IMG/VR virus record: IMGVR_UViG_3300042868_011386
Span: 1 to 64,000 of that record
Strand: one strand, 5' to 3'
DNA from: a virus
Length of the DNA: 64,000 nucleotides
Positions 1 to 64,000 of the stretch are shown in pieces (within the stretch, counting starts at the first letter, position 1; each line of letters starts with the position of its first letter). The position numbers and the translations under genes are program-made. The notes beneath the pieces are model-generated. The model worked only from the letters and a program-made list of their open reading frames with translations, was not told the origin of the DNA and did not search any database.

Positions 1-14
1 AAACGGACCAGTTT

Positions 15-20
15 TATAAT
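15..20 (+). promoter_or_regulatory. -10 element before the intron-containing tRNA
   Basis: A perfect TATAAT lies six bases upstream of the tRNA 5' end. Any -35 element would fall at or beyond the window edge, so only the -10 box can be judged. Confidence 0.5.
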
Positions 21-25
21 GAAAG

Positions 26-308
26 GGGCTTGTAGCTCAGCGGTAAGAGCAGTCGACTCGATAGGGTCTTCTTATTAGAAATAGTAAGTTAGCAGAACTT
101 AAATTCAGGGAACGCTTAACGGGTAATGCCGATGCCAATCCTGAGCGAAACCTCGAAAGAGGGACGTGCAGAGACTATAATAGTTCAATCTTAACAGGTT
201 ATGCTGAAGATTAAGGGATAGTCCAGACCACAAACTGAAAAGGTAGTGAAAACTATAGTGGTAAGCATAATCGATTGGTCGCAGGTTCGAATCCTGCCGG
301 GCCCACCA
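26..308 (+). tRNA. tRNA-Ile2(CAU) interrupted by a group I intron
   Basis: Exon 1 (26-58) gives acceptor strand GGGCTTG, a D arm and the anticodon 5' stem GTCGA followed by CT. Exon 2 (266-308) gives CATAA, stem TCGAT, a GCAGG/CCTGC T arm with TTCGAAT loop, acceptor CGGGCCC, discriminator A and encoded CCA. Joining them produces a 7-nt loop CTCATAA with anticodon CAU. The GACTCATAATC context and TTGGTC variable region resemble bacterial tRNA-Ile2, whose C34 is modified to lysidine so that AUA is read; elongator Met is less likely. The intron falls between U33 and C34. Without splicing the anticodon loop cannot form. Confidence 0.9.
59..265 (+). ncRNA. Group I self-splicing intron in tRNA-Ile2
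   Basis: This 207-nt intron has a recognisable group I core. P1 forms between exon GACU (55-58) and the internal guide GGUC (65-68), with the expected U-G pair at the 5' splice site. A P4-like pairing joins CAGG and CCTG in the context CAATCCTGAGC. P7 pairs GACTAT (173-178) with ATAGTC (218-223). The last base, G265, is the expected omega-G. The core words AGAGACTA and ATAGTCCAG are shared with small tRNA introns such as the Azoarcus tRNA-Ile intron (about 205 nt, from memory). No endonuclease ORF is present, so the intron appears immobile by itself. Confidence 0.88.
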
Positions 309-309
309 T

Positions 310-317
310 TATAAATA
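310..317 (+). promoter_or_regulatory. T4-like late promoter
   Basis: An exact TATAAATA octamer sits eight bases before the ATG of the membrane coiled-coil gene. This is the T4 late-promoter -10 consensus, used by gp55 with the gp33 co-activator. Confidence 0.6.
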
Positions 318-324
318 TTATGAC

Positions 325-1122
325 ATGGTTTTACGTGCACTGCTATTCATTACGAGCCTACTTGTAGCTGGATGTGCCGCATGGTTTTCAGTACTCGGCA
401 TTGCTACACTCTTTAGTGGCAGCTATGTTTCAGTGCTCATCATGGCGAGTGCACTTGAGATTGGCAAACTTGTAGCGACGACCTATTTGCATCACTATTG
501 GACGCATACATCAGCACTCTTAAAAGGCTATCTCGTCACAGCTACACTCATACTCATGTGTATAACTTCACTCGGTATTTTTGGTTATCTATCGTCTGCC
601 TATGCTGTAAACTCAATACAATTTTCTAACATCGACTCCCAGGTTGGGTCTCTTCAAGAACGTAAGAGCGGCATCGACTCTGAAGTCTCACAAATCAACT
701 CACGAATAGAGACACTAAACGCTGCGCGGCGCTCACAAGAAGAACGCTTGCCAAAGATGTCTGCGGCAAATGCACGACCAATCTATGCTGACATTGAAAG
801 AACAGCGGCTGAAATGCAAGCACAGCGCGAGAGAATAGTTCAACTGCAAGACAGCAAGAGAGAGCTTGACACACAAATACAAGAGCTAAAACTCAAGATG
901 TCGGCATCAAAAGACATTGGAACGTTTAAGTTTATTGCCGATCAGTTTAATCTGCCGCTCGATACAATCGTAATGGCCTTTATATGCATAATCATTGCTG
1001 TGTTTGATCCACTTGCTATTGCACTGCTGCTGTCATACAACAGCACACTTTCCAAAACACTCATGAAAGACAAGTCAGTTGATGTATCAAATCGCATCTA
1101 TGACCTGTCTGACGGTCTATAA
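325..1122 (+). CDS. Membrane protein with central coiled coil
   Basis: This 265-aa protein has about three hydrophobic segments in its first 100 residues. A charged helical stretch (roughly residues 100-195, rich in Q, E, R and K) suggests a coiled coil, and one more membrane segment lies near residues 210-240. Similar coiled-coil membrane proteins of unknown role occur in marine T4-like phages (family knowledge, not searched). It follows a TATAAATA motif, so late expression is likely. A role in envelope remodelling or lysis timing is conceivable, but nothing in the sequence fixes it. An ATG at 320 lies in another frame and does not open a long reading frame. Confidence 0.75.
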   Translation: MVLRALLFITSLLVAGCAAWFSVLGIATLFSGSYVSVLIMASALEIGKLVATTYLHHYWTHTSALLKGYLVTATLILMCITSLGIFGYLSSAYAVNSIQFSNIDSQVGSLQERKSGIDSEVSQINSRIETLNAARRSQEERLPKMSAANARPIYADIERTAAEMQAQRERIVQLQDSKRELDTQIQELKLKMSASKDIGTFKFIADQFNLPLDTIVMAFICIIIAVFDPLAIALLLSYNSTLSKTLMKDKSVDVSNRIYDLSDGL

Positions 1123-1130
1123 ATCTTATT

Positions 1131-1340
1131 ATGAATCTATGTGAATTGCCATGCAATCATACTGCTATAATATGCAAAGTTCAAGGGGTCGAATGTGCTC
1201 GACTTCGTGATATGGGTTTTTGTGAAAATACACATATCACAAAAACCCGCGAAGGAAAAAATATTGTCTGCTCAACATGCGGCATACGATTAGCATTAAA
1301 TCAGGAGTTAGCTAAGGACATCATCGTTGATGAGTTATAA
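1131..1340 (+). CDS. FeoA-domain protein
   Basis: The 69-aa product looks like a stand-alone FeoA SH3-like domain. It has the pattern ARLRDMGF, then a basic strand and a C-terminal IRLALNQELAKDIIV segment. In bacteria FeoA is a small cytoplasmic partner of the ferrous-iron transporter FeoB. The protein is unusually cysteine-rich (seven Cys, including a CSTC pair near residue 47), so metal binding is possible. It starts eight bases after the preceding gene and a late promoter overlaps its stop codon. No feoB is visible. It could modulate a host Feo system or be an unrelated small beta-barrel; the fold call is fairly secure, the function is not. Confidence 0.7.
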   Translation: MNLCELPCNHTAIICKVQGVECARLRDMGFCENTHITKTREGKNIVCSTCGIRLALNQELAKDIIVDEL

Positions 1341-1343
1341 ATA
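1336..1343 (+). promoter_or_regulatory. T4-like late promoter before the tRNA cluster
   Basis: An exact TATAAATA overlaps the stop codon of the FeoA-like gene, ten bases upstream of tRNA-Ser(UGA). It could drive the tRNAs and the outer-membrane protein gene as one late transcript ending at the terminator near 2446. Confidence 0.5.
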
Positions 1344-1352
1344 AAATTTTTT

Positions 1353-1442
1353 GGGTGAATGGCAGAGCGGTTTATTGCACTTGTCTTGAAAACAAGAGTG
1401 GCTGAAAGGTCACCGTGGGTTCAAATCCTACTTCACCCGCCA
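1353..1442 (+). tRNA. tRNA-Ser(UGA)
   Basis: Class II tRNA. The acceptor GGGTGAA pairs with TTCACCC, the anticodon stem CTTGT/ACAAG encloses CTTGAAA (anticodon UGA), the variable arm is long as in serine tRNAs, discriminator is G and CCA is encoded. Confidence 0.93.
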
Positions 1443-1446
1443 TTTT

Positions 1447-1536
1447 GGAACGTTGACTGAGTGGTCGAAAGTGTTTCCCTGCTAAGGAAATGTAGGGGTG
1501 ACTCTACCGTAGGTTCGAATCCTACACGTTCCGCCA
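1447..1536 (+). tRNA. tRNA-Ser(GCU)
   Basis: Class II tRNA starting five bases after the previous one. The acceptor GGAACGT pairs with ACGTTCC, the anticodon stem TTTCC/GGAAA encloses CTGCTAA (anticodon GCU), the variable arm is long, discriminator is G and CCA is encoded. It serves AGC and AGU, so the two serine tRNAs cover both serine codon boxes. Confidence 0.93.
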
Positions 1537-1557
1537 ATGTGTATATATAATTAAAAT

Positions 1558-1632
1558 GCCCGGTTAGCTCAGTGGTAGAGCAGATCCTTTACACGGATAA
1601 GGCCGGCGGTTCGAAACCGTCACCGGGTACCA
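1558..1632 (+). tRNA. tRNA-Val(UAC)
   Basis: The acceptor GCCCGGT pairs with ACCGGGT, closing with a G-U at the end. The D stem is GCTC/GAGC, the loop TTTACAC gives anticodon UAC, the T arm is GGCGG/CCGTC, and A plus CCA follow. The outermost anticodon-stem pair is G-A, a small irregularity. Confidence 0.9.
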
Positions 1633-1665
1633 CTTCTCCCCCTGAAAAACAAAATGAACTATAAT

Positions 1666-2391
1666 ATGAAAAAACAAACACAAATCGTTAAAATTGGTAT
1701 TGTAGCACTTGCTACACTTGTAAACGCATATGCTGGTACAATCGAAGACGCTCCTTCAGCAGTGGCTCCTGTCGCAGTTGAAACTGCCTATTCTTCCGAT
1801 AATGTCTGGCGTGGTGCTGATCTAGGTGCAAATGAAGCAAGCGCAATCATCTCAACTACAGCTGAACTTCCTGCGGACGTTTCGTTGGCGCTGAGCGCTG
1901 ACTATGCAAACGCTGAAACAACTGGGAAGGACGAAGCTACTGAGCTGTCTGCAATCTTTTCTAAGAGCGTTGCTGACTATCTCGTATCTTTGAGCTATAC
2001 CTGGTATTCGCAGGACTATGCGGGTCAGGAAGGACAAGCGCAAGAAGCTGGTTTGACTGTATCACGTGCAGTTGGTCCAATCGATCTTTCGCTTACTCAG
2101 TATATGAGTATTGTGGGTGATAACAATGCTTATAGCGAACTTGCTGCAACATACAGTGATGACTTTGGATCTTCATTGATGCTTGACTTTCGCGCTGAGC
2201 TTGGCTATCTCGCTCAAGAAGGACAGTGCACTCACTTTGAAACTACTGTCTCAACAGACATTCCAGTTGTCGAAGGTGTGACTGCAGTTCCGTTTGTCTC
2301 ATACTCACTTGGTCTTGATGACTCGGTTGGTGTGCACTCAGACATGAAGAATCTTTTCTTCGGTGGAATTGAGTTTAAGAAGTCATTTTAA
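1666..2391 (+). CDS. Secreted beta-barrel outer-membrane protein (porin-like)
   Basis: The product (about 241 aa) starts with a Sec-type signal peptide: MKK, a hydrophobic core, then a cleavage site around NAYA/GTI. The mature part consists of alternating amphipathic strands (AYSSDNVWRGADLG, SYTWYSQDYA, FVSYSLGL) and ends in FKKSF. A terminal phenylalanine is the usual BAM recognition signal for outer-membrane barrels. It resembles TorF-type putative porins with their YSSDYVFRG-like first strand. The ATG at 1666 is preferred over 1654 because it places MKK at the signal-peptide start. It follows the tRNAs and ends at a strong terminator. Possible roles are receptor masking against superinfection or altered permeability. 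Confidence 0.7.
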   Translation: MKKQTQIVKIGIVALATLVNAYAGTIEDAPSAVAPVAVETAYSSDNVWRGADLGANEASAIISTTAELPADVSLALSADYANAETTGKDEATELSAIFSKSVADYLVSLSYTWYSQDYAGQEGQAQEAGLTVSRAVGPIDLSLTQYMSIVGDNNAYSELAATYSDDFGSSLMLDFRAELGYLAQEGQCTHFETTVSTDIPVVEGVTAVPFVSYSLGLDDSVGVHSDMKNLFFGGIEFKKSF

Positions 2392-2411
2392 TAGATAATA
2401 GAATAAAAACG

Positions 2412-2446
2412 AAAACGGAGCCTTCTCTATGTTGGCTCCGTTTTTT
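2412..2446 (+). terminator. Rho-independent terminator
   Basis: Perfect stem AACGGAGCC/GGCTCCGTT with an 11-nt loop followed by a T run, just after the outer-membrane protein gene. Confidence 0.9.
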
Positions 2447-2459
2447 ATTAGTAGAATTA

Positions 2460-2539
2460 CGGGAGTTGACAAATGCAAATTGGTACAGCTACTACGTTTA
2501 GACCGTAGGTTTTTCTGGGTTCGAATCCCAGACTCCCGA
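2460..2539 (+). tRNA. Atypical tRNA-like gene, anticodon UAG (Leu)
   Basis: The acceptor CGGGAGT pairs perfectly with ACTCCCG. The anticodon stem CTACG/CGTAG encloses TTTAGAC (anticodon UAG, which reads the leucine codon CUA). The T arm CTGGG/CCCAG with loop TTCGAAT is perfect. Oddities: the D region is about 22 nt with no good four-base-pair stem, the variable loop is only about six bases although leucine tRNAs are class II, and no CCA is encoded, unlike the other four tRNAs here. It lies beyond a terminator. It may be degenerate, a structural mimic, or a real tRNA needing CCA addition. Confidence 0.6.
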
Positions 2540-2566
2540 CGTCGAGTCCCTCCTTGCCCACCAACC

Positions 2567-3025
2567 CTAATAGTTAGTCTTGCCAAAGCTGTAGAGCATC
2601 GGATTGTCGCTTGATCCAGTGCCAGTTGTGGTGACATCCTTTTTAGCTGGAGTAAATGCATAAATCTCACGTTGAGCACGATCTGCATCAATCCATACTT
2701 CTTTATAGTTGCTGTCGCGAATGAGCAGCATTGGCGCGCCATGAATATGAGCATAGCCAACACACTCTCCACGAATGCTGTCAGAGCCAGAGTGAACTTC
2801 TAGATATTTTCCAAAGAGTGGAAACTTGTCTACTTGTCTGTTTACAGTATCGACAGCTGAACCAAGATCGTCTTTGCTTATGAGATCTTTTCCAATGTAG
2901 ATGCCTTTGCCTTTGGCACGATAGCTCGGAAAGGTTACGATGCCTTCGCTTAATTGTTCTTGAGACAACACATGTGCAGCGGCAGAAACCAATGGGTCTT
3001 CTTTGTATGATGTGAAATTATTCAT
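2567..3025 (-). CDS. Putative capsid-targeted internal protein A
   Basis: This 152-aa protein begins with the module shared by five neighbouring proteins: an aromatic/Asn start, DPL, an alanine-rich AAA segment and a helix ending in VL. LSEG follows at residues 25-28 and fits the T4 gp21 prohead-protease site (L/I-x-E before A/G/S). The rest has no family I recognise; YAHIHGAP and a C-terminal TPAKKD segment stand out. It is the only family member on the minus strand and has its own divergent late promoter at 3035-3042. Delivery inside the capsid is inference from the N-terminal pattern. Confidence 0.7.
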   Translation of the reverse strand: MNNFTSYKEDPLVSAAAHVLSQEQLSEGIVTFPSYRAKGKGIYIGKDLISKDDLGSAVDTVNRQVDKFPLFGKYLEVHSGSDSIRGECVGYAHIHGAPMLLIRDSNYKEVWIDADRAQREIYAFTPAKKDVTTTGTGSSDNPMLYSFGKTNY

Positions 3026-3034
3026 AATCTATCT

Positions 3035-3042
3035 TATTTATA
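3035..3042 (-). promoter_or_regulatory. T4-like late promoter (minus strand)
   Basis: TATAAATA on the minus strand, about ten bases before the start codon of the 2567-3025 gene. It forms a divergent pair with the plus-strand copy at 3065. Confidence 0.65.
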
Positions 3043-3064
3043 CTTTTCTCGAATTATGAAAATG

Positions 3065-3072
3065 TATAAATA
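3065..3072 (+). promoter_or_regulatory. T4-like late promoter (plus strand)
   Basis: TATAAATA ending seven bases before the ATG at 3080. With the divergent copy at 3035-3042 it makes a compact bidirectional late control region. Confidence 0.65.
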
Positions 3073-3079
3073 GTCTTAT

Positions 3080-3649
3080 ATGCAACCCTTTGACAACTAT
3101 AAAAATGACTCTCTTGTGAGTGCTGCAGCAACGATTCTGGAGGGCAAGACTCATGACGAATGTCTTCAAGAAGCGCAGAGCGCAATTATAAAACGCCTAT
3201 TATCAGAAATTGACAATTTAAATAGAAGTCAAATGCAAGAATTTTTACTTGCATTTGCTGATCATATGGATGAGATGACAAAATATGCATCATCACGTGA
3301 TCACAAAGGCAATCCAAAAGACGTCATTAAAAAAATAAGTGATCATCTCTATGACGCAGCAAGAGCAGCAAGCGGATTAAAGACTGGTGAAAAGTATGGT
3401 TATAATGAAGGTGTAGAAGATGAAGGCGAGACACTGCAGGAATATTACACCGCTAAATTTCCACTTGCTAAAAAGGCAATGGAAGCAGTGCGCAATCTAG
3501 ATGAAGATGAAATGGAAGATTTCTTATTTGCGCTTGATAGCTTTTTCGAAGAAGGCGAAATGTCTGACTATAAAGAATCAAGCAATATTTCTGCACTAAT
3601 CTATAAAGCAGCACAAATTTGGAAAAATAGAAACGAAAGATATGCATAA
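3080..3649 (+). CDS. Putative capsid-targeted internal protein B
   Basis: This 189-aa protein shares the N-terminal module (NYKNDSLVSAAATILEG) followed by LQEA at residues 29-32, a likely prohead-protease site. A second site, ETLQEY, splits the remainder into two helical domains that resemble each other: one around IDNLNRSQMQEFLLAFAD and one around VRNLDEDEMEDFLFALDSF. The same helical domain recurs near residue 540 of the 716-aa neighbour. It overlaps the next gene by eight bases, suggesting translational coupling. The helical domain has no known function. Confidence 0.72.
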   Translation: MQPFDNYKNDSLVSAAATILEGKTHDECLQEAQSAIIKRLLSEIDNLNRSQMQEFLLAFADHMDEMTKYASSRDHKGNPKDVIKKISDHLYDAARAASGLKTGEKYGYNEGVEDEGETLQEYYTAKFPLAKKAMEAVRNLDEDEMEDFLFALDSFFEEGEMSDYKESSNISALIYKAAQIWKNRNERYA

Positions 3650-4139
3650 AGACCCGCTTATAGAAGCAGCAACAAGAATCCTTCAAGGCAAGCCCGAAGA
3701 CTTACAAGAGTCTTTTATGCGTTTGCCTGGACATGTCATCAACAATGAATTATACACGCTAGGCAAATCATTTCAACAATTTGTTGATTCAATAAAACGT
3801 GGCGATGACTTTGATCCAAAGAAGATCAACTCACTTATAACTGCATTAAATTCCATAAAGTCTTCTGCAAAAACTTTTAAAGATGGAGAAAGTGTTCCTG
3901 TTTCATATCAGTATGGAAACGTAAAGGAAGCTGCTGAACAAGACGCAGGCGAATATGACGCTGAAGGCAGCATGGCTAAAAATGCACTGCGCACAATCAT
4001 TCGCAACGCAAAAGGATTGCATGACATGCTAAGCGACGATGAAAATTTACCAGAGCACGTTCAAGCAAATCTTGTAAAGGCAGAAGAGTATGTTGTCAGT
4101 GCTCGTGACTATATTGAAAGCACAAAGGAAGCAGAATAA
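3642..4139 (+). CDS. Putative capsid-targeted internal protein C
   Basis: This 165-aa protein has a shortened form of the shared N-terminal module (HKDPLIEAATRILQG) and LQES at residues 21-24. The body is helical and acidic with no recognised domain; GEYDAEGSMAKNALR precedes a C-terminal helix. Its start lies within the last codons of gene B. The short N-terminus and immediate LQE/S site fit a propeptide removed in the prohead; this is inferred, not shown. Confidence 0.7.
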   Translation: MHKDPLIEAATRILQGKPEDLQESFMRLPGHVINNELYTLGKSFQQFVDSIKRGDDFDPKKINSLITALNSIKSSAKTFKDGESVPVSYQYGNVKEAAEQDAGEYDAEGSMAKNALRTIIRNAKGLHDMLSDDENLPEHVQANLVKAEEYVVSARDYIESTKEAE

Positions 4140-4148
4140 ATAAGACAT

Positions 4149-4592
4149 ATGAATAATTTTCATTACAACCAAGACCCGTTGTATGCCGCTGCAGCAAAGA
4201 TACTCAGCGGCACAACATTAACAGAAGATGCATCGCATGCATCTGCCCTTAAAGAACTTAAAGCTTCTAAGGGTGCAGAGATGTTAAAATCAAAAAACAA
4301 TCATGTATTTGGTAAAAATGGTGGATTTTCTGCAGCTCAAGAAGACGCTGACACAATTGCTATTATGATTTTCAAGCAGTCGAACAAAGGATGGATTACC
4401 AAGACCACATTCTACACAATTGAAAAAGAAGATGGTGAAAGTTATTTTAATGTCTATAGTCAAGATGTAACACACATCGCAAATCCAAAAGTGTCTGCTG
4501 AAAAGGTCTATGAGATTGCAAAGCAACACAGCGACAGCAAATACTATTTCAAAACCTTCGATCAAAAATTAGAAATTAACGAACTAAACTAA
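4149..4592 (+). CDS. Putative capsid-targeted internal protein D
   Basis: The 147-aa protein starts MNNFHYNQDPLYAAAAKIL, almost identical to the next gene's N-terminus, then LTED at residues 24-27. The mature part is a mixed alpha/beta domain (TIAIMIFKQSNKGWITKTTFYTIEKE, then SYFNVYSQDV) that I do not recognise. The identical N-termini of D and E on unrelated bodies suggest the module is a transplantable targeting signal. Confidence 0.7.
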   Translation: MNNFHYNQDPLYAAAAKILSGTTLTEDASHASALKELKASKGAEMLKSKNNHVFGKNGGFSAAQEDADTIAIMIFKQSNKGWITKTTFYTIEKEDGESYFNVYSQDVTHIANPKVSAEKVYEIAKQHSDSKYYFKTFDQKLEINELN

Positions 4593-4593
4593 A

Positions 4594-4601
4594 TATAAAT
4601 A
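4594..4601 (+). promoter_or_regulatory. T4-like late promoter
   Basis: TATAAATA ten bases before the ATG of the 716-aa internal-protein gene. Confidence 0.55.
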
Positions 4602-4610
4602 AATTAACAC

Positions 4611-6761
4611 ATGAATAACTTCCACTATCACCAAGACCCGATGTATGCTGCAGCTACAGCAATTCTAACTGGCAAAACTCAACTGCAAGAGTCTGATACT
4701 CTTGACGAAGCAATTGATTGGAACCTTATCCAATCAATGTATGTAAAAGACATTATTGATATTGTAGCAGCATTAGTAATTGGAGGAGGAATTGGTGTAG
4801 CTGCTATATTTGGTGGCGCAATAAAAAGATATCTTTCAGATAAAGCAGACGAAAGAGACGCAAAGGAGTCTGCACAATTCTTAAAGAGCACACTTGATAA
4901 AATCTTAAAGGACAGCAAATCAAAAGAGCTTATTTCACAAATTAAATCTTTTCCTTATTCATCAAAATCTACAGAAGAAGCTAAAAAGAATAACGAAGAG
5001 CGTAAAAAGCTAGTTAGAGCTTATAGTGCACGTCTCAAAACATTATTAAGCGATGATGAGTATGCATTGATAAATGACATCTATAACAATACCATTCGTG
5101 AAAGCGCTGATACTCTTGAAGAAGGAGTCGAAGACGTCAAGTCAATCGTCGACACCCTAAAGGTTGGCGACACTACAAACTTTGGCAAGGTGTTAGAAAT
5201 TGGGACTAACAGCATTACATTCAAGGCAAAAGATCTTCCAAAGACAACAATCGCGTTTAACCAACGCAAGATGGGCAGCTCAGAATTTTTACTTCTCAAA
5301 ACAATCAAACTAAAGGAAGAGACTGAACTTGAAGAAGAGGACGTTGCTGAAGCATACAAGCCATTACGCAAACCAGCCGACCTCATCGACGAATTACAGA
5401 GTATAGTCGACGCCCCAGATTCAAAACTTTGGGACGTCACAAGTGTGTCTATTCGTTTAAGTCATGAAGATATTTTTGATCGTTTTCCAAAGATTTATGA
5501 CTATGTTGAAGATATGTGGTTTGAAATTATGCAACCAAATGGTGCTAAAAAGACAAAAGAAATTGCTAAAAAAGCAATTGAAGCAGTGCGCAAATATTAT
5601 CCAGACCTCAACAAATCTCAGAAAAGCAATCCAGTCTATAAAGAAGATAGCATCGAAGAAGAAACAATTGATGAAGCAATCAACTGGCTTGGTGACTATC
5701 TTACTACTTCTGAAAAGAGTCAGTTTGGCGGCTATCGTCCGACTATACTTGATAAGAAAACTAAAAGAGTTATGTATCAATCTGCAGCTGCATATAATAC
5801 CCCACAAGAGGCAAAGGATCATGCTGAAGACTATCTCAAGCAAAAGGCAAAAGGCATCAGAGATCCTAAAGTTCCGGTTGTTGGTACATATAAACGTGAA
5901 AACAAAAACAAAAACCACAATGGCACTTTCGGTTTGAATCATCGTCCATCTTTCAGCGATAGCGACGACTACGGCCTGTTCGGTTGGTTGGGCGAGACTG
6001 ATGAAAAGATGGATGAAGCAGCAGATGCGGCACTCAAGCGCCGCAAGCAAGTTGATATGGCCAAAGTAAATGCTGGCGCTATGAATCGCGATGACTATAA
6101 CAAAAAGTATAAACTTGGTAAATATCGTCCAGCCGGCAGCAAATTGTCTGGTCCAGGTGGAGTCTATAAAAATCTTGTTAAGGAGGAAGAGACACTCGAA
6201 GAAGCTGTTGCAACACCAGCAGTGCAAAAGCTTATAACATCAATTGATATGCTAAGCCCTAAAGACTATCTAGTTTTCTTACAGGCACTCGCAGACAATG
6301 CACAAGGCATCGCTAATATGAGTCGTCCAGCAAATGCAAGTGGGTACTCAAATGCAAAGGCATGGGCAACAGTGGCTGATCATATTTCTGCAGCAGCTGA
6401 TGCCTATGCACAGCGTCCAATTCGTATTGAAGGCACAGAAGTCGAAGGTGAGACTCTTGAAGAAGCTGCTAACATCAAACCAGTGCAAGGAAAATATATC
6501 TTCTTTATTCAAGACCGCGAACTCTATCAACTCGACCCATATAAACTGCTTGCAAAGACTGATTTTGATCGAATCTCTAGCAGCAAACTTATGTCACACA
6601 TGAAATTAGGCAGCGAGTGGAAAGCAGTATCGGTTGCATGGGGAACAGATCTTCTTGAGATTGGTGCACTCGAATCTCCAAAAGATATATCTGATGCAGA
6701 GCAATGGTATGTCGTGCCTCATTTATATGACAAAATCACGCATCTCGCATTAGTACACTAA
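4611..6761 (+). CDS. Putative capsid-targeted polyprotein E
   Basis: This 716-aa protein begins with the shared MNNFHYHQDPMYAAATAILTG module and then has a series of acidic LxE-type sites: LQES (25-28), LDEA (31-34), TLEEG (about 168), ELEEED (about 240), TIDEA (about 354), KMDEA (about 466), TLEEA (about 530) and TLEEA (about 618). They separate apparently unrelated segments. These include one with a hydrophobic GGGIGVAAIFGGAI helix (about residues 45-65), a helical domain like that of protein B (about 535-610) and a C-terminal domain around KYIFFIQDRELYQLD. The spacing suggests a polyprotein cut by a gp21-like prohead protease into separate internal proteins. It ends just before a terminator. 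The protease gene is not in this window. Confidence 0.75.
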   Translation: MNNFHYHQDPMYAAATAILTGKTQLQESDTLDEAIDWNLIQSMYVKDIIDIVAALVIGGGIGVAAIFGGAIKRYLSDKADERDAKESAQFLKSTLDKILKDSKSKELISQIKSFPYSSKSTEEAKKNNEERKKLVRAYSARLKTLLSDDEYALINDIYNNTIRESADTLEEGVEDVKSIVDTLKVGDTTNFGKVLEIGTNSITFKAKDLPKTTIAFNQRKMGSSEFLLLKTIKLKEETELEEEDVAEAYKPLRKPADLIDELQSIVDAPDSKLWDVTSVSIRLSHEDIFDRFPKIYDYVEDMWFEIMQPNGAKKTKEIAKKAIEAVRKYYPDLNKSQKSNPVYKEDSIEEETIDEAINWLGDYLTTSEKSQFGGYRPTILDKKTKRVMYQSAAAYNTPQEAKDHAEDYLKQKAKGIRDPKVPVVGTYKRENKNKNHNGTFGLNHRPSFSDSDDYGLFGWLGETDEKMDEAADAALKRRKQVDMAKVNAGAMNRDDYNKKYKLGKYRPAGSKLSGPGGVYKNLVKEEETLEEAVATPAVQKLITSIDMLSPKDYLVFLQALADNAQGIANMSRPANASGYSNAKAWATVADHISAAADAYAQRPIRIEGTEVEGETLEEAANIKPVQGKYIFFIQDRELYQLDPYKLLAKTDFDRISSSKLMSHMKLGSEWKAVSVAWGTDLLEIGALESPKDISDAEQWYVVPHLYDKITHLALVH

Positions 6762-6784
6762 TACTAATTAAAAAATAATATAGA

Positions 6785-6820
6785 AAAAGTCACTCGGGCC
6801 ACTCTGAGTGACTTTTCTCG
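6785..6820 (+). terminator. Rho-independent terminator
   Basis: Stem AAAAGTCACTC/GAGTGACTTTT with a 10-nt loop, 24 bases after the polyprotein gene. Confidence 0.88.
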
Positions 6821-6886
6821 TATATATAACTCTATAGAGGACGCGGTTGTCTTCTATACTTAACACACACAAACACACACAATAAA

Positions 6887-7105
6887 ATGAATAAAAACGC
6901 ATACGAAATACGACTAGAGGTATTGCAACTCGCTCATGGCGATATTATGACGCAATATCATGAGGCATTAAATTGTCAAAAAGAGACGATTTATCAGGAC
7001 GGACAGGAAACATCAGACTTGTCTACTGTAGATGTCACACTACCAGCTGTATCTAAGGTTATCGAAAGAGCAGAAGAACTCTACGCATTTGTGCACAGAG
7101 CATAA
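6887..7105 (+). CDS. Small conserved phage protein, unknown
   Basis: A 72-aa acidic, mainly helical protein lying alone between two terminators. No known domain is recognised. The ATG follows an A-rich leader (ACAATAAA) without a Shine-Dalgarno element. A weak TATACT at about 6855 may be its -10 box. Confidence 0.6.
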   Translation: MNKNAYEIRLEVLQLAHGDIMTQYHEALNCQKETIYQDGQETSDLSTVDVTLPAVSKVIERAEELYAFVHRA

Positions 7106-7118
7106 AGGTTAATAGCGA

Positions 7119-7150
7119 GTAGCCAGTGTTGTATTGCACTGGCTACTTTT
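7119..7150 (+). terminator. Rho-independent terminator
   Basis: Perfect 10-bp stem GTAGCCAGTG/CACTGGCTAC with an 8-nt loop and following T run. Confidence 0.9.
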
Positions 7151-7153
7151 ATA

Positions 7154-7181
7154 TTTACAAATTAAAAAAGATTGTTATAAT
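7154..7181 (+). promoter_or_regulatory. sigma70-like promoter
   Basis: TTTACA at 7154-7159, a 16-bp spacer and TATAAT at 7176-7181, only six bases before the start codon at 7188. The leader is therefore extremely short or absent. Confidence 0.8.
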
Positions 7182-7187
7182 AACAAC

Positions 7188-7442
7188 ATGAAAATCAAGG
7201 ATAAAAATGGTGTTCAGTTTGAGCTTGATGATTGCACAATTCTTCAAATCGCTCTCAATAAACTACGAGAAGTCTATGATTGGCAATCAAATTACTATAT
7301 TGACACTGCTAGCAACAAGGTGTTAAAGACAGAAACATACCACACAACTCATAGTTGGGACACCACAAGTGAAGTGCGTGATGCAACAGTTGATGACCAT
7401 CGCTTTTCTGCAGTGCTTGCTAAATTAGTTTGTGGGAGATAG
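7188..7442 (+). CDS. Small hypothetical protein
   Basis: An 84-aa protein starting MKIKDKNGV. An upstream in-frame start would run through the terminator and promoter, so ATG 7188 is chosen. Aromatic, polar sequence (YDWQSNYYIDTASN, TTHSWDTTSEV) with no recognised domain. It ends in TAG and overlaps the convergent minus-strand gene by 18 bases. Confidence 0.65.
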   Translation: MKIKDKNGVQFELDDCTILQIALNKLREVYDWQSNYYIDTASNKVLKTETYHTTHSWDTTSEVRDATVDDHRFSAVLAKLVCGR

Positions 7443-8231
7443 CTTATGTTTTGTAATTGGCACTTGATAGAGCCAATGCGCTGAGTCACTAAATCCTGAG
7501 CCCCAACCATGCACGCTAAATTGATGTATATGGCTTGATCGTGTTAAGATAAAATAATCTACTAGAGTGTCTAGAGTGTTGTCATTATTAAGTGCTAGAT
7601 GAGACGGTTTTGAAGATGTACAACAAAAGCCATATCTATTACTTACTAGAGTCTTTAACTCTGCACAGTCCGACATAACTATATAATTTTTTCCGCTTAA
7701 TGCTTTTAGGTGTGGGTGAAGCATATCCATCAATTCATTTAATGATAGATGCACGGTATCTCCTATTTGTGTATTAAATGCTAACAAGTCGCCGGCACGT
7801 ATGTGTATTATTCCGTAATTACCATACGCGTCATACGCTGTTTTAATTGCAGACTCTAAACACTGATTTGGAATAAAAAAATCTCTTACTCGCTTTGAAA
7901 CAATTGAAGCAATTTTAAATGTTGGCCAAACATTTGTATAAATGTATAAATTTTCATGTTGCAACGTTTTTAAATTTATGTTTGACTTTAAATGACTTTT
8001 AAGAGCTCGTATAGTAAAATTGGGTATATCTTGCAAGTTTAGTATAGAGTCTATAGTTGGTGTAGGAGCATCACAGCGCTGAACTATATATTTTCCAATT
8101 GGATGATGAGACAAATCAACTTGAAACGATAAACCATATTCAATACAAAGTTGTTGACTTGCAATACTACCTCGTATAAAGTCACCAAGTCCCATTCCTT
8201 TTTCTTTTATAAAATACGAGTTGACTAACAT
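7425..8231 (-). CDS. Fucosyltransferase-like glycosyltransferase
   Basis: This 268-aa protein contains IIHIRAGDLL near residue 145, matching the H-x-R-x-G-D motif I of alpha-1,2 and alpha-1,6 fucosyltransferases (GT11/GT23/NodZ group), which binds GDP-fucose. An N-terminal GMGLGDFIRG segment and a C-terminal VHGWGSGFSDSAHWL segment fit the usual glycine-rich and serine/alanine motifs. It opens a small AT-rich island with a second glycosyltransferase and an FkbM methyltransferase, and is the only minus-strand gene there. It may decorate phage particles or host surface glycans. The acceptor and donor cannot be read from sequence. Confidence 0.65.
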   Translation of the reverse strand: MLVNSYFIKEKGMGLGDFIRGSIASQQLCIEYGLSFQVDLSHHPIGKYIVQRCDAPTPTIDSILNLQDIPNFTIRALKSHLKSNINLKTLQHENLYIYTNVWPTFKIASIVSKRVRDFFIPNQCLESAIKTAYDAYGNYGIIHIRAGDLLAFNTQIGDTVHLSLNELMDMLHPHLKALSGKNYIVMSDCAELKTLVSNRYGFCCTSSKPSHLALNNDNTLDTLVDYFILTRSSHIHQFSVHGWGSGFSDSAHWLYQVPITKHKLSPTN

Positions 8232-8246
8232 AACTATACTAATATT

Positions 8247-8254
8247 TATAAATA
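8247..8254 (+). promoter_or_regulatory. T4-like late promoter
   Basis: TATAAATA eight bases before ATG 8263, in the divergent gap between the two glycosyltransferase-like genes. Confidence 0.6.
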
Positions 8255-8262
8255 CAAAATAT

Positions 8263-8946
8263 ATGAAAATATACGCTTATTATAATCAACTAGCAGCAAC
8301 ATACCAACCAAATGAAACATTAGAAATTTGGAAAAAATCTTGGGAAAAAATGGGTTGGGAACCTGTAGTATTATCAGAAAAAGATGCTCAAACTCATCCG
8401 CTATATGAACAGTTTTCTAATAAGTTAAAAACTTTTCCAACAGTAAATTCTCCTGGGTTTGATTATCATGCATTTATGAGATGGTTAGCAGTACCAGCTG
8501 TTGGAGGGATGCTATCAACAGAACCAGATGTAATAAATTATAGTCTAAAACCAAGTGATGTTAAAAAATATTTAGATTTAATTGAGAATGAAAAATTACA
8601 GTGTCATTCTCCAGTTCCTGCATTTTTAATTGGATTACCAATAGCATACGAAAATGTTTGTAAAAAAATTATTAATCATTGTGTACAACCAGAAGATGCA
8701 TTTGAGGGACAACCACATTTATCAGATCAAGATTTTTCATGCAGATATTGTGATGGCCATGAGGTAGAATTTTATAGAAATTCTGAATTATGTTGTGAAT
8801 TATTTGATGGCGATATTATGAATAGTTTGGGCACAACTAGATGGAAAACTGCTCCAGTTGTTCATTATGGTACTCCATATATGATGACTCATAAAATGCT
8901 TCCAAAACACGAGTATATTCATACACTTAGACAATTAAATTTTTAA
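8263..8946 (+). CDS. Putative glycosyltransferase (GT32-like)
   Basis: The start at 8263 (MKIYAYYNQ) follows a late promoter. The 227-aa protein has WKKSWEKMGWEPVVLSEKDA near the N-terminus, then FMRWLAVPAVGGMLSTEPDV near residues 75-95. This resembles the R-x3-L...GGxYxDxD pattern of GT32/capsular glycosyltransferases, although the DxD is changed to EPD. A cysteine-rich region (CRYCDGHEVEFYRNSELCCEL) follows. Codon use is strongly AT-biased compared with the UvdE gene at 10055, suggesting recent acquisition. Sugar and acceptor are unknown. Confidence 0.5.
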   Translation: MKIYAYYNQLAATYQPNETLEIWKKSWEKMGWEPVVLSEKDAQTHPLYEQFSNKLKTFPTVNSPGFDYHAFMRWLAVPAVGGMLSTEPDVINYSLKPSDVKKYLDLIENEKLQCHSPVPAFLIGLPIAYENVCKKIINHCVQPEDAFEGQPHLSDQDFSCRYCDGHEVEFYRNSELCCELFDGDIMNSLGTTRWKTAPVVHYGTPYMMTHKMLPKHEYIHTLRQLNF

Positions 8947-8958
8947 TGGAGAATCATA

Positions 8959-9675
8959 ATGAAACAGGTGCCTAATAGCAATTTTATTTTATAGTTAGAA
9001 CATGAAATAAAAGAAAAACTTTGCGCCAGTGAAATTCAATCTAACTCTCAACTAAATCAAGATCTATTTGTACTGATTTTAAAAAATTTTAAAACAAATG
9101 GTATTTTTGTAGAATTTGGAATATGTGATGGAATATTTTTAAGTAATAGTTTTATTTTAGAAAAAAAATATAATTGGAGTGGAGTTGTATGTGAACCATT
9201 AAAAAGTTTTCAGACAAAATTATCGCAAAACAGAAACTGCTTTATAGATCATAGAGCAGTATATTCATCTAGCAATTTAACAGTTGAGTTTAGAGAAATA
9301 TCAGGAAATGAAGAACTTTCTGGAATAGGTTTTTCTTTTTTAGAGGATAATCATGAAATTATCAGAAATGAAAACTATATATCATATAATGTTGAAACTA
9401 TAAGCTTAACAGATCTTTTAAACGATTATAATATTCCTGTTTCAATTGATTTTATTTCTATTGACACAGAAGGTTCAGAATTTGATATTCTATCGAATTT
9501 TAATTTTGATAAATATGACGTTGATATTTTTACAGTAGAACATAATTATATTCATAACAAACGGGAAGAGATTAAAAATTTAATGGAAAAGAACCATTAC
9601 ACTCGAATTCTTACAGATATATCTCAGTGGGACGACTGGTATGTTTCCAATAAATTTTTAAATACGAGAAATTAA
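8959..9675 (+). pseudogene. FkbM-family methyltransferase gene with in-frame amber codon
   Basis: From ATG 8959, preceded by GGAG, one frame runs 239 codons to TAA but contains TAG at codon 12 (8992-8994). After it an FkbM-type SAM-dependent methyltransferase is intact: NSQLNQDLFVLILKNF, then FVEFGICDGIFLSNSF (SAM-binding glycine loop), CEPLKSF, and ISIDTEGSEFDIL (the D-x-E-G motif). No ATG, GTG or TTG lies between the amber codon and the domain, so expression would need readthrough, a non-standard start or repair of the codon. TAG is an ordinary stop elsewhere in the window (for example 7440-7442, 14841-14843 and 23585-23587), so genome-wide recoding is unlikely. It belongs to the AT-rich glycan island. 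Confidence 0.7.
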
Positions 9676-9685
9676 TAACTTAAAT

Positions 9686-10012
9686 GGGTGTGACATGGTT
9701 TCGACATGACTGTTGAAGCAATATATGCAATGTACAGTCTGCACGACTCTAAGTGCAAGAGAAAAACGAAAAAGATACACTAGCTCTCGCGGCATAACCG
9801 CACCAATGCATCGACTCCGATGCAGTGTGTTGGCATAGAGGAGGATCGGATAGTTGTATATCGAAAATATAATAGACTCATCGATTCGAATATTGATGCG
9901 GGATTGCTCGACAACAATCTAGGTTGTGATTGTCCTAACATCAATCAATAAATTGTAGAAGTATATTGTCGAGAAGTCATGGACTGGAGTTCGATCCTCC
10001 ACACATCCACCA
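9686..10012 (+). ncRNA. ssrA: tmRNA
   Basis: The gene starts GGGTGTGACATGGTTTCGAC and ends with T arm GGAGTTCGATCCTCC and CACATCCACCA. The acceptor GGGTGTG pairs with CACATCC, as in tmRNA. An internal reading frame ends at TAA 9795-9797 and would give a tag ending EKNEKDTLALAA, the ALAA-type degron recognised by ClpXP. The resume codon is probably around 9753-9761 (GTG, CAA or GAG); the usual GCA is not in frame. Total length is about 327 nt. tmRNA rescues stalled ribosomes and is known in only a few phages (for example Bxz1-like mycobacteriophages). It lies between the glycan island and the UvdE gene. Confidence 0.92.
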
Positions 10013-10020
10013 TTTTCTTG

Positions 10021-10049
10021 TTTACATGTGAGCGCTCTTAGGGTATAAT
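10021..10049 (+). promoter_or_regulatory. sigma70-like promoter for the UV endonuclease gene
   Basis: TTTACA (10021-10026), a 17-bp spacer and TATAAT (10044-10049), with the start codon only five bases downstream. The mRNA would be nearly leaderless. Confidence 0.85.
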
Positions 10050-10054
10050 ACATC

Positions 10055-10972
10055 ATGACACCACGACTGGGACTAGTTTGTATAAGCGAAAGACTGACAC
10101 ACCAAAAGATCTCAGCAAAGACGATGACTCGCAAGCAGTTTGTAACTCTTGGTCGAGAGCGTGGGTTGCAAGTACTATCCGAGCGTATACTTCATAATTC
10201 ACAGCACATCTTGCGTACTCTCCAGGCATGCATCGACTCAGGTGCTCGTCACTATCGCGTGTCGAGTTCAATTTTCCCGTTGCTTACTGATCATACGCTC
10301 GAGTTGCGCTACGACGACCTGCATGGGTTTAATGATATCGCAAGCAACCTCGCGAAGGCTGGTGAATTTGCTCGGCAGCATGACATCACATGCAGCTCAC
10401 ATCCCGATCAGTTTAATGTCCTATCAAGTTATAACCCTGATGTTGTAGACAAGACTATTCGCGAACTTGACCATCAGTCATATGTACTTGATATGATGGG
10501 ATGTAAAGCAAACTATAGTTCTCCAATGTGTCTGCATCTCAATAAGAGCCCTGACTTTAAGCGTGAAACGATTGGCGAGTATGTGTCTCGCTTTTGTGTA
10601 AATCTCGCACGTTGCAGTCGTGGTGTTCGTCATCGACTTGTGTTAGAAAACGAAGACAAAGCATACTGGAATTGCGAGAATCTCTACACACATTTTGCCG
10701 GTCATCTTCCACTTGTCTATGACAATCTTCATGACACGTGCAACCCATCATGTGACTCGTCTCAAAGCATCTCTCGATTTCGTCAAAGTTGGGGAAAGTA
10801 CACACCAGTGTTTCATTGGAGCGAAGGTATTGGCAGCACTCGTAGTCATACTGACTATGCGACTCATCTCCCCCATGTAGTCTCTGCAAATCGTGATGTC
10901 ACATGGGAAGTCGAGCTCAAGGCAAAAGACAACGCGATCGCTCATATTCTGAGCACCTTTTTTGCCTCCTAA
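10055..10972 (+). CDS. uvsE: UV damage endonuclease UvdE/UvsE
   Basis: This 305-aa protein matches the UvdE TIM-barrel family in length and in order of motifs: RLGLVCIS at the N-terminus, YRVSSSIFPL (about 67), SSHPDQFNVLSS (about 113), LVLENEDKAY (about 196), PLVYDNLHD (about 219), FHWSEG (about 254) and TWEVELKAKDNAI near the end. The conserved His, Glu and Asp residues bind the metal cluster that nicks DNA 5' of UV photoproducts. It has its own promoter and is followed by a terminator. Higher GC than the upstream island points to a different history. A phage exposed to sunlight could use it for template repair. Confidence 0.9.
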   Translation: MTPRLGLVCISERLTHQKISAKTMTRKQFVTLGRERGLQVLSERILHNSQHILRTLQACIDSGARHYRVSSSIFPLLTDHTLELRYDDLHGFNDIASNLAKAGEFARQHDITCSSHPDQFNVLSSYNPDVVDKTIRELDHQSYVLDMMGCKANYSSPMCLHLNKSPDFKRETIGEYVSRFCVNLARCSRGVRHRLVLENEDKAYWNCENLYTHFAGHLPLVYDNLHDTCNPSCDSSQSISRFRQSWGKYTPVFHWSEGIGSTRSHTDYATHLPHVVSANRDVTWEVELKAKDNAIAHILSTFFAS

Positions 10973-11015
10973 AGGTCATTTTCTCTATACGGGGCTTAAC
11001 TTCGGGACCTTTTTT
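10971..11015 (+). terminator. Terminator at a cassette boundary
   Basis: AAGGTC (10972-10977) pairs with GACCTT (11006-11011), followed by a T run. The same AGGTCATTTT...GACCTTTTTTCAC arrangement recurs near 13967 and, in modified form, near 20641, each time directly before the repeated promoter. Confidence 0.65.
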
Positions 11016-11034
11016 CACTTTTTAAAAAAAGTTG

Positions 11035-11081
11035 TGTACTTTTGTCGTGGTTTATGCTATAATAACCATGTAAGCAACAAT
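11035..11081 (+). promoter_or_regulatory. Repeated early promoter-leader, copy 1
   Basis: TGTACT, 17-bp spacer, TATAAT (11058-11063, with an upstream TG), then the conserved leader GTAAGCAACAAT directly before ATG 11082. The copy resembles those at 14030, 18735, 20734 and 22718. Confidence 0.85.
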
Positions 11082-11231
11082 ATGATTGATATTACTGCAG
11101 TACAAGGATTTTGGTATGACGGCAATACTCCAATTGCTAATCTCACGGATGGCAGAGAGGTGGTATTGAGTGAAGAAGATGCTCAGTTCATTTTGGATTG
11201 GAGTGCGTCAATAGCTAATAGAGTAGAGTAA
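11082..11231 (+). CDS. Small hypothetical protein in promoter cassette
   Basis: A 49-aa acidic protein (MIDITAVQGFWYDGN...). The start directly after the conserved leader is chosen; longer in-frame readings would translate the promoter. No domain recognised. Confidence 0.65.
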   Translation: MIDITAVQGFWYDGNTPIANLTDGREVVLSEEDAQFILDWSASIANRVE

Positions 11232-11240
11232 ATAATAATT

Positions 11241-11912
11241 ATGAACAAGGCAATCTTTGTAGTAGGAGACATTCATGGCAAGTGGGATGCGCTTTTTCTT
11301 AAGATAAAAGCTGGCGATATTCGTGATTTTGTCTTGATCGGAGTCGGTGACCTTGGAGTCGGGTTTAAACTCGAGAAGCAACAGGCCCGTCAGTTTGAAT
11401 ATATCAATACCTTTTTCAAAAGTCGAAACATTGATTTTCTAGGCATTCGCGGCAATCATGATGACCCAGCATATTTTGATGGAAAGATAAGCATGAGTAA
11501 TTTCAAGTTGCTTCCAGATTATACATCAATGACTCTAGATGATAAAGAATTTTTATTTGTTGGCGGTGCTGTTAGCGTCGATCGACGTATGAGAGCACAG
11601 GGCATTTCATATTGGGCAGATGAAAAGTTTGTCTTGGATGTTTCCAAGATAAAGCGATGTGATGTACTCATTACGCACAGTGCTCCAACATGGAGTGGTC
11701 CATTTGATAAGTCTGGAATCTCAGGTTGGTGTGATCGTGACTCTACTCTTTGGGATGAGTGTGTACAAGAACGCAAAGATCATGATATACTTTTAAAACT
11801 ATGCGGTGCGTCTCGTCATTATTGCGGTCATTTTCATACCTCTTCTTCAGTTGACTTTGATGGATGTGTGAGTACAATATTAGACGAACTAGAAATCGGA
11901 GAAATAAGATGA
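11241..11912 (+). CDS. Calcineurin-like metallophosphoesterase
   Basis: This 223-aa protein has the complete dimetal phosphoesterase motif set: GDIHGKWD (8-15), GVGDLGVG (about 33), GIRGNHDD (about 74), ITHSAPTW (about 147) and CGHFHT (about 194). Such enzymes hydrolyse phosphomonoesters or diesters, including nucleotides, RNA ends or phosphoproteins. The substrate cannot be told from sequence. The stop codon overlaps the next start (ATGA), so the genes are probably translationally coupled. Confidence 0.85.
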   Translation: MNKAIFVVGDIHGKWDALFLKIKAGDIRDFVLIGVGDLGVGFKLEKQQARQFEYINTFFKSRNIDFLGIRGNHDDPAYFDGKISMSNFKLLPDYTSMTLDDKEFLFVGGAVSVDRRMRAQGISYWADEKFVLDVSKIKRCDVLITHSAPTWSGPFDKSGISGWCDRDSTLWDECVQERKDHDILLKLCGASRHYCGHFHTSSSVDFDGCVSTILDELEIGEIR

Positions 11913-12202
11913 ACAAACAACTGACTATTGAAGAACTAAACAAAATTTTAGATTCATATATTGCATTGAAGCGCGTGATCGACTCTGCAGTCGAAGTCGG
12001 GTGTTTAGACCCAGATGGTCCAATCTACAATACAGTTTGGAAAGCATTTGAAGATACAGTAGATATTGTTGATCCATATAGTTGGATTATGTGGTATATC
12101 TATGACAATGATATGGGAGAAAGAGGAATGCAAGTAAAGATTGGTGATGAAGAAATTTCGGTTGAAAATAGAAGAGATTTATTGAAGGTGATGAATTCTT
12201 AA
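11909..12202 (+). CDS. Hypothetical protein
   Basis: A 97-aa protein starting MNKQLTIEELNKILDSY, overlapping the phosphoesterase stop by four bases. Acidic and helical with a WIMWYIYDNDMG segment; no family recognised. Confidence 0.65.
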   Translation: MNKQLTIEELNKILDSYIALKRVIDSAVEVGCLDPDGPIYNTVWKAFEDTVDIVDPYSWIMWYIYDNDMGERGMQVKIGDEEISVENRRDLLKVMNS

Positions 12203-12205
12203 ATT

Positions 12206-12394
12206 ATGAATATTGTTATTGTAATTTTATTGGTCATTCATACTGCTTTGTGTATGATTGCTGGTTTTTGGATGGGTGTTAATAAAACACATTGTGAAGC
12301 ATATGAAAATGGTCATATGACTATTGAGCGTGTAGGTGATAAAAGAAATTATCGCTGGATCGAGACTCATAAAATAGGATATGACTATGAATGA
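12206..12394 (+). CDS. Small single-span membrane protein
   Basis: A 62-aa protein with one N-terminal membrane helix (IVIVILLVIHTALCMIAGF) and a short polar tail. Its stop overlaps the next tiny gene by eight bases. Function unknown. Confidence 0.6.
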   Translation: MNIVIVILLVIHTALCMIAGFWMGVNKTHCEAYENGHMTIERVGDKRNYRWIETHKIGYDYE

Positions 12395-12476
12395 TTTGAC
12401 CATAGTACTTTATTGTATTCTCATGACTTCACTTGCAATTGGCACACTTATAATTTTTGAAAAATACGACAAATGA
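12387..12476 (+). CDS. Tiny membrane peptide
   Basis: A 29-aa peptide (MNDLTIVLYCILMTSL...) with a single hydrophobic helix and tail EKYDK. It overlaps the preceding gene by eight bases and the GMP reductase start by four (ATGA). This tight packing supports it as real although it is very short. Confidence 0.5.
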   Translation: MNDLTIVLYCILMTSLAIGTLIIFEKYDK

Positions 12477-13426
12477 AAACTGCATATCAATATAAAGACA
12501 TATGTTTGCTACCTCGCTATAGTAGCCTAAAGACTCGTCAAAGAGCTGAAGTTTCTACAGTATTTTTAGGATCACAATTTAAATTACCAGTGGTGCCTTC
12601 GAATATGGTATGTGTCATAAACGAATCACATGCAAAATGGCTGAGTGAATGCGGCTATTTCTATGTCATGCATCGTTTCGGTGTCGATAACCTTGAATTT
12701 GTTCGCGCTGCCCAAGGTTGGAAAACAATCAGCATCAGTGTAGGCGTGCAAGAAGTCGACAAATATCTACTTGAGCAGATCGCAGCAGAAGATTTAAAGT
12801 TAGACTATGTCACAATCGACATTGCTCATGGTGATAGCATTCTTATGAAAGAGATGTTGAGTCATATTTCTTCGCTGTCTCTTGATACAAAAATTATTGC
12901 CGGCAATGTCTGCACTCCCGAAGGCTATCGCAGGCTTGTTGAGTGGGGGGCAGATGCTGTAAAAGTTGGTATTGGCGGTGGAGGTGTGTGCAGCACAAAA
13001 AACAAAACTGGCTTTACTTTTCCAATGTATAGTTGTATCACACTCATTGATCGTGTGCGAGAACTTGATGATCCACCAATAATTGCAGATGGCGGAGTTC
13101 GTGAGCATGCCGACATTGTAAAAGCAATTCACGCCGGGGCAGAGATGGTTATGGTTGGTGGTCTCTTTAGTCGATGTATTGATTCACCGGCTGAAATGAT
13201 TGACGGTCAAAAAGTTTATTTTGGAAGTGCTTCTCAATACAACAAGGGTGAATATCGAAACGTTGAAGGAGTTAAGCGTGCACTAGATCTTGACACTATG
13301 ACCTATGCAGAAAAACTACTCGAGATAGAACAGGACCTTCAAAGTGCGGTTTCTTACTCGGGCGGAAGAAACTTACTTGATATCCCGAGTGTAGAAGCAA
13401 TGCTCGTTACAAGTTGGGAGGCATAA
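12473..13426 (+). CDS. guaC: GMP reductase / IMP dehydrogenase family enzyme
   Basis: This 317-aa TIM-barrel protein matches GMP reductase in length and lacks the CBS insert of IMP dehydrogenase. The catalytic loop GIGGGGVCSTK has the nucleophile Cys near residue 173, followed by TGFTFPM. IIADGGVREHADIVKAIHAGAEMVMVGG is the phosphate-binding region and VYFGSASQYNKG the flap. GMP reductase turns GMP into IMP with NADPH and could shift purines toward adenine nucleotides during phage replication. The loop has GGGG where bacterial enzymes usually have GPGS, so IMP dehydrogenase activity or altered kinetics cannot be excluded. It is encoded in a string of overlapping small genes. Confidence 0.85.
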   Translation: MKTAYQYKDICLLPRYSSLKTRQRAEVSTVFLGSQFKLPVVPSNMVCVINESHAKWLSECGYFYVMHRFGVDNLEFVRAAQGWKTISISVGVQEVDKYLLEQIAAEDLKLDYVTIDIAHGDSILMKEMLSHISSLSLDTKIIAGNVCTPEGYRRLVEWGADAVKVGIGGGGVCSTKNKTGFTFPMYSCITLIDRVRELDDPPIIADGGVREHADIVKAIHAGAEMVMVGGLFSRCIDSPAEMIDGQKVYFGSASQYNKGEYRNVEGVKRALDLDTMTYAEKLLEIEQDLQSAVSYSGGRNLLDIPSVEAMLVTSWEA

Positions 13427-13448
13427 ATTTGAAGGAGATCTTTATTAG

Positions 13449-13697
13449 ATGAATAATGAAAAATGTTGGGAATGCAATGGCACTCTGCAGCGGGTGCTCG
13501 TCACTGAAACCTATGACGTACATCGCCTTGGACAGACTGTCATAGCAAACATTCCGATGTTTCGTTGCTGTTTATGCGGTGCCGAAGTAATCGGTGCAGA
13601 GGGAGGTGCGCATATTGATGACACCATCGAAAGAGAATACAAGAAGCGAGGACTGCAACGCCAATATCGATCATGTACAGGAACTGTAGTAGAATAA
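13449..13697 (+). CDS. YgiT/MqsA-type zinc-finger protein
   Basis: This 82-aa protein has two CxxC pairs (CWEC near residue 5 and CCLCG near residue 38) around a small beta domain, the pattern of the YgiT-type zinc-finger domain found at the N-terminus of MqsA antitoxins. No HTH half and no toxin neighbour are seen. It may be a stand-alone zinc domain that binds a host toxin or nucleic acid. It has one of the few strong Shine-Dalgarno elements here (GAAGGAGAT, 13431-13439). Confidence 0.65.
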   Translation: MNNEKCWECNGTLQRVLVTETYDVHRLGQTVIANIPMFRCCLCGAEVIGAEGGAHIDDTIEREYKKRGLQRQYRSCTGTVVE

Positions 13698-13701
13698 ACT
13701 T

Positions 13702-13968
13702 ATGCCAAAATATAGAATCGTAAGAGACTATCGCGACAGAAACACAAAACTGTCACATGAAAAATACTATATTCAACGCAAGTCGTTATGGATGTGGAAT
13801 GACATTGACCCGTTTGACGTCGACTCGAGTTTTTACAGAAGCGGTAAAAGATGGGACACGTTTGAAGAGGCACTCGAGGTATACACGAAGATCGAAGAGA
13901 TTGAGGCTCTCAAGTGTCGCGGATTAGAGGTTGTGTGGCCAAAACCACGTCCGGAATGGCCTTGCTGA
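13702..13968 (+). CDS. Small hypothetical protein
   Basis: An 88-aa basic, tryptophan-rich protein (YYIQRKSLWMWNDIDPFDVDS) with a C-terminal helix (FEEALEVYTKIEEIEAL), similar in style to small phage proteins with a T-xEEA helix. Function unknown. It ends at a terminator. Confidence 0.65.
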   Translation: MPKYRIVRDYRDRNTKLSHEKYYIQRKSLWMWNDIDPFDVDSSFYRSGKRWDTFEEALEVYTKIEEIEALKCRGLEVVWPKPRPEWPC

Positions 13969-14008
13969 GGTCATTTTTCTAAGCCCGGGCTACGTCCGGG
14001 ACCTTTTT
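13967..14008 (+). terminator. Terminator at a cassette boundary
   Basis: GAGGTC (13967-13972) pairs with GACCTT (14000-14005), with an inner CCCGG/CCGGG hairpin and a T run. It precedes the second promoter copy. Confidence 0.75.
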
Positions 14009-14029
14009 TCACTTTTATGAAAAAAGTTG

Positions 14030-14075
14030 TGTACTTTTGCCGCGGTTTATGCTATAATAACCATGTAAGCAACAA
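14030..14075 (+). promoter_or_regulatory. Repeated early promoter-leader, copy 2
   Basis: TGTACT, 17-bp spacer, TATAAT (14053-14058), then GTAAGCAACAA. In this copy the start codon is 13 bases further down, after ACCACACCACCAA. Confidence 0.85.
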
Positions 14076-14088
14076 ACCACACCACCAA

Positions 14089-14340
14089 ATGAAACTAATC
14101 AAATCTGCCCCTTGTCAAGAAGCAACCTACAAAGTAGGAGACGAAATCATCCTCCAATATTCTATCTTTGATGGACGTACCTCTGAATGCAAGCGCAAGG
14201 CGATGACAGTCACCAAAGTCAACAAAATCAGCCTCATCGCTGAAGACAAATTTGGCAACTGCTTCGGACTTGACCCTCGCGAAGACGAAATCACCACTCG
14301 TGCTCAACTTATCAAAGAGTTGAACGACTCGATCGACTAA
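14089..14340 (+). CDS. Hypothetical protein in promoter cassette
   Basis: An 83-aa protein starting MKLIKSAPCQEATYKVGDEI, with a likely small beta-barrel (YKVGDEIILQY...KAMTVTKVNKISLIAEDKFGN). No family assigned. The start after the leader is chosen over an upstream start inside the promoter. Confidence 0.65.
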   Translation: MKLIKSAPCQEATYKVGDEIILQYSIFDGRTSECKRKAMTVTKVNKISLIAEDKFGNCFGLDPREDEITTRAQLIKELNDSID

Positions 14341-14348
14341 GAAACTAA

Positions 14349-14364
14349 CCACGTAAGCAACAAA
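14349..14364 (+). repeat. Leader repeat without promoter
   Basis: ACCACGTAAGCAACAA repeats the conserved leader but has no TATAAT box before it. It precedes ATG 14371 and suggests the leader itself, not only the promoter, is maintained, perhaps as a translation enhancer. Confidence 0.6.
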
Positions 14365-14370
14365 CCACAT

Positions 14371-14673
14371 ATGAAAACAGCATCACTCAGCGTACAAGAC
14401 ATCAATACAGCCATCATCTCTGGAGGCTTTGCAAATGATGATCTCAATAGCATAATCCAAGCCATCACCTTTGCCCGCACTCGCCTTGCTCAAAAGACCA
14501 AAGCTTCTCTTCATATCGGCGACAATGTTCAATTTACAAGCCCACGAAGTGGAGGTGTGACCACTGGACATGTTGTCAAGATTGCCGTTAAGTTTGTCAC
14601 GGTTCAAACTAGTGGCGGTCGATGGAAAGTTCCGGCGAGCATGTTGTCTAAAATCGATGCAGTTCTTAAATAA
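14371..14673 (+). CDS. Conserved phage protein with SH3-like tail
   Basis: A 100-aa protein with an N-terminal helical part (VQDINTAIISGGFANDDLNSI) and a KOW/SH3-like C-terminal part (IGDNVQFTSPRSGGVTTGHV...GGRWKVPASML). The layout resembles small proteins common in marine T4-like phages. Function unknown; nucleic-acid binding is plausible. Confidence 0.65.
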   Translation: MKTASLSVQDINTAIISGGFANDDLNSIIQAITFARTRLAQKTKASLHIGDNVQFTSPRSGGVTTGHVVKIAVKFVTVQTSGGRWKVPASMLSKIDAVLK

Positions 14674-14699
14674 ATCTAACCATTACACTCGATAAATCT

Positions 14700-14843
14700 A
14701 TGAAAGAAGACAAACAAAAGCTGTTTGAAGAGAGCTTCAAGCTCTTCGAAAAATGTTGTGATATTGTTGATAAGGTCCTGGAAGAGAGACGCGCAGGTGC
14801 TTATGATGAGCAGATGAAAATAGTTCGTAAGGAACTCCGATAG
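14700..14843 (+). CDS. Small hypothetical protein
   Basis: A 47-aa charged helical protein (MKEDKQKLFEESFKLFEKCC...) ending KELR and a TAG stop, one base before the next start. Function unknown. Confidence 0.5.
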   Translation: MKEDKQKLFEESFKLFEKCCDIVDKVLEERRAGAYDEQMKIVRKELR

Positions 14844-14844
14844 T

Positions 14845-14979
14845 ATGAGCAGTTCAGCAAAGAGTAAAGGCGGTGTCAAGACCGTTCAATGGTGGAAGCA
14901 TCTACGCAAGTACTGGAGCCGTGTGCAAAATAAGCGTGTACGTAGGGATGGTAAGAAGGAAATACGGAAGGAACTCTGA
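14845..14979 (+). CDS. Small basic phage protein
   Basis: A 44-aa strongly basic peptide containing WWKHLRKYWSRVQNKRVRR and ending RKEL. Similar WWKHLRKY peptides occur in many T4-like phages (family memory). DNA or RNA binding is plausible from charge alone. Confidence 0.6.
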   Translation: MSSSAKSKGGVKTVQWWKHLRKYWSRVQNKRVRRDGKKEIRKEL

Positions 14980-14990
14980 TACAATAAGGT

Positions 14991-15197
14991 ATGCACAAAG
15001 ATATTAAAGTAGGAGACTTACTAGTTGCTGCTGATCAAATCTTTCAGGTAACAGACATCTTAGATGATGTAGGCACACGAGTATACACCTGTCATACATG
15101 GGAACCAACCGTAGGATTTGTATGTAACAGTGACTATGATATGTTTACCGACAGCGACATTGAGGATTGCGGACTTGATGTTTACAGATTGAAATAA
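14991..15197 (+). CDS. Small hypothetical protein
   Basis: A 68-aa acidic beta-rich protein (IKVGDLLVAADQIFQVTDILDDVG). A TACAAT at about 14980 may serve as its -10 box. No domain assigned. Confidence 0.6.
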   Translation: MHKDIKVGDLLVAADQIFQVTDILDDVGTRVYTCHTWEPTVGFVCNSDYDMFTDSDIEDCGLDVYRLK

Positions 15198-15208
15198 GAA
15201 ACTCAAAT

Positions 15209-15445
15209 ATGATTAGTGTACTAGCAAATCTTTTAAGAGAATGGGACGGCTCTTATAAGCCAGAAAAAATTTGTATCTATAAAGAAGGCAAAGAGATGGT
15301 TTTTGATGCAGAAGAATGGAATCACCTGTGTGATGTGTTAGCAGGAAAATACAATAAAGCCGCATCATCAATCCCAGAAGGTTGTTATACACCTGACTCT
15401 ATATCAGTATGGAGCAAAGAATGGGTTGGAGGACAACTAACGTAA
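15209..15445 (+). CDS. Small hypothetical protein
   Basis: A 78-aa protein with a MISVLANLLREWDGSY start and tryptophan-rich body. No recognised family. It follows the previous gene by 11 bases. Confidence 0.6.
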   Translation: MISVLANLLREWDGSYKPEKICIYKEGKEMVFDAEEWNHLCDVLAGKYNKAASSIPEGCYTPDSISVWSKEWVGGQLT

Positions 15446-15499
15446 AATTACTATAAAAAATCTATAAATGACTATAGAACCACAATAAATACAAAATAT

Positions 15500-15829
15500 A
15501 TGATGACAACAATAACTACAATATTAGCATATACCCTTAGTCTTGGCGCGATTTGCAGCCTGTTTTACGTTGCATGCCGACTCTTCTCTGAGTATCTTGC
15601 GATGCGTAAACTGAAGCCGCTTAAAATGCCAACACCAGTAGAAGTGCCAGTTGTAAAAAAACAGACTGCACCAAAAAAGAAAGCGGTATATAAAAATCCT
15701 GCAAAAAAACAGCCAACTATAAAGCAAGCTGCTGCAGATGCTGCTAAAAAAGCAGCGACAAAAAAGCAACCGACCAAACAGGCAAATAAAAAGACAGCAG
15801 TTCGTAAGAAACCGCAAACCAAGGTTTAA
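15500..15829 (+). CDS. Membrane-anchored lysine/alanine-rich protein
   Basis: The 109-aa product has one N-terminal membrane helix (ILAYTLSLGAICSLFYVAC) and then a tail built of Lys, Ala, Pro and Gln (KKQPTIKQAAADAAKKAATKK). The tail resembles the C-terminal domain of histone H1-like bacterial proteins. This would place a DNA- or RNA-binding tail at the inner membrane. Function unknown; chromosome or phage-genome tethering is speculative. Confidence 0.65.
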   Translation: MMTTITTILAYTLSLGAICSLFYVACRLFSEYLAMRKLKPLKMPTPVEVPVVKKQTAPKKKAVYKNPAKKQPTIKQAAADAAKKAATKKQPTKQANKKTAVRKKPQTKV

Positions 15830-15830
15830 T

Positions 15831-16085
15831 ATGTCAGACGAAGTATTTGATTTTGGGTTTACTGCTGTTGCAGAAGACGAACTAGAGGTAGTTCGTGCAG
15901 CAAATGCAAAGGAAGATGAAGTGATTGAACTTCAGACTCGTCTTGATTCACTCTATAAATCTATCTTGCCTCTTGTCTCAAATCTAAAGAAAAACCCAGA
16001 AAAGGATTATATTTACTGGCCAAATCGGTTAGACAAGGTAAAAGCTTTTGAGGGCATCATCTCTAAAATATACAATGGAGTATGA
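15831..16085 (+). CDS. Conserved marine T4-like phage protein, unknown
   Basis: An 84-aa protein starting MSDEVFDFGFTAVAEDEL and ending with NLKKNPEKDYIYWPNR, a pattern I associate with a conserved small protein of marine T4-like phages. Coiled-coil stretch in the middle. It overlaps the next gene by four bases. No function known. Confidence 0.68.
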   Translation: MSDEVFDFGFTAVAEDELEVVRAANAKEDEVIELQTRLDSLYKSILPLVSNLKKNPEKDYIYWPNRLDKVKAFEGIISKIYNGV

Positions 16086-16282
16086 AAGAGGGGATTCCAG
16101 AAGACACTATCGTAATGATTATGAAGTGGTCTGATGGGTCAAGCGCATGCTTTTTTCAAAGTGACAACGCAGCAATAAAGGAATATATAAAACAAAAGAC
16201 TCTGAAAAATTCAGGGTTGCATCTAAAATATACAGTAAAAAAATATCTAAAAAGCGAATATGATAAACTAAACGGGCTTTAA
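16082..16282 (+). CDS. Small hypothetical protein
   Basis: A 66-aa basic protein with a WSDGSSACFFQSDN segment. It overlaps the previous stop (ATGA) and is followed by a strong terminator. Unknown. Confidence 0.55.
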   Translation: MKEGIPEDTIVMIMKWSDGSSACFFQSDNAAIKEYIKQKTLKNSGLHLKYTVKKYLKSEYDKLNGL

Positions 16283-16312
16283 ACACCTGTTTAAGCATAC
16301 ATAAAATTAGAG

Positions 16313-16341
16313 AGGCATATCATTTTTTGATATGCCTTTTT
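16313..16341 (+). terminator. Rho-independent terminator
   Basis: Perfect 10-bp stem AGGCATATCA/TGATATGCCT with a five-T loop and T run. It separates the early gene string from the lysis cassette. Confidence 0.93.
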
Positions 16342-16342
16342 G

Positions 16343-16350
16343 TATAAATA
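16343..16350 (+). promoter_or_regulatory. T4-like late promoter of the lysis cassette
   Basis: TATAAATA directly after the terminator and 49 bases before the holin-like gene, giving late control of lysis. Confidence 0.65.
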
Positions 16351-16399
16351 CAATTAGTGAATGACTCTATATTATGCCTAATAACAAATACTAAAGCAT

Positions 16400-16588
16400 A
16401 TGGAACTACTCATAAACTTCGTACAGACACAAAGCTGGTTTGGAATCGCAACCGCAGTTATTGCTCTTGCTAGTGCAATTGCTGCAGCAACTCCAACACC
16501 TGCTCCTGGAACAACACTCGCAAAGTTTTATGCGATCATCGACTTTCTTGCCTTAAACTTCGGCAAGGCTAAAGATAAAGGTGAATAA
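16400..16588 (+). CDS. Holin-like small membrane protein
   Basis: A 62-aa protein with one hydrophobic helix (WFGIATAVIALASAIAAA), a TPTPAPGT turn and a weaker second hydrophobic stretch. Small proteins of this make-up sit beside endolysins in marine phages. The position, directly before nested spanin-like genes and an amidase, supports a holin role; sequence alone would not prove it. Confidence 0.6.
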   Translation: MELLINFVQTQSWFGIATAVIALASAIAAATPTPAPGTTLAKFYAIIDFLALNFGKAKDKGE

Positions 16589-16789
16589 ATGAACACACTT
16601 CTCATTGCCATAGCCGCTGCATGCAATGCCTATGCATCATGGGTGGCATGGCAACGAGAGTCTGAAATAGATCGAATCGAAGATGAAATTGATAAGCTTG
16701 CTGCCACTGGTGATCCTGCTGCAAAGTTGCGGATTGAGCGACTCGCAACGAGAAAAAAACGAAAGCTTGAACGCCTCGGCGCTCTATGA
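16589..16789 (+). CDS. Putative i-spanin (Rz-like)
   Basis: A 66-aa protein with an N-terminal membrane anchor (LLIAIAAACNAYASWVAW) followed by a charged coiled coil (ESEIDRIEDEIDKLA...RIERLATRKKRKLERL). It is short for an inner-membrane spanin, but the pairing is telling: a lipoprotein gene begins inside it in another frame. It starts immediately after the holin-like stop codon. Spanins join inner and outer membranes in the last step of Gram-negative lysis. Confidence 0.65.
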   Translation: MNTLLIAIAAACNAYASWVAWQRESEIDRIEDEIDKLAATGDPAAKLRIERLATRKKRKLERLGAL

Positions 16790-16922
16790 TCCGGTGACAG
16801 TTACCCTCATTGAAGGAAAACAATACACCTTTGCTGAAGGAACACTCATTGGGCGTGGTCAAAAATTTCATAGCGACTATAGCTATCGCAGAGCAATAAT
16901 TATAGGAAATTCTAATAAATAA
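16683..16922 (+). CDS. Putative o-spanin lipoprotein (Rz1-like), nested
   Basis: The 79-aa product has a lipoprotein signal (MKLISLLPLVILLQSCG) with the lipidated Cys at residue 16. It begins within the i-spanin gene and overlaps it by 107 bases in a different frame, as in lambda Rz/Rz1. The mature part (about 63 residues) is polar and ends YSYRRAIIIGNSNK. The amidase starts five bases later. Confidence 0.7.
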   Translation: MKLISLLPLVILLQSCGLSDSQREKNESLNASALYDPVTVTLIEGKQYTFAEGTLIGRGQKFHSDYSYRRAIIIGNSNK

Positions 16923-16927
16923 AAGTT

Positions 16928-17692
16928 ATGTCATACGCAAACGTTGGTAAAGTTTGGACAGTAGAGTCATTTAAAGAATATCTAAGCACGCTTAAAAAGC
17001 CTGCATATGTAAAGAGCGTCACTATACACCACACAGGTGCACCTTCATTGGCGCAGCGCAAGAGTGGGTTGCTCGCTCAACATATCTTAAACATAAAGGC
17101 ATATTACCAATCACTCGGTTGGAATCGTGGACCACATCTTTTTGTTGACGAGGATCAGATCTTTGGCATGACTCCGCTGAATGTTCCTGGCATACATGCA
17201 GTTTCATTTAATCGTAACTCTATAGGCATCGAAATACTTGGAGACTATGACAGTGAAGATCCACTAACTGGTCGTGGATTAGCATGCATGAAAAATACGG
17301 CTGCAATTACAAAGGCGCTCTTCAATTGGCTAGACATGCCAGTTAATGAAAACACATTAAAGTTTCATCGCGATGACCCAAAGACAAGTAAAACCTGTCC
17401 TGGCAAAAAGGTTAAAAAGGATTGGTTCATCTCACTTGTACAAGGCAGTGAAGTTAAAACCGTTGCTCCTGCTCCAATATTTGCTATAGCTGGAACAGAA
17501 GTGCCACTCATTGACTATGTGGTGCAGCACAAAGGCTATGATGCTAAAACAGCAACAAAGTTATTAAAGGTTAAAAATGGAATGACAACCTTTAATGGAA
17601 CATGGATCGAAAGCGCACGTTATGACTCACAACGCGCAACCACACTTGCACTCAGCAGCGAATTAGACACAGACGTACCTAAAAAATCTTAA
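16928..17692 (+). CDS. Endolysin: N-acetylmuramoyl-L-alanine amidase
   Basis: This 254-aa protein carries an amidase_2 (PGRP-like) domain over residues 25-170. TIHHTGAPS holds the first zinc ligand, HLFVDEDQIF and HAVSFNRNSIGIEILGDY form the core, and KFHRDDPKTSKTCPG holds the remaining His and the Cys or Lys site. It cuts the bond between MurNAc and L-alanine. A C-terminal extension of about 80 residues (IDYVVQHKGYDAKTATKLL) could bind the wall. No signal peptide is seen, so release should depend on the holin. Last gene of the lysis cassette. Confidence 0.88.
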   Translation: MSYANVGKVWTVESFKEYLSTLKKPAYVKSVTIHHTGAPSLAQRKSGLLAQHILNIKAYYQSLGWNRGPHLFVDEDQIFGMTPLNVPGIHAVSFNRNSIGIEILGDYDSEDPLTGRGLACMKNTAAITKALFNWLDMPVNENTLKFHRDDPKTSKTCPGKKVKKDWFISLVQGSEVKTVAPAPIFAIAGTEVPLIDYVVQHKGYDAKTATKLLKVKNGMTTFNGTWIESARYDSQRATTLALSSELDTDVPKKS

Positions 17693-17754
17693 TTTTAATG
17701 GAGTGATGTATTATATTATGGTAACACCAACAATAACAACACACAAATAAAATT

Positions 17755-18516
17755 ATGGCCACTGCCAAACGAGAAAAAAAGAAAAAAGCTACTGCTTCAA
17801 AACCTGATCTTTTCGCCGAGGACTCAACTAACATTGAGTCCTCGATTGCTTTAAATTTCTGCTTTAATTTTAAAGTCAAAAAGCCGTTTCACTTTAATGA
17901 GGCGCACAAGGCATTTTATGACTGTATAAAGGCAGACGATACAAATATGGCATTTGTTGACGGTCCTGCAGGAAGCGCTAAAAGTTATATTGCTGTACTT
18001 GCCGCCTTGGAACTCTTTAAGGACAAAAAGATTAAGCATATAAACTATATACGCAGCGTAATTGAAAGCGCGTCTCGTAGCATTGGTGCATTGCCTGGTG
18101 AGGTTGACGATAAGTTTTTACCATATGCAATGCCATGTCTAGAAAAAATACGCGAGATTACAGACGAGAGTACTTGTCTGCAACTTCGCAACGCAAATGT
18201 GGTGAGTGCCACTCCAGTAAATTTTGTACGCGGCCTTACATTCAATGATAGTGTTGTGATTGTCGACGAGGCACAAAACCTAACACGTTCAGAACTTGTA
18301 ACGATACTTACTCGTTTTGGTAAAAATACAAAATATGTAATCTGCGGAGATCTTAAGCAGTCAGATATTGGAAAACTTTCGGGCTATCCAGATGTCTATT
18401 CTCGATTTAACAATACATCTGCTGTAGAAAATAACATACACACCTTTAAGTTTGGAGAAAGCGAGATTGTACGCAGCAAGATATTACGATATATTGTACA
18501 GGTGCTTGAAGCATAA
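17755..18516 (+). CDS. phoH: PhoH-family P-loop ATPase
   Basis: The 253-aa protein has a Walker A motif GPAGSAKS (about 65), a Walker B VVIVDEAQNL (about 167) and sensor TKYVICGDLKQSD, as in PhoH-like helicase/ATPases common in marine phages. The natural role is uncertain; related proteins act on RNA, and the gene is often called phosphate-responsive by tradition. The N-terminus has a basic KREKKKKATASK segment. It is followed by a very strong inverted repeat. Confidence 0.87.
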   Translation: MATAKREKKKKATASKPDLFAEDSTNIESSIALNFCFNFKVKKPFHFNEAHKAFYDCIKADDTNMAFVDGPAGSAKSYIAVLAALELFKDKKIKHINYIRSVIESASRSIGALPGEVDDKFLPYAMPCLEKIREITDESTCLQLRNANVVSATPVNFVRGLTFNDSVVIVDEAQNLTRSELVTILTRFGKNTKYVICGDLKQSDIGKLSGYPDVYSRFNNTSAVENNIHTFKFGESEIVRSKILRYIVQVLEA

Positions 18517-18536
18517 AAAAATAAACTTTTTTCACT

Positions 18537-18601
18537 TTTTTTGGGGTTTTCTATGGTTTTCTATATAGATAAATCTATGGTACATAGAAAACCCCAAAAA
18601 A
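18537..18601 (+). terminator. Large inverted repeat, probable bidirectional terminator
   Basis: A 19-bp perfect stem (18537-18555 with 18583-18601) has GGGG/CCCC in the arm and T/A runs on both outer ends. The 27-nt loop contains a smaller TCTATATAGA palindrome. It follows phoH. The 130 bases after it hold CATAAATA and GATAAATA variants and a GTTCCGGAAC palindrome but no gene I can support. Confidence 0.85.
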
Positions 18602-18734
18602 GACAAGCATAAATAAGGACCTATCCAAACTATGCCCGAAGGTTCCGGAACGGATAAATAGTGTTGAGTTAATGCCAGATTAGACATTTTTCTTATTTTG
18701 TCGAGAATTTTATGCACTTTTGTGAAAAAGGTTG

Positions 18735-18781
18735 TGTACAAATCGTGAGTTTTGTGGTATAATAGTCATGTAAGCAACAAT
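18735..18781 (+). promoter_or_regulatory. Repeated early promoter-leader, copy 3
   Basis: TGTACA, 17-bp spacer, TATAAT (18758-18763), leader GTAAGCAACAAT, then ATG. Its spacer differs more from the other copies than they do from each other. Confidence 0.85.
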
Positions 18782-18991
18782 ATGACACACCTCGAAACAC
18801 TAAAGACTGACCTTGAAATTCACCTCAAAAGTCGTGAAGCCCTGGTAGACGGTTCTGGCGGGTTTTTTATCAAACGAGCCGGTTATAATGTCGGTGCCGT
18901 TATTCATAGCTATGATGGCATCATACGGTCCTTGGAGGAAGAGATTGCCAGCATTGAGGCTAAAAAACGTAATAAGAAAACACCTGCATGA
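18782..18991 (+). CDS. Small hypothetical protein in promoter cassette
   Basis: A 69-aa helical protein (MTHLETLKTDLEIHLKSREAL) ending in a lysine-rich tail. Start chosen after the leader. Its stop overlaps the next gene (ATGA). Confidence 0.65.
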   Translation: MTHLETLKTDLEIHLKSREALVDGSGGFFIKRAGYNVGAVIHSYDGIIRSLEEEIASIEAKKRNKKTPA

Positions 18992-19134
18992 AAACACTAC
19001 TAGAACGTATAGAAAATATGTCAAACAGCAATCATCGTAAATTGCTCTATATTGGTGCAGCATTTGCACTCATTGGGGGCTCCCCTATTTTTGCCGCAAT
19101 GCTGTGCTTGGTTGCATTTACACTTGAAGACTAA
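18988..19134 (+). CDS. Small membrane protein
   Basis: A 48-aa protein with an N-terminal amphipathic part (MKTLLERIENMSNSNHRK) and one hydrophobic helix (LLYIGAAFALIGGSPIF...). It overlaps the preceding stop by four bases. Unknown function. Confidence 0.55.
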   Translation: MKTLLERIENMSNSNHRKLLYIGAAFALIGGSPIFAAMLCLVAFTLED

Positions 19135-19137
19135 TCT

Positions 19138-19332
19138 ATGAAAAATACACTACAGAAACTAATCGCTCAGTTTAACGCTGATATTGCCTCTAATCTACAG
19201 GATATTGCTGAGATTTTGCCCGATGGCCGCTATGCTGAAGCACTTGACCTTCAAACTGAAAACCTCACGCTCGAGAGAGTAGTTGATGTTTTAGAAAATG
19301 AGTTGAAGGAATTGGCTAGTGCTCAGTCTTAA
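19138..19332 (+). CDS. Small helical protein
   Basis: A 64-aa acidic protein predicted to be helical throughout (LQKLIAQFNADIASNL, LERVVDVLENELKEL). No family recognised. Confidence 0.58.
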   Translation: MKNTLQKLIAQFNADIASNLQDIAEILPDGRYAEALDLQTENLTLERVVDVLENELKELASAQS

Positions 19333-19337
19333 GTCAT

Positions 19338-19586
19338 ATGAAAGTCACATCTAAGCCATTGGCATTTACACTTATAGGCCTGGTTTTTGCGGTTATAATT
19401 CTTGGGATATATCTGCAAGTGTTATGGGCAGATTGGGCGATTACTAAAATCTTTAATAAGGATTTTAGTAATTTTAGAATTTTTGCATGCATGTTCATAG
19501 TTGAATTATTGACGCCAAAGGCCTTACAAGGCTTGACCACAATAATTTTGATTCTTATGACTCTCTATATCTTTTTGACAGCATAA
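19338..19586 (+). CDS. Two-span membrane protein
   Basis: An 82-aa protein with two hydrophobic helices (LAFTLIGLVFAVIILGIYL and TTIILILMTLYIFL) joined by a loop containing DFSNFRIFACMF. Function unknown. Confidence 0.6.
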   Translation: MKVTSKPLAFTLIGLVFAVIILGIYLQVLWADWAITKIFNKDFSNFRIFACMFIVELLTPKALQGLTTIILILMTLYIFLTA

Positions 19587-19592
19587 GTCACT

Positions 19593-19754
19593 ATGCAATC
19601 GCCAACATTTATCACACGCCTACGTGGCTATGATGTCTACTATTGTAACGGTTGTTTTACGTTAGATCCTCTTCCAGTAGATATTATTGAGTTGCAATCA
19701 ATAGTGTCTTATTTAGTGAGCGAATGGTTTGTAAATCCAGATGAATGCCTATAA
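19593..19754 (+). CDS. Small hypothetical protein
   Basis: A 53-aa protein (MQSPTFITRLRGYDVYYC...) with two close cysteines (CNGC). Its stop precedes the next gene's chosen start by one base, which supports it being read. Unknown function. Confidence 0.5.
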   Translation: MQSPTFITRLRGYDVYYCNGCFTLDPLPVDIIELQSIVSYLVSEWFVNPDECL

Positions 19755-19755
19755 T

Positions 19756-20022
19756 ATGAAAAAGTTAATTGCCAGTCTGTTGTGTATTTGTTTGACCAGT
19801 TGTGTAGTTGAATATACACCAAGCGGATATTTTGCTACTGGTGGTTATTCTAGAAGTGTCTTTTATTCTCCACCACCTGTGCGTTACTATAACCATTCTT
19901 ATAGTGCTCGTCTTGCGCCAAACATTACTCCGGTTGGCCATGGGTTTAGTTCATCTCCACAATATGTTTGCGGTCAAGTCTTTAGAGGCGGAGATGGTAT
20001 GCTATACGCAGTTGAACATTAA
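19756..20022 (+). CDS. Small lipoprotein
   Basis: The 88-aa product starts MKKLIASLLCICLTSCV with a lipobox LTSC (Cys 16). The mature part is rich in Tyr, Ser and Pro (FYSPPPVRYYNHSYS). It would be anchored in the outer or inner membrane after lipidation. Early-looking context, far from the lysis genes, makes a spanin role unlikely; superinfection exclusion is one possibility. The ATG at 19756 is preferred over the in-frame ATG at 19741 because MKK starts the signal. Confidence 0.65.
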   Translation: MKKLIASLLCICLTSCVVEYTPSGYFATGGYSRSVFYSPPPVRYYNHSYSARLAPNITPVGHGFSSSPQYVCGQVFRGGDGMLYAVEH

Positions 20023-20038
20023 ACACATACAATAATAT

Positions 20039-20641
20039 ATGAGCACTAAATATCCTGGATACAAACACTTTTTTCTAGACGTTGAAACTACTGGGCTTGA
20101 CACACAATTGCATGATATTTTCCAAATTAGCGGGATTATAACTGATGCAAACTTAAACGTACTCGAAACGGTTGACTATCGATTTTGTCCTTTTACTCTT
20201 AACCATGCAGATCCGCAGGCGCTCATAAAGACCGGAATGACTCTTGAAAGTTTATCCAACTTGCCTCTTACTGCGCGTGAGGCTTATGCTGGATTAAATT
20301 CACTTCTTGAACGGCACTGTGACAGGTTTAACAAACTGGATAAATTTCATTTTGTTGCCTATAACGCAAAGTTTGATGCTGACTTTATTCGTGCATTTTT
20401 TACAAAGAATGGAGACGATTATTTTGGCAGTTGGTTTTGGAACCCTCCTATTTGTGTGATGCAAGCTGCCGCCTGGATGACTATGCGTGTTCGGGGTGCT
20501 CTCCCAAATTTTAAGCTAGGCACACTTTGTCAATGTGCAGAACTTGGTTGGGATGAGTCTGCAGCCCATGATGCGAGCTATGACATACACAAGACTCTTG
20601 AACTTTATCGATATTTGAGACTAGATATTCCCCAATTATAG
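20039..20641 (+). CDS. DnaQ-like DEDD 3'-5' exonuclease
   Basis: This 200-aa protein has the exonuclease motifs FLDVETTGLD (residues 13-22), AYNAKFDADF (about 104-113) and AHDASYDIHKT near 180, that is D-E, D and H-D of the DEDDh class. It resembles oligoribonuclease or the DnaQ proofreading subunit. Substrates may be short DNA or RNA. Cytoplasmic; it is followed directly by a terminator and promoter. Confidence 0.82.
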   Translation: MSTKYPGYKHFFLDVETTGLDTQLHDIFQISGIITDANLNVLETVDYRFCPFTLNHADPQALIKTGMTLESLSNLPLTAREAYAGLNSLLERHCDRFNKLDKFHFVAYNAKFDADFIRAFFTKNGDDYFGSWFWNPPICVMQAAAWMTMRVRGALPNFKLGTLCQCAELGWDESAAHDASYDIHKTLELYRYLRLDIPQL

Positions 20642-20713
20642 CCCCGGGAGGCTTCCAAAATGACTTTGAGAGGTCATTTTCTCTATACGGGGTCACCGTC
20701 CGGGGCCTTTTTT
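20641..20713 (+). terminator. Compound terminator at cassette boundary
   Basis: GCCCCGG (20641-20647) can pair with CCGGGGC ahead of a T run, and an inner hairpin AAAATGAC/GTCATTTT lies at about 20657-20680. It sits between the exonuclease stop and promoter copy 4. Confidence 0.7.
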
Positions 20714-20733
20714 CACTTTTATGAAAAAAGTTG

Positions 20734-20780
20734 TGTACTTTTGTCGCGGTTTATGCTATAATGACCATGTAAGCAACAAT
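20734..20780 (+). promoter_or_regulatory. Repeated early promoter-leader, copy 4
   Basis: TGTACT, 17-bp spacer, TATAAT (20757-20762), leader GTAAGCAACAAT ending at the ATG. Confidence 0.87.
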
Positions 20781-21272
20781 ATGACCACCACCTACTACGC
20801 CTCAGAAGTCAGTCCTGAAGAATACTCTGCAACCCTAGAAGAAGCAGCCAACCTTGCCCTCGCCGATTATGAATCTCATATCTCTGAGCAAGACGTTCGC
20901 ATTGGAGACATCATCAAAGACAACAACATTGCAGATGACATCACACTCTATCGTGTCACTGATATAATTCAAGAGCAATGGTACGAACCACTCATTGTGC
21001 TTGAAGTTCTCAAACATTCTGGCTGGTCCCCCACTTCGGTTCGCTTTCATCACCTCTTCAAACCAACCAAGGCGACGCCACGAAAGTTACGTTGGTTTTT
21101 GAGCGCGATTCCAGTTGGTGGACTATTCAAAAGTTCTAACTATGAAGGCGCTCTACTTATGCAGCGAGTCCAAGACACCGATGCTGGCACACTACGAGCC
21201 CGTTATCTAGAAGGTCAATTTACAGGCGAGGTCATCTGCAAGAGCAAACACAGCCGAGTCTATGCTCTCTAA
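20781..21272 (+). CDS. Hypothetical protein in promoter cassette
   Basis: A 163-aa protein starting MTTTYYASEVSPEEYSATLEEA. It has an acidic N-terminal half and a basic C-terminal half (ATPRKLRWFLSAIP...). VRIGDIIKDNN suggests a small beta-barrel. No family recognised. Confidence 0.65.
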   Translation: MTTTYYASEVSPEEYSATLEEAANLALADYESHISEQDVRIGDIIKDNNIADDITLYRVTDIIQEQWYEPLIVLEVLKHSGWSPTSVRFHHLFKPTKATPRKLRWFLSAIPVGGLFKSSNYEGALLMQRVQDTDAGTLRARYLEGQFTGEVICKSKHSRVYAL

Positions 21273-21291
21273 TCTCTCAACACACAAAAAT

Positions 21292-21528
21292 ATGGACAAA
21301 GAATACATTGTAAAGACGAAAACTGGTGGAGAAGCAACAGTACTTGCTCGCACCCCAGCCGAAGCCCTTGGTATCTATACAAAACGAGGACGATTTGGTA
21401 TTGGAGCAGCATGGACGTTTACTCGTCAACCAGACGGTTGGATTGTATGTACCCATACTGGAATGAAGACTCTTGAACGCACCTATCACAAACTTCGTGA
21501 AAAGGACTATGTTCGTGGCATGCGCTAA
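21292..21528 (+). CDS. Small hypothetical protein
   Basis: A 78-aa basic protein starting MDKEYIVKTKTGGEATVLAR, with an alpha/beta pattern. The start after the A-rich leader CACACAAAAAT is chosen. Unknown. Confidence 0.6.
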   Translation: MDKEYIVKTKTGGEATVLARTPAEALGIYTKRGRFGIGAAWTFTRQPDGWIVCTHTGMKTLERTYHKLREKDYVRGMR

Positions 21529-21546
21529 ACTTCAACTTTATATCGT

Positions 21547-22659
21547 ATGAAATTACCTACACTATACAGTCGTACATCGACTGGGAGCATTCAAGAATGG
21601 ACGATTGAAATCGAAGATGGACGGTGTCGTACCCATCATGGCAAGGTCGGAGGCAAGATTGTGACCACGCTGTGGACCACATGTGAAGCCACAAATGTCG
21701 GTCGAGCAAATGAGCGCGACATTTCAGCTCAAGCACTTTTCGAGGCACAAGCACTCTGGAAAAAGAAAAAGGAAAGTGGTTGTTTTGAGTCAATTGCTGA
21801 CATTGATCGCAGTCTCTATATTGAGCCAATGCTTGCTAAAAAATGGGAAGATCGCAAAAGTCGTGTCGTCTATCCAGTCTATAGTCAACCAAAGCTTGAT
21901 GGCTTACGAGCAGTCATCACAGCAAAGGGGGCAACAACACGAAATGGCAAGGCCTGGGTCACAATTCCTCATATTTTGCAGGAGTTGGCTCCTCTTTTTA
22001 AGGCACATCCAGATCTTGTGCTTGATGGCGAGCTCTATACTCACAAATATAAGGATGACTTTAATAGTATTTGTAGTCTTGTGAAAAAAACCAAACCATC
22101 CGCTGCAGACCTACAGGAGTGTGCCAATAAGATCCAATTTTGGTGGTATGATACTGTTGACCCAAGTAAAAAGTTTTCGGCACGTTCCTCTCAGGCTACT
22201 TACTATGCAAACGCATTCAAGTTAAATCCAAACATTATTGTGGATGTACCTACCACTATGGTGTGTGACGAGATTTCCCTTGATGCGACATATGAAAATT
22301 ATTTGCAAGATGGCTATGAAGGTCAGATGGTACGAGTTGACGCGCCATACGAGTGTAAGCGCAGTGACTCGCTGCTCAAGCGCAAAGAGTTTCAGGATGG
22401 CGAATATCTCATTGTTGAAATTTGCGAAGGCAATGGCAACAAGAGCGGCATGGCTGGTTATGCGGTCTTGCAAAGACCAGATGGAAAAACCTTTCGAAGC
22501 AACATTAAAGGCACACACTCATTTTTGAAAGAGCTCTTAAAGGATGCTGAGTCTCTTCGTGGAACATATGCTACATGCACCTATTTCAATCTTACCCCAG
22601 ACGGCATTCCACGCTTTCCATACGTCACCAGACTGAGACCGGGGCCTGGAATTGACTGA
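21547..22659 (+). CDS. ATP-dependent DNA ligase with WGR-like N-terminus
   Basis: The 370-aa protein has a nucleotidyltransferase core with motif I PKLDGLRA (Lys about 117, the adenylated residue), motif III LDGELYTH, motif IV DGYEGQMVR and motif V LLKRKEF, followed by an OB-fold. Residues 1-80 resemble a WGR-type module (YSRTSTGSIQEWTIEIEDGRCRT...GKVGGK) sometimes fused to small ligases. It seals nicked DNA; the T4 gp30 role is likely. Last gene before a terminator and promoter copy 5. Confidence 0.9.
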   Translation: MKLPTLYSRTSTGSIQEWTIEIEDGRCRTHHGKVGGKIVTTLWTTCEATNVGRANERDISAQALFEAQALWKKKKESGCFESIADIDRSLYIEPMLAKKWEDRKSRVVYPVYSQPKLDGLRAVITAKGATTRNGKAWVTIPHILQELAPLFKAHPDLVLDGELYTHKYKDDFNSICSLVKKTKPSAADLQECANKIQFWWYDTVDPSKKFSARSSQATYYANAFKLNPNIIVDVPTTMVCDEISLDATYENYLQDGYEGQMVRVDAPYECKRSDSLLKRKEFQDGEYLIVEICEGNGNKSGMAGYAVLQRPDGKTFRSNIKGTHSFLKELLKDAESLRGTYATCTYFNLTPDGIPRFPYVTRLRPGPGID

Positions 22660-22681
22660 AATTTGACCCTGGAGGTTGAAA

Positions 22682-22704
22682 AAAAGTGAAGTTTTTTCAC
22701 TTTT
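22682..22704 (+). terminator. Terminator hairpin
   Basis: Stem AAAAGTGAA/TTCACTTTT with a short T-rich loop between the ligase gene and promoter copy 5. The right arm TTTTTTCACTTTT also appears after the terminators at 11006 and 14000. Confidence 0.6.
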
Positions 22705-22717
22705 ATGAAAAAAGTTG

Positions 22718-22764
22718 TGTACTTTTTGCGGGTTTTAGTGTATAATAATCCTGTAAGCAACAAT
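22718..22764 (+). promoter_or_regulatory. Repeated early promoter-leader, copy 5
   Basis: TGTACT, 17-bp spacer, TATAAT (22741-22746), leader GTAAGCAACAAT. Here the ATGTAA found in other copies is CTGTAA. Confidence 0.85.
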
Positions 22765-23094
22765 ATGACCACCACTGATATTACCTCTGCCGTAGCCACA
22801 GTTTCACTCTATCGTAGCCTCAATAACCGATTTGTCGATGATGCTGACGATCGCCAACGACACATCACATTTCGCTGCATGCGAGCCGATGACATGCTGG
22901 AATGGCTGTTCGAAGCGACCAATGCCCCAGAAAGTTTTCTTGACGCTGAGCAGATGTTTGTGCGTCAGACATTTGCTGATGCAAAACTGTATGCGCTCTC
23001 TCGCGGAGACGTAGTTGGCATCAATGGCACCCTCTATAAGTGCAAGATGGTTGGATGGGAAAAGGTTGAAACTGTAAATGATGTCATCGAATAA
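22765..23094 (+). CDS. Hypothetical protein in promoter cassette
   Basis: A 109-aa protein (MTTTDITSAVATVSLYRSL). It shares only MTTT with the copy-4 cassette gene. A C-terminal beta segment (RGDVVGINGTLYKCKMVGW) resembles a small barrel. Unknown function. Confidence 0.65.
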   Translation: MTTTDITSAVATVSLYRSLNNRFVDDADDRQRHITFRCMRADDMLEWLFEATNAPESFLDAEQMFVRQTFADAKLYALSRGDVVGINGTLYKCKMVGWEKVETVNDVIE

Positions 23095-23100
23095 ATGAAT

Positions 23101-23268
23101 ATGAAACAAAAAACTTGGGTTTGTGCTGGGCAATGGGGTTGGATTTCAACCGACGAGGTGGAATTTTCTGACATCGAAGAAGGACCATTCGGAGATATAA
23201 TGAGTTTTGAATTTTGTGGAGAATCTTTCAAATCTCAGATCGCAGTTGGATCAAAACCGGGAGCATAA
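23101..23268 (+). CDS. Small hypothetical protein
   Basis: A 55-aa acidic protein starting MKQKTWVCAGQWGWISTDEV, directly after the previous gene and one base before the next. Unknown. Confidence 0.5.
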   Translation: MKQKTWVCAGQWGWISTDEVEFSDIEEGPFGDIMSFEFCGESFKSQIAVGSKPGA

Positions 23269-23269
23269 C

Positions 23270-23587
23270 ATGAATAGACTAGATTCCATACGTGAAGTAC
23301 TTGACATCAGATTTGCTGATTTACAACAAGAGATTGACTCTCTCAAAGAAGAAAACTATAGGCTACACAATGGCTTTCAAGGAGCATGCTATGCCTGCGA
23401 GCCAGTAGGAGAACTCAATCAAAAGCTCGTTGAAAGAGGACATGCACTCTATCGAGCACTTGCATACTTTACGGATAGTTTCTCTTCCTTTATGGATGAA
23501 GACGGCTTTTCACAGGAGAAGAAAGCAGTAGAAGATTGGAAGGAACTCTTTGATAATAATGTACCTGAACAGAACTATGAAGATTAG
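23270..23587 (+). CDS. Coiled-coil hypothetical protein
   Basis: A 105-aa protein (MNRLDSIREVLDIRFADLQQEIDSLKEENYRL) with an N-terminal coiled coil and an acidic C-terminus. It stops with TAG and overlaps the next gene by 11 bases. The start at 23270 is chosen because the previous small gene ends there. Confidence 0.6.
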   Translation: MNRLDSIREVLDIRFADLQQEIDSLKEENYRLHNGFQGACYACEPVGELNQKLVERGHALYRALAYFTDSFSSFMDEDGFSQEKKAVEDWKELFDNNVPEQNYED

Positions 23588-23963
23588 AATTGACAACATT
23601 GGCGCACAGCCTCCGACTTATATTGGCAAGTCTCCAGAAGATGTAGACAAAAGAGTTGTTATTGTTAAGTTCTTTCCTAATCCTAAGTATGGTAAATTGC
23701 AGGAATATATTGATGATGGTTGGAATGATATTGGAGATCGCATCATAAAAGATATGTGTAGCATTCACAAAAACTGCTTTGAAGGCAAAGAGAATAATAT
23801 AGTGATTGCTGATCTTATCTATAGCACTAAAGAAGAAGACACATTCTTAGAGACTGTAGGTGAGCGAGTATTAGATCTATCACTAGAAGATCGTGAAACT
23901 TTCTTTGAGGTTTATGCTCTTGCTGCAAAGAAACTAGCTAAACAACATAAAACAGATGAGTGA
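23577..23963 (+). CDS. Hypothetical protein
   Basis: A 128-aa protein starting MKIRIDNIGAQPPTYIGKS, acidic, alpha/beta (VVIVKFFPNPKYGKLQEYIDDG). No family recognised. It overlaps genes on both sides, indicating a compact early operon. Confidence 0.62.
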   Translation: MKIRIDNIGAQPPTYIGKSPEDVDKRVVIVKFFPNPKYGKLQEYIDDGWNDIGDRIIKDMCSIHKNCFEGKENNIVIADLIYSTKEEDTFLETVGERVLDLSLEDRETFFEVYALAAKKLAKQHKTDE

Positions 23964-24057
23964 TATGTGGTTGACAATTATTATTGTAGGTTCATTAGCG
24001 ATGTTTGCTGTGTGCTACATCATTTATAAAGCTAGTGATGAAGATTTTTGGTATTAA
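23956..24057 (+). CDS. Tiny membrane peptide
   Basis: A 33-aa peptide with one hydrophobic helix (LTIIIVGSLAMFAVCYIIY) and an acidic tail (ASDEDFWY). It overlaps the previous gene by eight bases. Unknown. Confidence 0.5.
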   Translation: MSDMWLTIIIVGSLAMFAVCYIIYKASDEDFWY

Positions 24058-24079
24058 GGAACTCTAATATAATAAACGT

Positions 24080-24559
24080 ATGGGACTTGACATGTATATA
24101 TTTAAAGTTAAGAAGACTGCTCACTCTATTAAAGAACTGAGCGATCTTGATCGCAATCCGGAACCTGGACAGCCAGAAGTTGCGGAGTTTGAACCATTGC
24201 AGCGCCCGTATGAAGATACGTGTCCTGATTATTACACAATCTTCCAAGAGGTTGCATACTGGCGTAAGTTTAATGCACTGCATCAGTGGTTTGTTACAAC
24301 TGTTCAGGCAGGTATTGATAAATGCGATCTTTATGAACTAGATAAAGATATTCTTTTTGAACTGTTAGAGATTCTTGAGGATGTTTACCATCTTAAGAAT
24401 CCTAGTAAGCTTCCTCCCACGCAAGGATTCTTTTGGGGGTCGACTGAAGTAGACGACTACTATTGGGATAAAGTAGAGAGCAGTATTCAAACAATTTCGG
24501 GTTTGATTGACTATACAGATTGGGATAACGAACGCCTCTTCTATCAATCTTCTTGGTAA
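24080..24559 (+). CDS. Widely conserved phage protein, unknown
   Basis: A 159-aa protein with MGLDMYIFK at the start and EVAYWRKFNALHQWFV in the middle, a signature of a widespread phage/bacterial family without known function (family memory). A TATAAT at 24068-24073 is close to the start codon; its -35 region is weak. Confidence 0.72.
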   Translation: MGLDMYIFKVKKTAHSIKELSDLDRNPEPGQPEVAEFEPLQRPYEDTCPDYYTIFQEVAYWRKFNALHQWFVTTVQAGIDKCDLYELDKDILFELLEILEDVYHLKNPSKLPPTQGFFWGSTEVDDYYWDKVESSIQTISGLIDYTDWDNERLFYQSSW

Positions 24560-24564
24560 AATTT

Positions 24565-25233
24565 ATGATAAATAAAGTAGAACTAATTGGGCATTATGGG
24601 TGTGATGAAACTATCTCTTGTAGTGCATGGACAAGCACATCACGAGAATTAACTGATGAAAAGAAATCGCGCATTCCTGGACTCATCAACATGTTGTGGT
24701 CTAATGGTCACGAAACACCGTTTGAAAAAGGCAGCGTGCATTTTCTTGTTGATACTGACATTGCCTCTCATATTCATCTGCTCAAGCATCGTATTGCTAG
24801 CATTAATGCTGAATCAGCACGATACAAAGAACTAAAGGAAGACAAGTATTATCTGCCTGAAGATTGGCGAGATATCAAAGCAAATACAACAAAGGTATTC
24901 TTTCGAAACCTTGATGAAGGTGCTGATTGGGTTAAAATCTTAGAGCAATACACAAAACTTGGTAATATACTCTATCATGATTGTCTTGCCGACCTTACAC
25001 CAGTTCTTGGTCGTAAACGAGCGAAGGAAAGTGCTCGATTCTTTAAGACATACAACAGTCAAATTCAGGCTGATGTTCAATTTAATATGCGTAGCTTTGC
25101 AAACTTTTTGAAGTTGAGAAACTCTGAGCATGCACAGCTAGAGATACGTGAGATCTCAGCAGAGATGCTCCGACTTGTATCAGAAATTGAAGGAGAGCCA
25201 TTTAAACATACATTAGCAGCATGGAATATCTAA
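24565..25233 (+). CDS. thyX: Flavin-dependent thymidylate synthase ThyX
   Basis: This 223-aa protein contains the ThyX signature KHRIASINAESARY near residues 74-87 (canonical RHR-x7-S with the first Arg changed to Lys) and a C-terminal MRSFANFLKLRNSEHAQLEIREI helix pair. It methylates dUMP to dTMP using FAD, NADPH and methylene-tetrahydrofolate. ATG 24565 is preferred over the TTG 12 bases upstream. Marine T4-like phages often carry thyX for nucleotide supply. The next small gene starts inside its last codons. Confidence 0.93.
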   Translation: MINKVELIGHYGCDETISCSAWTSTSRELTDEKKSRIPGLINMLWSNGHETPFEKGSVHFLVDTDIASHIHLLKHRIASINAESARYKELKEDKYYLPEDWRDIKANTTKVFFRNLDEGADWVKILEQYTKLGNILYHDCLADLTPVLGRKRAKESARFFKTYNSQIQADVQFNMRSFANFLKLRNSEHAQLEIREISAEMLRLVSEIEGEPFKHTLAAWNI

Positions 25234-25394
25234 AATATGAACACATTGACACTACAACAGCAAACTTGCTTTGGCTTATAACTTGTCAAAGCGAATCAAA
25301 GGGTGACAGTTTGAGAGCGTCTTATGAAAGCGCTCTCTGCAAAATTTGCGAACTTAAAATGCAAGCTGATAGTTATCGCTGCAAAACTTATTAA
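25221..25394 (+). CDS. Small hypothetical protein
   Basis: A 57-aa protein (MEYLKYEHIDTTTANLLWLI) starting within the end of thyX in another frame. Three Cys and a helical pattern. Unknown; supported mainly by the lack of other use of this stretch. Confidence 0.45.
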   Translation: MEYLKYEHIDTTTANLLWLITCQSESKGDSLRASYESALCKICELKMQADSYRCKTY

Positions 25395-25403
25395 AGTTTC
25401 TTA

Positions 25404-25432
25404 TTTACTTTTAATCTAAAATGGTGTATAAT
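25404..25432 (+). promoter_or_regulatory. sigma70-like promoter
   Basis: TTTACT (25404-25409), 17-bp spacer, TATAAT (25427-25432), six bases before ATG 25439. Confidence 0.85.
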
Positions 25433-25438
25433 AGTCTT

Positions 25439-25705
25439 ATGACAAACAATAAGTTTGATAAAGAAAAAATACTGGAGCAACTTCAAAATGGAGTCGTACT
25501 CGTCACTTTTACCAAAGCTGATGGCACAGTTCGTAGTATGAAGTGTACGCTTCAACCTAGTCTGCTTCCTCCGCATACAATCAAAGAAAAGACGTGTGCG
25601 AGCGGAGAAAACTGTGACTGCATCAAGGCATATGACCTTGAAGTGAATGGGTGGAGAGCCTTTAAAATTTCTAGAATAATTTCAATTTTTGACACAAATG
25701 AGTAA
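25439..25705 (+). CDS. DUF2693-like small protein
   Basis: An 88-aa protein with VLVTFTKADGTVRSMKCTL at residues 20-38 and a C-terminal VNGWRAFKISRI, the pattern of a small SH3-like family found beside marine T4-like phage genes (DUF2693 from memory). May bind nucleic acid; unproven. It overlaps the next gene by eight bases. Confidence 0.65.
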   Translation: MTNNKFDKEKILEQLQNGVVLVTFTKADGTVRSMKCTLQPSLLPPHTIKEKTCASGENCDCIKAYDLEVNGWRAFKISRIISIFDTNE

Positions 25706-26915
25706 TGCATTTAAAGCTGGACGCGTAATTGCGCCTGACGCAAAATGGACAGGTGACGAACCAGACTGGAATGGTTGGGAAACTTGGCCAACTGAAAAGT
25801 TTTATAAGACACGGGCACGTGCTTTAGGGTTTTATAATTACTACTTGGATACTGCCGCGATGAAGCCACTCGTGCTTGATTGGATGAAGATCAACGGGTA
25901 TAACAAGGATGATGTCTCTGCAATCAAAGAGGCAAACCCCAACGTTTTACCAAGCACTGTTGGTAAACTTGTGCGATGCTTGACGCGCGGAATGCCAAGT
26001 ATACACCCACAAGCAACAGAATATTTTGCAACACTTCCTTTTCATGATGAGCCGCCAGTTCCAAAGGATGATGCGTCAGTTGTGCATCATGAGTTAAAAC
26101 GAGCAATTACGCTTTTACGAGCAAACTCATCGTCAGATAATAATGATGACACAAAGGTTAAAGTTGCAACTCCAAGTCCACTTGATCGTATACGCGAGAG
26201 AGTGCACAAAGAGATTGTTGTGCAACTTGAGGATTGCACCGATCAATGGGCAACCACTCGTTCTGGAAATGCTTCTTTTAATATGTCTGCCGCTTTACGA
26301 GACTCTAAGATTCCAGCACAAGGCTGTAAGACTATACTCGATTGGTTAGAAAAAAACTATGAAGAATATAATGGAGCTCTTCAACGTCTCGATGAACAGC
26401 TTGTTGAAGGTTATTCACACTTACCAAAGGCAGAACTTCGTAAGATTGTAAAGTCGCTTGAAAGCATGATTGGTGACGTTCGTAACCATGCAAAAATTAA
26501 AAATTCTACTCGCAAGCCTCGTAAGAAAAAGGTTAAGGATGCTAGCAAACAGGTTTCAAAATTAAAGTATCAACAACATTCATCAGACTGGAGCCTAGAC
26601 TCTGTTTCTCCGACTCGCATTCCAACTTCTCAGAGACTCTATCTCTTTAATACAAAAACGCGGGCGCTGAGTGTCTATGTTGCATCTGGGGCGGCTGGCT
26701 TTGAAGTAAAAGGAACTTCATTAAAGGGTTATGACATGTCAAGCAGCTTTATTGCAACTCTTCGTAAACCCAAAGAGACTCTAAATAACATTTTAAGTTC
26801 TACACCAAAACAACTTGACAAATTGTTTGTAAACTTAACAGTTAAGAAAAAACCAGCAAATGGCCGTATAAATGAACAAACAATAATCTTAAAAGTAGTT
26901 GAACACAAAATATAA
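25698..26915 (+). CDS. Large hypothetical protein upstream of gp33
   Basis: A 405-aa protein with no domain I can name. Visible features are an aromatic N-terminus (EPDWNGWETWPTEKFYKTRAR), a long helical middle (residues about 155-265), a basic RKPRKKKVKDASK segment near 285 and a beta-rich C-terminus. Position between an early small gene and gp33-gp59-gp32 suggests a role in replication or transcription. ATG 25698 is used instead of the TTG nine bases upstream. Confidence 0.7.
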   Translation: MSNAFKAGRVIAPDAKWTGDEPDWNGWETWPTEKFYKTRARALGFYNYYLDTAAMKPLVLDWMKINGYNKDDVSAIKEANPNVLPSTVGKLVRCLTRGMPSIHPQATEYFATLPFHDEPPVPKDDASVVHHELKRAITLLRANSSSDNNDDTKVKVATPSPLDRIRERVHKEIVVQLEDCTDQWATTRSGNASFNMSAALRDSKIPAQGCKTILDWLEKNYEEYNGALQRLDEQLVEGYSHLPKAELRKIVKSLESMIGDVRNHAKIKNSTRKPRKKKVKDASKQVSKLKYQQHSSDWSLDSVSPTRIPTSQRLYLFNTKTRALSVYVASGAAGFEVKGTSLKGYDMSSSFIATLRKPKETLNNILSSTPKQLDKLFVNLTVKKKPANGRINEQTIILKVVEHKI

Positions 26916-26916
26916 T

Positions 26917-27153
26917 ATGTCTGAAGAATTACCAATAAAAATTTTAACAAAACAGGAGTTTGCTCTTGAAATTGAGCGCCGGGTTCGTCTCAAATCTATA
27001 GGATATCTTGAAGCAATCATTGACTATTGCGATGACCATACAATAGATCCTGACGACATTTCAAAACTTGTTGTCGGCAGTCTAAAAGAAAAACTTGAAG
27101 CTGAGGCACAGCGCAATAACTTATTGCCTAGGAGCGCATCACTATTTGCATGA
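26917..27153 (+). CDS. 33: Late transcription co-activator gp33
   Basis: A 78-aa acidic helical protein containing KQEFALEIERRVRLKSIGYLEAIIDYCDDHTIDPD, consistent with the T4 gp33 family. In T4 gp33 links the host RNA polymerase beta flap to the gp45 sliding clamp for late transcription. Identity is supported by gene order (gp33 directly before gp59 and gp32) and by the TATAAATA promoters in this window. Its stop overlaps the gp59 start. Confidence 0.75.
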   Translation: MSEELPIKILTKQEFALEIERRVRLKSIGYLEAIIDYCDDHTIDPDDISKLVVGSLKEKLEAEAQRNNLLPRSASLFA

Positions 27154-27767
27154 CAGTTCAAGACGTACGAGTCTCTGGTTTTGAGACGTGGTCAATTTAT
27201 ATGGCCATGAAATTGCATTTTAGTGAAGGCAACTATGATGCATTTAAATTTAACTTTAAGGGACCACGTTTAAAGGAGAGTACATTTCAGTCTCGGCGGG
27301 ATCGTTATTTTTTTGAAAAATTGGCTCGTCGTTATGTTAAAAAGAAAACAGTAATTGAATATTTTTTAGCCAATCTACTTGCTGGAAATGAATGGATTGG
27401 AAATATGTCTGAAGAGGCCTATACACTTTGGACTTCTAAAATACAGCGATTACAATATAGCTTTAAAGAAGAGCTCATTGCATGCAAGTCGATTACTGAC
27501 AACTTTGATGAACTGTTGCAACCGCGCGGCTCGCAAATACCACTCTATGATTTTGCGGCGAGTGGTCGAGTCTCTGTAGAGACGCTATGCATACTTGATG
27601 TCTTATGCAACTATTCATGTCGTATCGTTGCAGGAGTGTCTGACCCAATGGGGCTTTACGCCGCCATGACTCTAAAGATAAATAACTACAAGCCATTTAT
27701 TCGCAACTTACCGTTGCAACAAAAAGCTTTTCAAGAAATTGTAATAAAAACATTTACAAAGCCTTGA
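27150..27767 (+). CDS. 59: Helicase loader gp59
   Basis: A 205-aa protein whose N-terminus (GFETWSIYMAMKLHFSEGNYDAFKFNFKG followed by RRDRYFFEKLARRY) matches T4 gp59, which loads the gp41 helicase on gp32-covered DNA. T4 gp59 is 217 aa. It overlaps gp33 by four bases and lies before gp32 as in T4-like genomes. Confidence 0.85.
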   Translation: MTVQDVRVSGFETWSIYMAMKLHFSEGNYDAFKFNFKGPRLKESTFQSRRDRYFFEKLARRYVKKKTVIEYFLANLLAGNEWIGNMSEEAYTLWTSKIQRLQYSFKEELIACKSITDNFDELLQPRGSQIPLYDFAASGRVSVETLCILDVLCNYSCRIVAGVSDPMGLYAAMTLKINNYKPFIRNLPLQQKAFQEIVIKTFTKP

Positions 27768-27780
27768 AATATGTTATAAT
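27753..27780 (+). promoter_or_regulatory. sigma70-like promoter for gp32
   Basis: TTTACA (27753-27758), 16-bp spacer, TATAAT (27775-27780). A leader of about 50 bases precedes the gp32 start, longer than for most genes here, leaving room for autoregulation as in T4. Confidence 0.85.
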
Positions 27781-27837
27781 AGCCAAGTGGTTATATAACA
27801 TCACATAATAACAATACACTGCAATACAAATAAACAT

Positions 27838-28758
27838 ATGTCATTTGACAAACTAAAACAAAATCGGGCAGCAAGCATCAATAAACTTGTTGAAGCTGCA
27901 GAAAAATTGAGTACACCAAAAGCTTCATACGGAGACGATCGTATTTGGAGCCCAGTAGTTGATAAAGCTGGAAACGGTTATGCTGTGATTCGCTTCTTAC
28001 CAGCTCTTGAAGGTGAAGATCTGCCATGGGTTCGCTTTTGGGATCATGGTTTTAAGGGACCAACTGGTCGTTGGTACATTGAAAATTCACTTACCAGTAT
28101 CGGTCAACCTGACCCGGTAAGTGAGATCAATAGCGTGCTTTGGAACAGCGGCAATGAAAAAGACAAAGAGATTGCTCGCGAGCGTAAGCGTCGTTTGCAT
28201 TATGTCTCTAATATTCTAGTGCTTAGTGACCCAGCAAATCCAGACAACGAAGGTAAAGTTTTCTTGTACAAATATGGCAAGAAAATCTTTGACAAGATTA
28301 TGGATATTATGCAACCACAGTTTCAAGATGAGACTCCAATCAACCCATTTGATTTTTGGGCCGGTGCAAACTTCAAGTTGAAAATTCGCAACTTTGAAGG
28401 CTATCGTAACTATGATAAGTCTGAATTTGAAGGAGCTTCTGAACTTTTCAGCGGAGACGAAGCTAAGCTTGAGAAGATTTACAATTCGTTGTACTCATTA
28501 AAGGACTTTATTGACCCTGCAAACTATAAGTCGTATGCAGACCTTAAACGTAAACTTGTTGAAGTACTTGGTGCTGAAGCGCTCGCCGGTTCTTCTACTG
28601 AACCAGCAAGTGTAAATGTTGCGGCAGCAGCAGTCGGTAAGTCAGTTGAACCAGTACAAAGTTATAATAGTTCAGAATCAACATTTGCTGCGTCAAGCAC
28701 TGATGATGACGATGATGAATCGCTTAGTTACTTTGCAAAGCTTGCTCAAGGCAGCTAA
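27838..28758 (+). CDS. 32: Single-stranded DNA-binding protein gp32
   Basis: This 306-aa protein matches T4 gp32: a basic N-terminus (MSFDKLKQNRAASINKL), the OB-fold core (YAVIRFLPALEGEDLPWVRFWDHGF) and an acidic tail (TDDDDDESLSYFAKLAQ) that contacts other replication proteins. The T4 zinc ligands (His64, Cys77, Cys87, Cys90) are absent: the region reads IENSLTSIGQPDPVSEIN. It has its own promoter and a perfect terminator, so it forms a separate unit. Confidence 0.92.
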   Translation: MSFDKLKQNRAASINKLVEAAEKLSTPKASYGDDRIWSPVVDKAGNGYAVIRFLPALEGEDLPWVRFWDHGFKGPTGRWYIENSLTSIGQPDPVSEINSVLWNSGNEKDKEIARERKRRLHYVSNILVLSDPANPDNEGKVFLYKYGKKIFDKIMDIMQPQFQDETPINPFDFWAGANFKLKIRNFEGYRNYDKSEFEGASELFSGDEAKLEKIYNSLYSLKDFIDPANYKSYADLKRKLVEVLGAEALAGSSTEPASVNVAAAAVGKSVEPVQSYNSSESTFAASSTDDDDDESLSYFAKLAQGS

Positions 28759-28773
28759 TAATTAACTCTATAC

Positions 28774-28810
28774 AAAACAGGGGATAGAATGTTCTATCCC
28801 CTGTTTTCAT
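28774..28810 (+). terminator. Terminator of gp32
   Basis: Sixteen-base perfect arms AAAACAGGGGATAGAA/TTCTATCCCCTGTTTT. The A/T ends make it usable on both strands, fitting its place before a convergent gene pair. Confidence 0.93.
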
Positions 28811-28820
28811 ATATACTTCT

Positions 28821-29099
28821 ATGATATTTTTAATAAAAGTATTTACGTATGTAAATTGTATTGATTGTTTGCGCCACCTAAAAACTCTCCGCGACTATTG
28901 CGATCGTACTCCGACAATTTTAGAAATTGTTGATATTGATAAAGAAGAAAATATACCTCTTATATTTGAATACAACATAATGGGTATACCGCATACACTA
29001 TGCTATAATATACGAGGTGAAATTATGCACAGTTTTCCGGGTGTAAAAACTGCAGAAGAGTTTGATGATATTGTTTATCACCGTATCTGTAATCAATAA
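28821..29099 (+). CDS. Thioredoxin-like protein
   Basis: A 92-aa protein with a CIDC redox pair near residue 14 and GIPHT containing the cis-proline of the thioredoxin fold near residue 55. It could serve as electron donor to ribonucleotide reductase or as a general reductase. It overlaps the end of the minus-strand tape-measure gene by seven bases. Confidence 0.7.
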   Translation: MIFLIKVFTYVNCIDCLRHLKTLRDYCDRTPTILEIVDIDKEENIPLIFEYNIMGIPHTLCYNIRGEIMHSFPGVKTAEEFDDIVYHRICNQ

Positions 29100-30925
29100 C
29101 CCATAGCGCTGCCAGTTAATATTGGCATCATCGGAGAAGCATTATTGTTTACGTTGCTCGTATTAATATTACTTACATTTCCTCCATTATTGTTATTTAC
29201 AATTACTGTTGGAGCAATATTTGAAATGTTTCCAGCGGTCGCTAACATACTTCCAGATGATGCCGGCACCCCTTGCACATTATTTTTCCACTTGAAGTTT
29301 GATGCTGCATATTCATCCCATGACCCATAACCCGCAGCCATAGCCTTTTCAGGTTTACTTAATTCTGAAAAATTATTTGTAGATACGGCCTTTAATATTT
29401 TTTCGGAAGATTCGGTAGTAAGTTTTTCAGCAGTTGGTGTGACACTTTTTTCAGCAGTTGGTGTGACACTTTTTTCGGAAGATTCGGTAGTAAGTTTTTC
29501 AGCAGTTGGTGTGACACTTTTTTCGGAAGATTCAGATTTCTCACTCTTTTTAGTGTTGTATGCATATTCATATATGCTGTCTGGAACAGACTTTCTAAAC
29601 CAATATTTTGGATTTGCCATAGAAAGATCTTCATTGGGGTCAGGTAATATTGCTCGTAGGGCGCTACGTTGCATGTCGTCAATTGAACTTGCAAGACTGT
29701 CTGCTGCGCCAGTTATGCTTTCTCCAGCCGAAGAAAATAATGCCCCCAATTTTTCTGGTAAACTTGCAAAAAAGTCAATAACAATACCCGGCAAATCTCC
29801 TATAAATTTACCAATTGTAGCATACATCTCAAACATTGGATCTACTAAATATGTTTTATACAAATCAGTAAACGAAAAGCTATCTAAAAATTTGGAAAAT
29901 TCTGAAAATCCTAGCTTTTCAGATATCCAGGATATTCCATCTTTTACTGAGTCTAATAAACTGCCAATCAAGCCATCAAATACACCTACAAGTAATCCTT
30001 TTAGACCGCCGATCAAACCACCTTCTTTAAAGCCAGCAATTGCTCCCTTTATTCCGCCATAGATTCCCATTATTATTGTTAACGGCCAACCTAAAACTTT
30101 TAAAAACGGACCGACAATTTTACCCACTGACAAAAGCATTTTTGCAAGGCCTCCCCCAGCTTTCATTCCAATTTTAAAAAACCGAGACATACTTGAGAAT
30201 GTTTCGCCTATTACTGAAAATGCTTCGCCAGCAACTCCAACAACACTAGACACAGTCTTGATTATTGGCGAGTTTCCAAATATAGAAAATACTTTTCCGA
30301 GTAGAGTAAATAATTTGCTAGACTTAAACTTATTAATGAGTTCCGCAATCTTTTCTATACCAGTAAAAACCCCCTTAAACAATGGAGAGGCCTTTAGCCG
30401 AGTTACAATGTTTGTAAAAAATTGACTAATTGCAGAAAAAACGCTGCTAATTTTTTGAAAAAGTTTTGTTTTTCCAAGAACATTAAACAGCGCAGACGTT
30501 AGTTTACCTACAAACCCAACTGCAAAACCAGCTAATAGGGCGGCGGCTGACAATATTCCGCTAAATATACCACCCGGCATCTTAAACTTAGAGTCTTTGA
30601 CGGGTGTGCGTGTTCTGTCTGGCCTTAAGCCTCTAAGAGCATCAAGTAATTCGTCACGATTTTCACGTTCTTGAAGCTTATTGCCTTCAAGTCGTTTTGC
30701 CAAAACTACATTTGATCGTATTAGAATATCAAACTTGTCTTTTAAGTCTGTTGCTACATTTACAAGTCTATCTAAAAAAGTAGGAACCTCTGTAGTGTTT
30801 TCACGAGCAGCATTTGACGCAAGCGTAAAGTCATAGTTATCAATGGTATCAAGTATAAGATCTTGAGACAAGTTTGAGCTTTGTAATTCCTTTACAACTT
30901 GTGCTAGTGTTGATTCGTCGTTCAT
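29093..30925 (-). CDS. Putative tail tape-measure protein (gp29-like)
   Basis: This 610-aa protein (T4 gp29 is 590) has a coiled-coil N-terminus, then a long region of amphipathic and hydrophobic helices (ILSAAALLAGFAVGFVGKL, PLTIIMGIYGGIKGAIAGFKEGG) typical of tape measures. Near residues 465-510 it has repeated 8-residue units SVTPTAEK and LTTESSEK. The C-terminus is Asn/Ser-rich. It is read directly after gp26 and the gp51-like frame and its ATGA overlaps their stop. It would set tail length and be ejected with the DNA. Identification rests on architecture and gene order. Confidence 0.72.
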   Translation of the reverse strand: MNDESTLAQVVKELQSSNLSQDLILDTIDNYDFTLASNAARENTTEVPTFLDRLVNVATDLKDKFDILIRSNVVLAKRLEGNKLQERENRDELLDALRGLRPDRTRTPVKDSKFKMPGGIFSGILSAAALLAGFAVGFVGKLTSALFNVLGKTKLFQKISSVFSAISQFFTNIVTRLKASPLFKGVFTGIEKIAELINKFKSSKLFTLLGKVFSIFGNSPIIKTVSSVVGVAGEAFSVIGETFSSMSRFFKIGMKAGGGLAKMLLSVGKIVGPFLKVLGWPLTIIMGIYGGIKGAIAGFKEGGLIGGLKGLLVGVFDGLIGSLLDSVKDGISWISEKLGFSEFSKFLDSFSFTDLYKTYLVDPMFEMYATIGKFIGDLPGIVIDFFASLPEKLGALFSSAGESITGAADSLASSIDDMQRSALRAILPDPNEDLSMANPKYWFRKSVPDSIYEYAYNTKKSEKSESSEKSVTPTAEKLTTESSEKSVTPTAEKSVTPTAEKLTTESSEKILKAVSTNNFSELSKPEKAMAAGYGSWDEYAASNFKWKNNVQGVPASSGSMLATAGNISNIAPTVIVNNNNGGNVSNINTSNVNNNASPMMPILTGSAMGY

Positions 30926-31098
30926 TTTTTACGTTTTTCTTCTTCTTCCTGTATGTGTTTTATTAACATTGCGATATAAATTTCCCTCTCCCACGGCAGC
31001 ATATTATCTAATTCAGTTAAACTATATTTGTGATGTTGTATTAATGCAAAATTTGTTTGATAATAATTAGTTAACGATTCATGTGAGAGGGCTATTCG
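30922..31098 (-). CDS. gp51-like domain reached by -1 frameshift from gp26
   Basis: Reading the -1 frame past the gp26 end gives about 58 residues, including NYYQTNFALIQHHKYSLTEL and NMLPWEREIYIAMLIKHI. This resembles the gp51-like hub-assembly proteins of marine T4-like phages. The frame has no ATG, GTG or TTG before this conserved part; its only ATG lies late, at DNMLPW. Its TGA overlaps the tape-measure ATG. Expression is most simply explained by slippage on T TTT TTC in gp26, giving a gp26-gp51 fusion. The domain is seen; the frameshift is inferred. Confidence 0.75.
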   Translation of the reverse strand, partial: RIALSHESLTNYYQTNFALIQHHKYSLTELDNMLPWEREIYIAMLIKHIQEEEEKRKK

Positions 31099-31802
31099 AA
31101 AAAAGCCTGCGTTCCTGTAAGAGTAATATTATTTTCTTTTTTACAACCAGTACAATTAAATTGAAGCGTGTGTTGTAATTTTGGAGAGTTTGATATATAC
31201 TCTTCAATTTTATTAAGTTGTGCACGATTTAAACTGTTTACAAATGTTAACAGCTCTTCACGATTTGATTGTGCTGCTGGATAAACTCCGCTTTCGTCAA
31301 AAATTGATTCAATTGAAGCAATAAGCATATTTGTTATTGTGTCAACATTGATTTCGGATGTGGCTATAATAGAAGACATATCATCAACGCATATATGTCG
31401 TAAAATTACTCCAATTTTATCGGTCAACATAATTTTACTATCAACTTGTTGTTTTGGCCATGTAATTTCGATGTCATCTATGTTTACTGAGACTTCATTG
31501 TATGTTTCGCAATAATCACATTTACATTTTATATTGCTAATTTCTCCTACGCTTTTTGCTCGGAGTTTTAAGAAAATATACTCAAGGTCAAATGATGTTA
31601 ATTGTTCTGGTTTACAGACATTAAATGTACATGCTCTTATAATATCTTTAATTGCTGACATCATTTCGCTAGAATTGTTAGATTCTTGCGCAAGCAATAA
31701 TATTTTTTCTTCTTTTACGAGGAATGGACGATATTCAATTGACTGCGACGTTGACGGCACAGTGAGTATATATTTTGGCGATTCAAGTGTTGGTAATGGC
31801 AT
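31092..31802 (-). CDS. 26: Baseplate hub subunit gp26-like
   Basis: A 236-aa protein starting MPLPTLESPKYILTVPSTSQSIEYRPFLVKEEKILLLA, the characteristic N-terminus of gp26-like proteins in T4-related phages. Two cysteine pairs (CKCDYC near 140 and CTGC near 220) suggest a zinc site. In T4, gp26 and gp51 assist hub assembly with the tape measure. The zero frame ends GCT TTT TTC GAA TAG, so the stop lies two codons beyond a -1 slippery heptamer. Confidence 0.82.
   Translation of the reverse strand: MPLPTLESPKYILTVPSTSQSIEYRPFLVKEEKILLLAQESNNSSEMMSAIKDIIRACTFNVCKPEQLTSFDLEYIFLKLRAKSVGEISNIKCKCDYCETYNEVSVNIDDIEITWPKQQVDSKIMLTDKIGVILRHICVDDMSSIIATSEINVDTITNMLIASIESIFDESGVYPAAQSNREELLTFVNSLNRAQLNKIEEYISNSPKLQHTLQFNCTGCKKENNITLTGTQAFFE
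31098..31104 (-). other. Candidate -1 ribosomal slippery site
   Basis: The heptamer T TTT TTC is in the correct zero frame (GCT TTT TTC) six bases before the gp26 stop codon. It fits X-XXY-YYZ. The -1 frame after it is open for 58 codons and encodes a conserved-looking domain. Confidence 0.75.
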
Positions 31803-31813
31803 AATATTATATA

Positions 31814-32341
31814 TTAGTGTATAATTTTCAATTTATCATAGGTAAATACTACTGTTACTTTTTGAATAGTAGATTCACTGTTGTTGTCTAATTCCATGGA
31901 GTTTAGAGTAATTGGATAGGCTCCCTGTAGAGTTACTTTATGAACTGCTTTATTTTGTTCATCTAGTTGAGTAATGCTTATTTCCGTCTTATAGTCACTA
32001 TAATTAGAAGTTAATAGGTATGAATCAATATCTATTATTTTCTGCATCCATGTGTCTATTGCAGTTTTAATAAAATTATTATTAGTTAAAATAAATGTCA
32101 TTGTAACGTCATCCTCAATATATCCTGTTGGTATTTTTAGTGGTCGACGAGTGCCAATGTCATAGTCCAATGTAGTTATTTGTTTTCCAGGAATACTAGT
32201 AGTTTCACAAAAATATGGTATATCTCGTGTCGACTCAGATGATCCAGGAATTGCAGCAAACGTTACGTAAAAGCGATTTGCTTTGGCAATCCCACCATTT
32301 CTAATTATAGCAGACTTAAAATCATTTATTGAAGACGACAT
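31814..32341 (-). CDS. Tail-tube-like protein (gp19/gp54 family)
   Basis: This 175-aa protein has ANRFYVTFAAIPG (residues 21-33), FCETTSIPGKQITTLDYDIG, PTGYIEDDVTMTFILTNN and a C-terminal beta part, matching the tail-tube fold of T4 gp19 (163 aa). Placement among baseplate genes, away from sheath and portal, suggests it could be the gp54-type tube initiator rather than the main tube. Both share the fold, and the choice cannot be made from sequence alone. Confidence 0.75.
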   Translation of the reverse strand: MSSSINDFKSAIIRNGGIAKANRFYVTFAAIPGSSESTRDIPYFCETTSIPGKQITTLDYDIGTRRPLKIPTGYIEDDVTMTFILTNNNFIKTAIDTWMQKIIDIDSYLLTSNYSDYKTEISITQLDEQNKAVHKVTLQGAYPITLNSMELDNNSESTIQKVTVVFTYDKLKIIH

Positions 32342-32342
32342 A

Positions 32343-32927
32343 TTAGATTAGTGTACGTGTTTTTTGCCAAATTGATATATTCTTTTGGCCGACAAAGGAG
32401 TCGGTTGGTAAAAAGAGTGCTATTTCCCATTCTTTTGGAAGTACTTCAACTGTTTTAGAAGAGACGTGTTTATAGAGATAATGTTTAAAACAAGGGGCAT
32501 AGGCACGTAACTTTGCAGTGCTACTTAACATGTCATATGACAGCCTAAAGCGAGTCGTTTCATCTAACTTTTTATTATTCATATGATCCATAAGGCGATC
32601 AAAAAATACCGCGCGTTGACGGGGCGGTAAGTAGTGTAAGTTTAGGCCATAAAAGCCTCCCTTTGCTGGTCCTATCATGAGTATAAGTGGAAACTTATCA
32701 TAATACGGCAGTGTTTCTTTATATTTTGGGTCATATAAAAACATAAACATACGACCAATAAGTGGTTTACGACGCGTTTGTAACGAGTCATCATTTAAAA
32801 CCCTCGATGGAGATATATTTGATAGGTTGCGTATTTTACGTATAAACCAGTCGCGTGACTCTACAGAGCGCGGTAAAAAGCCGGCGCGTTCTGCATCGGC
32901 TTGAATCTTAGAAAAAAGAGACGGCAT
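32343..32927 (-). CDS. Conserved T4-like virion-associated protein, unknown
   Basis: A 194-aa basic protein with a strong central motif FLYDPKYKETLPYYDKFPLIL and GFYGLNLHYLPPRQRAVFFDRLMD. The motif recalls a conserved T4-like family that I cannot name. It is read from its own late promoter together with gp4 and the tail-tube-like gene, suggesting a role in head or tail completion. Confidence 0.65.
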   Translation of the reverse strand: MPSLFSKIQADAERAGFLPRSVESRDWFIRKIRNLSNISPSRVLNDDSLQTRRKPLIGRMFMFLYDPKYKETLPYYDKFPLILMIGPAKGGFYGLNLHYLPPRQRAVFFDRLMDHMNNKKLDETTRFRLSYDMLSSTAKLRAYAPCFKHYLYKHVSSKTVEVLPKEWEIALFLPTDSFVGQKNISIWQKTRTLI

Positions 32928-32932
32928 ATATC

Positions 32933-32940
32933 TATTTATA
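32933..32940 (-). promoter_or_regulatory. T4-like late promoter (minus strand)
   Basis: TATAAATA on the minus strand, five bases before the start codon of the 194-aa gene. Confidence 0.6.
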
Positions 32941-32947
32941 GCATTTT

Positions 32948-33403
32948 TTACGTCAATAATTTTATGCCAAGCGCCTTTATTGTATCTTCAGTCCACACTT
33001 CAAAAATCCATCCTCGATCAGCGCAATATTCTCGTGCAGCTTCCCACTTTGATATATTTTTTGCATAGGTGAGTACCTCTGTAATGTATGCCTTTGTTTT
33101 TTTAGACCGCACAGCTGGTTCCTGTGTTTGTTTTTTAGGTTTTATTTCAATAAGATAAGTAGTTCCAGTCTTAAATGTTACTTTTAAGTCTACAAAATAT
33201 CTATGACTTTTTCCGTCTGAGCGGCATCGGTATGGCACAACTGTTTCTTCACTGCTCCAAGAAACTACGGCTGGATTTTCATCGCACCACTTAAAAACTT
33301 GACGCTCCCATAGCGATCGATATACGACTCCAGAAGCGTCTCCATCATATTTTTCTTTGTGCGCTATGCGATATTTACCACTATAATAATGTTTTTTCGC
33401 CAT
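32948..33403 (-). CDS. 4: Head completion protein gp4
   Basis: A 151-aa protein starting MAKKHYYSGKYRIAHKEKYDGD, followed by VYRSLWERQVFKWCDENPAVVSWSSEE, the hallmark of T4 gp4 (also called gp50/65; 150 aa). A restriction-endonuclease-like site is visible: FVDLKV and YLIEIKPK (D...ExK). In T4 it is needed to finish filled heads before tail joining. Its start codon overlaps the late promoter of the divergent gp48 gene. Confidence 0.88.
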   Translation of the reverse strand: MAKKHYYSGKYRIAHKEKYDGDASGVVYRSLWERQVFKWCDENPAVVSWSSEETVVPYRCRSDGKSHRYFVDLKVTFKTGTTYLIEIKPKKQTQEPAVRSKKTKAYITEVLTYAKNISKWEAAREYCADRGWIFEVWTEDTIKALGIKLLT

Positions 33404-33410
33404 ATAAATA
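33403..33410 (+). promoter_or_regulatory. T4-like late promoter between divergent virion operons
   Basis: TATAAATA lies six bases before the gp48 start and overlaps the gp4 start codon on the other strand. On the minus strand a TATAAGTA variant lies upstream of gp4. Both virion operons appear to start within 13 bases. Confidence 0.7.
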
Positions 33411-33415
33411 CTTAT

Positions 33416-34174
33416 ATGGCATTAACTTTTCCAAGTGATCGAGCAAAGCTGTCATCACGTCCATTTATTAAATTTGCATGTAAAGGTGCGGCTGCAACTA
33501 CTATAGTATTGCCCATACCTGGCTCGTTGCAGTTTGGTGATGGTGCAACATACAATAATACTGAATTAGGATTTTTAGGAGGCAGCCTTGCCAGTATAGC
33601 ATCAGCCGCATCTGGCGCAGGTTCATTTAAGGGCGCTGGTGAAGCTGCGCTTAAACAGATAGGTGATATATACAATAAGGTGGGTGGCGGTATCGCAAAT
33701 GCGCCAATTTCTTCACTTGTACAGGGGGTGACTGCTCTAACAGGAGCAAACGAATCAATTCAAAGCGCAATAAGCATAGGCACTGGCACAACGCTAAATA
33801 AAAATATAAACACTGAATTTACTGCAACAAACACTCGTGTCTTTACATTTGCATTTCAACTAATACCATCCTCAACTGATGAGGCAACTGAAATAAAAAA
33901 TATTGTAGCAGCATTTCGTACAAACCTGTATCCAGAGGGCGGCGAGTTTCAACTAAAATATCCGCCAAAATGGACTATAGAATTTAGAAAGGGCGGAAGT
34001 GGAGACATTATAACTGATATACCGAAAATAGGACAAACATATTTAACTGAAGTTAGCACTACATTTAATAGTACTGCTAATATGTGGAGAGCAGATGGAT
34101 CACCAATTGAAACATCTATTCAACTGCAATTTATGGAAACACGGGCCCATAGACTAGACACCTTACCAACATAA
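33416..34174 (+). CDS. 48: Baseplate tail-tube cap gp48-like
   Basis: A 252-aa protein with IVLPIPGSLQFGDGATYNNTELGFLGG near the N-terminus, an alanine/glycine-rich middle and NTEFTATNTRVFTFAFQLIPSS, as in gp48-like proteins of marine T4-like phages. gp48 joins the baseplate hub to the tail tube in T4. ATG 33416 follows the late promoter. First gene of the plus-strand baseplate operon. Confidence 0.75.
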   Translation: MALTFPSDRAKLSSRPFIKFACKGAAATTIVLPIPGSLQFGDGATYNNTELGFLGGSLASIASAASGAGSFKGAGEAALKQIGDIYNKVGGGIANAPISSLVQGVTALTGANESIQSAISIGTGTTLNKNINTEFTATNTRVFTFAFQLIPSSTDEATEIKNIVAAFRTNLYPEGGEFQLKYPPKWTIEFRKGGSGDIITDIPKIGQTYLTEVSTTFNSTANMWRADGSPIETSIQLQFMETRAHRLDTLPT

Positions 34175-34177
34175 ATT

Positions 34178-35236
34178 ATGTCATTTTTTGCAAAATATCC
34201 TAAAATAAACTATGATTTATTTTCAGATGGTTCAATATTTGAGCTTACTGATATTTCTCGTTCAGTAATTATAAATTCAAATCGTATTGCGGATGACAGC
34301 GCGCTATACACATATTATAGTATAAATGATGGTGATCGTCCTGATATAGTTTCGCATAAACTGTATAAAAATTCCTCTTATTATTGGACATTTTTTATCA
34401 TAAATGATTTTTTACGTGATGGTTATACATCATCATGGCCATTATCATATCGAAATTTTACAAAAATGATAGAGCAAGAATATGCAAAATATTCAGCGCT
34501 ATCAATTAAACCAACTACAAACCCACAACTAGAATTAGACGGCACCGGATTTTTGGATATGTCGTTTATACCAGTAACTTCTCAATATTTGCCATACTTA
34601 AAGTTTGTGTCTGGCGATGGCGAGTATCGTTCAAATTTTATTCGATATGACGCTAAAAGACATCAGTGCATTATAACTGATATTCATAAAGTTATTGATT
34701 CAAAAAGAATTGAAGTGTCATCTAGAGAAACCTTTGTAGAAAGTACAAATCACGCATATAAAATAGTTTGGGATGACTCAGTACGTGAGTTAAACCTGTT
34801 TTCTACAGACACTGAAGCGATCATTTTAGCGAAACGCAAAGATGCTGAAGCTAAAAATATAACTTTAAAAACAGAATGGATTGACTCGATCTATTCTATG
34901 ATTACACAATATGACATTACTGGAACGCGTGAACATATTGCAGCGAAAACCGCAAAAGAAGACTATATTCTTTCTAAAACACTTATGGTTGCAAAGCCAG
35001 AGTTTAGATGGAGTGACTATTCGAATGCTGCATACGAGTATTATTCACCAAATGATACTGTGTTAAGTGCATATGACGCCTTAACAAATGATCTTATAGT
35101 TAACCCCAAACTAACATCATTTTTTGAATATGAAACTAATATAAATGAATCAAAGCGCATGATAAGAGTAATACGTTCAGAATTTATAAGTGAATTTTCT
35201 GACCAATACTTTAACACTATAAATGATGTAACATAA
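34178..35236 (+). CDS. 53: Baseplate wedge gp53
   Basis: A 352-aa protein with YYSINDGDRPDIVSHKLYKNSSYYWTFFIINDF at residues 46-80, a clear gp53 signature, followed by WPLSYRNF. T4 gp53 (196 aa) completes the baseplate wedges; the extra 150 residues are C-terminal. It starts three bases after gp48. Confidence 0.85.
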   Translation: MSFFAKYPKINYDLFSDGSIFELTDISRSVIINSNRIADDSALYTYYSINDGDRPDIVSHKLYKNSSYYWTFFIINDFLRDGYTSSWPLSYRNFTKMIEQEYAKYSALSIKPTTNPQLELDGTGFLDMSFIPVTSQYLPYLKFVSGDGEYRSNFIRYDAKRHQCIITDIHKVIDSKRIEVSSRETFVESTNHAYKIVWDDSVRELNLFSTDTEAIILAKRKDAEAKNITLKTEWIDSIYSMITQYDITGTREHIAAKTAKEDYILSKTLMVAKPEFRWSDYSNAAYEYYSPNDTVLSAYDALTNDLIVNPKLTSFFEYETNINESKRMIRVIRSEFISEFSDQYFNTINDVT

Positions 35237-35238
35237 TT

Positions 35239-37176
35239 ATGTCAGCCAAACCAATAAACCCGGCGCATTCAAAAAATACTCCTAAGATTGGCTATAGCGA
35301 TCAGCCAAACGTTAAATTGCCTGGCGCATTTGAAGTTGAAAAATTTGATATAATAGATTCGCAAGGAGTTAGAAAAGATATAAGAAGTTTAGTTGAATCA
35401 TTTACAATTACTAGTGAATTGTTTTCTCCAGTGCTAACTCTCTCAGCGTCTCTACGTGATACAGAAAAATTATTTGAACCAGTTGATGGTAAACAACTAC
35501 AAATATATGGTCAAGAAAATATTGAAATAAAGATTAAACCTGGAATTGGAGATGCGATAGAGCACACATTTTCAGTAAAGGAATATCCAACTCTTGTTCG
35601 TACACTAGACTTTCCACACACTCAAATTTATACACTTTTAGCAATTTCAGAGTTTGCTTATCGCAGCAGTCTTATGAATATATGTAGAGTGCTTGATGAT
35701 GGAAAATCATTAGATAAAAATATTGAAACTATTTTTAAAGATGACTTGGGGCTAACAGAATTTAATGTGGAAGGAGACATAGAAACTAAATTTAAAGGAA
35801 TTATAAACATTCAGCGGCCACTCCAAGCCGCCGAGTGGTTACGTTCACGTTGCTTTACCGAAAACGGCTCTCCATTTTTCTTATACAGCAATACTACTCG
35901 CCCTGGAGTAATCTTTCTATCTTCATGGTCGAATCTTTCCGGAAAGACTTCTCCAATTGTCGCAAAATATGTGTTTAAACCATTTATCAAAGAAGAACCT
36001 GGAACGGCAGAGCATACTACAGCCGAAAGAAATCGTCTGTTGAGTATGACGTCTTCAATCAAACTTGATCGTTTAAAAGCATCAAATGCTGGTGCCTATG
36101 CAAGTCGCTATAATGTTATAGATTTTTCTTCAAAGGCATTTTATGTTTTAGACTTTAATGGTAAAGAGACGTCAGATTGGAAACCACGTAAGTATAATAT
36201 CAAGGATAGAAGTGGAAATTCTCAATCTGCCACAATGCATACAATTGCAAGTTCTAATGTTGTCAGTGTGCATGTAAATAGAGGCATTTCTGAAACTGGT
36301 GATGGCAACAGCGGCGGGGTTGCGTATAATTCTATTACTGCATGCGAACGATATTTGCCCCCATCCAGAGCACTATATGCTCGATTAAATGAGGTTAATC
36401 ATGACATTGTAGTTTACGGAGACACCGCAATGCAACCCGGCGTAAAAATAAATTTAAAAGTGCCAAAGCCAAAATTAGAAAATGATAGAGCAGAAGAGGA
36501 AATTGATGAACTTGCATCTGGAGACTATGTTATTCTTGTGGCTTCATCTATTTTTTCTAACGGCATACATACAAATAAGTTAAAAGTTGCCAAACTTGTT
36601 CCTAGTGTAGAAGGAAATATATTAGATTCAGTCGGCCCATCAAATGTTAATCAAACTGGACAAGTTGCTAATAATGCAAACATAAATCCAAATGGTACTG
36701 GAAAAACTGCACCAACTACTGAGAGTCAAAAAGCATACTATACAAAAATGTATAACGCATTATACAAAGAGGCTGTTGCTAAGGGACTGCCAAATCCAGA
36801 CGTTGTTGCACGACTTGGGGCTGCTCAAACCTGTTTAGAGACTGGATATGGCACTCGAATGGTTGGAAATAATGCATTTGGAATAAAGGCACATACCGGC
36901 AGCGGTAATGCTGGTGCAGTCACTGCATCAACAAAAGAAGTTATAAATGGAAAAACAATTACAATAAATGATAGCTTTAGGGCATACAACAGTGTTGAAG
37001 ACAGCGCAGTGGGATATATTGATTTCTTAACTAAAAATAAACGATATTCAACAGTGTTAGCTTCAACAAATATAGATGACGCAGTAACTGCAATAGGGCA
37101 ATCTGGATATGCAACTTCCCCAGTGTATGCGCGCGATGTTGGTTCAATTGCTAGAAAATTCCAATATGAAAATTGA
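35239..37176 (+). CDS. gp27-like baseplate hub fused to a glucosaminidase domain
   Basis: This 645-aa protein has an N-terminal hub-like region (about 1-430) with FEVEKFDIIDSQGVRKDIRSLVESFTI and VRTLDFPHTQIYTLLAISE, consistent with gp27/gpD-type hubs. After a Gly/Asn-rich linker, residues about 490-645 form a GH73-type glucosaminidase: AQTCLETGYG with catalytic Glu near 534, NNAFGIKA, FRAYNSVEDSAVGYIDFL and SGYATSPVYARDVGSIA. It would cut peptidoglycan glycan strands during DNA entry. In T4 lysozyme activity sits in gp5, so this fusion is a different solution. Confidence 0.82.
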   Translation: MSAKPINPAHSKNTPKIGYSDQPNVKLPGAFEVEKFDIIDSQGVRKDIRSLVESFTITSELFSPVLTLSASLRDTEKLFEPVDGKQLQIYGQENIEIKIKPGIGDAIEHTFSVKEYPTLVRTLDFPHTQIYTLLAISEFAYRSSLMNICRVLDDGKSLDKNIETIFKDDLGLTEFNVEGDIETKFKGIINIQRPLQAAEWLRSRCFTENGSPFFLYSNTTRPGVIFLSSWSNLSGKTSPIVAKYVFKPFIKEEPGTAEHTTAERNRLLSMTSSIKLDRLKASNAGAYASRYNVIDFSSKAFYVLDFNGKETSDWKPRKYNIKDRSGNSQSATMHTIASSNVVSVHVNRGISETGDGNSGGVAYNSITACERYLPPSRALYARLNEVNHDIVVYGDTAMQPGVKINLKVPKPKLENDRAEEEIDELASGDYVILVASSIFSNGIHTNKLKVAKLVPSVEGNILDSVGPSNVNQTGQVANNANINPNGTGKTAPTTESQKAYYTKMYNALYKEAVAKGLPNPDVVARLGAAQTCLETGYGTRMVGNNAFGIKAHTGSGNAGAVTASTKEVINGKTITINDSFRAYNSVEDSAVGYIDFLTKNKRYSTVLASTNIDDAVTAIGQSGYATSPVYARDVGSIARKFQYEN

Positions 37177-37681
37177 TCATTGGTTTACAGCTATTGTGGA
37201 GAATATTGCAGACCCGCTAAATGCAGGTCGGGTGCAGGTGCGTTGCTATGAATATCATGAACTTAATGATGTGAATAGTATACCGAGCGAAAAATTGCCA
37301 TGGGCGACTCCACTCTTACCAATTACTAGTGCGAGCAACTCGGCAGTAGGTGCAAGTGCAACAGGGCTAATGGTTGGTAGTTGGGTTTTTGGTTTTTTTA
37401 GAGACGAGGATTTGCAAGACCCCGTTATAATTGCAACAATACCTGGAACAACAAATTTAAGTGGTGGTGGCGCTGACATACCACAGGATGCAATATCATC
37501 TTCGGTAGGAAGCTCATTTGTAAGTGGAACAAACACTTCGCAATATGTAGATGGCTCCCCAGTAGCAAATTCAGCAAATACTTCTGCGCTTGATGGCGCG
37601 CCTGCGCCATGGGCCGATAGCAAAGTTGCTACTGGCGCTGTAGATTCATTTGTTAATGATGTACTTAAGTCTTCAGAATAA
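37166..37681 (+). CDS. Spike OB-fold protein (gp5 N-terminal-like)
   Basis: A 171-aa protein whose first 95 residues match a gp5 OB-fold: WFTAIVENIADPLNAGRVQVRCYEYHE, then LPWATPLLPITSAS and VGSWVFGFFRDEDLQDPVIIATIPG. The rest is Ser/Ala-rich. No lysozyme or beta-helix follows. It overlaps the hub gene by 11 bases. It probably links hub and spike. Confidence 0.82.
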   Translation: MKIDHWFTAIVENIADPLNAGRVQVRCYEYHELNDVNSIPSEKLPWATPLLPITSASNSAVGASATGLMVGSWVFGFFRDEDLQDPVIIATIPGTTNLSGGGADIPQDAISSSVGSSFVSGTNTSQYVDGSPVANSANTSALDGAPAPWADSKVATGAVDSFVNDVLKSSE

Positions 37682-37689
37682 TTAAAATT

Positions 37690-38574
37690 ATGTCTAATGT
37701 TTCAAATCAATGGTGTGCTGAAAAATTAACTGGATTTTTAAAATCATCGGTTAAACCAGAAAGTGCAGATCTTCCTACTGACACAAGTAGTTTAACTAAT
37801 TGGTTAAATTGGCCTCTAGGCAAAGGAGCCAAATATATGACACAAATATCAAGTCCTAAAAATTTGTATAAAGGTGATATTATTATTAGAAGCGGTGCTG
37901 AAGACTATATTGCAGTTGTGTATGATGGCGGTCCAGTGTCAGGAACTTACAAAATTGCAGAATTTGACTATATTTCTAAAAAGATTGTTAAAAAAAGTAC
38001 TACTGGTCCAGTGGCATACATATTACGTATACGAGGCGCATATGGGGATCCAGGAATTACGAGTACTGCTGCTGATGGCAAAAAAGTTAGCAGACGATCA
38101 AGTTTTCTTGTAAGATCTGGTTCTGTAGCAGTTGACAATAGACTTATTGATATAATAGAAAGCGCTGGTATGGCTATGCCAGACGGTTATACTACTCAGT
38201 TAACTTCAGGTGTGAGACCAGGAGACTCTAGATTTCATGGTCGCGGAAAAGCAATTGATATACAACTATATCTAAATGGCAGATCATTGGGACGATATCA
38301 GGTTGCATCAGACTTTAGACATTATGAAATATTTGCGCAAAAAGCACGACAAATTCAAACTGCTAAATATCCAGAATTAAACGTTGCATTTAGGTTTGGT
38401 GGTTATTTTTCAGGAACCAGAGCAAACTATGGAGCATTAGACTCTATGCATTTTGATATTGGTGGTTCCGCTGGTCTAGGTACTGGTGGTGGGTCTTGGG
38501 CAAATGGTTTAACTTCTACTATGAGAAATTATTGGGCAGGCGTTACTAGCGTAGGCATGGGCGGAGCAGCATAA
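37690..38574 (+). CDS. Tail-associated M15-type peptidase
   Basis: The 294-aa protein has, after an N-terminal region of about 130 residues, LTSGVRPGDSRFHGRGKAIDIQ with His183 and Asp190, and MHFDIG with His254. This is the zinc triad of M15 D-Ala-D-Ala or L-Ala-D-Glu peptidases. It cuts peptide stems of peptidoglycan. Its place between spike genes indicates a virion-borne enzyme rather than a lysis enzyme. A Gly-rich C-terminus follows. Confidence 0.8.
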   Translation: MSNVSNQWCAEKLTGFLKSSVKPESADLPTDTSSLTNWLNWPLGKGAKYMTQISSPKNLYKGDIIIRSGAEDYIAVVYDGGPVSGTYKIAEFDYISKKIVKKSTTGPVAYILRIRGAYGDPGITSTAADGKKVSRRSSFLVRSGSVAVDNRLIDIIESAGMAMPDGYTTQLTSGVRPGDSRFHGRGKAIDIQLYLNGRSLGRYQVASDFRHYEIFAQKARQIQTAKYPELNVAFRFGGYFSGTRANYGALDSMHFDIGGSAGLGTGGGSWANGLTSTMRNYWAGVTSVGMGGAA

Positions 38575-38599
38575 GGCTTATATATAGAATAGATAAATT

Positions 38600-39454
38600 A
38601 TGTCAAATAGTAGTTTTAGCGCACCATACCCAACTTCTCAATCAGTATATCCATATAATAATGTGACGCAGTCACGTTCTGGACATGTCTTTGAAGTAGA
38701 CGACACTCTTGGACATGAACGCATAAAGGAAAAACATAAGTCTGGATCATATCGTGAAATACACGCAGATGGTTCAAGTACTGTAGTTATAGTTTCAAAG
38801 CATCATACAACTATTCACAGAGATGGAGAAGTTACTATTATTGGTAATGCTAAAGTTGATATAGGTGCCGCTGGATCAGTATCAAATGTAACAATCACCG
38901 TAAATGGTAATGTTAAAATGGAGGTAAAAGGCAATTATGAACAAACTGTTGAAGGCGAATATAAATTAAAATGTGGATCATATAAAAACGAAGTACTTGG
39001 TGATAAGGCCGAAAACGTTGTTGGCAAAAAAGATAGCATAATTGGTAATGGTGTAAACAACACTGTTCGAGCAGGTGGTATAAAAAGCATGGTTGTAGGT
39101 AGCTGTGAAAAAACCGTTCTTGGAGGATATACTGGAATATATACTGGTACGGCTGATACTACTGCACTCCTTGGAGTAAGTATGTCATCTCCAGCGGGAC
39201 CAGCCACAGTTGGAGGACTCTCGGCAGCTGTTGATAGCGCAACTACATTAAATATGACATCACTTGGATTGACAAATATGACTTCATCATTTACAAATAT
39301 AACTACTCCATTAGTTAGTGTGCTTGGAGGAGGAGTTGTGGCAGCTGGTGATCTTCGGGCTGGAGCTGGAACTACTGGGTTGTTAACTCACCTTCACCTT
39401 GGTGACGGATCCAAAGGGATTCCAACTCCTACTGTGCCTGGCGCCCTCGGATAA
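38600..39454 (+). CDS. Spike beta-helix protein (gp5 C-terminal-like)
   Basis: A 284-aa protein with FEVDDTLGHERIKEKHKSGSYREI and HTTIHRDGEVTIIGNAKVDI, as in gp5/gpV/VgrG spikes, followed by a series of short beta-helix repeats (VKGNYEQTVEGEYKL, VLGDKAENVVGKKDSIIGN). It ends with HLHLGDG near PTPTVPG, a likely tip region. It would form the membrane-piercing needle. Confidence 0.8.
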   Translation: MSNSSFSAPYPTSQSVYPYNNVTQSRSGHVFEVDDTLGHERIKEKHKSGSYREIHADGSSTVVIVSKHHTTIHRDGEVTIIGNAKVDIGAAGSVSNVTITVNGNVKMEVKGNYEQTVEGEYKLKCGSYKNEVLGDKAENVVGKKDSIIGNGVNNTVRAGGIKSMVVGSCEKTVLGGYTGIYTGTADTTALLGVSMSSPAGPATVGGLSAAVDSATTLNMTSLGLTNMTSSFTNITTPLVSVLGGGVVAAGDLRAGAGTTGLLTHLHLGDGSKGIPTPTVPGALG

Positions 39455-39475
39455 AAATGATACTAAACTAAAAAT

Positions 39476-42238
39476 ATGCCACTTACAATTTCAAATATTG
39501 CCGATCAAAACCTACTTGGCGTGGCAGAGTCTACTGGCCCACTTAGTTTCACAATTGCATATCCAGAAAATCCATCAGCGACATTTACAGTTAGCGCTAA
39601 CAGCAGTAATACCGGACTCGTCCCTATTGTAAATATTGTGTTTGGAGGAAGCGGAGCAAACCGTACAGTTACGGTGACACCTGTAAGCAGCAGAAAGGGT
39701 ACGGCAACAATCACAATCACTGCAACAGTAAGCGGCACCTCAGTTACTGCAGCAGAAACATTTTTATTTACAGCAAATCGCCCGTCGGTATATACCGATA
39801 CATATATGGATTGGACAGCTATAACTGGCCAAGTTGACACCTATTTGTATATAAATTTTAAGCCTGAAGTATTTAATAGCGAAACATTAACCTATCAAAA
39901 CTTTAAAGCACAACATCGCCCAATAGAATTAATCTATAACGGACAAACACGTTTTCAGGATCTAATAGAAAGCTTTACAATTGTTACTCAAGTTGGGGCA
40001 AATGGAATTAATAGAGCTCCATTTAATGTTGAAACTCCGGCTAATCCATATAATTATGGCACGACTGGACCAACAATGTTAAAAAGACGTCCATGGAGAG
40101 TTGAAATAATACCAGTAACAGACCCCGGTCTTACAGTTGATATACAATACGAGAGTAGAATGGCCGGCATTTCCAATGTTCCAAAGCGGGTTGGTCGCTA
40201 TGATATTACAATAAATGTCACATATGTTCGAAATTTACCAATAGTTTCATATCCTGATATTCAAAATGGGATATATCCAACACACTTACATAATGGCACA
40301 TATCGTGGTTTTTGGAGTAGTTATCAAGACAAACCAAGTACATTTCCAGTACAGGGTAATATATTTAATGAAATATCTTTTGATAACCCAATTTTTAATA
40401 ACAATGAAGATGCGCTAACTGAATTTCAGCTTGATAGGCTCAAGACAGAAACATTTTTGTATGATTTTAACACTCGAAGAGCTCCATACAAAGGCTATGG
40501 TGACCCATCTAAATATTTAGTAATACATCCACGCCCAATTGGAGCTACTTTTACTAAAACTGAATATGTGTATTATGGAAATACTCATGTTCCCGAATTT
40601 ATTACTGATCCGCAGATACTAGATGTTGACGACCCAAACTATCCAGGTAATATACCAGTTAGATTGACATATGCAAAGGCAAATGAGACGTCTCCAGATC
40701 TTTTTTCTGCATTGACTCCTCCAATTGAAGTTGGCACATACACTGTTACAGTAGAAGCAGTAGATTTAAACTATACTGGTTCAGTAACTCAAGAAATTAA
40801 AGTAGTTCCAGTTTCTCCCACTGCTGCACAAGCAGCTGCAGCTGAATATCAGGAAAAAGTGGATCTTTTTGAAGCAGAAGTAGTTTCTAACCCTAAAAAT
40901 AGTAGTTTAAGCAGTTCATCATATGTGTCATATTCTGAAAATGTATCAACATCAGACTTTATAAAAAGCGGTGTACTTTCATTTTTAGAGAAAAGTGATA
41001 TTCCAGCGCTTGGCACAGTAAAAACCCTTACTGAATGTGCACAAAATTTACCACAAAAATTAATGATTTTTGTTGCTGCAAAAATAGCAGCACTTATACT
41101 TAGTTATATTCCAGGAGTTGGCATTTTAAACCTGCTAACTTCAGTAATGGATCTTATCAAAAAGGTTCAACAGATACTGGCACTCATTGAGTTTGCCAAA
41201 GACAACCCATGGGCATTTGCAAATATGGTTCTTGAGGCTACAGGCGCCTATACTGCATTGGGAAATTTTGCAAATGAACAAATTGACGCTCTTAAATCAC
41301 AGTTTCCAGGCATTACTGAAGGAGTTGGTGATGTCGCTGGATTTGTAAAAGACGTCGCGAATGGACTTGTTGATATTTGTAATGCAGTTGATATTAATGG
41401 CAATCCACTTGCTAAGTATATAAAGGCTGACAATACAAAAACACCAGAGGCAATTGTATCATTTATTCCAGCTACTTCGCGCCAACCTATTGAGGCAAAA
41501 GGTAAGTATGACCTCTTTCAATTTAGGTTAAGAGACGCATTAAATAAAGACACAGATAAAATTAATACTTTAACTACTGAAGGAAACACTGCTGGTTTAC
41601 AGGAATATGTTTCAATGCTTACGGCAGTGCATGAACTTGCCTATAACTATCATGACCGCATCTCCGCGACTGGTGCTGGATCTGGCTTGTTGAGTGGAAG
41701 CAGTACAACATCTGATGGTTTGGATTCAGTCTATAATATACTCAGCGAGGCGACTGGCATACTCTCTAGTGTATATCCACAAAATTCTGGCACAACAAAC
41801 ATTACGTCAACAGATGCAAGTGGGAGTAAAAAGAAAAGTGGTCTTTCAGTAGATTCATTGAATTCTGGTCTTGGAGCAGCTGCAAATGTAGTTAAAGGCA
41901 TTAGTAGTGGAGTAGGATCAGTTGGAAGTTTCTTATCTGGAGAAACTGGGTTTTCTTTAACCGGTCTTAAAAATGAGTTTAATTATTTTGCAAAAGAAAC
42001 TTTATTGAAAAACCCAGCATGGTCATCAGAAACAGTTAACGAATACAACAAGCGCGTAAATAAAATAAAATACGAAATGGAAAATAACTCTGAAGCAATA
42101 CGTAATAACCCTGCAAATGCGGGGGTGTCTGCTGCCTCAAGTATAAACTCTGCCTCCTCATCTTCTGGCTCTTCCTTTTTAAATAGTATAAGTTCGTTTG
42201 CCAGTTCTCCACTTGCTGGTTCATTTTTAAACAAATAA
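39476..42238 (+). CDS. Large baseplate-region structural protein
   Basis: A 920-aa protein. Residues 1-105 look like Ig-type or cadherin-like beta repeats (FTVSANSSNTGLVPIVNIVFGG), and another beta domain covers about 330-450. Residues about 500-640 are helical and hydrophobic (LMIFVAAKIAALILSYIPGVGILNLL), and the C-terminus is Ser-rich. No named family recognised. Its position in the hub-to-wedge operon suggests a virion component. Confidence 0.68.
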   Translation: MPLTISNIADQNLLGVAESTGPLSFTIAYPENPSATFTVSANSSNTGLVPIVNIVFGGSGANRTVTVTPVSSRKGTATITITATVSGTSVTAAETFLFTANRPSVYTDTYMDWTAITGQVDTYLYINFKPEVFNSETLTYQNFKAQHRPIELIYNGQTRFQDLIESFTIVTQVGANGINRAPFNVETPANPYNYGTTGPTMLKRRPWRVEIIPVTDPGLTVDIQYESRMAGISNVPKRVGRYDITINVTYVRNLPIVSYPDIQNGIYPTHLHNGTYRGFWSSYQDKPSTFPVQGNIFNEISFDNPIFNNNEDALTEFQLDRLKTETFLYDFNTRRAPYKGYGDPSKYLVIHPRPIGATFTKTEYVYYGNTHVPEFITDPQILDVDDPNYPGNIPVRLTYAKANETSPDLFSALTPPIEVGTYTVTVEAVDLNYTGSVTQEIKVVPVSPTAAQAAAAEYQEKVDLFEAEVVSNPKNSSLSSSSYVSYSENVSTSDFIKSGVLSFLEKSDIPALGTVKTLTECAQNLPQKLMIFVAAKIAALILSYIPGVGILNLLTSVMDLIKKVQQILALIEFAKDNPWAFANMVLEATGAYTALGNFANEQIDALKSQFPGITEGVGDVAGFVKDVANGLVDICNAVDINGNPLAKYIKADNTKTPEAIVSFIPATSRQPIEAKGKYDLFQFRLRDALNKDTDKINTLTTEGNTAGLQEYVSMLTAVHELAYNYHDRISATGAGSGLLSGSSTTSDGLDSVYNILSEATGILSSVYPQNSGTTNITSTDASGSKKKSGLSVDSLNSGLGAAANVVKGISSGVGSVGSFLSGETGFSLTGLKNEFNYFAKETLLKNPAWSSETVNEYNKRVNKIKYEMENNSEAIRNNPANAGVSAASSINSASSSSGSSFLNSISSFASSPLAGSFLNK

Positions 42239-42255
42239 CTCGTCGACTATATTTG

Positions 42256-42263
42256 TATAAATA
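42256..42263 (+). promoter_or_regulatory. T4-like late promoter
   Basis: TATAAATA four bases before the gp25 start codon. Confidence 0.65.
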
Positions 42264-42267
42264 GAAT

Positions 42268-42699
42268 ATGAGCCGCAACCTGTCTGACTATAATGATTCT
42301 AGAACGACAGTGGTGTCTAGAAAAAATTTATATTCGGATATTGATAATGCCTTTGCGATACACCCGATCTATAATGACATCTTACCAATTACTGACATTG
42401 ACTCAATAAAGCAAAGTTTAAAAAACTTACTATTGACAAACCGCTATGATCGTTGTTTTCAACCTGATGTTTATTCGGACGTAACTGCACTATTATTTGA
42501 ACAGGTCGATATTTTTTCTGAAATTGAATTAAAGGAAAAAATAGAAAACATAATTGATCAGTATGAACCACGAATAAGCGACTATGAAGTCATAGTTTCA
42601 GATGATTCTGAAAAAAATGCCTATCGAGTTTCTATTAAGTTTGAAACTTCATATGATTCATCTTCTGAAATAGTAATATATTTAACTCGTATACGATAA
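42268..42699 (+). CDS. 25: Baseplate wedge gp25
   Basis: A 143-aa protein with LKNLLLTNRYDRCFQPDVYSDVTALLFE and QYEPRISDYEVIVS, containing the conserved EPR core of gp25/gpW wedge proteins (T4 gp25 is 132 aa). Overlaps gp6 by one base. Confidence 0.9.
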   Translation: MSRNLSDYNDSRTTVVSRKNLYSDIDNAFAIHPIYNDILPITDIDSIKQSLKNLLLTNRYDRCFQPDVYSDVTALLFEQVDIFSEIELKEKIENIIDQYEPRISDYEVIVSDDSEKNAYRVSIKFETSYDSSSEIVIYLTRIR

Positions 42700-44579
42700 T
42701 GGAAATTCCTACACAATCAGTAGCAGTCACAGAATTAGATTTTGATGCGATAAAAGCATCTTTGATAGATTATTTTAAAACACAAGAGAGTCCATTTAAA
42801 GACTGGGACTATACTGGTTCTGGTTTAAATTTATTGATAGATGTACTTTCCCATAATACTCATTATAATGCGTTACTCGCGCATATGGCCGTAAATGAAA
42901 GTTTTATAGATTCGGCCCAACTTCGTCAAAACGTTGTATCTGCTGCAAAACTAATTGGATACACTCCACGTAGCGCAGTTGCTGCAAAAGCAACAATTGC
43001 CTGCAGTTTGCCTCCTCGTATTGACTCAATAAATGAATATGTAATACCAGCGGGTTCACTATTTTCTTCAAACATAACTGATCGTACTAAAAACAGAGGT
43101 TATAGATTTACTAATTTAAATGATATTATTTGCAGCAAAAATTCAAATGGTTTATTGGCTGCAAATAACGTTGAAATATATCAAGGCGAAATTGTAACAA
43201 AGCGAATTCAAATAAATTCTGCTCAAAGTAATAATGAGTATATTATAGACGATAAAAATATAGATTTAAATACTTTAAAAGTAGCTGTATTTCAAAATGG
43301 ACGGTCAGAAATAAATGAAGTATATTCTAGATTTTCTGACATAAATGCAGTTGATAGGTCAACTCCAATTTATTTTATATATGAAAATTATAATGGAAAC
43401 TATGTAATATCATTTGGTAATGGAGTATTTGGTAAAAGGCCAGATAATCTTAACATTTTAGAACTTAGTTATTTGGTTACTGATGGTGTTGGCTCAAACG
43501 GATCAAATATATTTTCATATTCAAGTTCATTTGACTCTACTAAAATTACTAAGGTTGATATATTTACTATAAATCGTGCACTTGGTGGCGCTGATCAAGA
43601 ATCAACAAGTAGTATAAAATATAACGCCCCGTTACAATATATTTCTCAAAATCGCGCTGTAACTGCAGATGATTATAAAACGTTAATACACGGAAAATTT
43701 CCAAACGTAAAATCCATATCTGTGTGGGGTGGGGAAGAAAATGAACCTCCTCAGTATGGTAAAGTTTTTGTATCAATTAGAAAAAATAAAGACCTCAATT
43801 ATACGTCTGACTTTTTAACCTATGAAGAAAAACAAGAAGTGCTATCATACTTAAGTGACAAAAAAGTACTTTCAATATTTCCTGAAATAGTTGATCCAGA
43901 ATATGTAAATATTGTTCTTGACGTGCTCTTTAAATATAACCGTAACCTTACTACATATACAAAGATACAACTTGAAAATAAAGTTAAAGAAACAATAAGC
44001 GAGTTTAATACACAATATTTAGATTCATTTGATGGTGTGTTTCGTCATTCATTTTTAACAAAAACTATTGACAACTCAAATCCTTCAATATTAAACTCTC
44101 ATGTGAGAATTTATATTTCTAAAAGTGCTGAACTGCTTGCTGATTCTCCAGAAAAAATAACTTTAAAATATGGTGTTCCGCTTACAGTTGACAATGACGT
44201 TACAATTATAAATTCAACTGGATGGGACTATAATGGCATAACATACTATATTGGCGACACAAAGGATGACACATCAAGTGATGTGCGCTCACTATTCATA
44301 TATTATTATGACTCAAATAATATACCAATTGTAAAAGAAAGAAATGTTGGTAAAATAACATTAAGCACCGGAATATTAGAATTAAGTCCTCTATTTACAG
44401 ATGAAAATGTCACACTAACATTAGATCTTATACCACTTTCAAATGATCTTGCTCCAAAACGCAATCAACTTATACAAATTGACTCTTCAAGATTAAACGT
44501 CTATGGTGAAGTTGATGCAATTGCGGTTGGTGGATCAAATCGTTCAGTAGAATACACAACATTTAGTAGAGACCGTTAA
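42699..44579 (+). CDS. 6: Baseplate wedge gp6
   Basis: A 626-aa protein (T4 gp6 is 660) with FKDWDYTGSGLNLLIDVLSHNTHYNALLAHMAVNESFIDSAQLRQNVVSAA, a clear gp6/gpJ-type wedge signature. It forms the iris-like ring that opens at infection. Follows gp25 as in T4-like phages. Confidence 0.92.
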   Translation: MEIPTQSVAVTELDFDAIKASLIDYFKTQESPFKDWDYTGSGLNLLIDVLSHNTHYNALLAHMAVNESFIDSAQLRQNVVSAAKLIGYTPRSAVAAKATIACSLPPRIDSINEYVIPAGSLFSSNITDRTKNRGYRFTNLNDIICSKNSNGLLAANNVEIYQGEIVTKRIQINSAQSNNEYIIDDKNIDLNTLKVAVFQNGRSEINEVYSRFSDINAVDRSTPIYFIYENYNGNYVISFGNGVFGKRPDNLNILELSYLVTDGVGSNGSNIFSYSSSFDSTKITKVDIFTINRALGGADQESTSSIKYNAPLQYISQNRAVTADDYKTLIHGKFPNVKSISVWGGEENEPPQYGKVFVSIRKNKDLNYTSDFLTYEEKQEVLSYLSDKKVLSIFPEIVDPEYVNIVLDVLFKYNRNLTTYTKIQLENKVKETISEFNTQYLDSFDGVFRHSFLTKTIDNSNPSILNSHVRIYISKSAELLADSPEKITLKYGVPLTVDNDVTIINSTGWDYNGITYYIGDTKDDTSSDVRSLFIYYYDSNNIPIVKERNVGKITLSTGILELSPLFTDENVTLTLDLIPLSNDLAPKRNQLIQIDSSRLNVYGEVDAIAVGGSNRSVEYTTFSRDR

Positions 44580-44581
44580 GC

Positions 44582-47122
44582 ATGCTCCTAAGTATAGCAA
44601 ATTCTCGTCCGCGTAATATGGAATCCATTGGGGTGGAGGGACTCTATCCGTCGTCTTTACGAGAGTCAGCATCCTCACTTATCGGGTTTATTGAACAATA
44701 CTATAATTATTTGAATAGTGTCGGACTCCCTTCAAACGAGATTGCAAACATCACTCGCGACAAAGACATTGATATTGTATCAAATAAATATTTGACTGAA
44801 ATACAAAGTCTTATTGCACGAAATATACCAAATAGTCGTGCAGTTGATAAGGTTACACTTTATCGAATTATTATACAGTATTATCGTACGCGTGGTTCAG
44901 AAGATAGTATACATACATTTTTTAAACTTTTCTTTGATGAAATTGTAGATATATTTTACCCGCGAAACTATTTGTTTGACCTGTCTGGTGGATCTGGAAA
45001 ATGGGCACCGCTTGATATACCTTCTCTCAGCGAGGTGTATACAAATCCAAATAAAGCTACATTAGAAATAATATCAGACTATAAAATAGGTCCATTTCCG
45101 TTTTCGGCAAAAGCACCATATGCAATAATTTTGCAGGCAATTAGCAGGAATGTATGGACTTATAATGGTATTACAAAGGAAGTTAATTTACCTTATGTTG
45201 AACGCATAAATATATCTTCACAAGGGCAACCTCCAGTATTTAGGTGGTTGTACAAATATGGAAATGAGTTTGAGTTGTATAGTACTAATGATACAACTTG
45301 GCCTGATGAAGCGCAATGGCAAACGATTTCTCGTAATATTGAAAATTCTACAATTGGTACTACTGGCATTTCTCTTCTTGAATCTCAATCATTTTCTTTT
45401 TTGGAAAATAACACACTTGTTTTACTAGAAAATGGACAAGAGAATGAGGTAGTAACTACAAAAAATATACAACATGACACTGTAGAAATAATACCAATAC
45501 TTCCAACATTTGAACCAGAATTAGTACTTGATGAAAGTATTACTGGTCAAAACTTTATTGATGAGTCTATACTAGCAAATGAAATAGTCAGTGAAAGAAT
45601 AATTATTCTTGGAGACGATGATATTGACATTTCGCTCTATGGCTTAACTACAGAAGAAGAAGAATATTTACTTATTGAAAGAGGAGGAGAGCCAAATACA
45701 AATGCTCTTGTAGTTGAAAGCGGGTCTCGTGATGAAAAATTTATTACTATTCTTGACAGCAAAAATATTGAATATTATCATCTATTTAGCATAGAAGCAT
45801 TTCCACGTTACACAACAAAAATTGGAGATCTTGTTCATTCACTCGAGGATGTTATAAATCCAACGATCAATGCGCAATTTTTACAATCAAAAGTTTATCG
45901 CTCTACGGATTTGGATCCAATATTATGGGTTGAAATTGACAAGAATATAGATGTTTGGAGTTATGCTGATAACAAGTCATTTGCCTCTGACTTATATAAG
46001 TTGCATGATGGCGAATATTGGCAAAAATATTCTTATCGCATACGCAGTATGCTTCCTCAAGAAGACTGGGTAAATGACTATTTACGATTTATGCATCCAG
46101 CTGGTTTAAAACTTTTTAGCGCAATACTGTATGAGTTTGTATCTCGTACTGCATGGAATAATACAATTGATTATATTGCAAAAAGACCACAAGACAGCTA
46201 TCTTTGGTTAAATGCGTATGAACCGCCAGTTGTTGGTTATCATACGCCTCGTTATCAGCCTGGATGGTTAACTGGAAACGAGCGTTTACTTACTATTATT
46301 CTAGAATATCTTAAGAGCAGTGGAAGCGAAGATGATTTTATCCGATTAATACGGCTTATCATCAAAATTTTTACACAAAGCACCAATCCGCGAAATAAAA
46401 ATATACACACTGAATATCAAAGATGGTTAAAATATCTTGATCCTAATGAACTTATAGCTGGGTATGCGGATAAAACAATTGATGAGGCAAACTCTCCATG
46501 GACAGACACCTCACGAGCTTTATTTAGTAATATTTCGTCATTTATCAGTTTTAAATTTAAAGATCCTTCTTATTATCCATGGTTCTATAGTGAGTTAATA
46601 CCACTAGATCCATCATATGAAGACACTGACGATAATTATAATGAAGCGACTATAAGTTCGTTTGATATAGAAATGACACCGTATAATAATAGCACGCTTG
46701 AAGATAGAGAGCCTCTAGTATATGGATATGTACTTGAGGCTCAAAATGATGATGACTTTATAACTGAAAACAGCAGTGGTAGGTTTATTACTGAAGGTCA
46801 ACCAGATATAAAAACAGTAATAAGTTTACTCTCTAATAAATCTACGGTAAAAGAAAACGAAACTGTACGTTTCTATGCATTGACAAAAAATATACCAGAA
46901 GGAACAACTCTTTACTGGAGTGTTTCACAACCAAATATCTATCCTCAGTCTGGTACAACAATTGTAAAAAATGAAGTAGCTGTTTTTAAAGCATTGCCTC
47001 TCATAAATTTTACAACTGGTGCACCTCAAACCTTTACCGCAACTCTTCGTCAGGGCGGTCCTGAAGGTCAAGTGCTCGTTAATAGTTTGCCGGTTACTGT
47101 AAATAATAATGTAGAGATATAG
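44582..47122 (+). CDS. Baseplate wedge protein (gp7 position)
   Basis: An 846-aa protein with FIEQYYNYLNSVGLPSNEIANI and YYRTRGSEDSIHTFFKLFFDEIVDIFYPRNYLFDLSGG. A similar RGSEDDFIRLIRLIIKIF segment recurs near residue 580, so this domain may be duplicated. The C-terminal 110 residues resemble an Ig-like domain (LSNKSTVKENETVRFYALT). The gp7 role is inferred from position after gp6; T4 gp7 is 1032 aa and sequence similarity is not evident to me. Confidence 0.68.
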   Translation: MLLSIANSRPRNMESIGVEGLYPSSLRESASSLIGFIEQYYNYLNSVGLPSNEIANITRDKDIDIVSNKYLTEIQSLIARNIPNSRAVDKVTLYRIIIQYYRTRGSEDSIHTFFKLFFDEIVDIFYPRNYLFDLSGGSGKWAPLDIPSLSEVYTNPNKATLEIISDYKIGPFPFSAKAPYAIILQAISRNVWTYNGITKEVNLPYVERINISSQGQPPVFRWLYKYGNEFELYSTNDTTWPDEAQWQTISRNIENSTIGTTGISLLESQSFSFLENNTLVLLENGQENEVVTTKNIQHDTVEIIPILPTFEPELVLDESITGQNFIDESILANEIVSERIIILGDDDIDISLYGLTTEEEEYLLIERGGEPNTNALVVESGSRDEKFITILDSKNIEYYHLFSIEAFPRYTTKIGDLVHSLEDVINPTINAQFLQSKVYRSTDLDPILWVEIDKNIDVWSYADNKSFASDLYKLHDGEYWQKYSYRIRSMLPQEDWVNDYLRFMHPAGLKLFSAILYEFVSRTAWNNTIDYIAKRPQDSYLWLNAYEPPVVGYHTPRYQPGWLTGNERLLTIILEYLKSSGSEDDFIRLIRLIIKIFTQSTNPRNKNIHTEYQRWLKYLDPNELIAGYADKTIDEANSPWTDTSRALFSNISSFISFKFKDPSYYPWFYSELIPLDPSYEDTDDNYNEATISSFDIEMTPYNNSTLEDREPLVYGYVLEAQNDDDFITENSSGRFITEGQPDIKTVISLLSNKSTVKENETVRFYALTKNIPEGTTLYWSVSQPNIYPQSGTTIVKNEVAVFKALPLINFTTGAPQTFTATLRQGGPEGQVLVNSLPVTVNNNVEI

Positions 47123-47202
47123 AGATACCAACATACTCAATAACATCAAACACAAATAGTTAATAGCGGTGAAAGTGTCTCACACACCTATTCATAAGAT
47201 AA

Positions 47203-47210
47203 TATAAATA
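47203..47210 (+). promoter_or_regulatory. T4-like late promoter before fibre genes
   Basis: TATAAATA six bases before the first fibre gene. The 94-base gap before it shows nothing else. Confidence 0.65.
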
Positions 47211-47216
47211 TAGTAT

Positions 47217-48026
47217 ATGCCTGACGTAAAATTTTCACAACTTACCGCAATAACAGCAGCGCAGCCAGCTGATTATATACCAATTGTTGATGTTTCTAAT
47301 CAATTTATGTCAGAAAATGGAAGCAACGCAATTATAACTGTTGGTGATCTTACCTCTTCATTTTTTGATGGTTTAGGAGATGGTTCAATAAGCATTTCTA
47401 AACTAGAAGCAAACCCAACCTTTACTGGCAATGTAATATTGCCGAGTACAACTACTATTGGCAGTGTAAATAGTACAGAAATTGGTTTCTTGTCTGGTTT
47501 ACGAAACAACGTTCAATATCAACTTGATAACCCATACTTTAATAACGGCACTGTAATACTTGGTCCTGGTATGGCTTCATCGGCTCCTCTAAAAATTAGT
47601 CCTGGTACTAATACAACAACGCTAACTTCTGGCAACATAGAATTTGACGGAACAAAGTTGTATGTTACAAATAGCACACCTACGCGTCAAGCACTTGCTA
47701 CAGAATCGTTTGTCACTGTGGCCAATTTACATGTTGTAGTTAACACCTCTGCGTCAACGCTCACTATAACTCAAGCCGATAACAATGAGTATATACGATG
47801 CTCTGCGGCAGGCGGTACTGCAATAACACTGGATGGATCTGGTGCATGGACAGTAGGCATGACAGTGACACTTCGACGTACTACCAGTGCTGGTGCATTA
47901 ACATTAACTACTTCAAATGCAACAATAAATGACAATGATATTGCAAATGTTTTAGGCGGAGACACATTTGCATTAAAATGTGTTGATGTTACCAGTCCTA
48001 CAAATAAGGTATTTGATTTTATTTAA
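47217..48026 (+). CDS. Tail-fibre protein 1
   Basis: A 269-aa protein with the N-terminal pattern KFSQLTAITAAQPADYIPIVDVS shared with the next two fibre genes. It also has the module NPTFTGNVILPSTTTIGSVNSTEIGFLSGLRNNVQYQLD (about 60-100) that recurs in both neighbours. The C-terminus is a small beta domain (GTAITLDGSGAWTVGMTVTLRR). The shared N-terminus probably attaches it to the baseplate. Confidence 0.75.
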   Translation: MPDVKFSQLTAITAAQPADYIPIVDVSNQFMSENGSNAIITVGDLTSSFFDGLGDGSISISKLEANPTFTGNVILPSTTTIGSVNSTEIGFLSGLRNNVQYQLDNPYFNNGTVILGPGMASSAPLKISPGTNTTTLTSGNIEFDGTKLYVTNSTPTRQALATESFVTVANLHVVVNTSASTLTITQADNNEYIRCSAAGGTAITLDGSGAWTVGMTVTLRRTTSAGALTLTTSNATINDNDIANVLGGDTFALKCVDVTSPTNKVFDFI

Positions 48027-48029
48027 TAT

Positions 48030-48143
48030 ATGTTATTATCTACATTAAAAAGGAAACGTCGTCGTCGCGGTAATAACGGTAATAGTGGTAGTAATGGTAA
48101 TCAAATTATCCATACTACTACTACTACTACTACTTTTGATTAA
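48030..48143 (+). CDS. Short basic peptide with threonine run
   Basis: A 37-aa reading frame, MLLSTLKRKRRRRGNNGN..., then seven threonines encoded by (ACT)7 at about 48113-48133. It starts three bases after the previous stop and ends just before a late promoter. The poly-Arg and Asn/Gly composition is unusual. Translation is uncertain. Confidence 0.4.
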   Translation: MLLSTLKRKRRRRGNNGNSGSNGNQIIHTTTTTTTFD

Positions 48144-48152
48144 TGTGTGTCG

Positions 48153-48160
48153 TATAAATA
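48153..48160 (+). promoter_or_regulatory. T4-like late promoter
   Basis: TATAAATA seven bases before ATG 48168. Confidence 0.65.
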
Positions 48161-48167
48161 ATAGCAT

Positions 48168-49502
48168 ATGGCTACAGTAAAAATTTCAGAGTTGACACCA
48201 TTAAACAGCGCTTCAGTGACTGCTGGTGATCTTTTACATATTATCAATATAGAAGAAACAACAGAAAATTATCCAACTGGTACAAATAAAAGAATTACAG
48301 CACAAAATCTTGCAAATGGTCTCGCCGGCCTAGCCACAGTAATTCCACAAACAATACAAACTGCTTTAGACAACAAAGTATCACTTGAAAATTTTAATAA
48401 TGCAAGTTTAAAAATTGCCGCTCCAGTAGCAGCTGCGACCACTACAGATATAGATCTAGCAAGTACACTAAATACAGTTCTTATTGATGGTGTACAACTT
48501 TTAGTAAATGACCGAGTGCTTGTAAAAAATCAAAATGATAATAGATTTAATGGCATCTATGTAGTAAACTCGGGAGTGCCTACTCGTGCAACAGACTTTG
48601 ACACACTAACCGAAATTAATAATGGCTATGTGCTTGTAAATGGCGGAGACACTCAAAAAGGCAGCGCGTGGGCAGTAACGTCTACTATAGCAGTTGTCAA
48701 CACTGATCCAATTGTATTTACTCAATTTGCTGCTGCAGTTACAAATATCAATAAGGCTTCTATAGGACTTGGACAAGTTAACGATACGAGTGACCTCAAT
48801 AAGCCGCTGTCTACTGCAACAACTGCTGCGCTTGCCCTTAAACAAGGCACAATTACTGGAGCAGCATCAACAATAACGACAAACTATCTTGCTATTGACC
48901 GTGCATTAATTTCAAATGACACTGGCACAGTAGCTGTAAGCGCAATAACAAGCACAGAATTAGGCCGATTAACTGGTGTTAGTAGTAATATTCAAAATCA
49001 GTTGAATGCAAAGGCACCAATCAATAACCCAACATTTACTGGTACCGTTAACTTACCAAGTGGCACAAAAATTGATGGTACTTCTGTAGATCTTATTCCT
49101 GCAGGCGCGATTATGGCTTTTGCAATGAATAGCGCGCCAAGTGGCTGGTTAGCTTGTAATGGTAGCACTATAAATCGAGTAACTTATGCTAGACTATTTG
49201 ATGCAATTAGCACATTATACGGGGCTGGCAACGGGACTTCAACCTTTAGATTGCCAGATCTTCGCGGCTATTTTGTACGTGGTTATGGAGAAGATGAAGG
49301 ATCTGGCGCTTTTGGAGCAAAACAAGCTGACGCGTTTAAGGCTCACACACACAATACTATACAAACCATTGACCAAGGCGGTGGATTTGATGCGGGAGCA
49401 GGCAGACCTAGATATGGTGGAAGCGCAACAGCATCAAGTAGCACAGGCGGATCAGAAACCCGTCCAAAAAACATCGCAATGCTCTATTGCATCAAAATAT
49501 AA
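48168..49502 (+). CDS. Tail-fibre protein 2 with tail-collar domain
   Basis: A 444-aa protein: N-terminal attachment segment (KISELTPLNSASVTAGDLLHIINIEE), a middle with the shared NNPTFTGTVNLPSGTKIDG module, and a C-terminal phage tail-collar domain. In the last part, AGAIMAFAMNSAPSGWLACNGSTINRVTYARLFDAI and TFRLPDLRGYFVRGYGEDEGSG are diagnostic. The end is Gly/His-rich (HTHNTIQ). It probably binds receptors or joins fibre parts. Confidence 0.85.
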   Translation: MATVKISELTPLNSASVTAGDLLHIINIEETTENYPTGTNKRITAQNLANGLAGLATVIPQTIQTALDNKVSLENFNNASLKIAAPVAAATTTDIDLASTLNTVLIDGVQLLVNDRVLVKNQNDNRFNGIYVVNSGVPTRATDFDTLTEINNGYVLVNGGDTQKGSAWAVTSTIAVVNTDPIVFTQFAAAVTNINKASIGLGQVNDTSDLNKPLSTATTAALALKQGTITGAASTITTNYLAIDRALISNDTGTVAVSAITSTELGRLTGVSSNIQNQLNAKAPINNPTFTGTVNLPSGTKIDGTSVDLIPAGAIMAFAMNSAPSGWLACNGSTINRVTYARLFDAISTLYGAGNGTSTFRLPDLRGYFVRGYGEDEGSGAFGAKQADAFKAHTHNTIQTIDQGGGFDAGAGRPRYGGSATASSSTGGSETRPKNIAMLYCIKI

Positions 49503-49518
49503 TAATTAAAAAATAGCT

Positions 49519-51630
49519 ATGCCATTTAAAATTTCAGACCTTACTTCAGTCGACACAATAGGCGTCAATGATCTTATACCAATTATTGCCGTTGATGATG
49601 GCACAATGGGAAGCACCGGCACAAACAGACGAATAGCTGCTGGGCTTGCGGCAAACCAAATTGCTGGATTAATTACGGTCGTTCCATCTATTGTTGTGAC
49701 TGCCTTGTCAACAAAAGCAAACATTGACAGTCCTACTTTTACTGGAAGTGTTACATTGCCATCTACAACTGCTATTGGTCCAGTAACCGGCGTGGAAATT
49801 GGTCGTCTTAGTGGAATTACCAGTAACATTCAAACTCAACTAGATGGTAAAATATCAGCAATTGGTTCATCTTTTAGTGGCACTCCCACATTTTCAAATT
49901 CTTCAGCTAATTCATTAACAGCTGGGGCATTACACTGTAATGCGTCTACGGGTGCAATACTCATTGACAATGGCGGCCATAAACGAATTTCATGGAATGA
50001 TGGCGGACCTGGCGACTTTAATATTCGTGCTGGGCATTATAGAACTTCAACTGACGCAGTATTTGCAAAGGCACCAGCTGACACCAATGGCGGTGCTGCA
50101 CGAATAACATTAAACACTGATGTTGCAGATGGTACAATTACATTAAGTACAGCAGCAATTGGGACGCCCGGAACAACAGTAAGTTGGGCAAATAACTTTG
50201 CGTTAAACAAAGACTATGCCTATACTGATAAAAAGTTTGGAATTGGTTTAAGCACAACTCCTGCTGCATTTTTACATATTAATGCTGGGTCATTAGGTGC
50301 AACAGCAAACTCGGAAGTTGAAATTTGTAGACTCTCTACAACTAATGCTAATGGCTCTAACCTAATAGTATCAACAAAACGAAACGCCGCTGGCGCTGAT
50401 TGGACGACTGCTTCGACTCGCATAACACAACGCACAGACACCACTAATCAAGGTTATATTGAATTTAATCCTTCAAGTGTTACCGCTGGTTTGGCACTTG
50501 GATCTGGTGCTAACCAAGCAATTGTAATTGATAGTACTGGCAAAGTTGGTATTGGTAAAAACAACCCAGCGACTGCACTTGATGTCAATGGCACAGTTAC
50601 AGCAACAACATTTAGTGGGTCATTTTCTGGGTCTATTACTGGAAACTCAGCTACATCTACACTTGCGGCAAAAGCAAGTACGCTTGCATCTGGTGGCGGA
50701 AATGGTAGTGGAATGACTTTCAACTGGACTCCTGGTACAGGCACTCAACCAACTTGGTTGTGGGGTGGAAATGACGCCACCAATATGTATGTCTATAATC
50801 CAAGTAACTTTAGCGTAGCTTATGCAGCAAGTGCAGGAGTTGCAAACAGATTAGCTGAATCATACAGTTTAAAAAGTGGAGCTTTAGACATGCGTAGTAC
50901 TTGGGATAATCGTGGCACTGTATCATGGTCTAGAAATTTAGTTGGTCAGTATTACGAATATACGTTAAATTATTCAGCTAGTAATGCCACTCTAAAATCT
51001 GCATGTGAAAGAATAGAGGTTGATCACTGGGTACCGGTGTATATACCAAACTTTTTATATAGTGGTGCATATAAAGTTATAGCTAACAATACCGTAAACA
51101 AAACATTAACATTTAGAGTTAAACATACAAGTTTATTAACTGGATGGAGTACACCAAATGTTGGAACTGGCAACAGCGGCACTGGTCTAACACCATTTGG
51201 CATAATTGCAGATCCATGGAATCGTTTTGTAGTAATGCATTCTACATTAGTATCTGATACTGCAAATGCTGGCTTTCTTAGATCAGATAATGATGGTATG
51301 TTATGCTTTATAAATTTAAAAACTGGAAGTCAATTACCTCAAGGCTTTGGTGTCGATCGTGCTCGTTTGAATATTAAATCTCATTATGGTGATTTTGGCA
51401 CAACTGTCTATTATACTGGATTATTGCCAACTACAGCTCGTCAATTAGACTATTTTAATGGAAGTACAAATCGTTCTAGAGGAGATGGAGAATGGTTTAA
51501 TACTGACTATGCAACTGCAAATACGCACGATAATTATGTTTTTACCGATAAAACTATACCTATCGGCATTAGTACTGCTCCTCGCTATACTCATTTTGAA
51601 GTTGAGTATATTACTATTCCATATCCATAA
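49519..51630 (+). CDS. Tail-fibre protein 3
   Basis: A 703-aa protein with the same N-terminal pattern (FKISDLTSVDTIGVNDLIPII) and module (SPTFTGSVTLPSTTAIGPVTGVEIGRLSGITSNIQTQLD), followed by repetitive beta segments (KVGIGKNNPATALDVNGTVTATTF). A C-terminal domain of about 250 residues has no match I recognise. The diversified C-terminus probably carries receptor specificity. Confidence 0.8.
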   Translation: MPFKISDLTSVDTIGVNDLIPIIAVDDGTMGSTGTNRRIAAGLAANQIAGLITVVPSIVVTALSTKANIDSPTFTGSVTLPSTTAIGPVTGVEIGRLSGITSNIQTQLDGKISAIGSSFSGTPTFSNSSANSLTAGALHCNASTGAILIDNGGHKRISWNDGGPGDFNIRAGHYRTSTDAVFAKAPADTNGGAARITLNTDVADGTITLSTAAIGTPGTTVSWANNFALNKDYAYTDKKFGIGLSTTPAAFLHINAGSLGATANSEVEICRLSTTNANGSNLIVSTKRNAAGADWTTASTRITQRTDTTNQGYIEFNPSSVTAGLALGSGANQAIVIDSTGKVGIGKNNPATALDVNGTVTATTFSGSFSGSITGNSATSTLAAKASTLASGGGNGSGMTFNWTPGTGTQPTWLWGGNDATNMYVYNPSNFSVAYAASAGVANRLAESYSLKSGALDMRSTWDNRGTVSWSRNLVGQYYEYTLNYSASNATLKSACERIEVDHWVPVYIPNFLYSGAYKVIANNTVNKTLTFRVKHTSLLTGWSTPNVGTGNSGTGLTPFGIIADPWNRFVVMHSTLVSDTANAGFLRSDNDGMLCFINLKTGSQLPQGFGVDRARLNIKSHYGDFGTTVYYTGLLPTTARQLDYFNGSTNRSRGDGEWFNTDYATANTHDNYVFTDKTIPIGISTAPRYTHFEVEYITIPYP

Positions 51631-51690
51631 TTGATATGTTCTGACGAATATATCATAATAAGATGTTTAAATATTTAGGACAAAAAATTT

Positions 51691-51698
51691 TATAAATA
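51691..51698 (+). promoter_or_regulatory. T4-like late promoter before gp8
   Basis: TATAAATA 18 bases before ATG 51717. Confidence 0.6.
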
Positions 51699-51716
51699 CA
51701 TTAAATAAAACACAGT

Positions 51717-53105
51717 ATGGCAGCAATCGTAACAGACTCTTTTCGTAGAAACAACGCAAAATTCTTTTTAGACAGTATATCGTCTAATAGTACAAACTAT
51801 TATGTCGGTCTTGGAAAATCTGATAAATGGACGCTTGACGAAGAATCATTGCAGCCAGGAGACATTCCAATTTCTTATGGAACCGAGGGCGAAAACAACG
51901 ACATAAAATCAAATCTTGTTACGTTGCTTAAGATTAATAACACAAATGCTGAATGCGTAATTCCTCATATAAAATGGAAAGTAGGAGCACGCTACAAAGC
52001 ATACAGCCCATATGATCCAGATTGCTTTTATCCAAGTGTTCTTGAAGGAGGAATAGAAATTAATCCTTGCTATGCAGTTATAAGTGGACGTATTTATCTT
52101 TGTTTAAAGGCTGGACAAGAAGGCACTGCTGGAATACCGGTAGCAACTGACTATCGCGCAACAACTGTTGGTGGTGATGGTTATGTTTGGATACTAATTG
52201 ATAATATATCAACTGCCCTATCAAAGTTGCTTACTGACCAATTTATCAATATAACTTCAGGCACAGCACCGACTACAGTTGCACCAATAATTCAATCAGA
52301 CGGTGGAGGATTACTTTATGGCTTTAGTGTATTATCTGGTGGCACTGGTTATGGTTCATTAAATGAAGTTACATTTGTAGCACGCTACTCAAATGACACT
52401 ACTGCTGAGATTGATTGCCCAGCTATTGCAGACGCAAACACTGGTGTACTTAAGAGTGTATTATTACCATCAAATTGGTCATACACTGATACTGAATCAA
52501 AACGCATAGTTGATGGATATTTTAAAATTGTTTCAACAGGTAGTGGTGCAGTTATAGTTCCTCATATTGCCCCATTGCGTGGCTTTGGTTATGAACCATC
52601 AGCAACGTTACCATCATGGTTTGTTGGAATTGCGGTTGACGCTGCAGATGATATATCTAGTGACGGTTTTTATATTCCATATCGTCAAATTTCAATTATA
52701 AAAGACGTTGAATATTCAGAAAGTGCCAGTCCTGATACATTAAGCGCAGCGCGTTATTTGACATTAAATTCTTCTCCAAATTCTGCAATAACAGTAGGTG
52801 ATATTTTGAAAATAACAGCTGCTGGTACTGAAGTGTATGCATATGCTGATATATACAAAGCAATAAATATCAACGGGAACATTTCTCATCGGTTATATTT
52901 TCACCAAAATTCGACAACTGGTTATGGAGTTATTCCAAGTTCTGGTACTGTAACTGATTCTAAGGGAACATCTGTGACATATAATTCGGTAAATAACAGC
53001 GAATATACGCCTCGTACCGGCGAAGTAATATTTACCGAAAATCGTAAGCCAATCAACCGTCAAAGCGGTCAAACTGAAGAAATTAAGATTATTATACAAT
53101 TCTAA
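51717..53105 (+). CDS. 8: Baseplate wedge gp8
   Basis: A 462-aa protein starting MAAIVTDSFRRNNAKFFLDSISSNSTNYYVGLGKSDKW, characteristic of gp8-like wedge proteins in marine T4-like phages (T4 gp8 is 334 aa). It has a beta-sandwich body and a C-terminal GEVIFTENRKPINRQSGQTEEIKIII segment. It shares one base with the next gene. Confidence 0.82.
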   Translation: MAAIVTDSFRRNNAKFFLDSISSNSTNYYVGLGKSDKWTLDEESLQPGDIPISYGTEGENNDIKSNLVTLLKINNTNAECVIPHIKWKVGARYKAYSPYDPDCFYPSVLEGGIEINPCYAVISGRIYLCLKAGQEGTAGIPVATDYRATTVGGDGYVWILIDNISTALSKLLTDQFINITSGTAPTTVAPIIQSDGGGLLYGFSVLSGGTGYGSLNEVTFVARYSNDTTAEIDCPAIADANTGVLKSVLLPSNWSYTDTESKRIVDGYFKIVSTGSGAVIVPHIAPLRGFGYEPSATLPSWFVGIAVDAADDISSDGFYIPYRQISIIKDVEYSESASPDTLSAARYLTLNSSPNSAITVGDILKITAAGTEVYAYADIYKAININGNISHRLYFHQNSTTGYGVIPSSGTVTDSKGTSVTYNSVNNSEYTPRTGEVIFTENRKPINRQSGQTEEIKIIIQF

Positions 53106-56100
53106 TGTCCATTACATCATACAACACGACCTATCATGATGACTATATTTCATCTGGAAACAGCGATAAAAATTATCTGCGAGTATTATTTAAGCCTGGT
53201 TATAGTGTACAAGTAAGGGAACTAAATCAGCTACAATCTGCGCTACAAGACCAAATAAATCGCTTGGGTAGCAGCGTATGGAAAGCCGATACTGCAGTAG
53301 TTGGCGGTGGCACTTCATTTTTACCAGAGTTGCATTCATTAACAGTTGATCTCTCAACTGGTGTGTCCAATGTTGCTGGGTCTAGTCTTACCTATGACCA
53401 AATTGCTGAAATTGCAAAGACAATTACATATGTTGGCACCGAATTACGCGGAGAGATTATTGGTTATCGTAAAGAAGAGGGCACGGACTATACATTTTAT
53501 TTTAAGTATATAACCAGTGGCGCAGGCGGTCAAACTACTTTTGACGGTGAAATTCCAAATGGTTTTAAACTTATATTGCGTTCAAGTAACTCTACTCTTT
53601 CTGAGAGCGAATTGCCAGTAATAAATGGTCTTACCTATGTCAATGATGGTTTTGCATCAGGACTTGTCTGTGAAGAAGGGGTGTTTTATACAAAGGGGTC
53701 TTTTGTTGCGGTGCCTCGTCAAACATATTTTATCGACAAAGCTGAACTTGACACTCCACTTACTGGATATGCAGTATTAAAAATTGACGAAGAGATTATA
53801 TCATATTTTGATGACCCTAGTTTGCTTGACAATGCAAATGGCACGCCAAACTACAGCGCGCCCGGAGCTGACCGATATACAATTGACCTGACCCTAAATT
53901 GGATTTCTGGAGAAGACTATGCAAGCAGCACAAATTCTTATATAAAGTTACTTGTAATAAATGCATCTCGTCCAGTTGAAATTGTTGAAACTGCCGAATA
54001 TGCTGAAATAGTTGACATACTTGCAAAACGCACAAGTGAAGAGTCTGGAAACTATACAGTAAATCCATTTACAATTGGTACTCGTGAAACGTTTGATGGC
54101 GACAATCTACCAGCTGACTGCATTGTAGTTGGACGCCGCTATCGTATTCAAGATCTTGGTAGCACAATTGCTCCACTTACTGATTGGGTAGGTTTGGGCG
54201 CAACTTCTCCTGCAGTTGTAGGTTCCGAATTTGTTGCAATTAAACCCCCTGGAGACGGCTCTGGAGACACCGCAAATGTAAATGGAGGACGAGTAAGTGA
54301 ACTTGCCTATATTCATGGCTCTTATCGTGCTGACGAATTAGACCAAATTGGTTATGATCTTTCTACAACAATTAAGAAACGTGAAGCAATTGAAAACGCA
54401 CGAGAACAATATACAGTTACACTTGACCCGTCTGTCGCATATGTTGACGGTTATCGTGTAGCACTTGATAAAAGTTTAAACCTTACCTCTAAAAAGGCTC
54501 GTGAGCAATCAGAGGTTCGCATAAATACAAGCGCAAACATTGGCAGTTATTTTATTGGTAATATACAAAAAGCAAACACCACCAATTCAACCTTTCCATC
54601 AGTATCAACTATAAATACTCTTTACAACCTCTATGCATATGCCAATGGTGCACCAGACAATAGTACATCTGGTGGTGTCATTATAGGCACATGTCGTATA
54701 CGTGCATTTGAACCTACTGGCGGAGGCAGTACAGAGTTTCGTTGTTATGTGTATGATATAGTTTTTAATAACCCAACTACGACTCCACCAGATTGGGCAA
54801 ATCGTAGATTTGATAACATTGATCAAATTGTTGGTTCAAGCTTTATGTTTAATGTTAAGGCGTCATATGCACTTTTAGAAAGCACCTCTAATACAGCACT
54901 TTTTCAACTGCCATATCCTCGTGCAACAGCGATGCGCGAAATAACATTATACGCTCAAAGACAATTTACTGGTACTACTAATGGAACAATTGTACTATCA
55001 GTTGATGGTGGTCGTACATTTACAGACACAAGCAACGTGTCCTTAATTGTAAATGGAGATATAAAGGTCCAGGGGACACATTACAATGCTGCATTATCAA
55101 GTGATGCATTAACGCTAACACTAACCCCAATAAGTAACGACTGGACAACTGGTCAACCATACTCTGTTCTTGTAAAAATTGCTGTCAGCAATGCTGGAAG
55201 TATTGCGCGCGTTACAAAGAGTCGTGCAATTGCAGAGGACCTTGCTATTACTCCTGCGTCAGGCGGTGCAAATAAAATATACACTCTTATAAACACCGAC
55301 ATTATACGAATAACAGAAGTAAAGACTACATCAGGAATAATTATTACTGATCTTTTCACACTCATTGACGATGGTCAACGAGACGCGATATACACAAATG
55401 GAAGAGTTCAATATACCGGCGCTTCAACAATAAGTGAAAATTTTTCCATTAAATATGAATATTATAGTCGACTTGGTGGAGTCACTGGTCGTGACCTTGT
55501 AATGTACAATGTTGACTCATATCGTCAAAATAATAATAGCATTGGTACTGCATATGATGACATACCATCATATAAAGGATTAAAACTTTCTGATGCATTA
55601 GACTTTAGACAAGATATACTATACAGCGTCGATGGCGGTATCGTTGGTTCTATTATAGCAAATGGAAATAAGAGTCAAATTGATCCAAACACACCAGTAT
55701 CATCATATACCACATTTTATTTACCGCGAATAGATGCTGTCACTGTAAACTCAAATAATGAGTTTACAATTATAAATGGTCTATCATCATTGACTCCTGT
55801 TGAGCCAACTGTGCCTAAAAATGCAATGACATTGTATACCTTAAATGTGCCGGCATACACACAAAATGTGTCTGACATAGTCAAGGTTTATATTGATAAT
55901 CGTCGCTATACAATGCGCGATATTGGAGCAATTGAAAAACGCATTAGTAATATAGAATATTATACTTCGCTTTCACTTCTTGAACGCTCTGCTGCCGATA
56001 AGAGTATATTTGACGACGCAGGTGAACGTTTTAAAAATGGCATACTTGTTGATAATTTTATTGGTCATGGTGTTGGAGACGTATTTGATCCAGCCTATAG

Positions 56101-58885
56101 TTGCTCAGTAGATAAATCTGCTGGATTACTTAGACCACGATATAATACACATAATATTGACCTTGCAATTGATAGTGAACAAACAACAATAACAGACAGT
56201 CAATCAAAACTCGTTGATGACAACAAGATACGAGTGCATGACAGTATTATTACGTTAAACTATGAAGAGGTTGAACTTGTATCGCACCTAAAAGCAACGG
56301 CTCATATTAGTGTACACCCTCATGTCTATGCAAAAATTAATGGACATATACGTCTATCACCTGCTGCAGACAACTGGAAAGACACCGTTACTCGACCAGA
56401 TCTTATTGTAACTGATGATAGTTCATTTGATGCAATTAAGTTTATTGCAGAAGATCCAGCGCTCGATATCCTTGGCACAGACTGGAACAACTGGGAACGC
56501 GAGTGGGGCAGTTCTACAACAACCAGTACTCGTGGTGCATTTGTACGCGGACGTGGTATACCTACAACTACAACTACTGTACGAAATTACACCGAGTCTC
56601 GTACAGGTACAAACACTACTCTCGGATTCTCTTATGTACCAAAGAGTCTAGGAACAAATGTTGTCGACACTGCAATTATACCATTTATTCGCTCACGAAT
56701 TGTATATTTCCATGCCACTGGTTTAAAGGCTACTACACAAGTCTATCCATTTTTTGAAGATAAAAATATATCGGCATACACAAATCAGGTAATTGGTAAT
56801 GACAGCACCAAATTTATTGTGCCATCAACAGTAAATGATAATACCACTCGTGTATTTAATAACTTGTTGTCAACAGATTTGCCCACTCCAGGGAGTGGAT
56901 ATACTCCTTATGGTTCAGCGCTTACAACTGACTCTGGTGGAGAACTCTATGGTTCATTTATTATACCAAATAACAGTTCAATGCGTTTTCGCACTGGTGA
57001 TCGCATCTTCAAATTAACTGACGATCCACGAAACGCATCATCGGAAACAACCTATGCGTTTTCAAAATATACTGCGAGTGGCATACTTGAAACTATACAA
57101 GAAACTATACTTTCAACTAAAACACCTCAATTTACAGTAACTCCTATTGAACAATCTCGTGCTGGAAGTGTTACGACAACAAGTACTGCATATCATGATC
57201 CACTTGCACAGTCATTTGTAATTAGTACAGACGACTATCCAACTGGCGTGTTTATTACTTCAATTGATATTTATTTTGCTCAAAAAGCACTTTTCCAACC
57301 AGTTGAAATCTATATTGTGACTATGGAAAATGGTGCACCAACACGGACAGTCGTTCCATATTCGCGAGTTTTCCGTCGCCCAGACCAAGTAGCAGTTAGT
57401 GATAATGGTTCACTTCCGACAAATTTTAAATTTAGTGACCCGGTTTTCTTAAAGAGTGACGAAGAATATTCTGTAGTTGTATCTTCAAATGATGGCGATT
57501 ATCGTTGCTGGTATGCAATACTTGGAGAAAATGATATACTTTCAGGCAAACGTATAGAAAAACAAGAGTATCTTGGAACATTTTTTACAAGTGCTAATGC
57601 CTATACATGGACGCCTCAACAAGAACAGGACCTTAAATTTAAAATTAATCGTGCTCGCTTTTTTAATCCAGCAAACACTTCGTCGGCTTCAGGAAATATC
57701 GGGTTTAGAACAGAACTACATAACGGTGTAGATAATATAATAATAAACAATCCTGGAGCTGGTTATGGCTTGCCACCAACTATATCATTTATACCTGATA
57801 GAGGCACACGAGCTGAAGCAATATTAGATCCGCTTACTGGCAGTATTTCAAAAGTAATAATACGCAATCGTGGATCTGGTTATAATATTGCACCTACTGT
57901 AGTAGTTACTCCAGCAACTGGTGATCCTATTGGGTCGCCAACAACTATAGCTACTCTTATTGCTAAACTTGCTGAAGTTCCAGTGTCTATGTTTAATTTG
58001 CGTCAACCAAAACTAACATTTAATGGCACGGCAATAGATTATAGCATACAGTTTAGATCTGAGGCGCCTGAAAGATTTGAATCTGCAACAAATAACTATT
58101 TGCCAAGTAGTTATGATAACTTAAGTTCACATATATTGTCTCCTATTCAACAGGAACTTCAATTTGGACCAAGAGCGCTGATAAATGCAAATCTAATTAC
58201 AATTGATCCAGCAATATCTCCAATAATTGACGTTGATGGTTCATCACTGCTCACGGTTACAAACCTTATAAATGATGATAGTACAGATGAAGCATACACT
58301 CTCTATCAAAGTGGAACTGCAACTGCAGGAAGCGTTAATACTTTAACTGACAGCACAAAATCTTGGGTCGTCAATTCATGGGTAGGAAAAAGATTAAAAA
58401 TTACAAGTGGTACCTATATTGGAACAGAATATCAAATTACTGCTAATACCGCTACTCAAATTACATTCAATCCTAGTACCGGGGGAGCGGGGATTATTTC
58501 TACTGACACATATCAAATAATTAATCCAGCTAATGCTGGTAAGGCTATTGCTCGATATATTACGCGCAAAGTTACACTTAATAACGGCGCAGACTGGTTA
58601 AATGTTTTTATATCGACAAATCGCCCAACTGAACAAACTAATATCAAGGTCTATGTAAAACTTGGATTTGATACAGCTACAACAGACGATTTAATTGAGT
58701 GGCAGGAATTAACACCAAAAAATCCAGTTGCTATTAGCAGCGATCCTAATAAATATAGTGAAAGTGAATATAAGATTGATCCGCAAGATGATTTTATTTC
58801 TTTCCAGGTAAAAGTTGTACTTTTATCAAATAATATTTTTGATATTCCAACAGTTCGCGATTTTAGAGCAATCGCAACAATATAA
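53105..58885 (+). CDS. Giant baseplate/tail structural protein (DUF4815-like)
   Basis: A 1926-aa protein whose N-terminus (YHDDYISSGNSDKNYLRVLFKPGYSVQVRELNQLQSALQDQINRLGSSVW) matches the DUF4815-type virion proteins of marine T4-like phages. It contains long beta-rich stretches, a short linker of Thr and Gly (STTTSTRGAFVRGRGIPTTTTTV, about 1130) and two GxGY-type repeats near 1545-1590 (NPGAGYGLPPTISFIPDRG, NRGSGYNIAPTVVVTP). It follows gp8 and probably fills the role of gp10/gp9 wedge pins. Role inferred from position. Confidence 0.75.
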   Translation: MSITSYNTTYHDDYISSGNSDKNYLRVLFKPGYSVQVRELNQLQSALQDQINRLGSSVWKADTAVVGGGTSFLPELHSLTVDLSTGVSNVAGSSLTYDQIAEIAKTITYVGTELRGEIIGYRKEEGTDYTFYFKYITSGAGGQTTFDGEIPNGFKLILRSSNSTLSESELPVINGLTYVNDGFASGLVCEEGVFYTKGSFVAVPRQTYFIDKAELDTPLTGYAVLKIDEEIISYFDDPSLLDNANGTPNYSAPGADRYTIDLTLNWISGEDYASSTNSYIKLLVINASRPVEIVETAEYAEIVDILAKRTSEESGNYTVNPFTIGTRETFDGDNLPADCIVVGRRYRIQDLGSTIAPLTDWVGLGATSPAVVGSEFVAIKPPGDGSGDTANVNGGRVSELAYIHGSYRADELDQIGYDLSTTIKKREAIENAREQYTVTLDPSVAYVDGYRVALDKSLNLTSKKAREQSEVRINTSANIGSYFIGNIQKANTTNSTFPSVSTINTLYNLYAYANGAPDNSTSGGVIIGTCRIRAFEPTGGGSTEFRCYVYDIVFNNPTTTPPDWANRRFDNIDQIVGSSFMFNVKASYALLESTSNTALFQLPYPRATAMREITLYAQRQFTGTTNGTIVLSVDGGRTFTDTSNVSLIVNGDIKVQGTHYNAALSSDALTLTLTPISNDWTTGQPYSVLVKIAVSNAGSIARVTKSRAIAEDLAITPASGGANKIYTLINTDIIRITEVKTTSGIIITDLFTLIDDGQRDAIYTNGRVQYTGASTISENFSIKYEYYSRLGGVTGRDLVMYNVDSYRQNNNSIGTAYDDIPSYKGLKLSDALDFRQDILYSVDGGIVGSIIANGNKSQIDPNTPVSSYTTFYLPRIDAVTVNSNNEFTIINGLSSLTPVEPTVPKNAMTLYTLNVPAYTQNVSDIVKVYIDNRRYTMRDIGAIEKRISNIEYYTSLSLLERSAADKSIFDDAGERFKNGILVDNFIGHGVGDVFDPAYSCSVDKSAGLLRPRYNTHNIDLAIDSEQTTITDSQSKLVDDNKIRVHDSIITLNYEEVELVSHLKATAHISVHPHVYAKINGHIRLSPAADNWKDTVTRPDLIVTDDSSFDAIKFIAEDPALDILGTDWNNWEREWGSSTTTSTRGAFVRGRGIPTTTTTVRNYTESRTGTNTTLGFSYVPKSLGTNVVDTAIIPFIRSRIVYFHATGLKATTQVYPFFEDKNISAYTNQVIGNDSTKFIVPSTVNDNTTRVFNNLLSTDLPTPGSGYTPYGSALTTDSGGELYGSFIIPNNSSMRFRTGDRIFKLTDDPRNASSETTYAFSKYTASGILETIQETILSTKTPQFTVTPIEQSRAGSVTTTSTAYHDPLAQSFVISTDDYPTGVFITSIDIYFAQKALFQPVEIYIVTMENGAPTRTVVPYSRVFRRPDQVAVSDNGSLPTNFKFSDPVFLKSDEEYSVVVSSNDGDYRCWYAILGENDILSGKRIEKQEYLGTFFTSANAYTWTPQQEQDLKFKINRARFFNPANTSSASGNIGFRTELHNGVDNIIINNPGAGYGLPPTISFIPDRGTRAEAILDPLTGSISKVIIRNRGSGYNIAPTVVVTPATGDPIGSPTTIATLIAKLAEVPVSMFNLRQPKLTFNGTAIDYSIQFRSEAPERFESATNNYLPSSYDNLSSHILSPIQQELQFGPRALINANLITIDPAISPIIDVDGSSLLTVTNLINDDSTDEAYTLYQSGTATAGSVNTLTDSTKSWVVNSWVGKRLKITSGTYIGTEYQITANTATQITFNPSTGGAGIISTDTYQIINPANAGKAIARYITRKVTLNNGADWLNVFISTNRPTEQTNIKVYVKLGFDTATTDDLIEWQELTPKNPVAISSDPNKYSESEYKIDPQDDFISFQVKVVLLSNNIFDIPTVRDFRAIATI

Positions 58886-58889
58886 AGTT

Positions 58890-59120
58890 ATGGCAACTCC
58901 TAAAAAAATAAAAGTAGAAGACGCCCCTTCACTGGAGCGTGATTCTTTTTCGAATGCAATTTTAAATTCTGATACTGCAGCATATAATGCAGTCATCAAT
59001 CGTAAAAAACGTATGCGCAACCAAGAACGGTTAATTGCCGAACTACATAAAAAGGTTGAAGAGTTATTACAATGGAAAAGCGAAATAACCGCAATGTTAC
59101 AAAAAAAAGAGAATAAATAA
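58890..59120 (+). CDS. Small coiled-coil protein between structural genes
   Basis: A 76-aa charged protein (MATPKKIKVEDAPSLERDSFSNA) with a C-terminal coiled coil (RLIAELHKKVEELLQWKSEI). Small proteins like this lie between fibre genes in marine T4-like phages; role unknown, possibly fibre assembly. ATG 58890 follows the previous stop by four bases. Confidence 0.65.
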   Translation: MATPKKIKVEDAPSLERDSFSNAILNSDTAAYNAVINRKKRMRNQERLIAELHKKVEELLQWKSEITAMLQKKENK

Positions 59121-59125
59121 AGATA

Positions 59126-62100
59126 ATGGATTCAATTCAATTTTCAGAGTTTTCTACAAATGGTGTTATTAATAGTGACACTTTTGATATTTGGCGTAAA
59201 AAAACAAATGGTATTGTACAAGAAGTCGACAATATAAAGGACAGTATATCTCCATTGTTTTATACTACAGGCCAAAACTCTTCTGCGTTATTGCGAGCGG
59301 TTACTATAGACACTCAACAAACAATAACTGGTGCAAAAACTTTTTCTGGCGGCACTGCGGTTTCTCCAATATTAAAAATTGATGCTGCTGGTGTTTATTA
59401 TGAAGAGGGCACATTGGTTTCTACCGTTCCTTTAAAAAGTGATAAAATAATAATTGGCTCTCAACTACAACTGGGCGCGCACCAATACTCAATACCAGTA
59501 AACAACCCAACTGAATCTTCTCTCTTAAGAAAAGAAGGAAACTCTTTGGCATGGACGTCACTTAGTGGTATTATTGCTCAAATACAAAGTGAAGGAGCAG
59601 TAAACGTAAGTACCACGAATATTGTTGTTCCGGTAGGTTCAGTAATTACTGTTACGGCAGCTAGCGCAATTCCTTCAGGTTGGCTTCGCGGCAGCAGCGG
59701 CCGTTTTCGTGGAGGAGACTATCCAGAATTGGCGCAAGCAGTGCTTAACCAATATGGACCAGTTTACACTACCCAAACAGGTAATAGTTTAGCACCTAGT
59801 CAGACAACGTATAATGCGGATTGGTGGTATACTAATCACCCGAACGCAAATCAAATTATAAAGGCAACTCCCGATTCTGTAGTCAACACATTCATCGATC
59901 GTGGAAATGTATTTGAACTTATTAAAGGAGTAGAGTCTTTACAAAGTTTATCACTTACAAGTGGCGGCGCCACAACATTAAACTTAAGACATGACAATAC
60001 GCTACGCATAAATTCAGAACGCCAGTTGGGTCTCGCTCCACTCTCTATTGGCAGCAATAATATATTGCCAGACTCCATTGATCCAAGTAAACTTAGTTTG
60101 GGTGGACCAAGTTGGGACTCGGGTACAGAAGTCTTATATGAAGGTAGAGATCCTAACTCGCGTCGTCGAATAGCAACACGTGAGTATGTCGATTCAAAGA
60201 TATTTAAAACTGGTCCAGCAGCAAAACTAGTTAGCCGTCCATCAAGTGGTCCAGACACCTCTGCCCCAGGATTTGGAGAATTTTGTTATATAAATCATGA
60301 CGGTATTCCAATCATAACTGGCGAAAATAGAAACAACCGATTTGGATTTGCTAACAAATTCTCGCATTGCGAAATGCCTCTTCCTGATAATCGTCGTGCA
60401 GTTGAACTTTATGTGTCATATGATAATATGTGCGCCCTCGATAATGTTGGCGAATTATGGGCAATAGGAAACATAAGTTATAATTTATTTAATATTGTTC
60501 CATTTCCAGGAGGAACAACTGTATCACAATGGGCAAAGGCATATACACCTCTGTATGATTATAGCCCAAATAATAAAATTCGTAAAGTTATAATGTCGGG
60601 CGATGTCTCGATTCTTAATGTTGCTGTAATTGATACATCAAATCGTCTATGGATAGCTGGTTATAATCAACACGGGGTACTTGGCCGTGGAAACTCTGGA
60701 ACGACTACAACAAGTACTGCAACTAAAACGGGGGGTGAAGAGACTCCAGTGTTAGAAAATGTACTTGATGCATTCTTAGTTGGAAGTTTAGGTTCAGCTG
60801 ATTATGCAACATGTATTGCACTAACACCTTCTGGAATACACATGTCTGGCTATGGAGGTCAAGGACAAAATGGAAGTGGAAATAATACTTCTATTAACAA
60901 TACCTTTAATACAATAAATCTACCAAACATTGAAAATTATTCTGGTTGTAGTATATATGGCTCTGGGGAAAATCAATATACGTCTATATTTGTAAAAACA
61001 CCAGACAGTCTCTTATATGGTTGGGGATATAATGGAAATAATATATTTGGTGATGGGTCTGGCTCAAACAAAAATATCCCGACTGTAATTTTTAATAATC
61101 CAGATATAAACATTGATTCGTTGTACACAACTACACATATTGGCGGTGAAGGCGCTCTATATTTTTCTGGTCAAAGAAATAATGCAACTGCACAACGCGG
61201 AACAACTATAGAAAGTACAATTGCAGGACATCTATTAGGAACATCAATAAGTTCAAATGATTCTGGTAATATAATTGCTGTAGGCTCTCCGGGAGCTGGC
61301 GGACGAGTGCAATGTCATACTTATAATGGAAACTCATGGTCAACATATGGTTCTGTCATAACTACTTCAGAAACTAATGCACTTTTTGGACAATCGGTAA
61401 GTTTAAATTCTGCTGGTGATCGTCTTTGCATTGGCGCCCCAGATGGTCAACTAGTTGGCTCTTCACGGTTTGGACAAATGCGTATATATGATTATTCGGG
61501 TGCAAGTTGGGTTCAACGTAATTTGTCATTTAATGGCGAATTAGCAAATTCTAAATTGGGTTCTTCAGTTGCTCTATCTGGTGATGGCAACGTAGTAGTA
61601 GTTGGTGCTCCCGGATATAATGGTAATATTGGTCGCGTCTATATTAGACGAATAACAGCTGCTGGTACAGATCCGGTTGGTGACAATATAACTGGTACTG
61701 CAACAAATCAACAATGTGGTATAAAAGTCGCGATCAATACTTCAGGAACAATAATAGCAGTTGCATCAAATGGAGTCTCTAATGCAGGAGTTGTAAGAGT
61801 TTATAGTCTAAATAATAATAATTGGACACAACTTGGTGGAGACATTACTGGGAGAGCTGCGTCTGATGGCGCAATTAACATATCATTAGATGGTGCAGGC
61901 ACACTGCTGGCAATTGGTGCGCCAGGTTCAGACGTCGCAGGATCTAATAGCGGAACCACTAGAGTGTATAACTATAATTCTTCGACTACTTCATGGGTTC
62001 AATTAGGCACAGACATACATGGTCTGTCTGTAAATGAAGCAAGTGGAACTGCTGTAGCATTTTCTCGTGACGGGTCAGTCTTAGCAATTGGCGCACCAAA

Positions 62101-62785
62101 TGGAGATGCGTATGGTCAAACAGACAGCGGAACAGTTCGTCTACTTAGATATGATGATTTAAGATGGAAACTATTAACCGGAACTCTAGCAGGAGAAACG
62201 GCTAGTGAAAAGTTTGGCGGAGCGATTGCCCTTTCATCAACTGGATCAAACGTTTTAGCTGCAGCCCCTTCATGGAACTCTAATCGTGGTCGTGTACGCT
62301 CAATTGGCTTTGTCAGTGCCCCAATAATTTCTTATGAAATATGGTGTGCTGGTAAAAATACTGGAAATAAATTTTCGCTTACTGGCGACACTCCAACATG
62401 GAGACAAATGGGACCCCTGCCGTCTGGCTATCAAATCAAAGAATTTTGGCCTGGTAACGGGTATTATTCAAATAACGTTAACTTTGTAAAAGCATATCGT
62501 CCTGCAGATGACATGTATTATTTATTTGCTGTTGGATCGAATACCAAATATGAGTCAGGCTATGGCACCAAAACCGTTTTAAATACGTGGACACGCTTAA
62601 ACTTGCAGTCACACATAGTTGATAATATAATTGATATACAGTCGGTAAGTCCATATGGCGGTGAAGACTATACTATTTTACATATAAATGACGGCACTCT
62701 CTATTTTGCTGGTTATAACGGCTATATGATTGATCCAAATTTACCAGTTAATAATGAAAGAACAGACTTTACACGTATAAAATAA
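59126..62785 (+). CDS. Tail fibre/adhesin with RCC1-like and FG-GAP-like propellers
   Basis: A 1219-aa protein. Residues about 165-215 have a tail-collar-like segment (VGSVITVTAASAIPSGWLRGSSGRFRGGDYPEL). Residues about 425-690 carry RCC1-like blades (RLWIAGYNQHGVLGRGNSG, SLLYGWGYNGNNIFGDGSG). Residues about 695-1065 carry about seven FG-GAP-like repeats (VVVVGAPGYNGNIGRVYI, LLAIGAPGSDVAGSNSGTTRVYNY, VLAIGAPNGDAYGQTDSGTVRL). RCC1-type blades resume after 1070 (YEIWCAGKNTGNKF, TLYFAGYNGYM). One propeller therefore appears inserted in another. A receptor-binding role is likely. Confidence 0.8.
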   Translation: MDSIQFSEFSTNGVINSDTFDIWRKKTNGIVQEVDNIKDSISPLFYTTGQNSSALLRAVTIDTQQTITGAKTFSGGTAVSPILKIDAAGVYYEEGTLVSTVPLKSDKIIIGSQLQLGAHQYSIPVNNPTESSLLRKEGNSLAWTSLSGIIAQIQSEGAVNVSTTNIVVPVGSVITVTAASAIPSGWLRGSSGRFRGGDYPELAQAVLNQYGPVYTTQTGNSLAPSQTTYNADWWYTNHPNANQIIKATPDSVVNTFIDRGNVFELIKGVESLQSLSLTSGGATTLNLRHDNTLRINSERQLGLAPLSIGSNNILPDSIDPSKLSLGGPSWDSGTEVLYEGRDPNSRRRIATREYVDSKIFKTGPAAKLVSRPSSGPDTSAPGFGEFCYINHDGIPIITGENRNNRFGFANKFSHCEMPLPDNRRAVELYVSYDNMCALDNVGELWAIGNISYNLFNIVPFPGGTTVSQWAKAYTPLYDYSPNNKIRKVIMSGDVSILNVAVIDTSNRLWIAGYNQHGVLGRGNSGTTTTSTATKTGGEETPVLENVLDAFLVGSLGSADYATCIALTPSGIHMSGYGGQGQNGSGNNTSINNTFNTINLPNIENYSGCSIYGSGENQYTSIFVKTPDSLLYGWGYNGNNIFGDGSGSNKNIPTVIFNNPDINIDSLYTTTHIGGEGALYFSGQRNNATAQRGTTIESTIAGHLLGTSISSNDSGNIIAVGSPGAGGRVQCHTYNGNSWSTYGSVITTSETNALFGQSVSLNSAGDRLCIGAPDGQLVGSSRFGQMRIYDYSGASWVQRNLSFNGELANSKLGSSVALSGDGNVVVVGAPGYNGNIGRVYIRRITAAGTDPVGDNITGTATNQQCGIKVAINTSGTIIAVASNGVSNAGVVRVYSLNNNNWTQLGGDITGRAASDGAINISLDGAGTLLAIGAPGSDVAGSNSGTTRVYNYNSSTTSWVQLGTDIHGLSVNEASGTAVAFSRDGSVLAIGAPNGDAYGQTDSGTVRLLRYDDLRWKLLTGTLAGETASEKFGGAIALSSTGSNVLAAAPSWNSNRGRVRSIGFVSAPIISYEIWCAGKNTGNKFSLTGDTPTWRQMGPLPSGYQIKEFWPGNGYYSNNVNFVKAYRPADDMYYLFAVGSNTKYESGYGTKTVLNTWTRLNLQSHIVDNIIDIQSVSPYGGEDYTILHINDGTLYFAGYNGYMIDPNLPVNNERTDFTRIK

Positions 62786-62786
62786 T

Positions 62787-64000
62787 ATGTCAGAATATAA
62801 AAAAATAATTTTAAAAAATAGTCCAGTTGCTGGAGCTGTTCCGCTTGAACAATTTTTAGATCATGGCGAGCTTGCATTAAACTATGCAGACAATAAAATC
62901 TATTACAAGACTCTCAATGGAAGTATTGTAGTTCATGAAACTCCTAATATTGACACATATCAAAGTCAAAATTCAATTGTTCGTCGTAACCTAGATGGTT
63001 CTGGTAGTTTTAATGGAGTCATTAGTGAAAGTACAGATTCTGATATTTATAGCATCTATGCTAAACACGATTCTGCTGTAACTGCAAAAATTATTAACAC
63101 CAGCGTATGTACTGCAGCTGAAATTTCTTCTAACAACGGGGTTGGCGCAGAGATAAGCAGCACATCTGGTGTCGGCGCAAAAATAAGCAGTGCATCTGGG
63201 ACCGGTGCTTTGATACTTAGTACATCTGGTGTTGGCGCGCAAATAAGCAGCACATCTGGGGTTGGCGCGCAAATAGGCAGCACATCTGGTGTCGGCGCGC
63301 AAATATCCTCTACAGGTACTACAGAAGATTCAACTGGGTTGTATGTAAGTGCTGATGACGGTGTCGCTTTGCAAACTGTGAGTCAAGAAAATTTAGGTGC
63401 AGAAATAAGTAGTACAAATGATACTGGCGCAGAAATTTACACTTTAAACGGAGATTATCATTTAATACTTGGACGAGCTGATAGTGCTCAACAGCTCATA
63501 GGAATTTCACGTCCCAACGCATCGGTTGATTGGCTTAAAAATAATGATAGAATTGGTAGTTTAAGAACTACAAGTACTATTTCAGCAAATTGCAATTGGA
63601 CACTACCAGATCGTTCAGGCACAATATTATTAGATTCAAGTATACGCAGCGGAAAAACAATCTATGTTGATGCTGGTGTCGGTACAGACACTCGTAATGG
63701 ATTTACGGCATATTCATACACGCCGTTTGCAACCATAAGCGCTGCTGTAGCAGCCTCATCACCAGGTGATTTGGTTTATGTTCGCGCTGGGTCTTATGTA
63801 ATATCCGCTCAAATTAACTTAAATCTTAAAGGTCACCTATATTTTGAACCTGGAGCAACCGTTAATATCGCAACAGGTGTTGTAGCGTTTTCATATAGTC
63901 AAAATTCTGTTCCAATTAATATTAGAGGAGCTGCAGATTTCATATTAGCTGCGGGTGCAACAGGTGTATTAACAATGAGTGGTAATAGTACAACAGTTGT
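62787..64000 (+). CDS. Tail fibre with tandem repeats and beta-helix, partial
   Basis: The reading frame from ATG 62787 stays open to the window end (at least 404 codons). The N-terminus (PVAGAVPLEQFLDHGELALNYADNKIYYK) is a typical fibre attachment segment. Six 10-residue repeats of the type GVGAQISSTS follow at about residues 118-177. Then WTLPDRSGTILL leads to a right-handed beta-helix start (GKTIYVDAGVGTDTRNG, ATISAAVAASSPGDLVYVRAGSY) resembling pectate-lyase-like fibres or depolymerases. The end lies outside the window. Confidence 0.8.
   Translation, partial: MSEYKKIILKNSPVAGAVPLEQFLDHGELALNYADNKIYYKTLNGSIVVHETPNIDTYQSQNSIVRRNLDGSGSFNGVISESTDSDIYSIYAKHDSAVTAKIINTSVCTAAEISSNNGVGAEISSTSGVGAKISSASGTGALILSTSGVGAQISSTSGVGAQIGSTSGVGAQISSTGTTEDSTGLYVSADDGVALQTVSQENLGAEISSTNDTGAEIYTLNGDYHLILGRADSAQQLIGISRPNASVDWLKNNDRIGSLRTTSTISANCNWTLPDRSGTILLDSSIRSGKTIYVDAGVGTDTRNGFTAYSYTPFATISAAVAASSPGDLVYVRAGSYVISAQINLNLKGHLYFEPGATVNIATGVVAFSYSQNSVPINIRGAADFILAAGATGVLTMSGNSTTV
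63138..63317 (+). repeat. Six tandem 30-bp coding repeats
   Basis: Units start at 63138, 63168, 63198, 63228, 63258 and 63288, each coding a GVGAxIxSTS-like decapeptide. Some units are almost identical at DNA level (GTTGGCGCGCAAATA), so the array may be a site of expansion or contraction. Confidence 0.88.

Follow-up and report, generated by a model that had tools for sequence, protein, structure and literature searches.

Do positions 26 to 308 of the window (the whole stretch of viral DNA analysed, 64,000 nucleotides) hold a single tRNA gene split by a group I intron, and if so, how could such an intron have come to sit in a phage tRNA? The phage is T4-like, on the evidence of a gp6-like baseplate protein that has its nearest named match, at 37%, in a Methylophilales phage.

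The interrupted tRNA gene

The gene and all of its parts are on the + strand. The 5' exon (26-58), defined by the sequence, by ARAGORN in intron mode and by the stem pairings, has U33 (base 58) as its last base. The 3' exon (266-308), defined by reading the sequence and by scripted stem pairing, opens with the anticodon C34-A35-U36 (266-268). The acceptor stem (GGGCUUG 26-32 with CGGGCCC 298-304, 7/7 pairs), the D stem (35-38/47-50), the anticodon stem (GUCGA 52-56 with UCGAU 271-275) and the stem of the T arm (281-297) are all completely paired, and are followed by A73 (305) and CCA (306-308).

It had originally been predicted that the anticodon loop is complete only once 59-265 is removed. 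This is exactly the call made by ARAGORN in intron mode, which reports a tRNA [26,308], (cat), i(34,207), that is, a 207-nt intron before base 34. The loop of the joined exons reads CU/CAUAA (the slash marks the splice site). Run without introns, ARAGORN recovers a clean tRNA from the joined exons after excision of the 207 nt, and finds no tRNA in the unspliced gene 26-308. Default runs of Rfam and ARAGORN overlook the gene; low-threshold and intron modes are needed.

A CAU anticodon does not by itself tell Ile2 from Met, and ARAGORN labels the tRNA Met from the anticodon only. An elongator methionine tRNA, in which there would be no lysidine step, is a minority reading, unlikely on balance but deserving some weight. 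Against it, the tRNA has C4-G69, U12-A23, C29-G41, A37, A38 and A73, which we take to be isoleucine identity determinants, and AUA accounts for 40% of the isoleucine codons in 25 ORFs of the window. The tRNA is most likely tRNA-Ile2, reading AUA. Of the name tRNA-Ile2(CAU) given to it at the outset, the CAU anticodon is confirmed and the Ile2 part is likely, given these determinants.

Architecture and covariation of the intron

The segment 59-265 is a group I intron in the tRNA(CAU) gene, inserted directly after U33. It is 207 nt long, has no ORF and ends in a 3' terminal omega-G (G265). Scripted pairing of the window sequence gives standard pairs throughout P1, P2, P3, P4, P6a, P7, P8 and P9. 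In P1 the exon end GACU (55-58) pairs with the internal guide GGUC (65-68), which gives the 5' splice site its U58-G65 wobble, and both boundary marks (a U at -1 paired with G, and the omega-G) are therefore present. P2 (71-77/82-88) is capped by a GAAA tetraloop (78-81), and P3 (GAACU 95-99 with AGUUC 182-186) and P4 (UCAGG 105-109 with CCUGA 140-144) are, like P2, supported by both pairing and covariation. The guanosine-binding helix P7 (GACUAU 173-178 with AUAGUC 218-223) is supported by pairing and invariance, and P8 (AAUCUU 187-192 with AAGAUU 207-212) and P9 (ACCAC 227-231 with GUGGU 258-262, with an inner hairpin 244-247/252-255) by pairing and the alignment of relatives. The intron thus has the P3-P9 core with its P3/P7 pseudoknot, as well as P4-P6. 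The pairings P1, P4 and P7 and the omega-G had all been proposed from the sequence, and all of them hold. The small size and the position in the anticodon loop are as in group IC3 tRNA introns (ARAGORN, pairing script).

The Rfam model RF00028 matches 44-247 on the + strand with E 2.2e-9 in a 700-base search, at 42.3 bits, which is below its curated gathering cut-off of 50 bits, so that default cmscan overlooks the intron. The covariance check proposed in the original prediction therefore gives a significant match, but one that falls under the curated score. In a genome search the match has E 6.6e-11. Close relatives score 61 bits (tRNA-Leu introns) and 90 bits (a Klebsiella phage intron), and the match is far from chance, despite its score. 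Folding gives a minimum free energy of -84.4 kcal/mol (z -2.9), and none of 200 shuffles is equally low.

Covariation was analysed in 36 related phage introns, with 500 shuffles as control. The proportion of cells that pair is 82.6%, compared with 72.0% in shuffles. The number of cells changed on both sides is 192 against 66.8, and the covariation score is 0.323 against 0.121, with none of the 500 shuffles as high. The tested structure is somewhat favoured in this comparison, as it was taken from the window, while the counts for P1 and the anticodon stem are lowered, these being out of register in rows with other insertion sites. When partners are slid by one to three columns, paired cells fall to 28-44%. 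Both sides change among the relatives in all five pairs of P3, where 92.8% of cells are paired; in P4 the proportion is 98.3%. The first five pairs of P7 are invariant across the 36, and the support for P7 is conservation, not covariation. RNAalifold independently recovers most helices, with compensatory change in 30 of 48 pairs.

The closest intron that differs from that of the window (L041) does so at 16 of 207 bases. Pairing is kept in every case where these differences fall inside the marked helices, with double changes in P4 (G-C to A-U) and P6a. The original prediction of an ORF-less group I intron between U33 and C34 is thus borne out by the covariance match, the 36 covarying relatives, the exact ARAGORN call and an intronless allele in a related phage (L014), which is described below.

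Alleles of the locus and possible homing

The tRNA and its intron are found in five other contigs (L002-L005 and L012), 99.7-100% identical to the window. These are independent metagenome contigs, and the arrangement is therefore not an assembly accident. L014 has the same tRNA as an intronless allele, and L041 has its window-like intron in another CAU tRNA, of which the acceptor and D loop differ. At these loci the intron is variably present, and it occurs in two distinct tRNA genes. The exon sequence flanking the intron, GTCGACT/CATAATCGATTG, is shared between L041 and the window, a pattern expected of co-conversion, though the shared stem may instead reflect the need to pair in P1.

In L006-L011, a GIY-YIG ORF splits the ortholog of the window tRNA exactly after ...GGGTCT, which is U33; the ORF has Pfam matches to NUMOD3 and SegE_GIY-YIG. 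A complete replacement CAU tRNA follows the ORF (L006 2200-3010). This endonuclease gene destroys a tRNA yet supplies a spare. No relative of the L006-type GIY-YIG was found in the window's own record, an 89-kb fragment. The contig of L011 also has the window-type intron in a different CAU tRNA (L054). At the same locus in L013 (about 2905-2993) there is a chimeric, mispaired remnant of tRNA-Ile(GAU) and tRNA-CAU, downstream of a homing-endonuclease-like ORF.

In three of the related contigs (L003, L004 and L014), tRNA-Leu(UAA) is interrupted by a group I intron, of which a 57-nt stretch at the 3' end matches the window at 93% (L003, L004) and 84% (L014). An HNH ORF lies directly upstream of the tRNA-Leu intron in these three and is absent from the other 11 records searched. 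A similar HNH protein, the likeness being judged by eye, is encoded inside the tRNA-Leu intron of L114. The GIY-YIG break at U33 and the tracking of the Leu intron by HNH are circumstantial signs of homing.

Our explanation of the locus, which as a whole we hold with high confidence, is a CAU tRNA, most likely Ile2, with an intron, probably of IC3 type, that would be spliced out, a predicted lysidine step and probable homing in trans. In the precursor, the GACU that ends the 5' exon would pair with the guide GGUC to form P1 with its splice-site U-G. A guanosine bound in P7 would then attack after U58, and U33 would in turn attack after omega-G265, joining the exons into a standard tRNA. This could receive lysidine at C34 from the host TilS, in which case maturation would involve both of the processing events proposed in the original prediction. 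The intron itself codes no protein, and most likely would spread by DNA homing with an endonuclease supplied in trans: an intronless tRNA(CAU) would be cut site-specifically at the anticodon loop and repaired from an intron-bearing copy, and the repair would drag along short flanking exon tracts. Collaborative homing has been described (PMC2988022, PMC10448857).

The insertion could instead be fixed or decaying, with a group I fold that splices poorly or not at all, in a pseudogene whose role has passed to other CAU tRNAs. The RF00028 score under the curated cut-off would fit this, as would L006-L011, in which an insertion has destroyed the tRNA and a substitute is present, and the second CAU tRNA (L232) in the genome of L012. 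It is nevertheless distinctly improbable: the core helices are all intact, the marked-helix substitutions relative to L041 all keep pairing, the intron is identical in several contigs, and the acceptor, D, anticodon and T stems are wholly paired. A non-group-I insertion removed by proteins (of the archaeal bulge-helix-bulge type), or a stretch that is rich in palindromes by chance, is rejected as hardly credible, in view of the RF00028 E-value, the U-G at the 5' site, the omega-G, a P3/P7 pseudoknot backed by P3 covariation and P7 invariance, and the failure of all 200 shuffles to fold as well.

Other phage tRNA introns and known systems

An exact pattern of the 3' half occurs in at least 119 viral contigs, and among the matches listed nearly all copies precede tRNA 3' halves. 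Full-stem parses among these listed matches are of Leu(UAA) at 34/35 (at least 52), CAU at 33/34 (at least 10), Leu at 33/34 and Arg(UCU) at 34/35 (at least three each) and UCA at 34/35 (at least two), with Lys and Asn once or twice each; low-score parses with a TTAT loop are wrong frames and were excluded from the counts. Pattern scans favour close relatives of the window 3' half, and these proportions are therefore no census. A CAU-specific pattern is present in 41 viral contigs, with about 20 distinct introns (the 5' end being parsed for part of them), and a 36/37 pattern finds 25 distinct introns in CAU tRNAs, plus two in Thr(UGU). In L212-L214, from the same phage group as the window, the intron is read as being in Asn(GUU), at 35/36.

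The intron position given by ARAGORN is ambiguous in several relatives (Leu, Stop and Thr are named for CAU or Asn tRNAs), and boundaries in these were therefore set by the rule of a preceding U and a terminal omega-G. In the relatives parsed end to end, a U precedes the intron. In the loop CUCAUAA, the splice-site U can only be U33 or U36, and introns occur after each. A simple tree (one method, support values not considered) places the CAU 33/34 introns at three or more separate positions within the Leu introns, which suggests repeated moves between sites. Judged from these sequences, introns of this kind are a common feature of viral tRNA genes, and that of the window belongs to a large family.

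Several loci in this family have unusual features. The 290-nt tRNA-Leu intron of L024 (5732-6108, minus strand) has in its P6 region a tRNA-like segment, GTGGGTG...CACTCACA, whose loop is TTCGATC; this intron, itself in a tRNA gene, may enclose what is left of a second tRNA. L072 and L134 have a UAA anticodon and a 5-nt variable region unlike that of tRNA-Leu, and each is interrupted at 34/35 by a group I intron. In L128 and L099, UCA-anticodon tRNAs are interrupted, the introns being 605 and 568 nt long; that of L099 contains an ORF with a Pfam match to a PD-(D/E)XK endonuclease, and the L128 ORF looks alike.

Named phages are also represented. Agrobacterium phage Atu_ph07 has an unannotated 278-nt intron in tRNA-Leu(UAA), the 735-kb uncultured phage LR756501 has one of 205 nt in the same tRNA, and the Klebsiella phage OU509535 has one of 228 nt in a CAU tRNA at 36/37. 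Introns go unmentioned in the huge-phage paper. A sample of 399 bacterial genomes was drawn from the phylum to which a Micavibrio MAG belongs, a phylum chosen through two pattern loci themselves without an RF00028 match; two of the genomes have the CAU 33/34 signature (L243 and L244). In L243 it adjoins an rpoD-like gene, and the site is therefore not phage-only.

A 2014 review placed all phage introns known at that time in protein-coding genes, despite the many phage tRNAs (PMC3984707). In contrast to this, viral tRNA introns extend to the records of the cultured Atu_ph07 and the Klebsiella jumbo phage. A search of open-licence papers yielded no description of group I introns in phage tRNAs. 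Routine tRNA scans without an intron mode overlook these genes, and phage tRNA counts are consequently too low. A bolder reading, less likely than not, is that mobile group I introns have in phage tRNA genes a large reservoir that has been overlooked, where they might use any anticodon-loop U (U33, U34, U35 or U36), and that phages may carry tRNA introns into bacterial chromosomes, among them the introns at the tRNA-Leu(UAA) site, which is supposed to be ancient. The recurrent use of loop U, with endonuclease genes at the same spots, makes it testable in phage crosses how tRNA introns arise and spread; for the tRNA-Leu(UAA) intron this has been long debated, and the phage system opens a direct test.

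The Azoarcus pre-tRNA-Ile(CAU) intron is about 205 nt long, with a GNRA-capped P2 and its site at CAU/AA. The window intron resembles it in being a small ORF-less group I ribozyme in a CAU anticodon loop, also with a GNRA-capped P2, but is in a viral gene and lies before the anticodon (U33/CAU). The original prediction of a splice site three bases before the Azoarcus position was correct; CAU/AA is the site in the Klebsiella phage and some 25 viral-contig introns. The Azoarcus intron is classed as IC3 by a reference cited in PMC3984707. Most bacterial tRNA introns are just 3' of the anticodon (PMC4033280), and no mention of a site 5' of it was found in open-licence reviews.

The sister introns in relatives of the window phage occupy the classic tRNA-Leu(UAA) site, U34/A35, with the same core layout, whereas the window copy is phage-borne in a CAU tRNA and one base earlier. 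The cyanobacterial tRNA-fMet intron, whose insertion site differs from that of the window, also interrupts a CAU tRNA; it comes with I-Ssp6803I, a PD-(D/E)XK enzyme of the type encoded by some phage UCA-tRNA introns (L099), while the window intron is ORF-less. The introns of td, nrdB and nrdD are, as is predicted for that of the window, self-splicing introns of a T4-like phage, but are in protein genes.

The window also encodes a phage tmRNA (9686-10012), whose tag peptide ARAGORN seems to have read in the wrong frame; an alternative frame gives EKNEKDTLALAA and then TAA, as tags normally end, and has a non-alanine resume codon. Among relatives of the window phage, L224 (about 1140-1745) and L225 have a tmRNA (tag end ANRVFAPQGELALAA) that is interrupted in its T loop, after the last loop U, by a group I intron; this is the known tmRNA intron position. 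Such tmRNA introns are in the T loop and that of the window in the anticodon loop, yet they share a boundary rule, a U at -1 and an omega-G, which has been put forward for tmRNA introns along with the idea that sites offering a -1 U are pre-adapted (PMC11915505).
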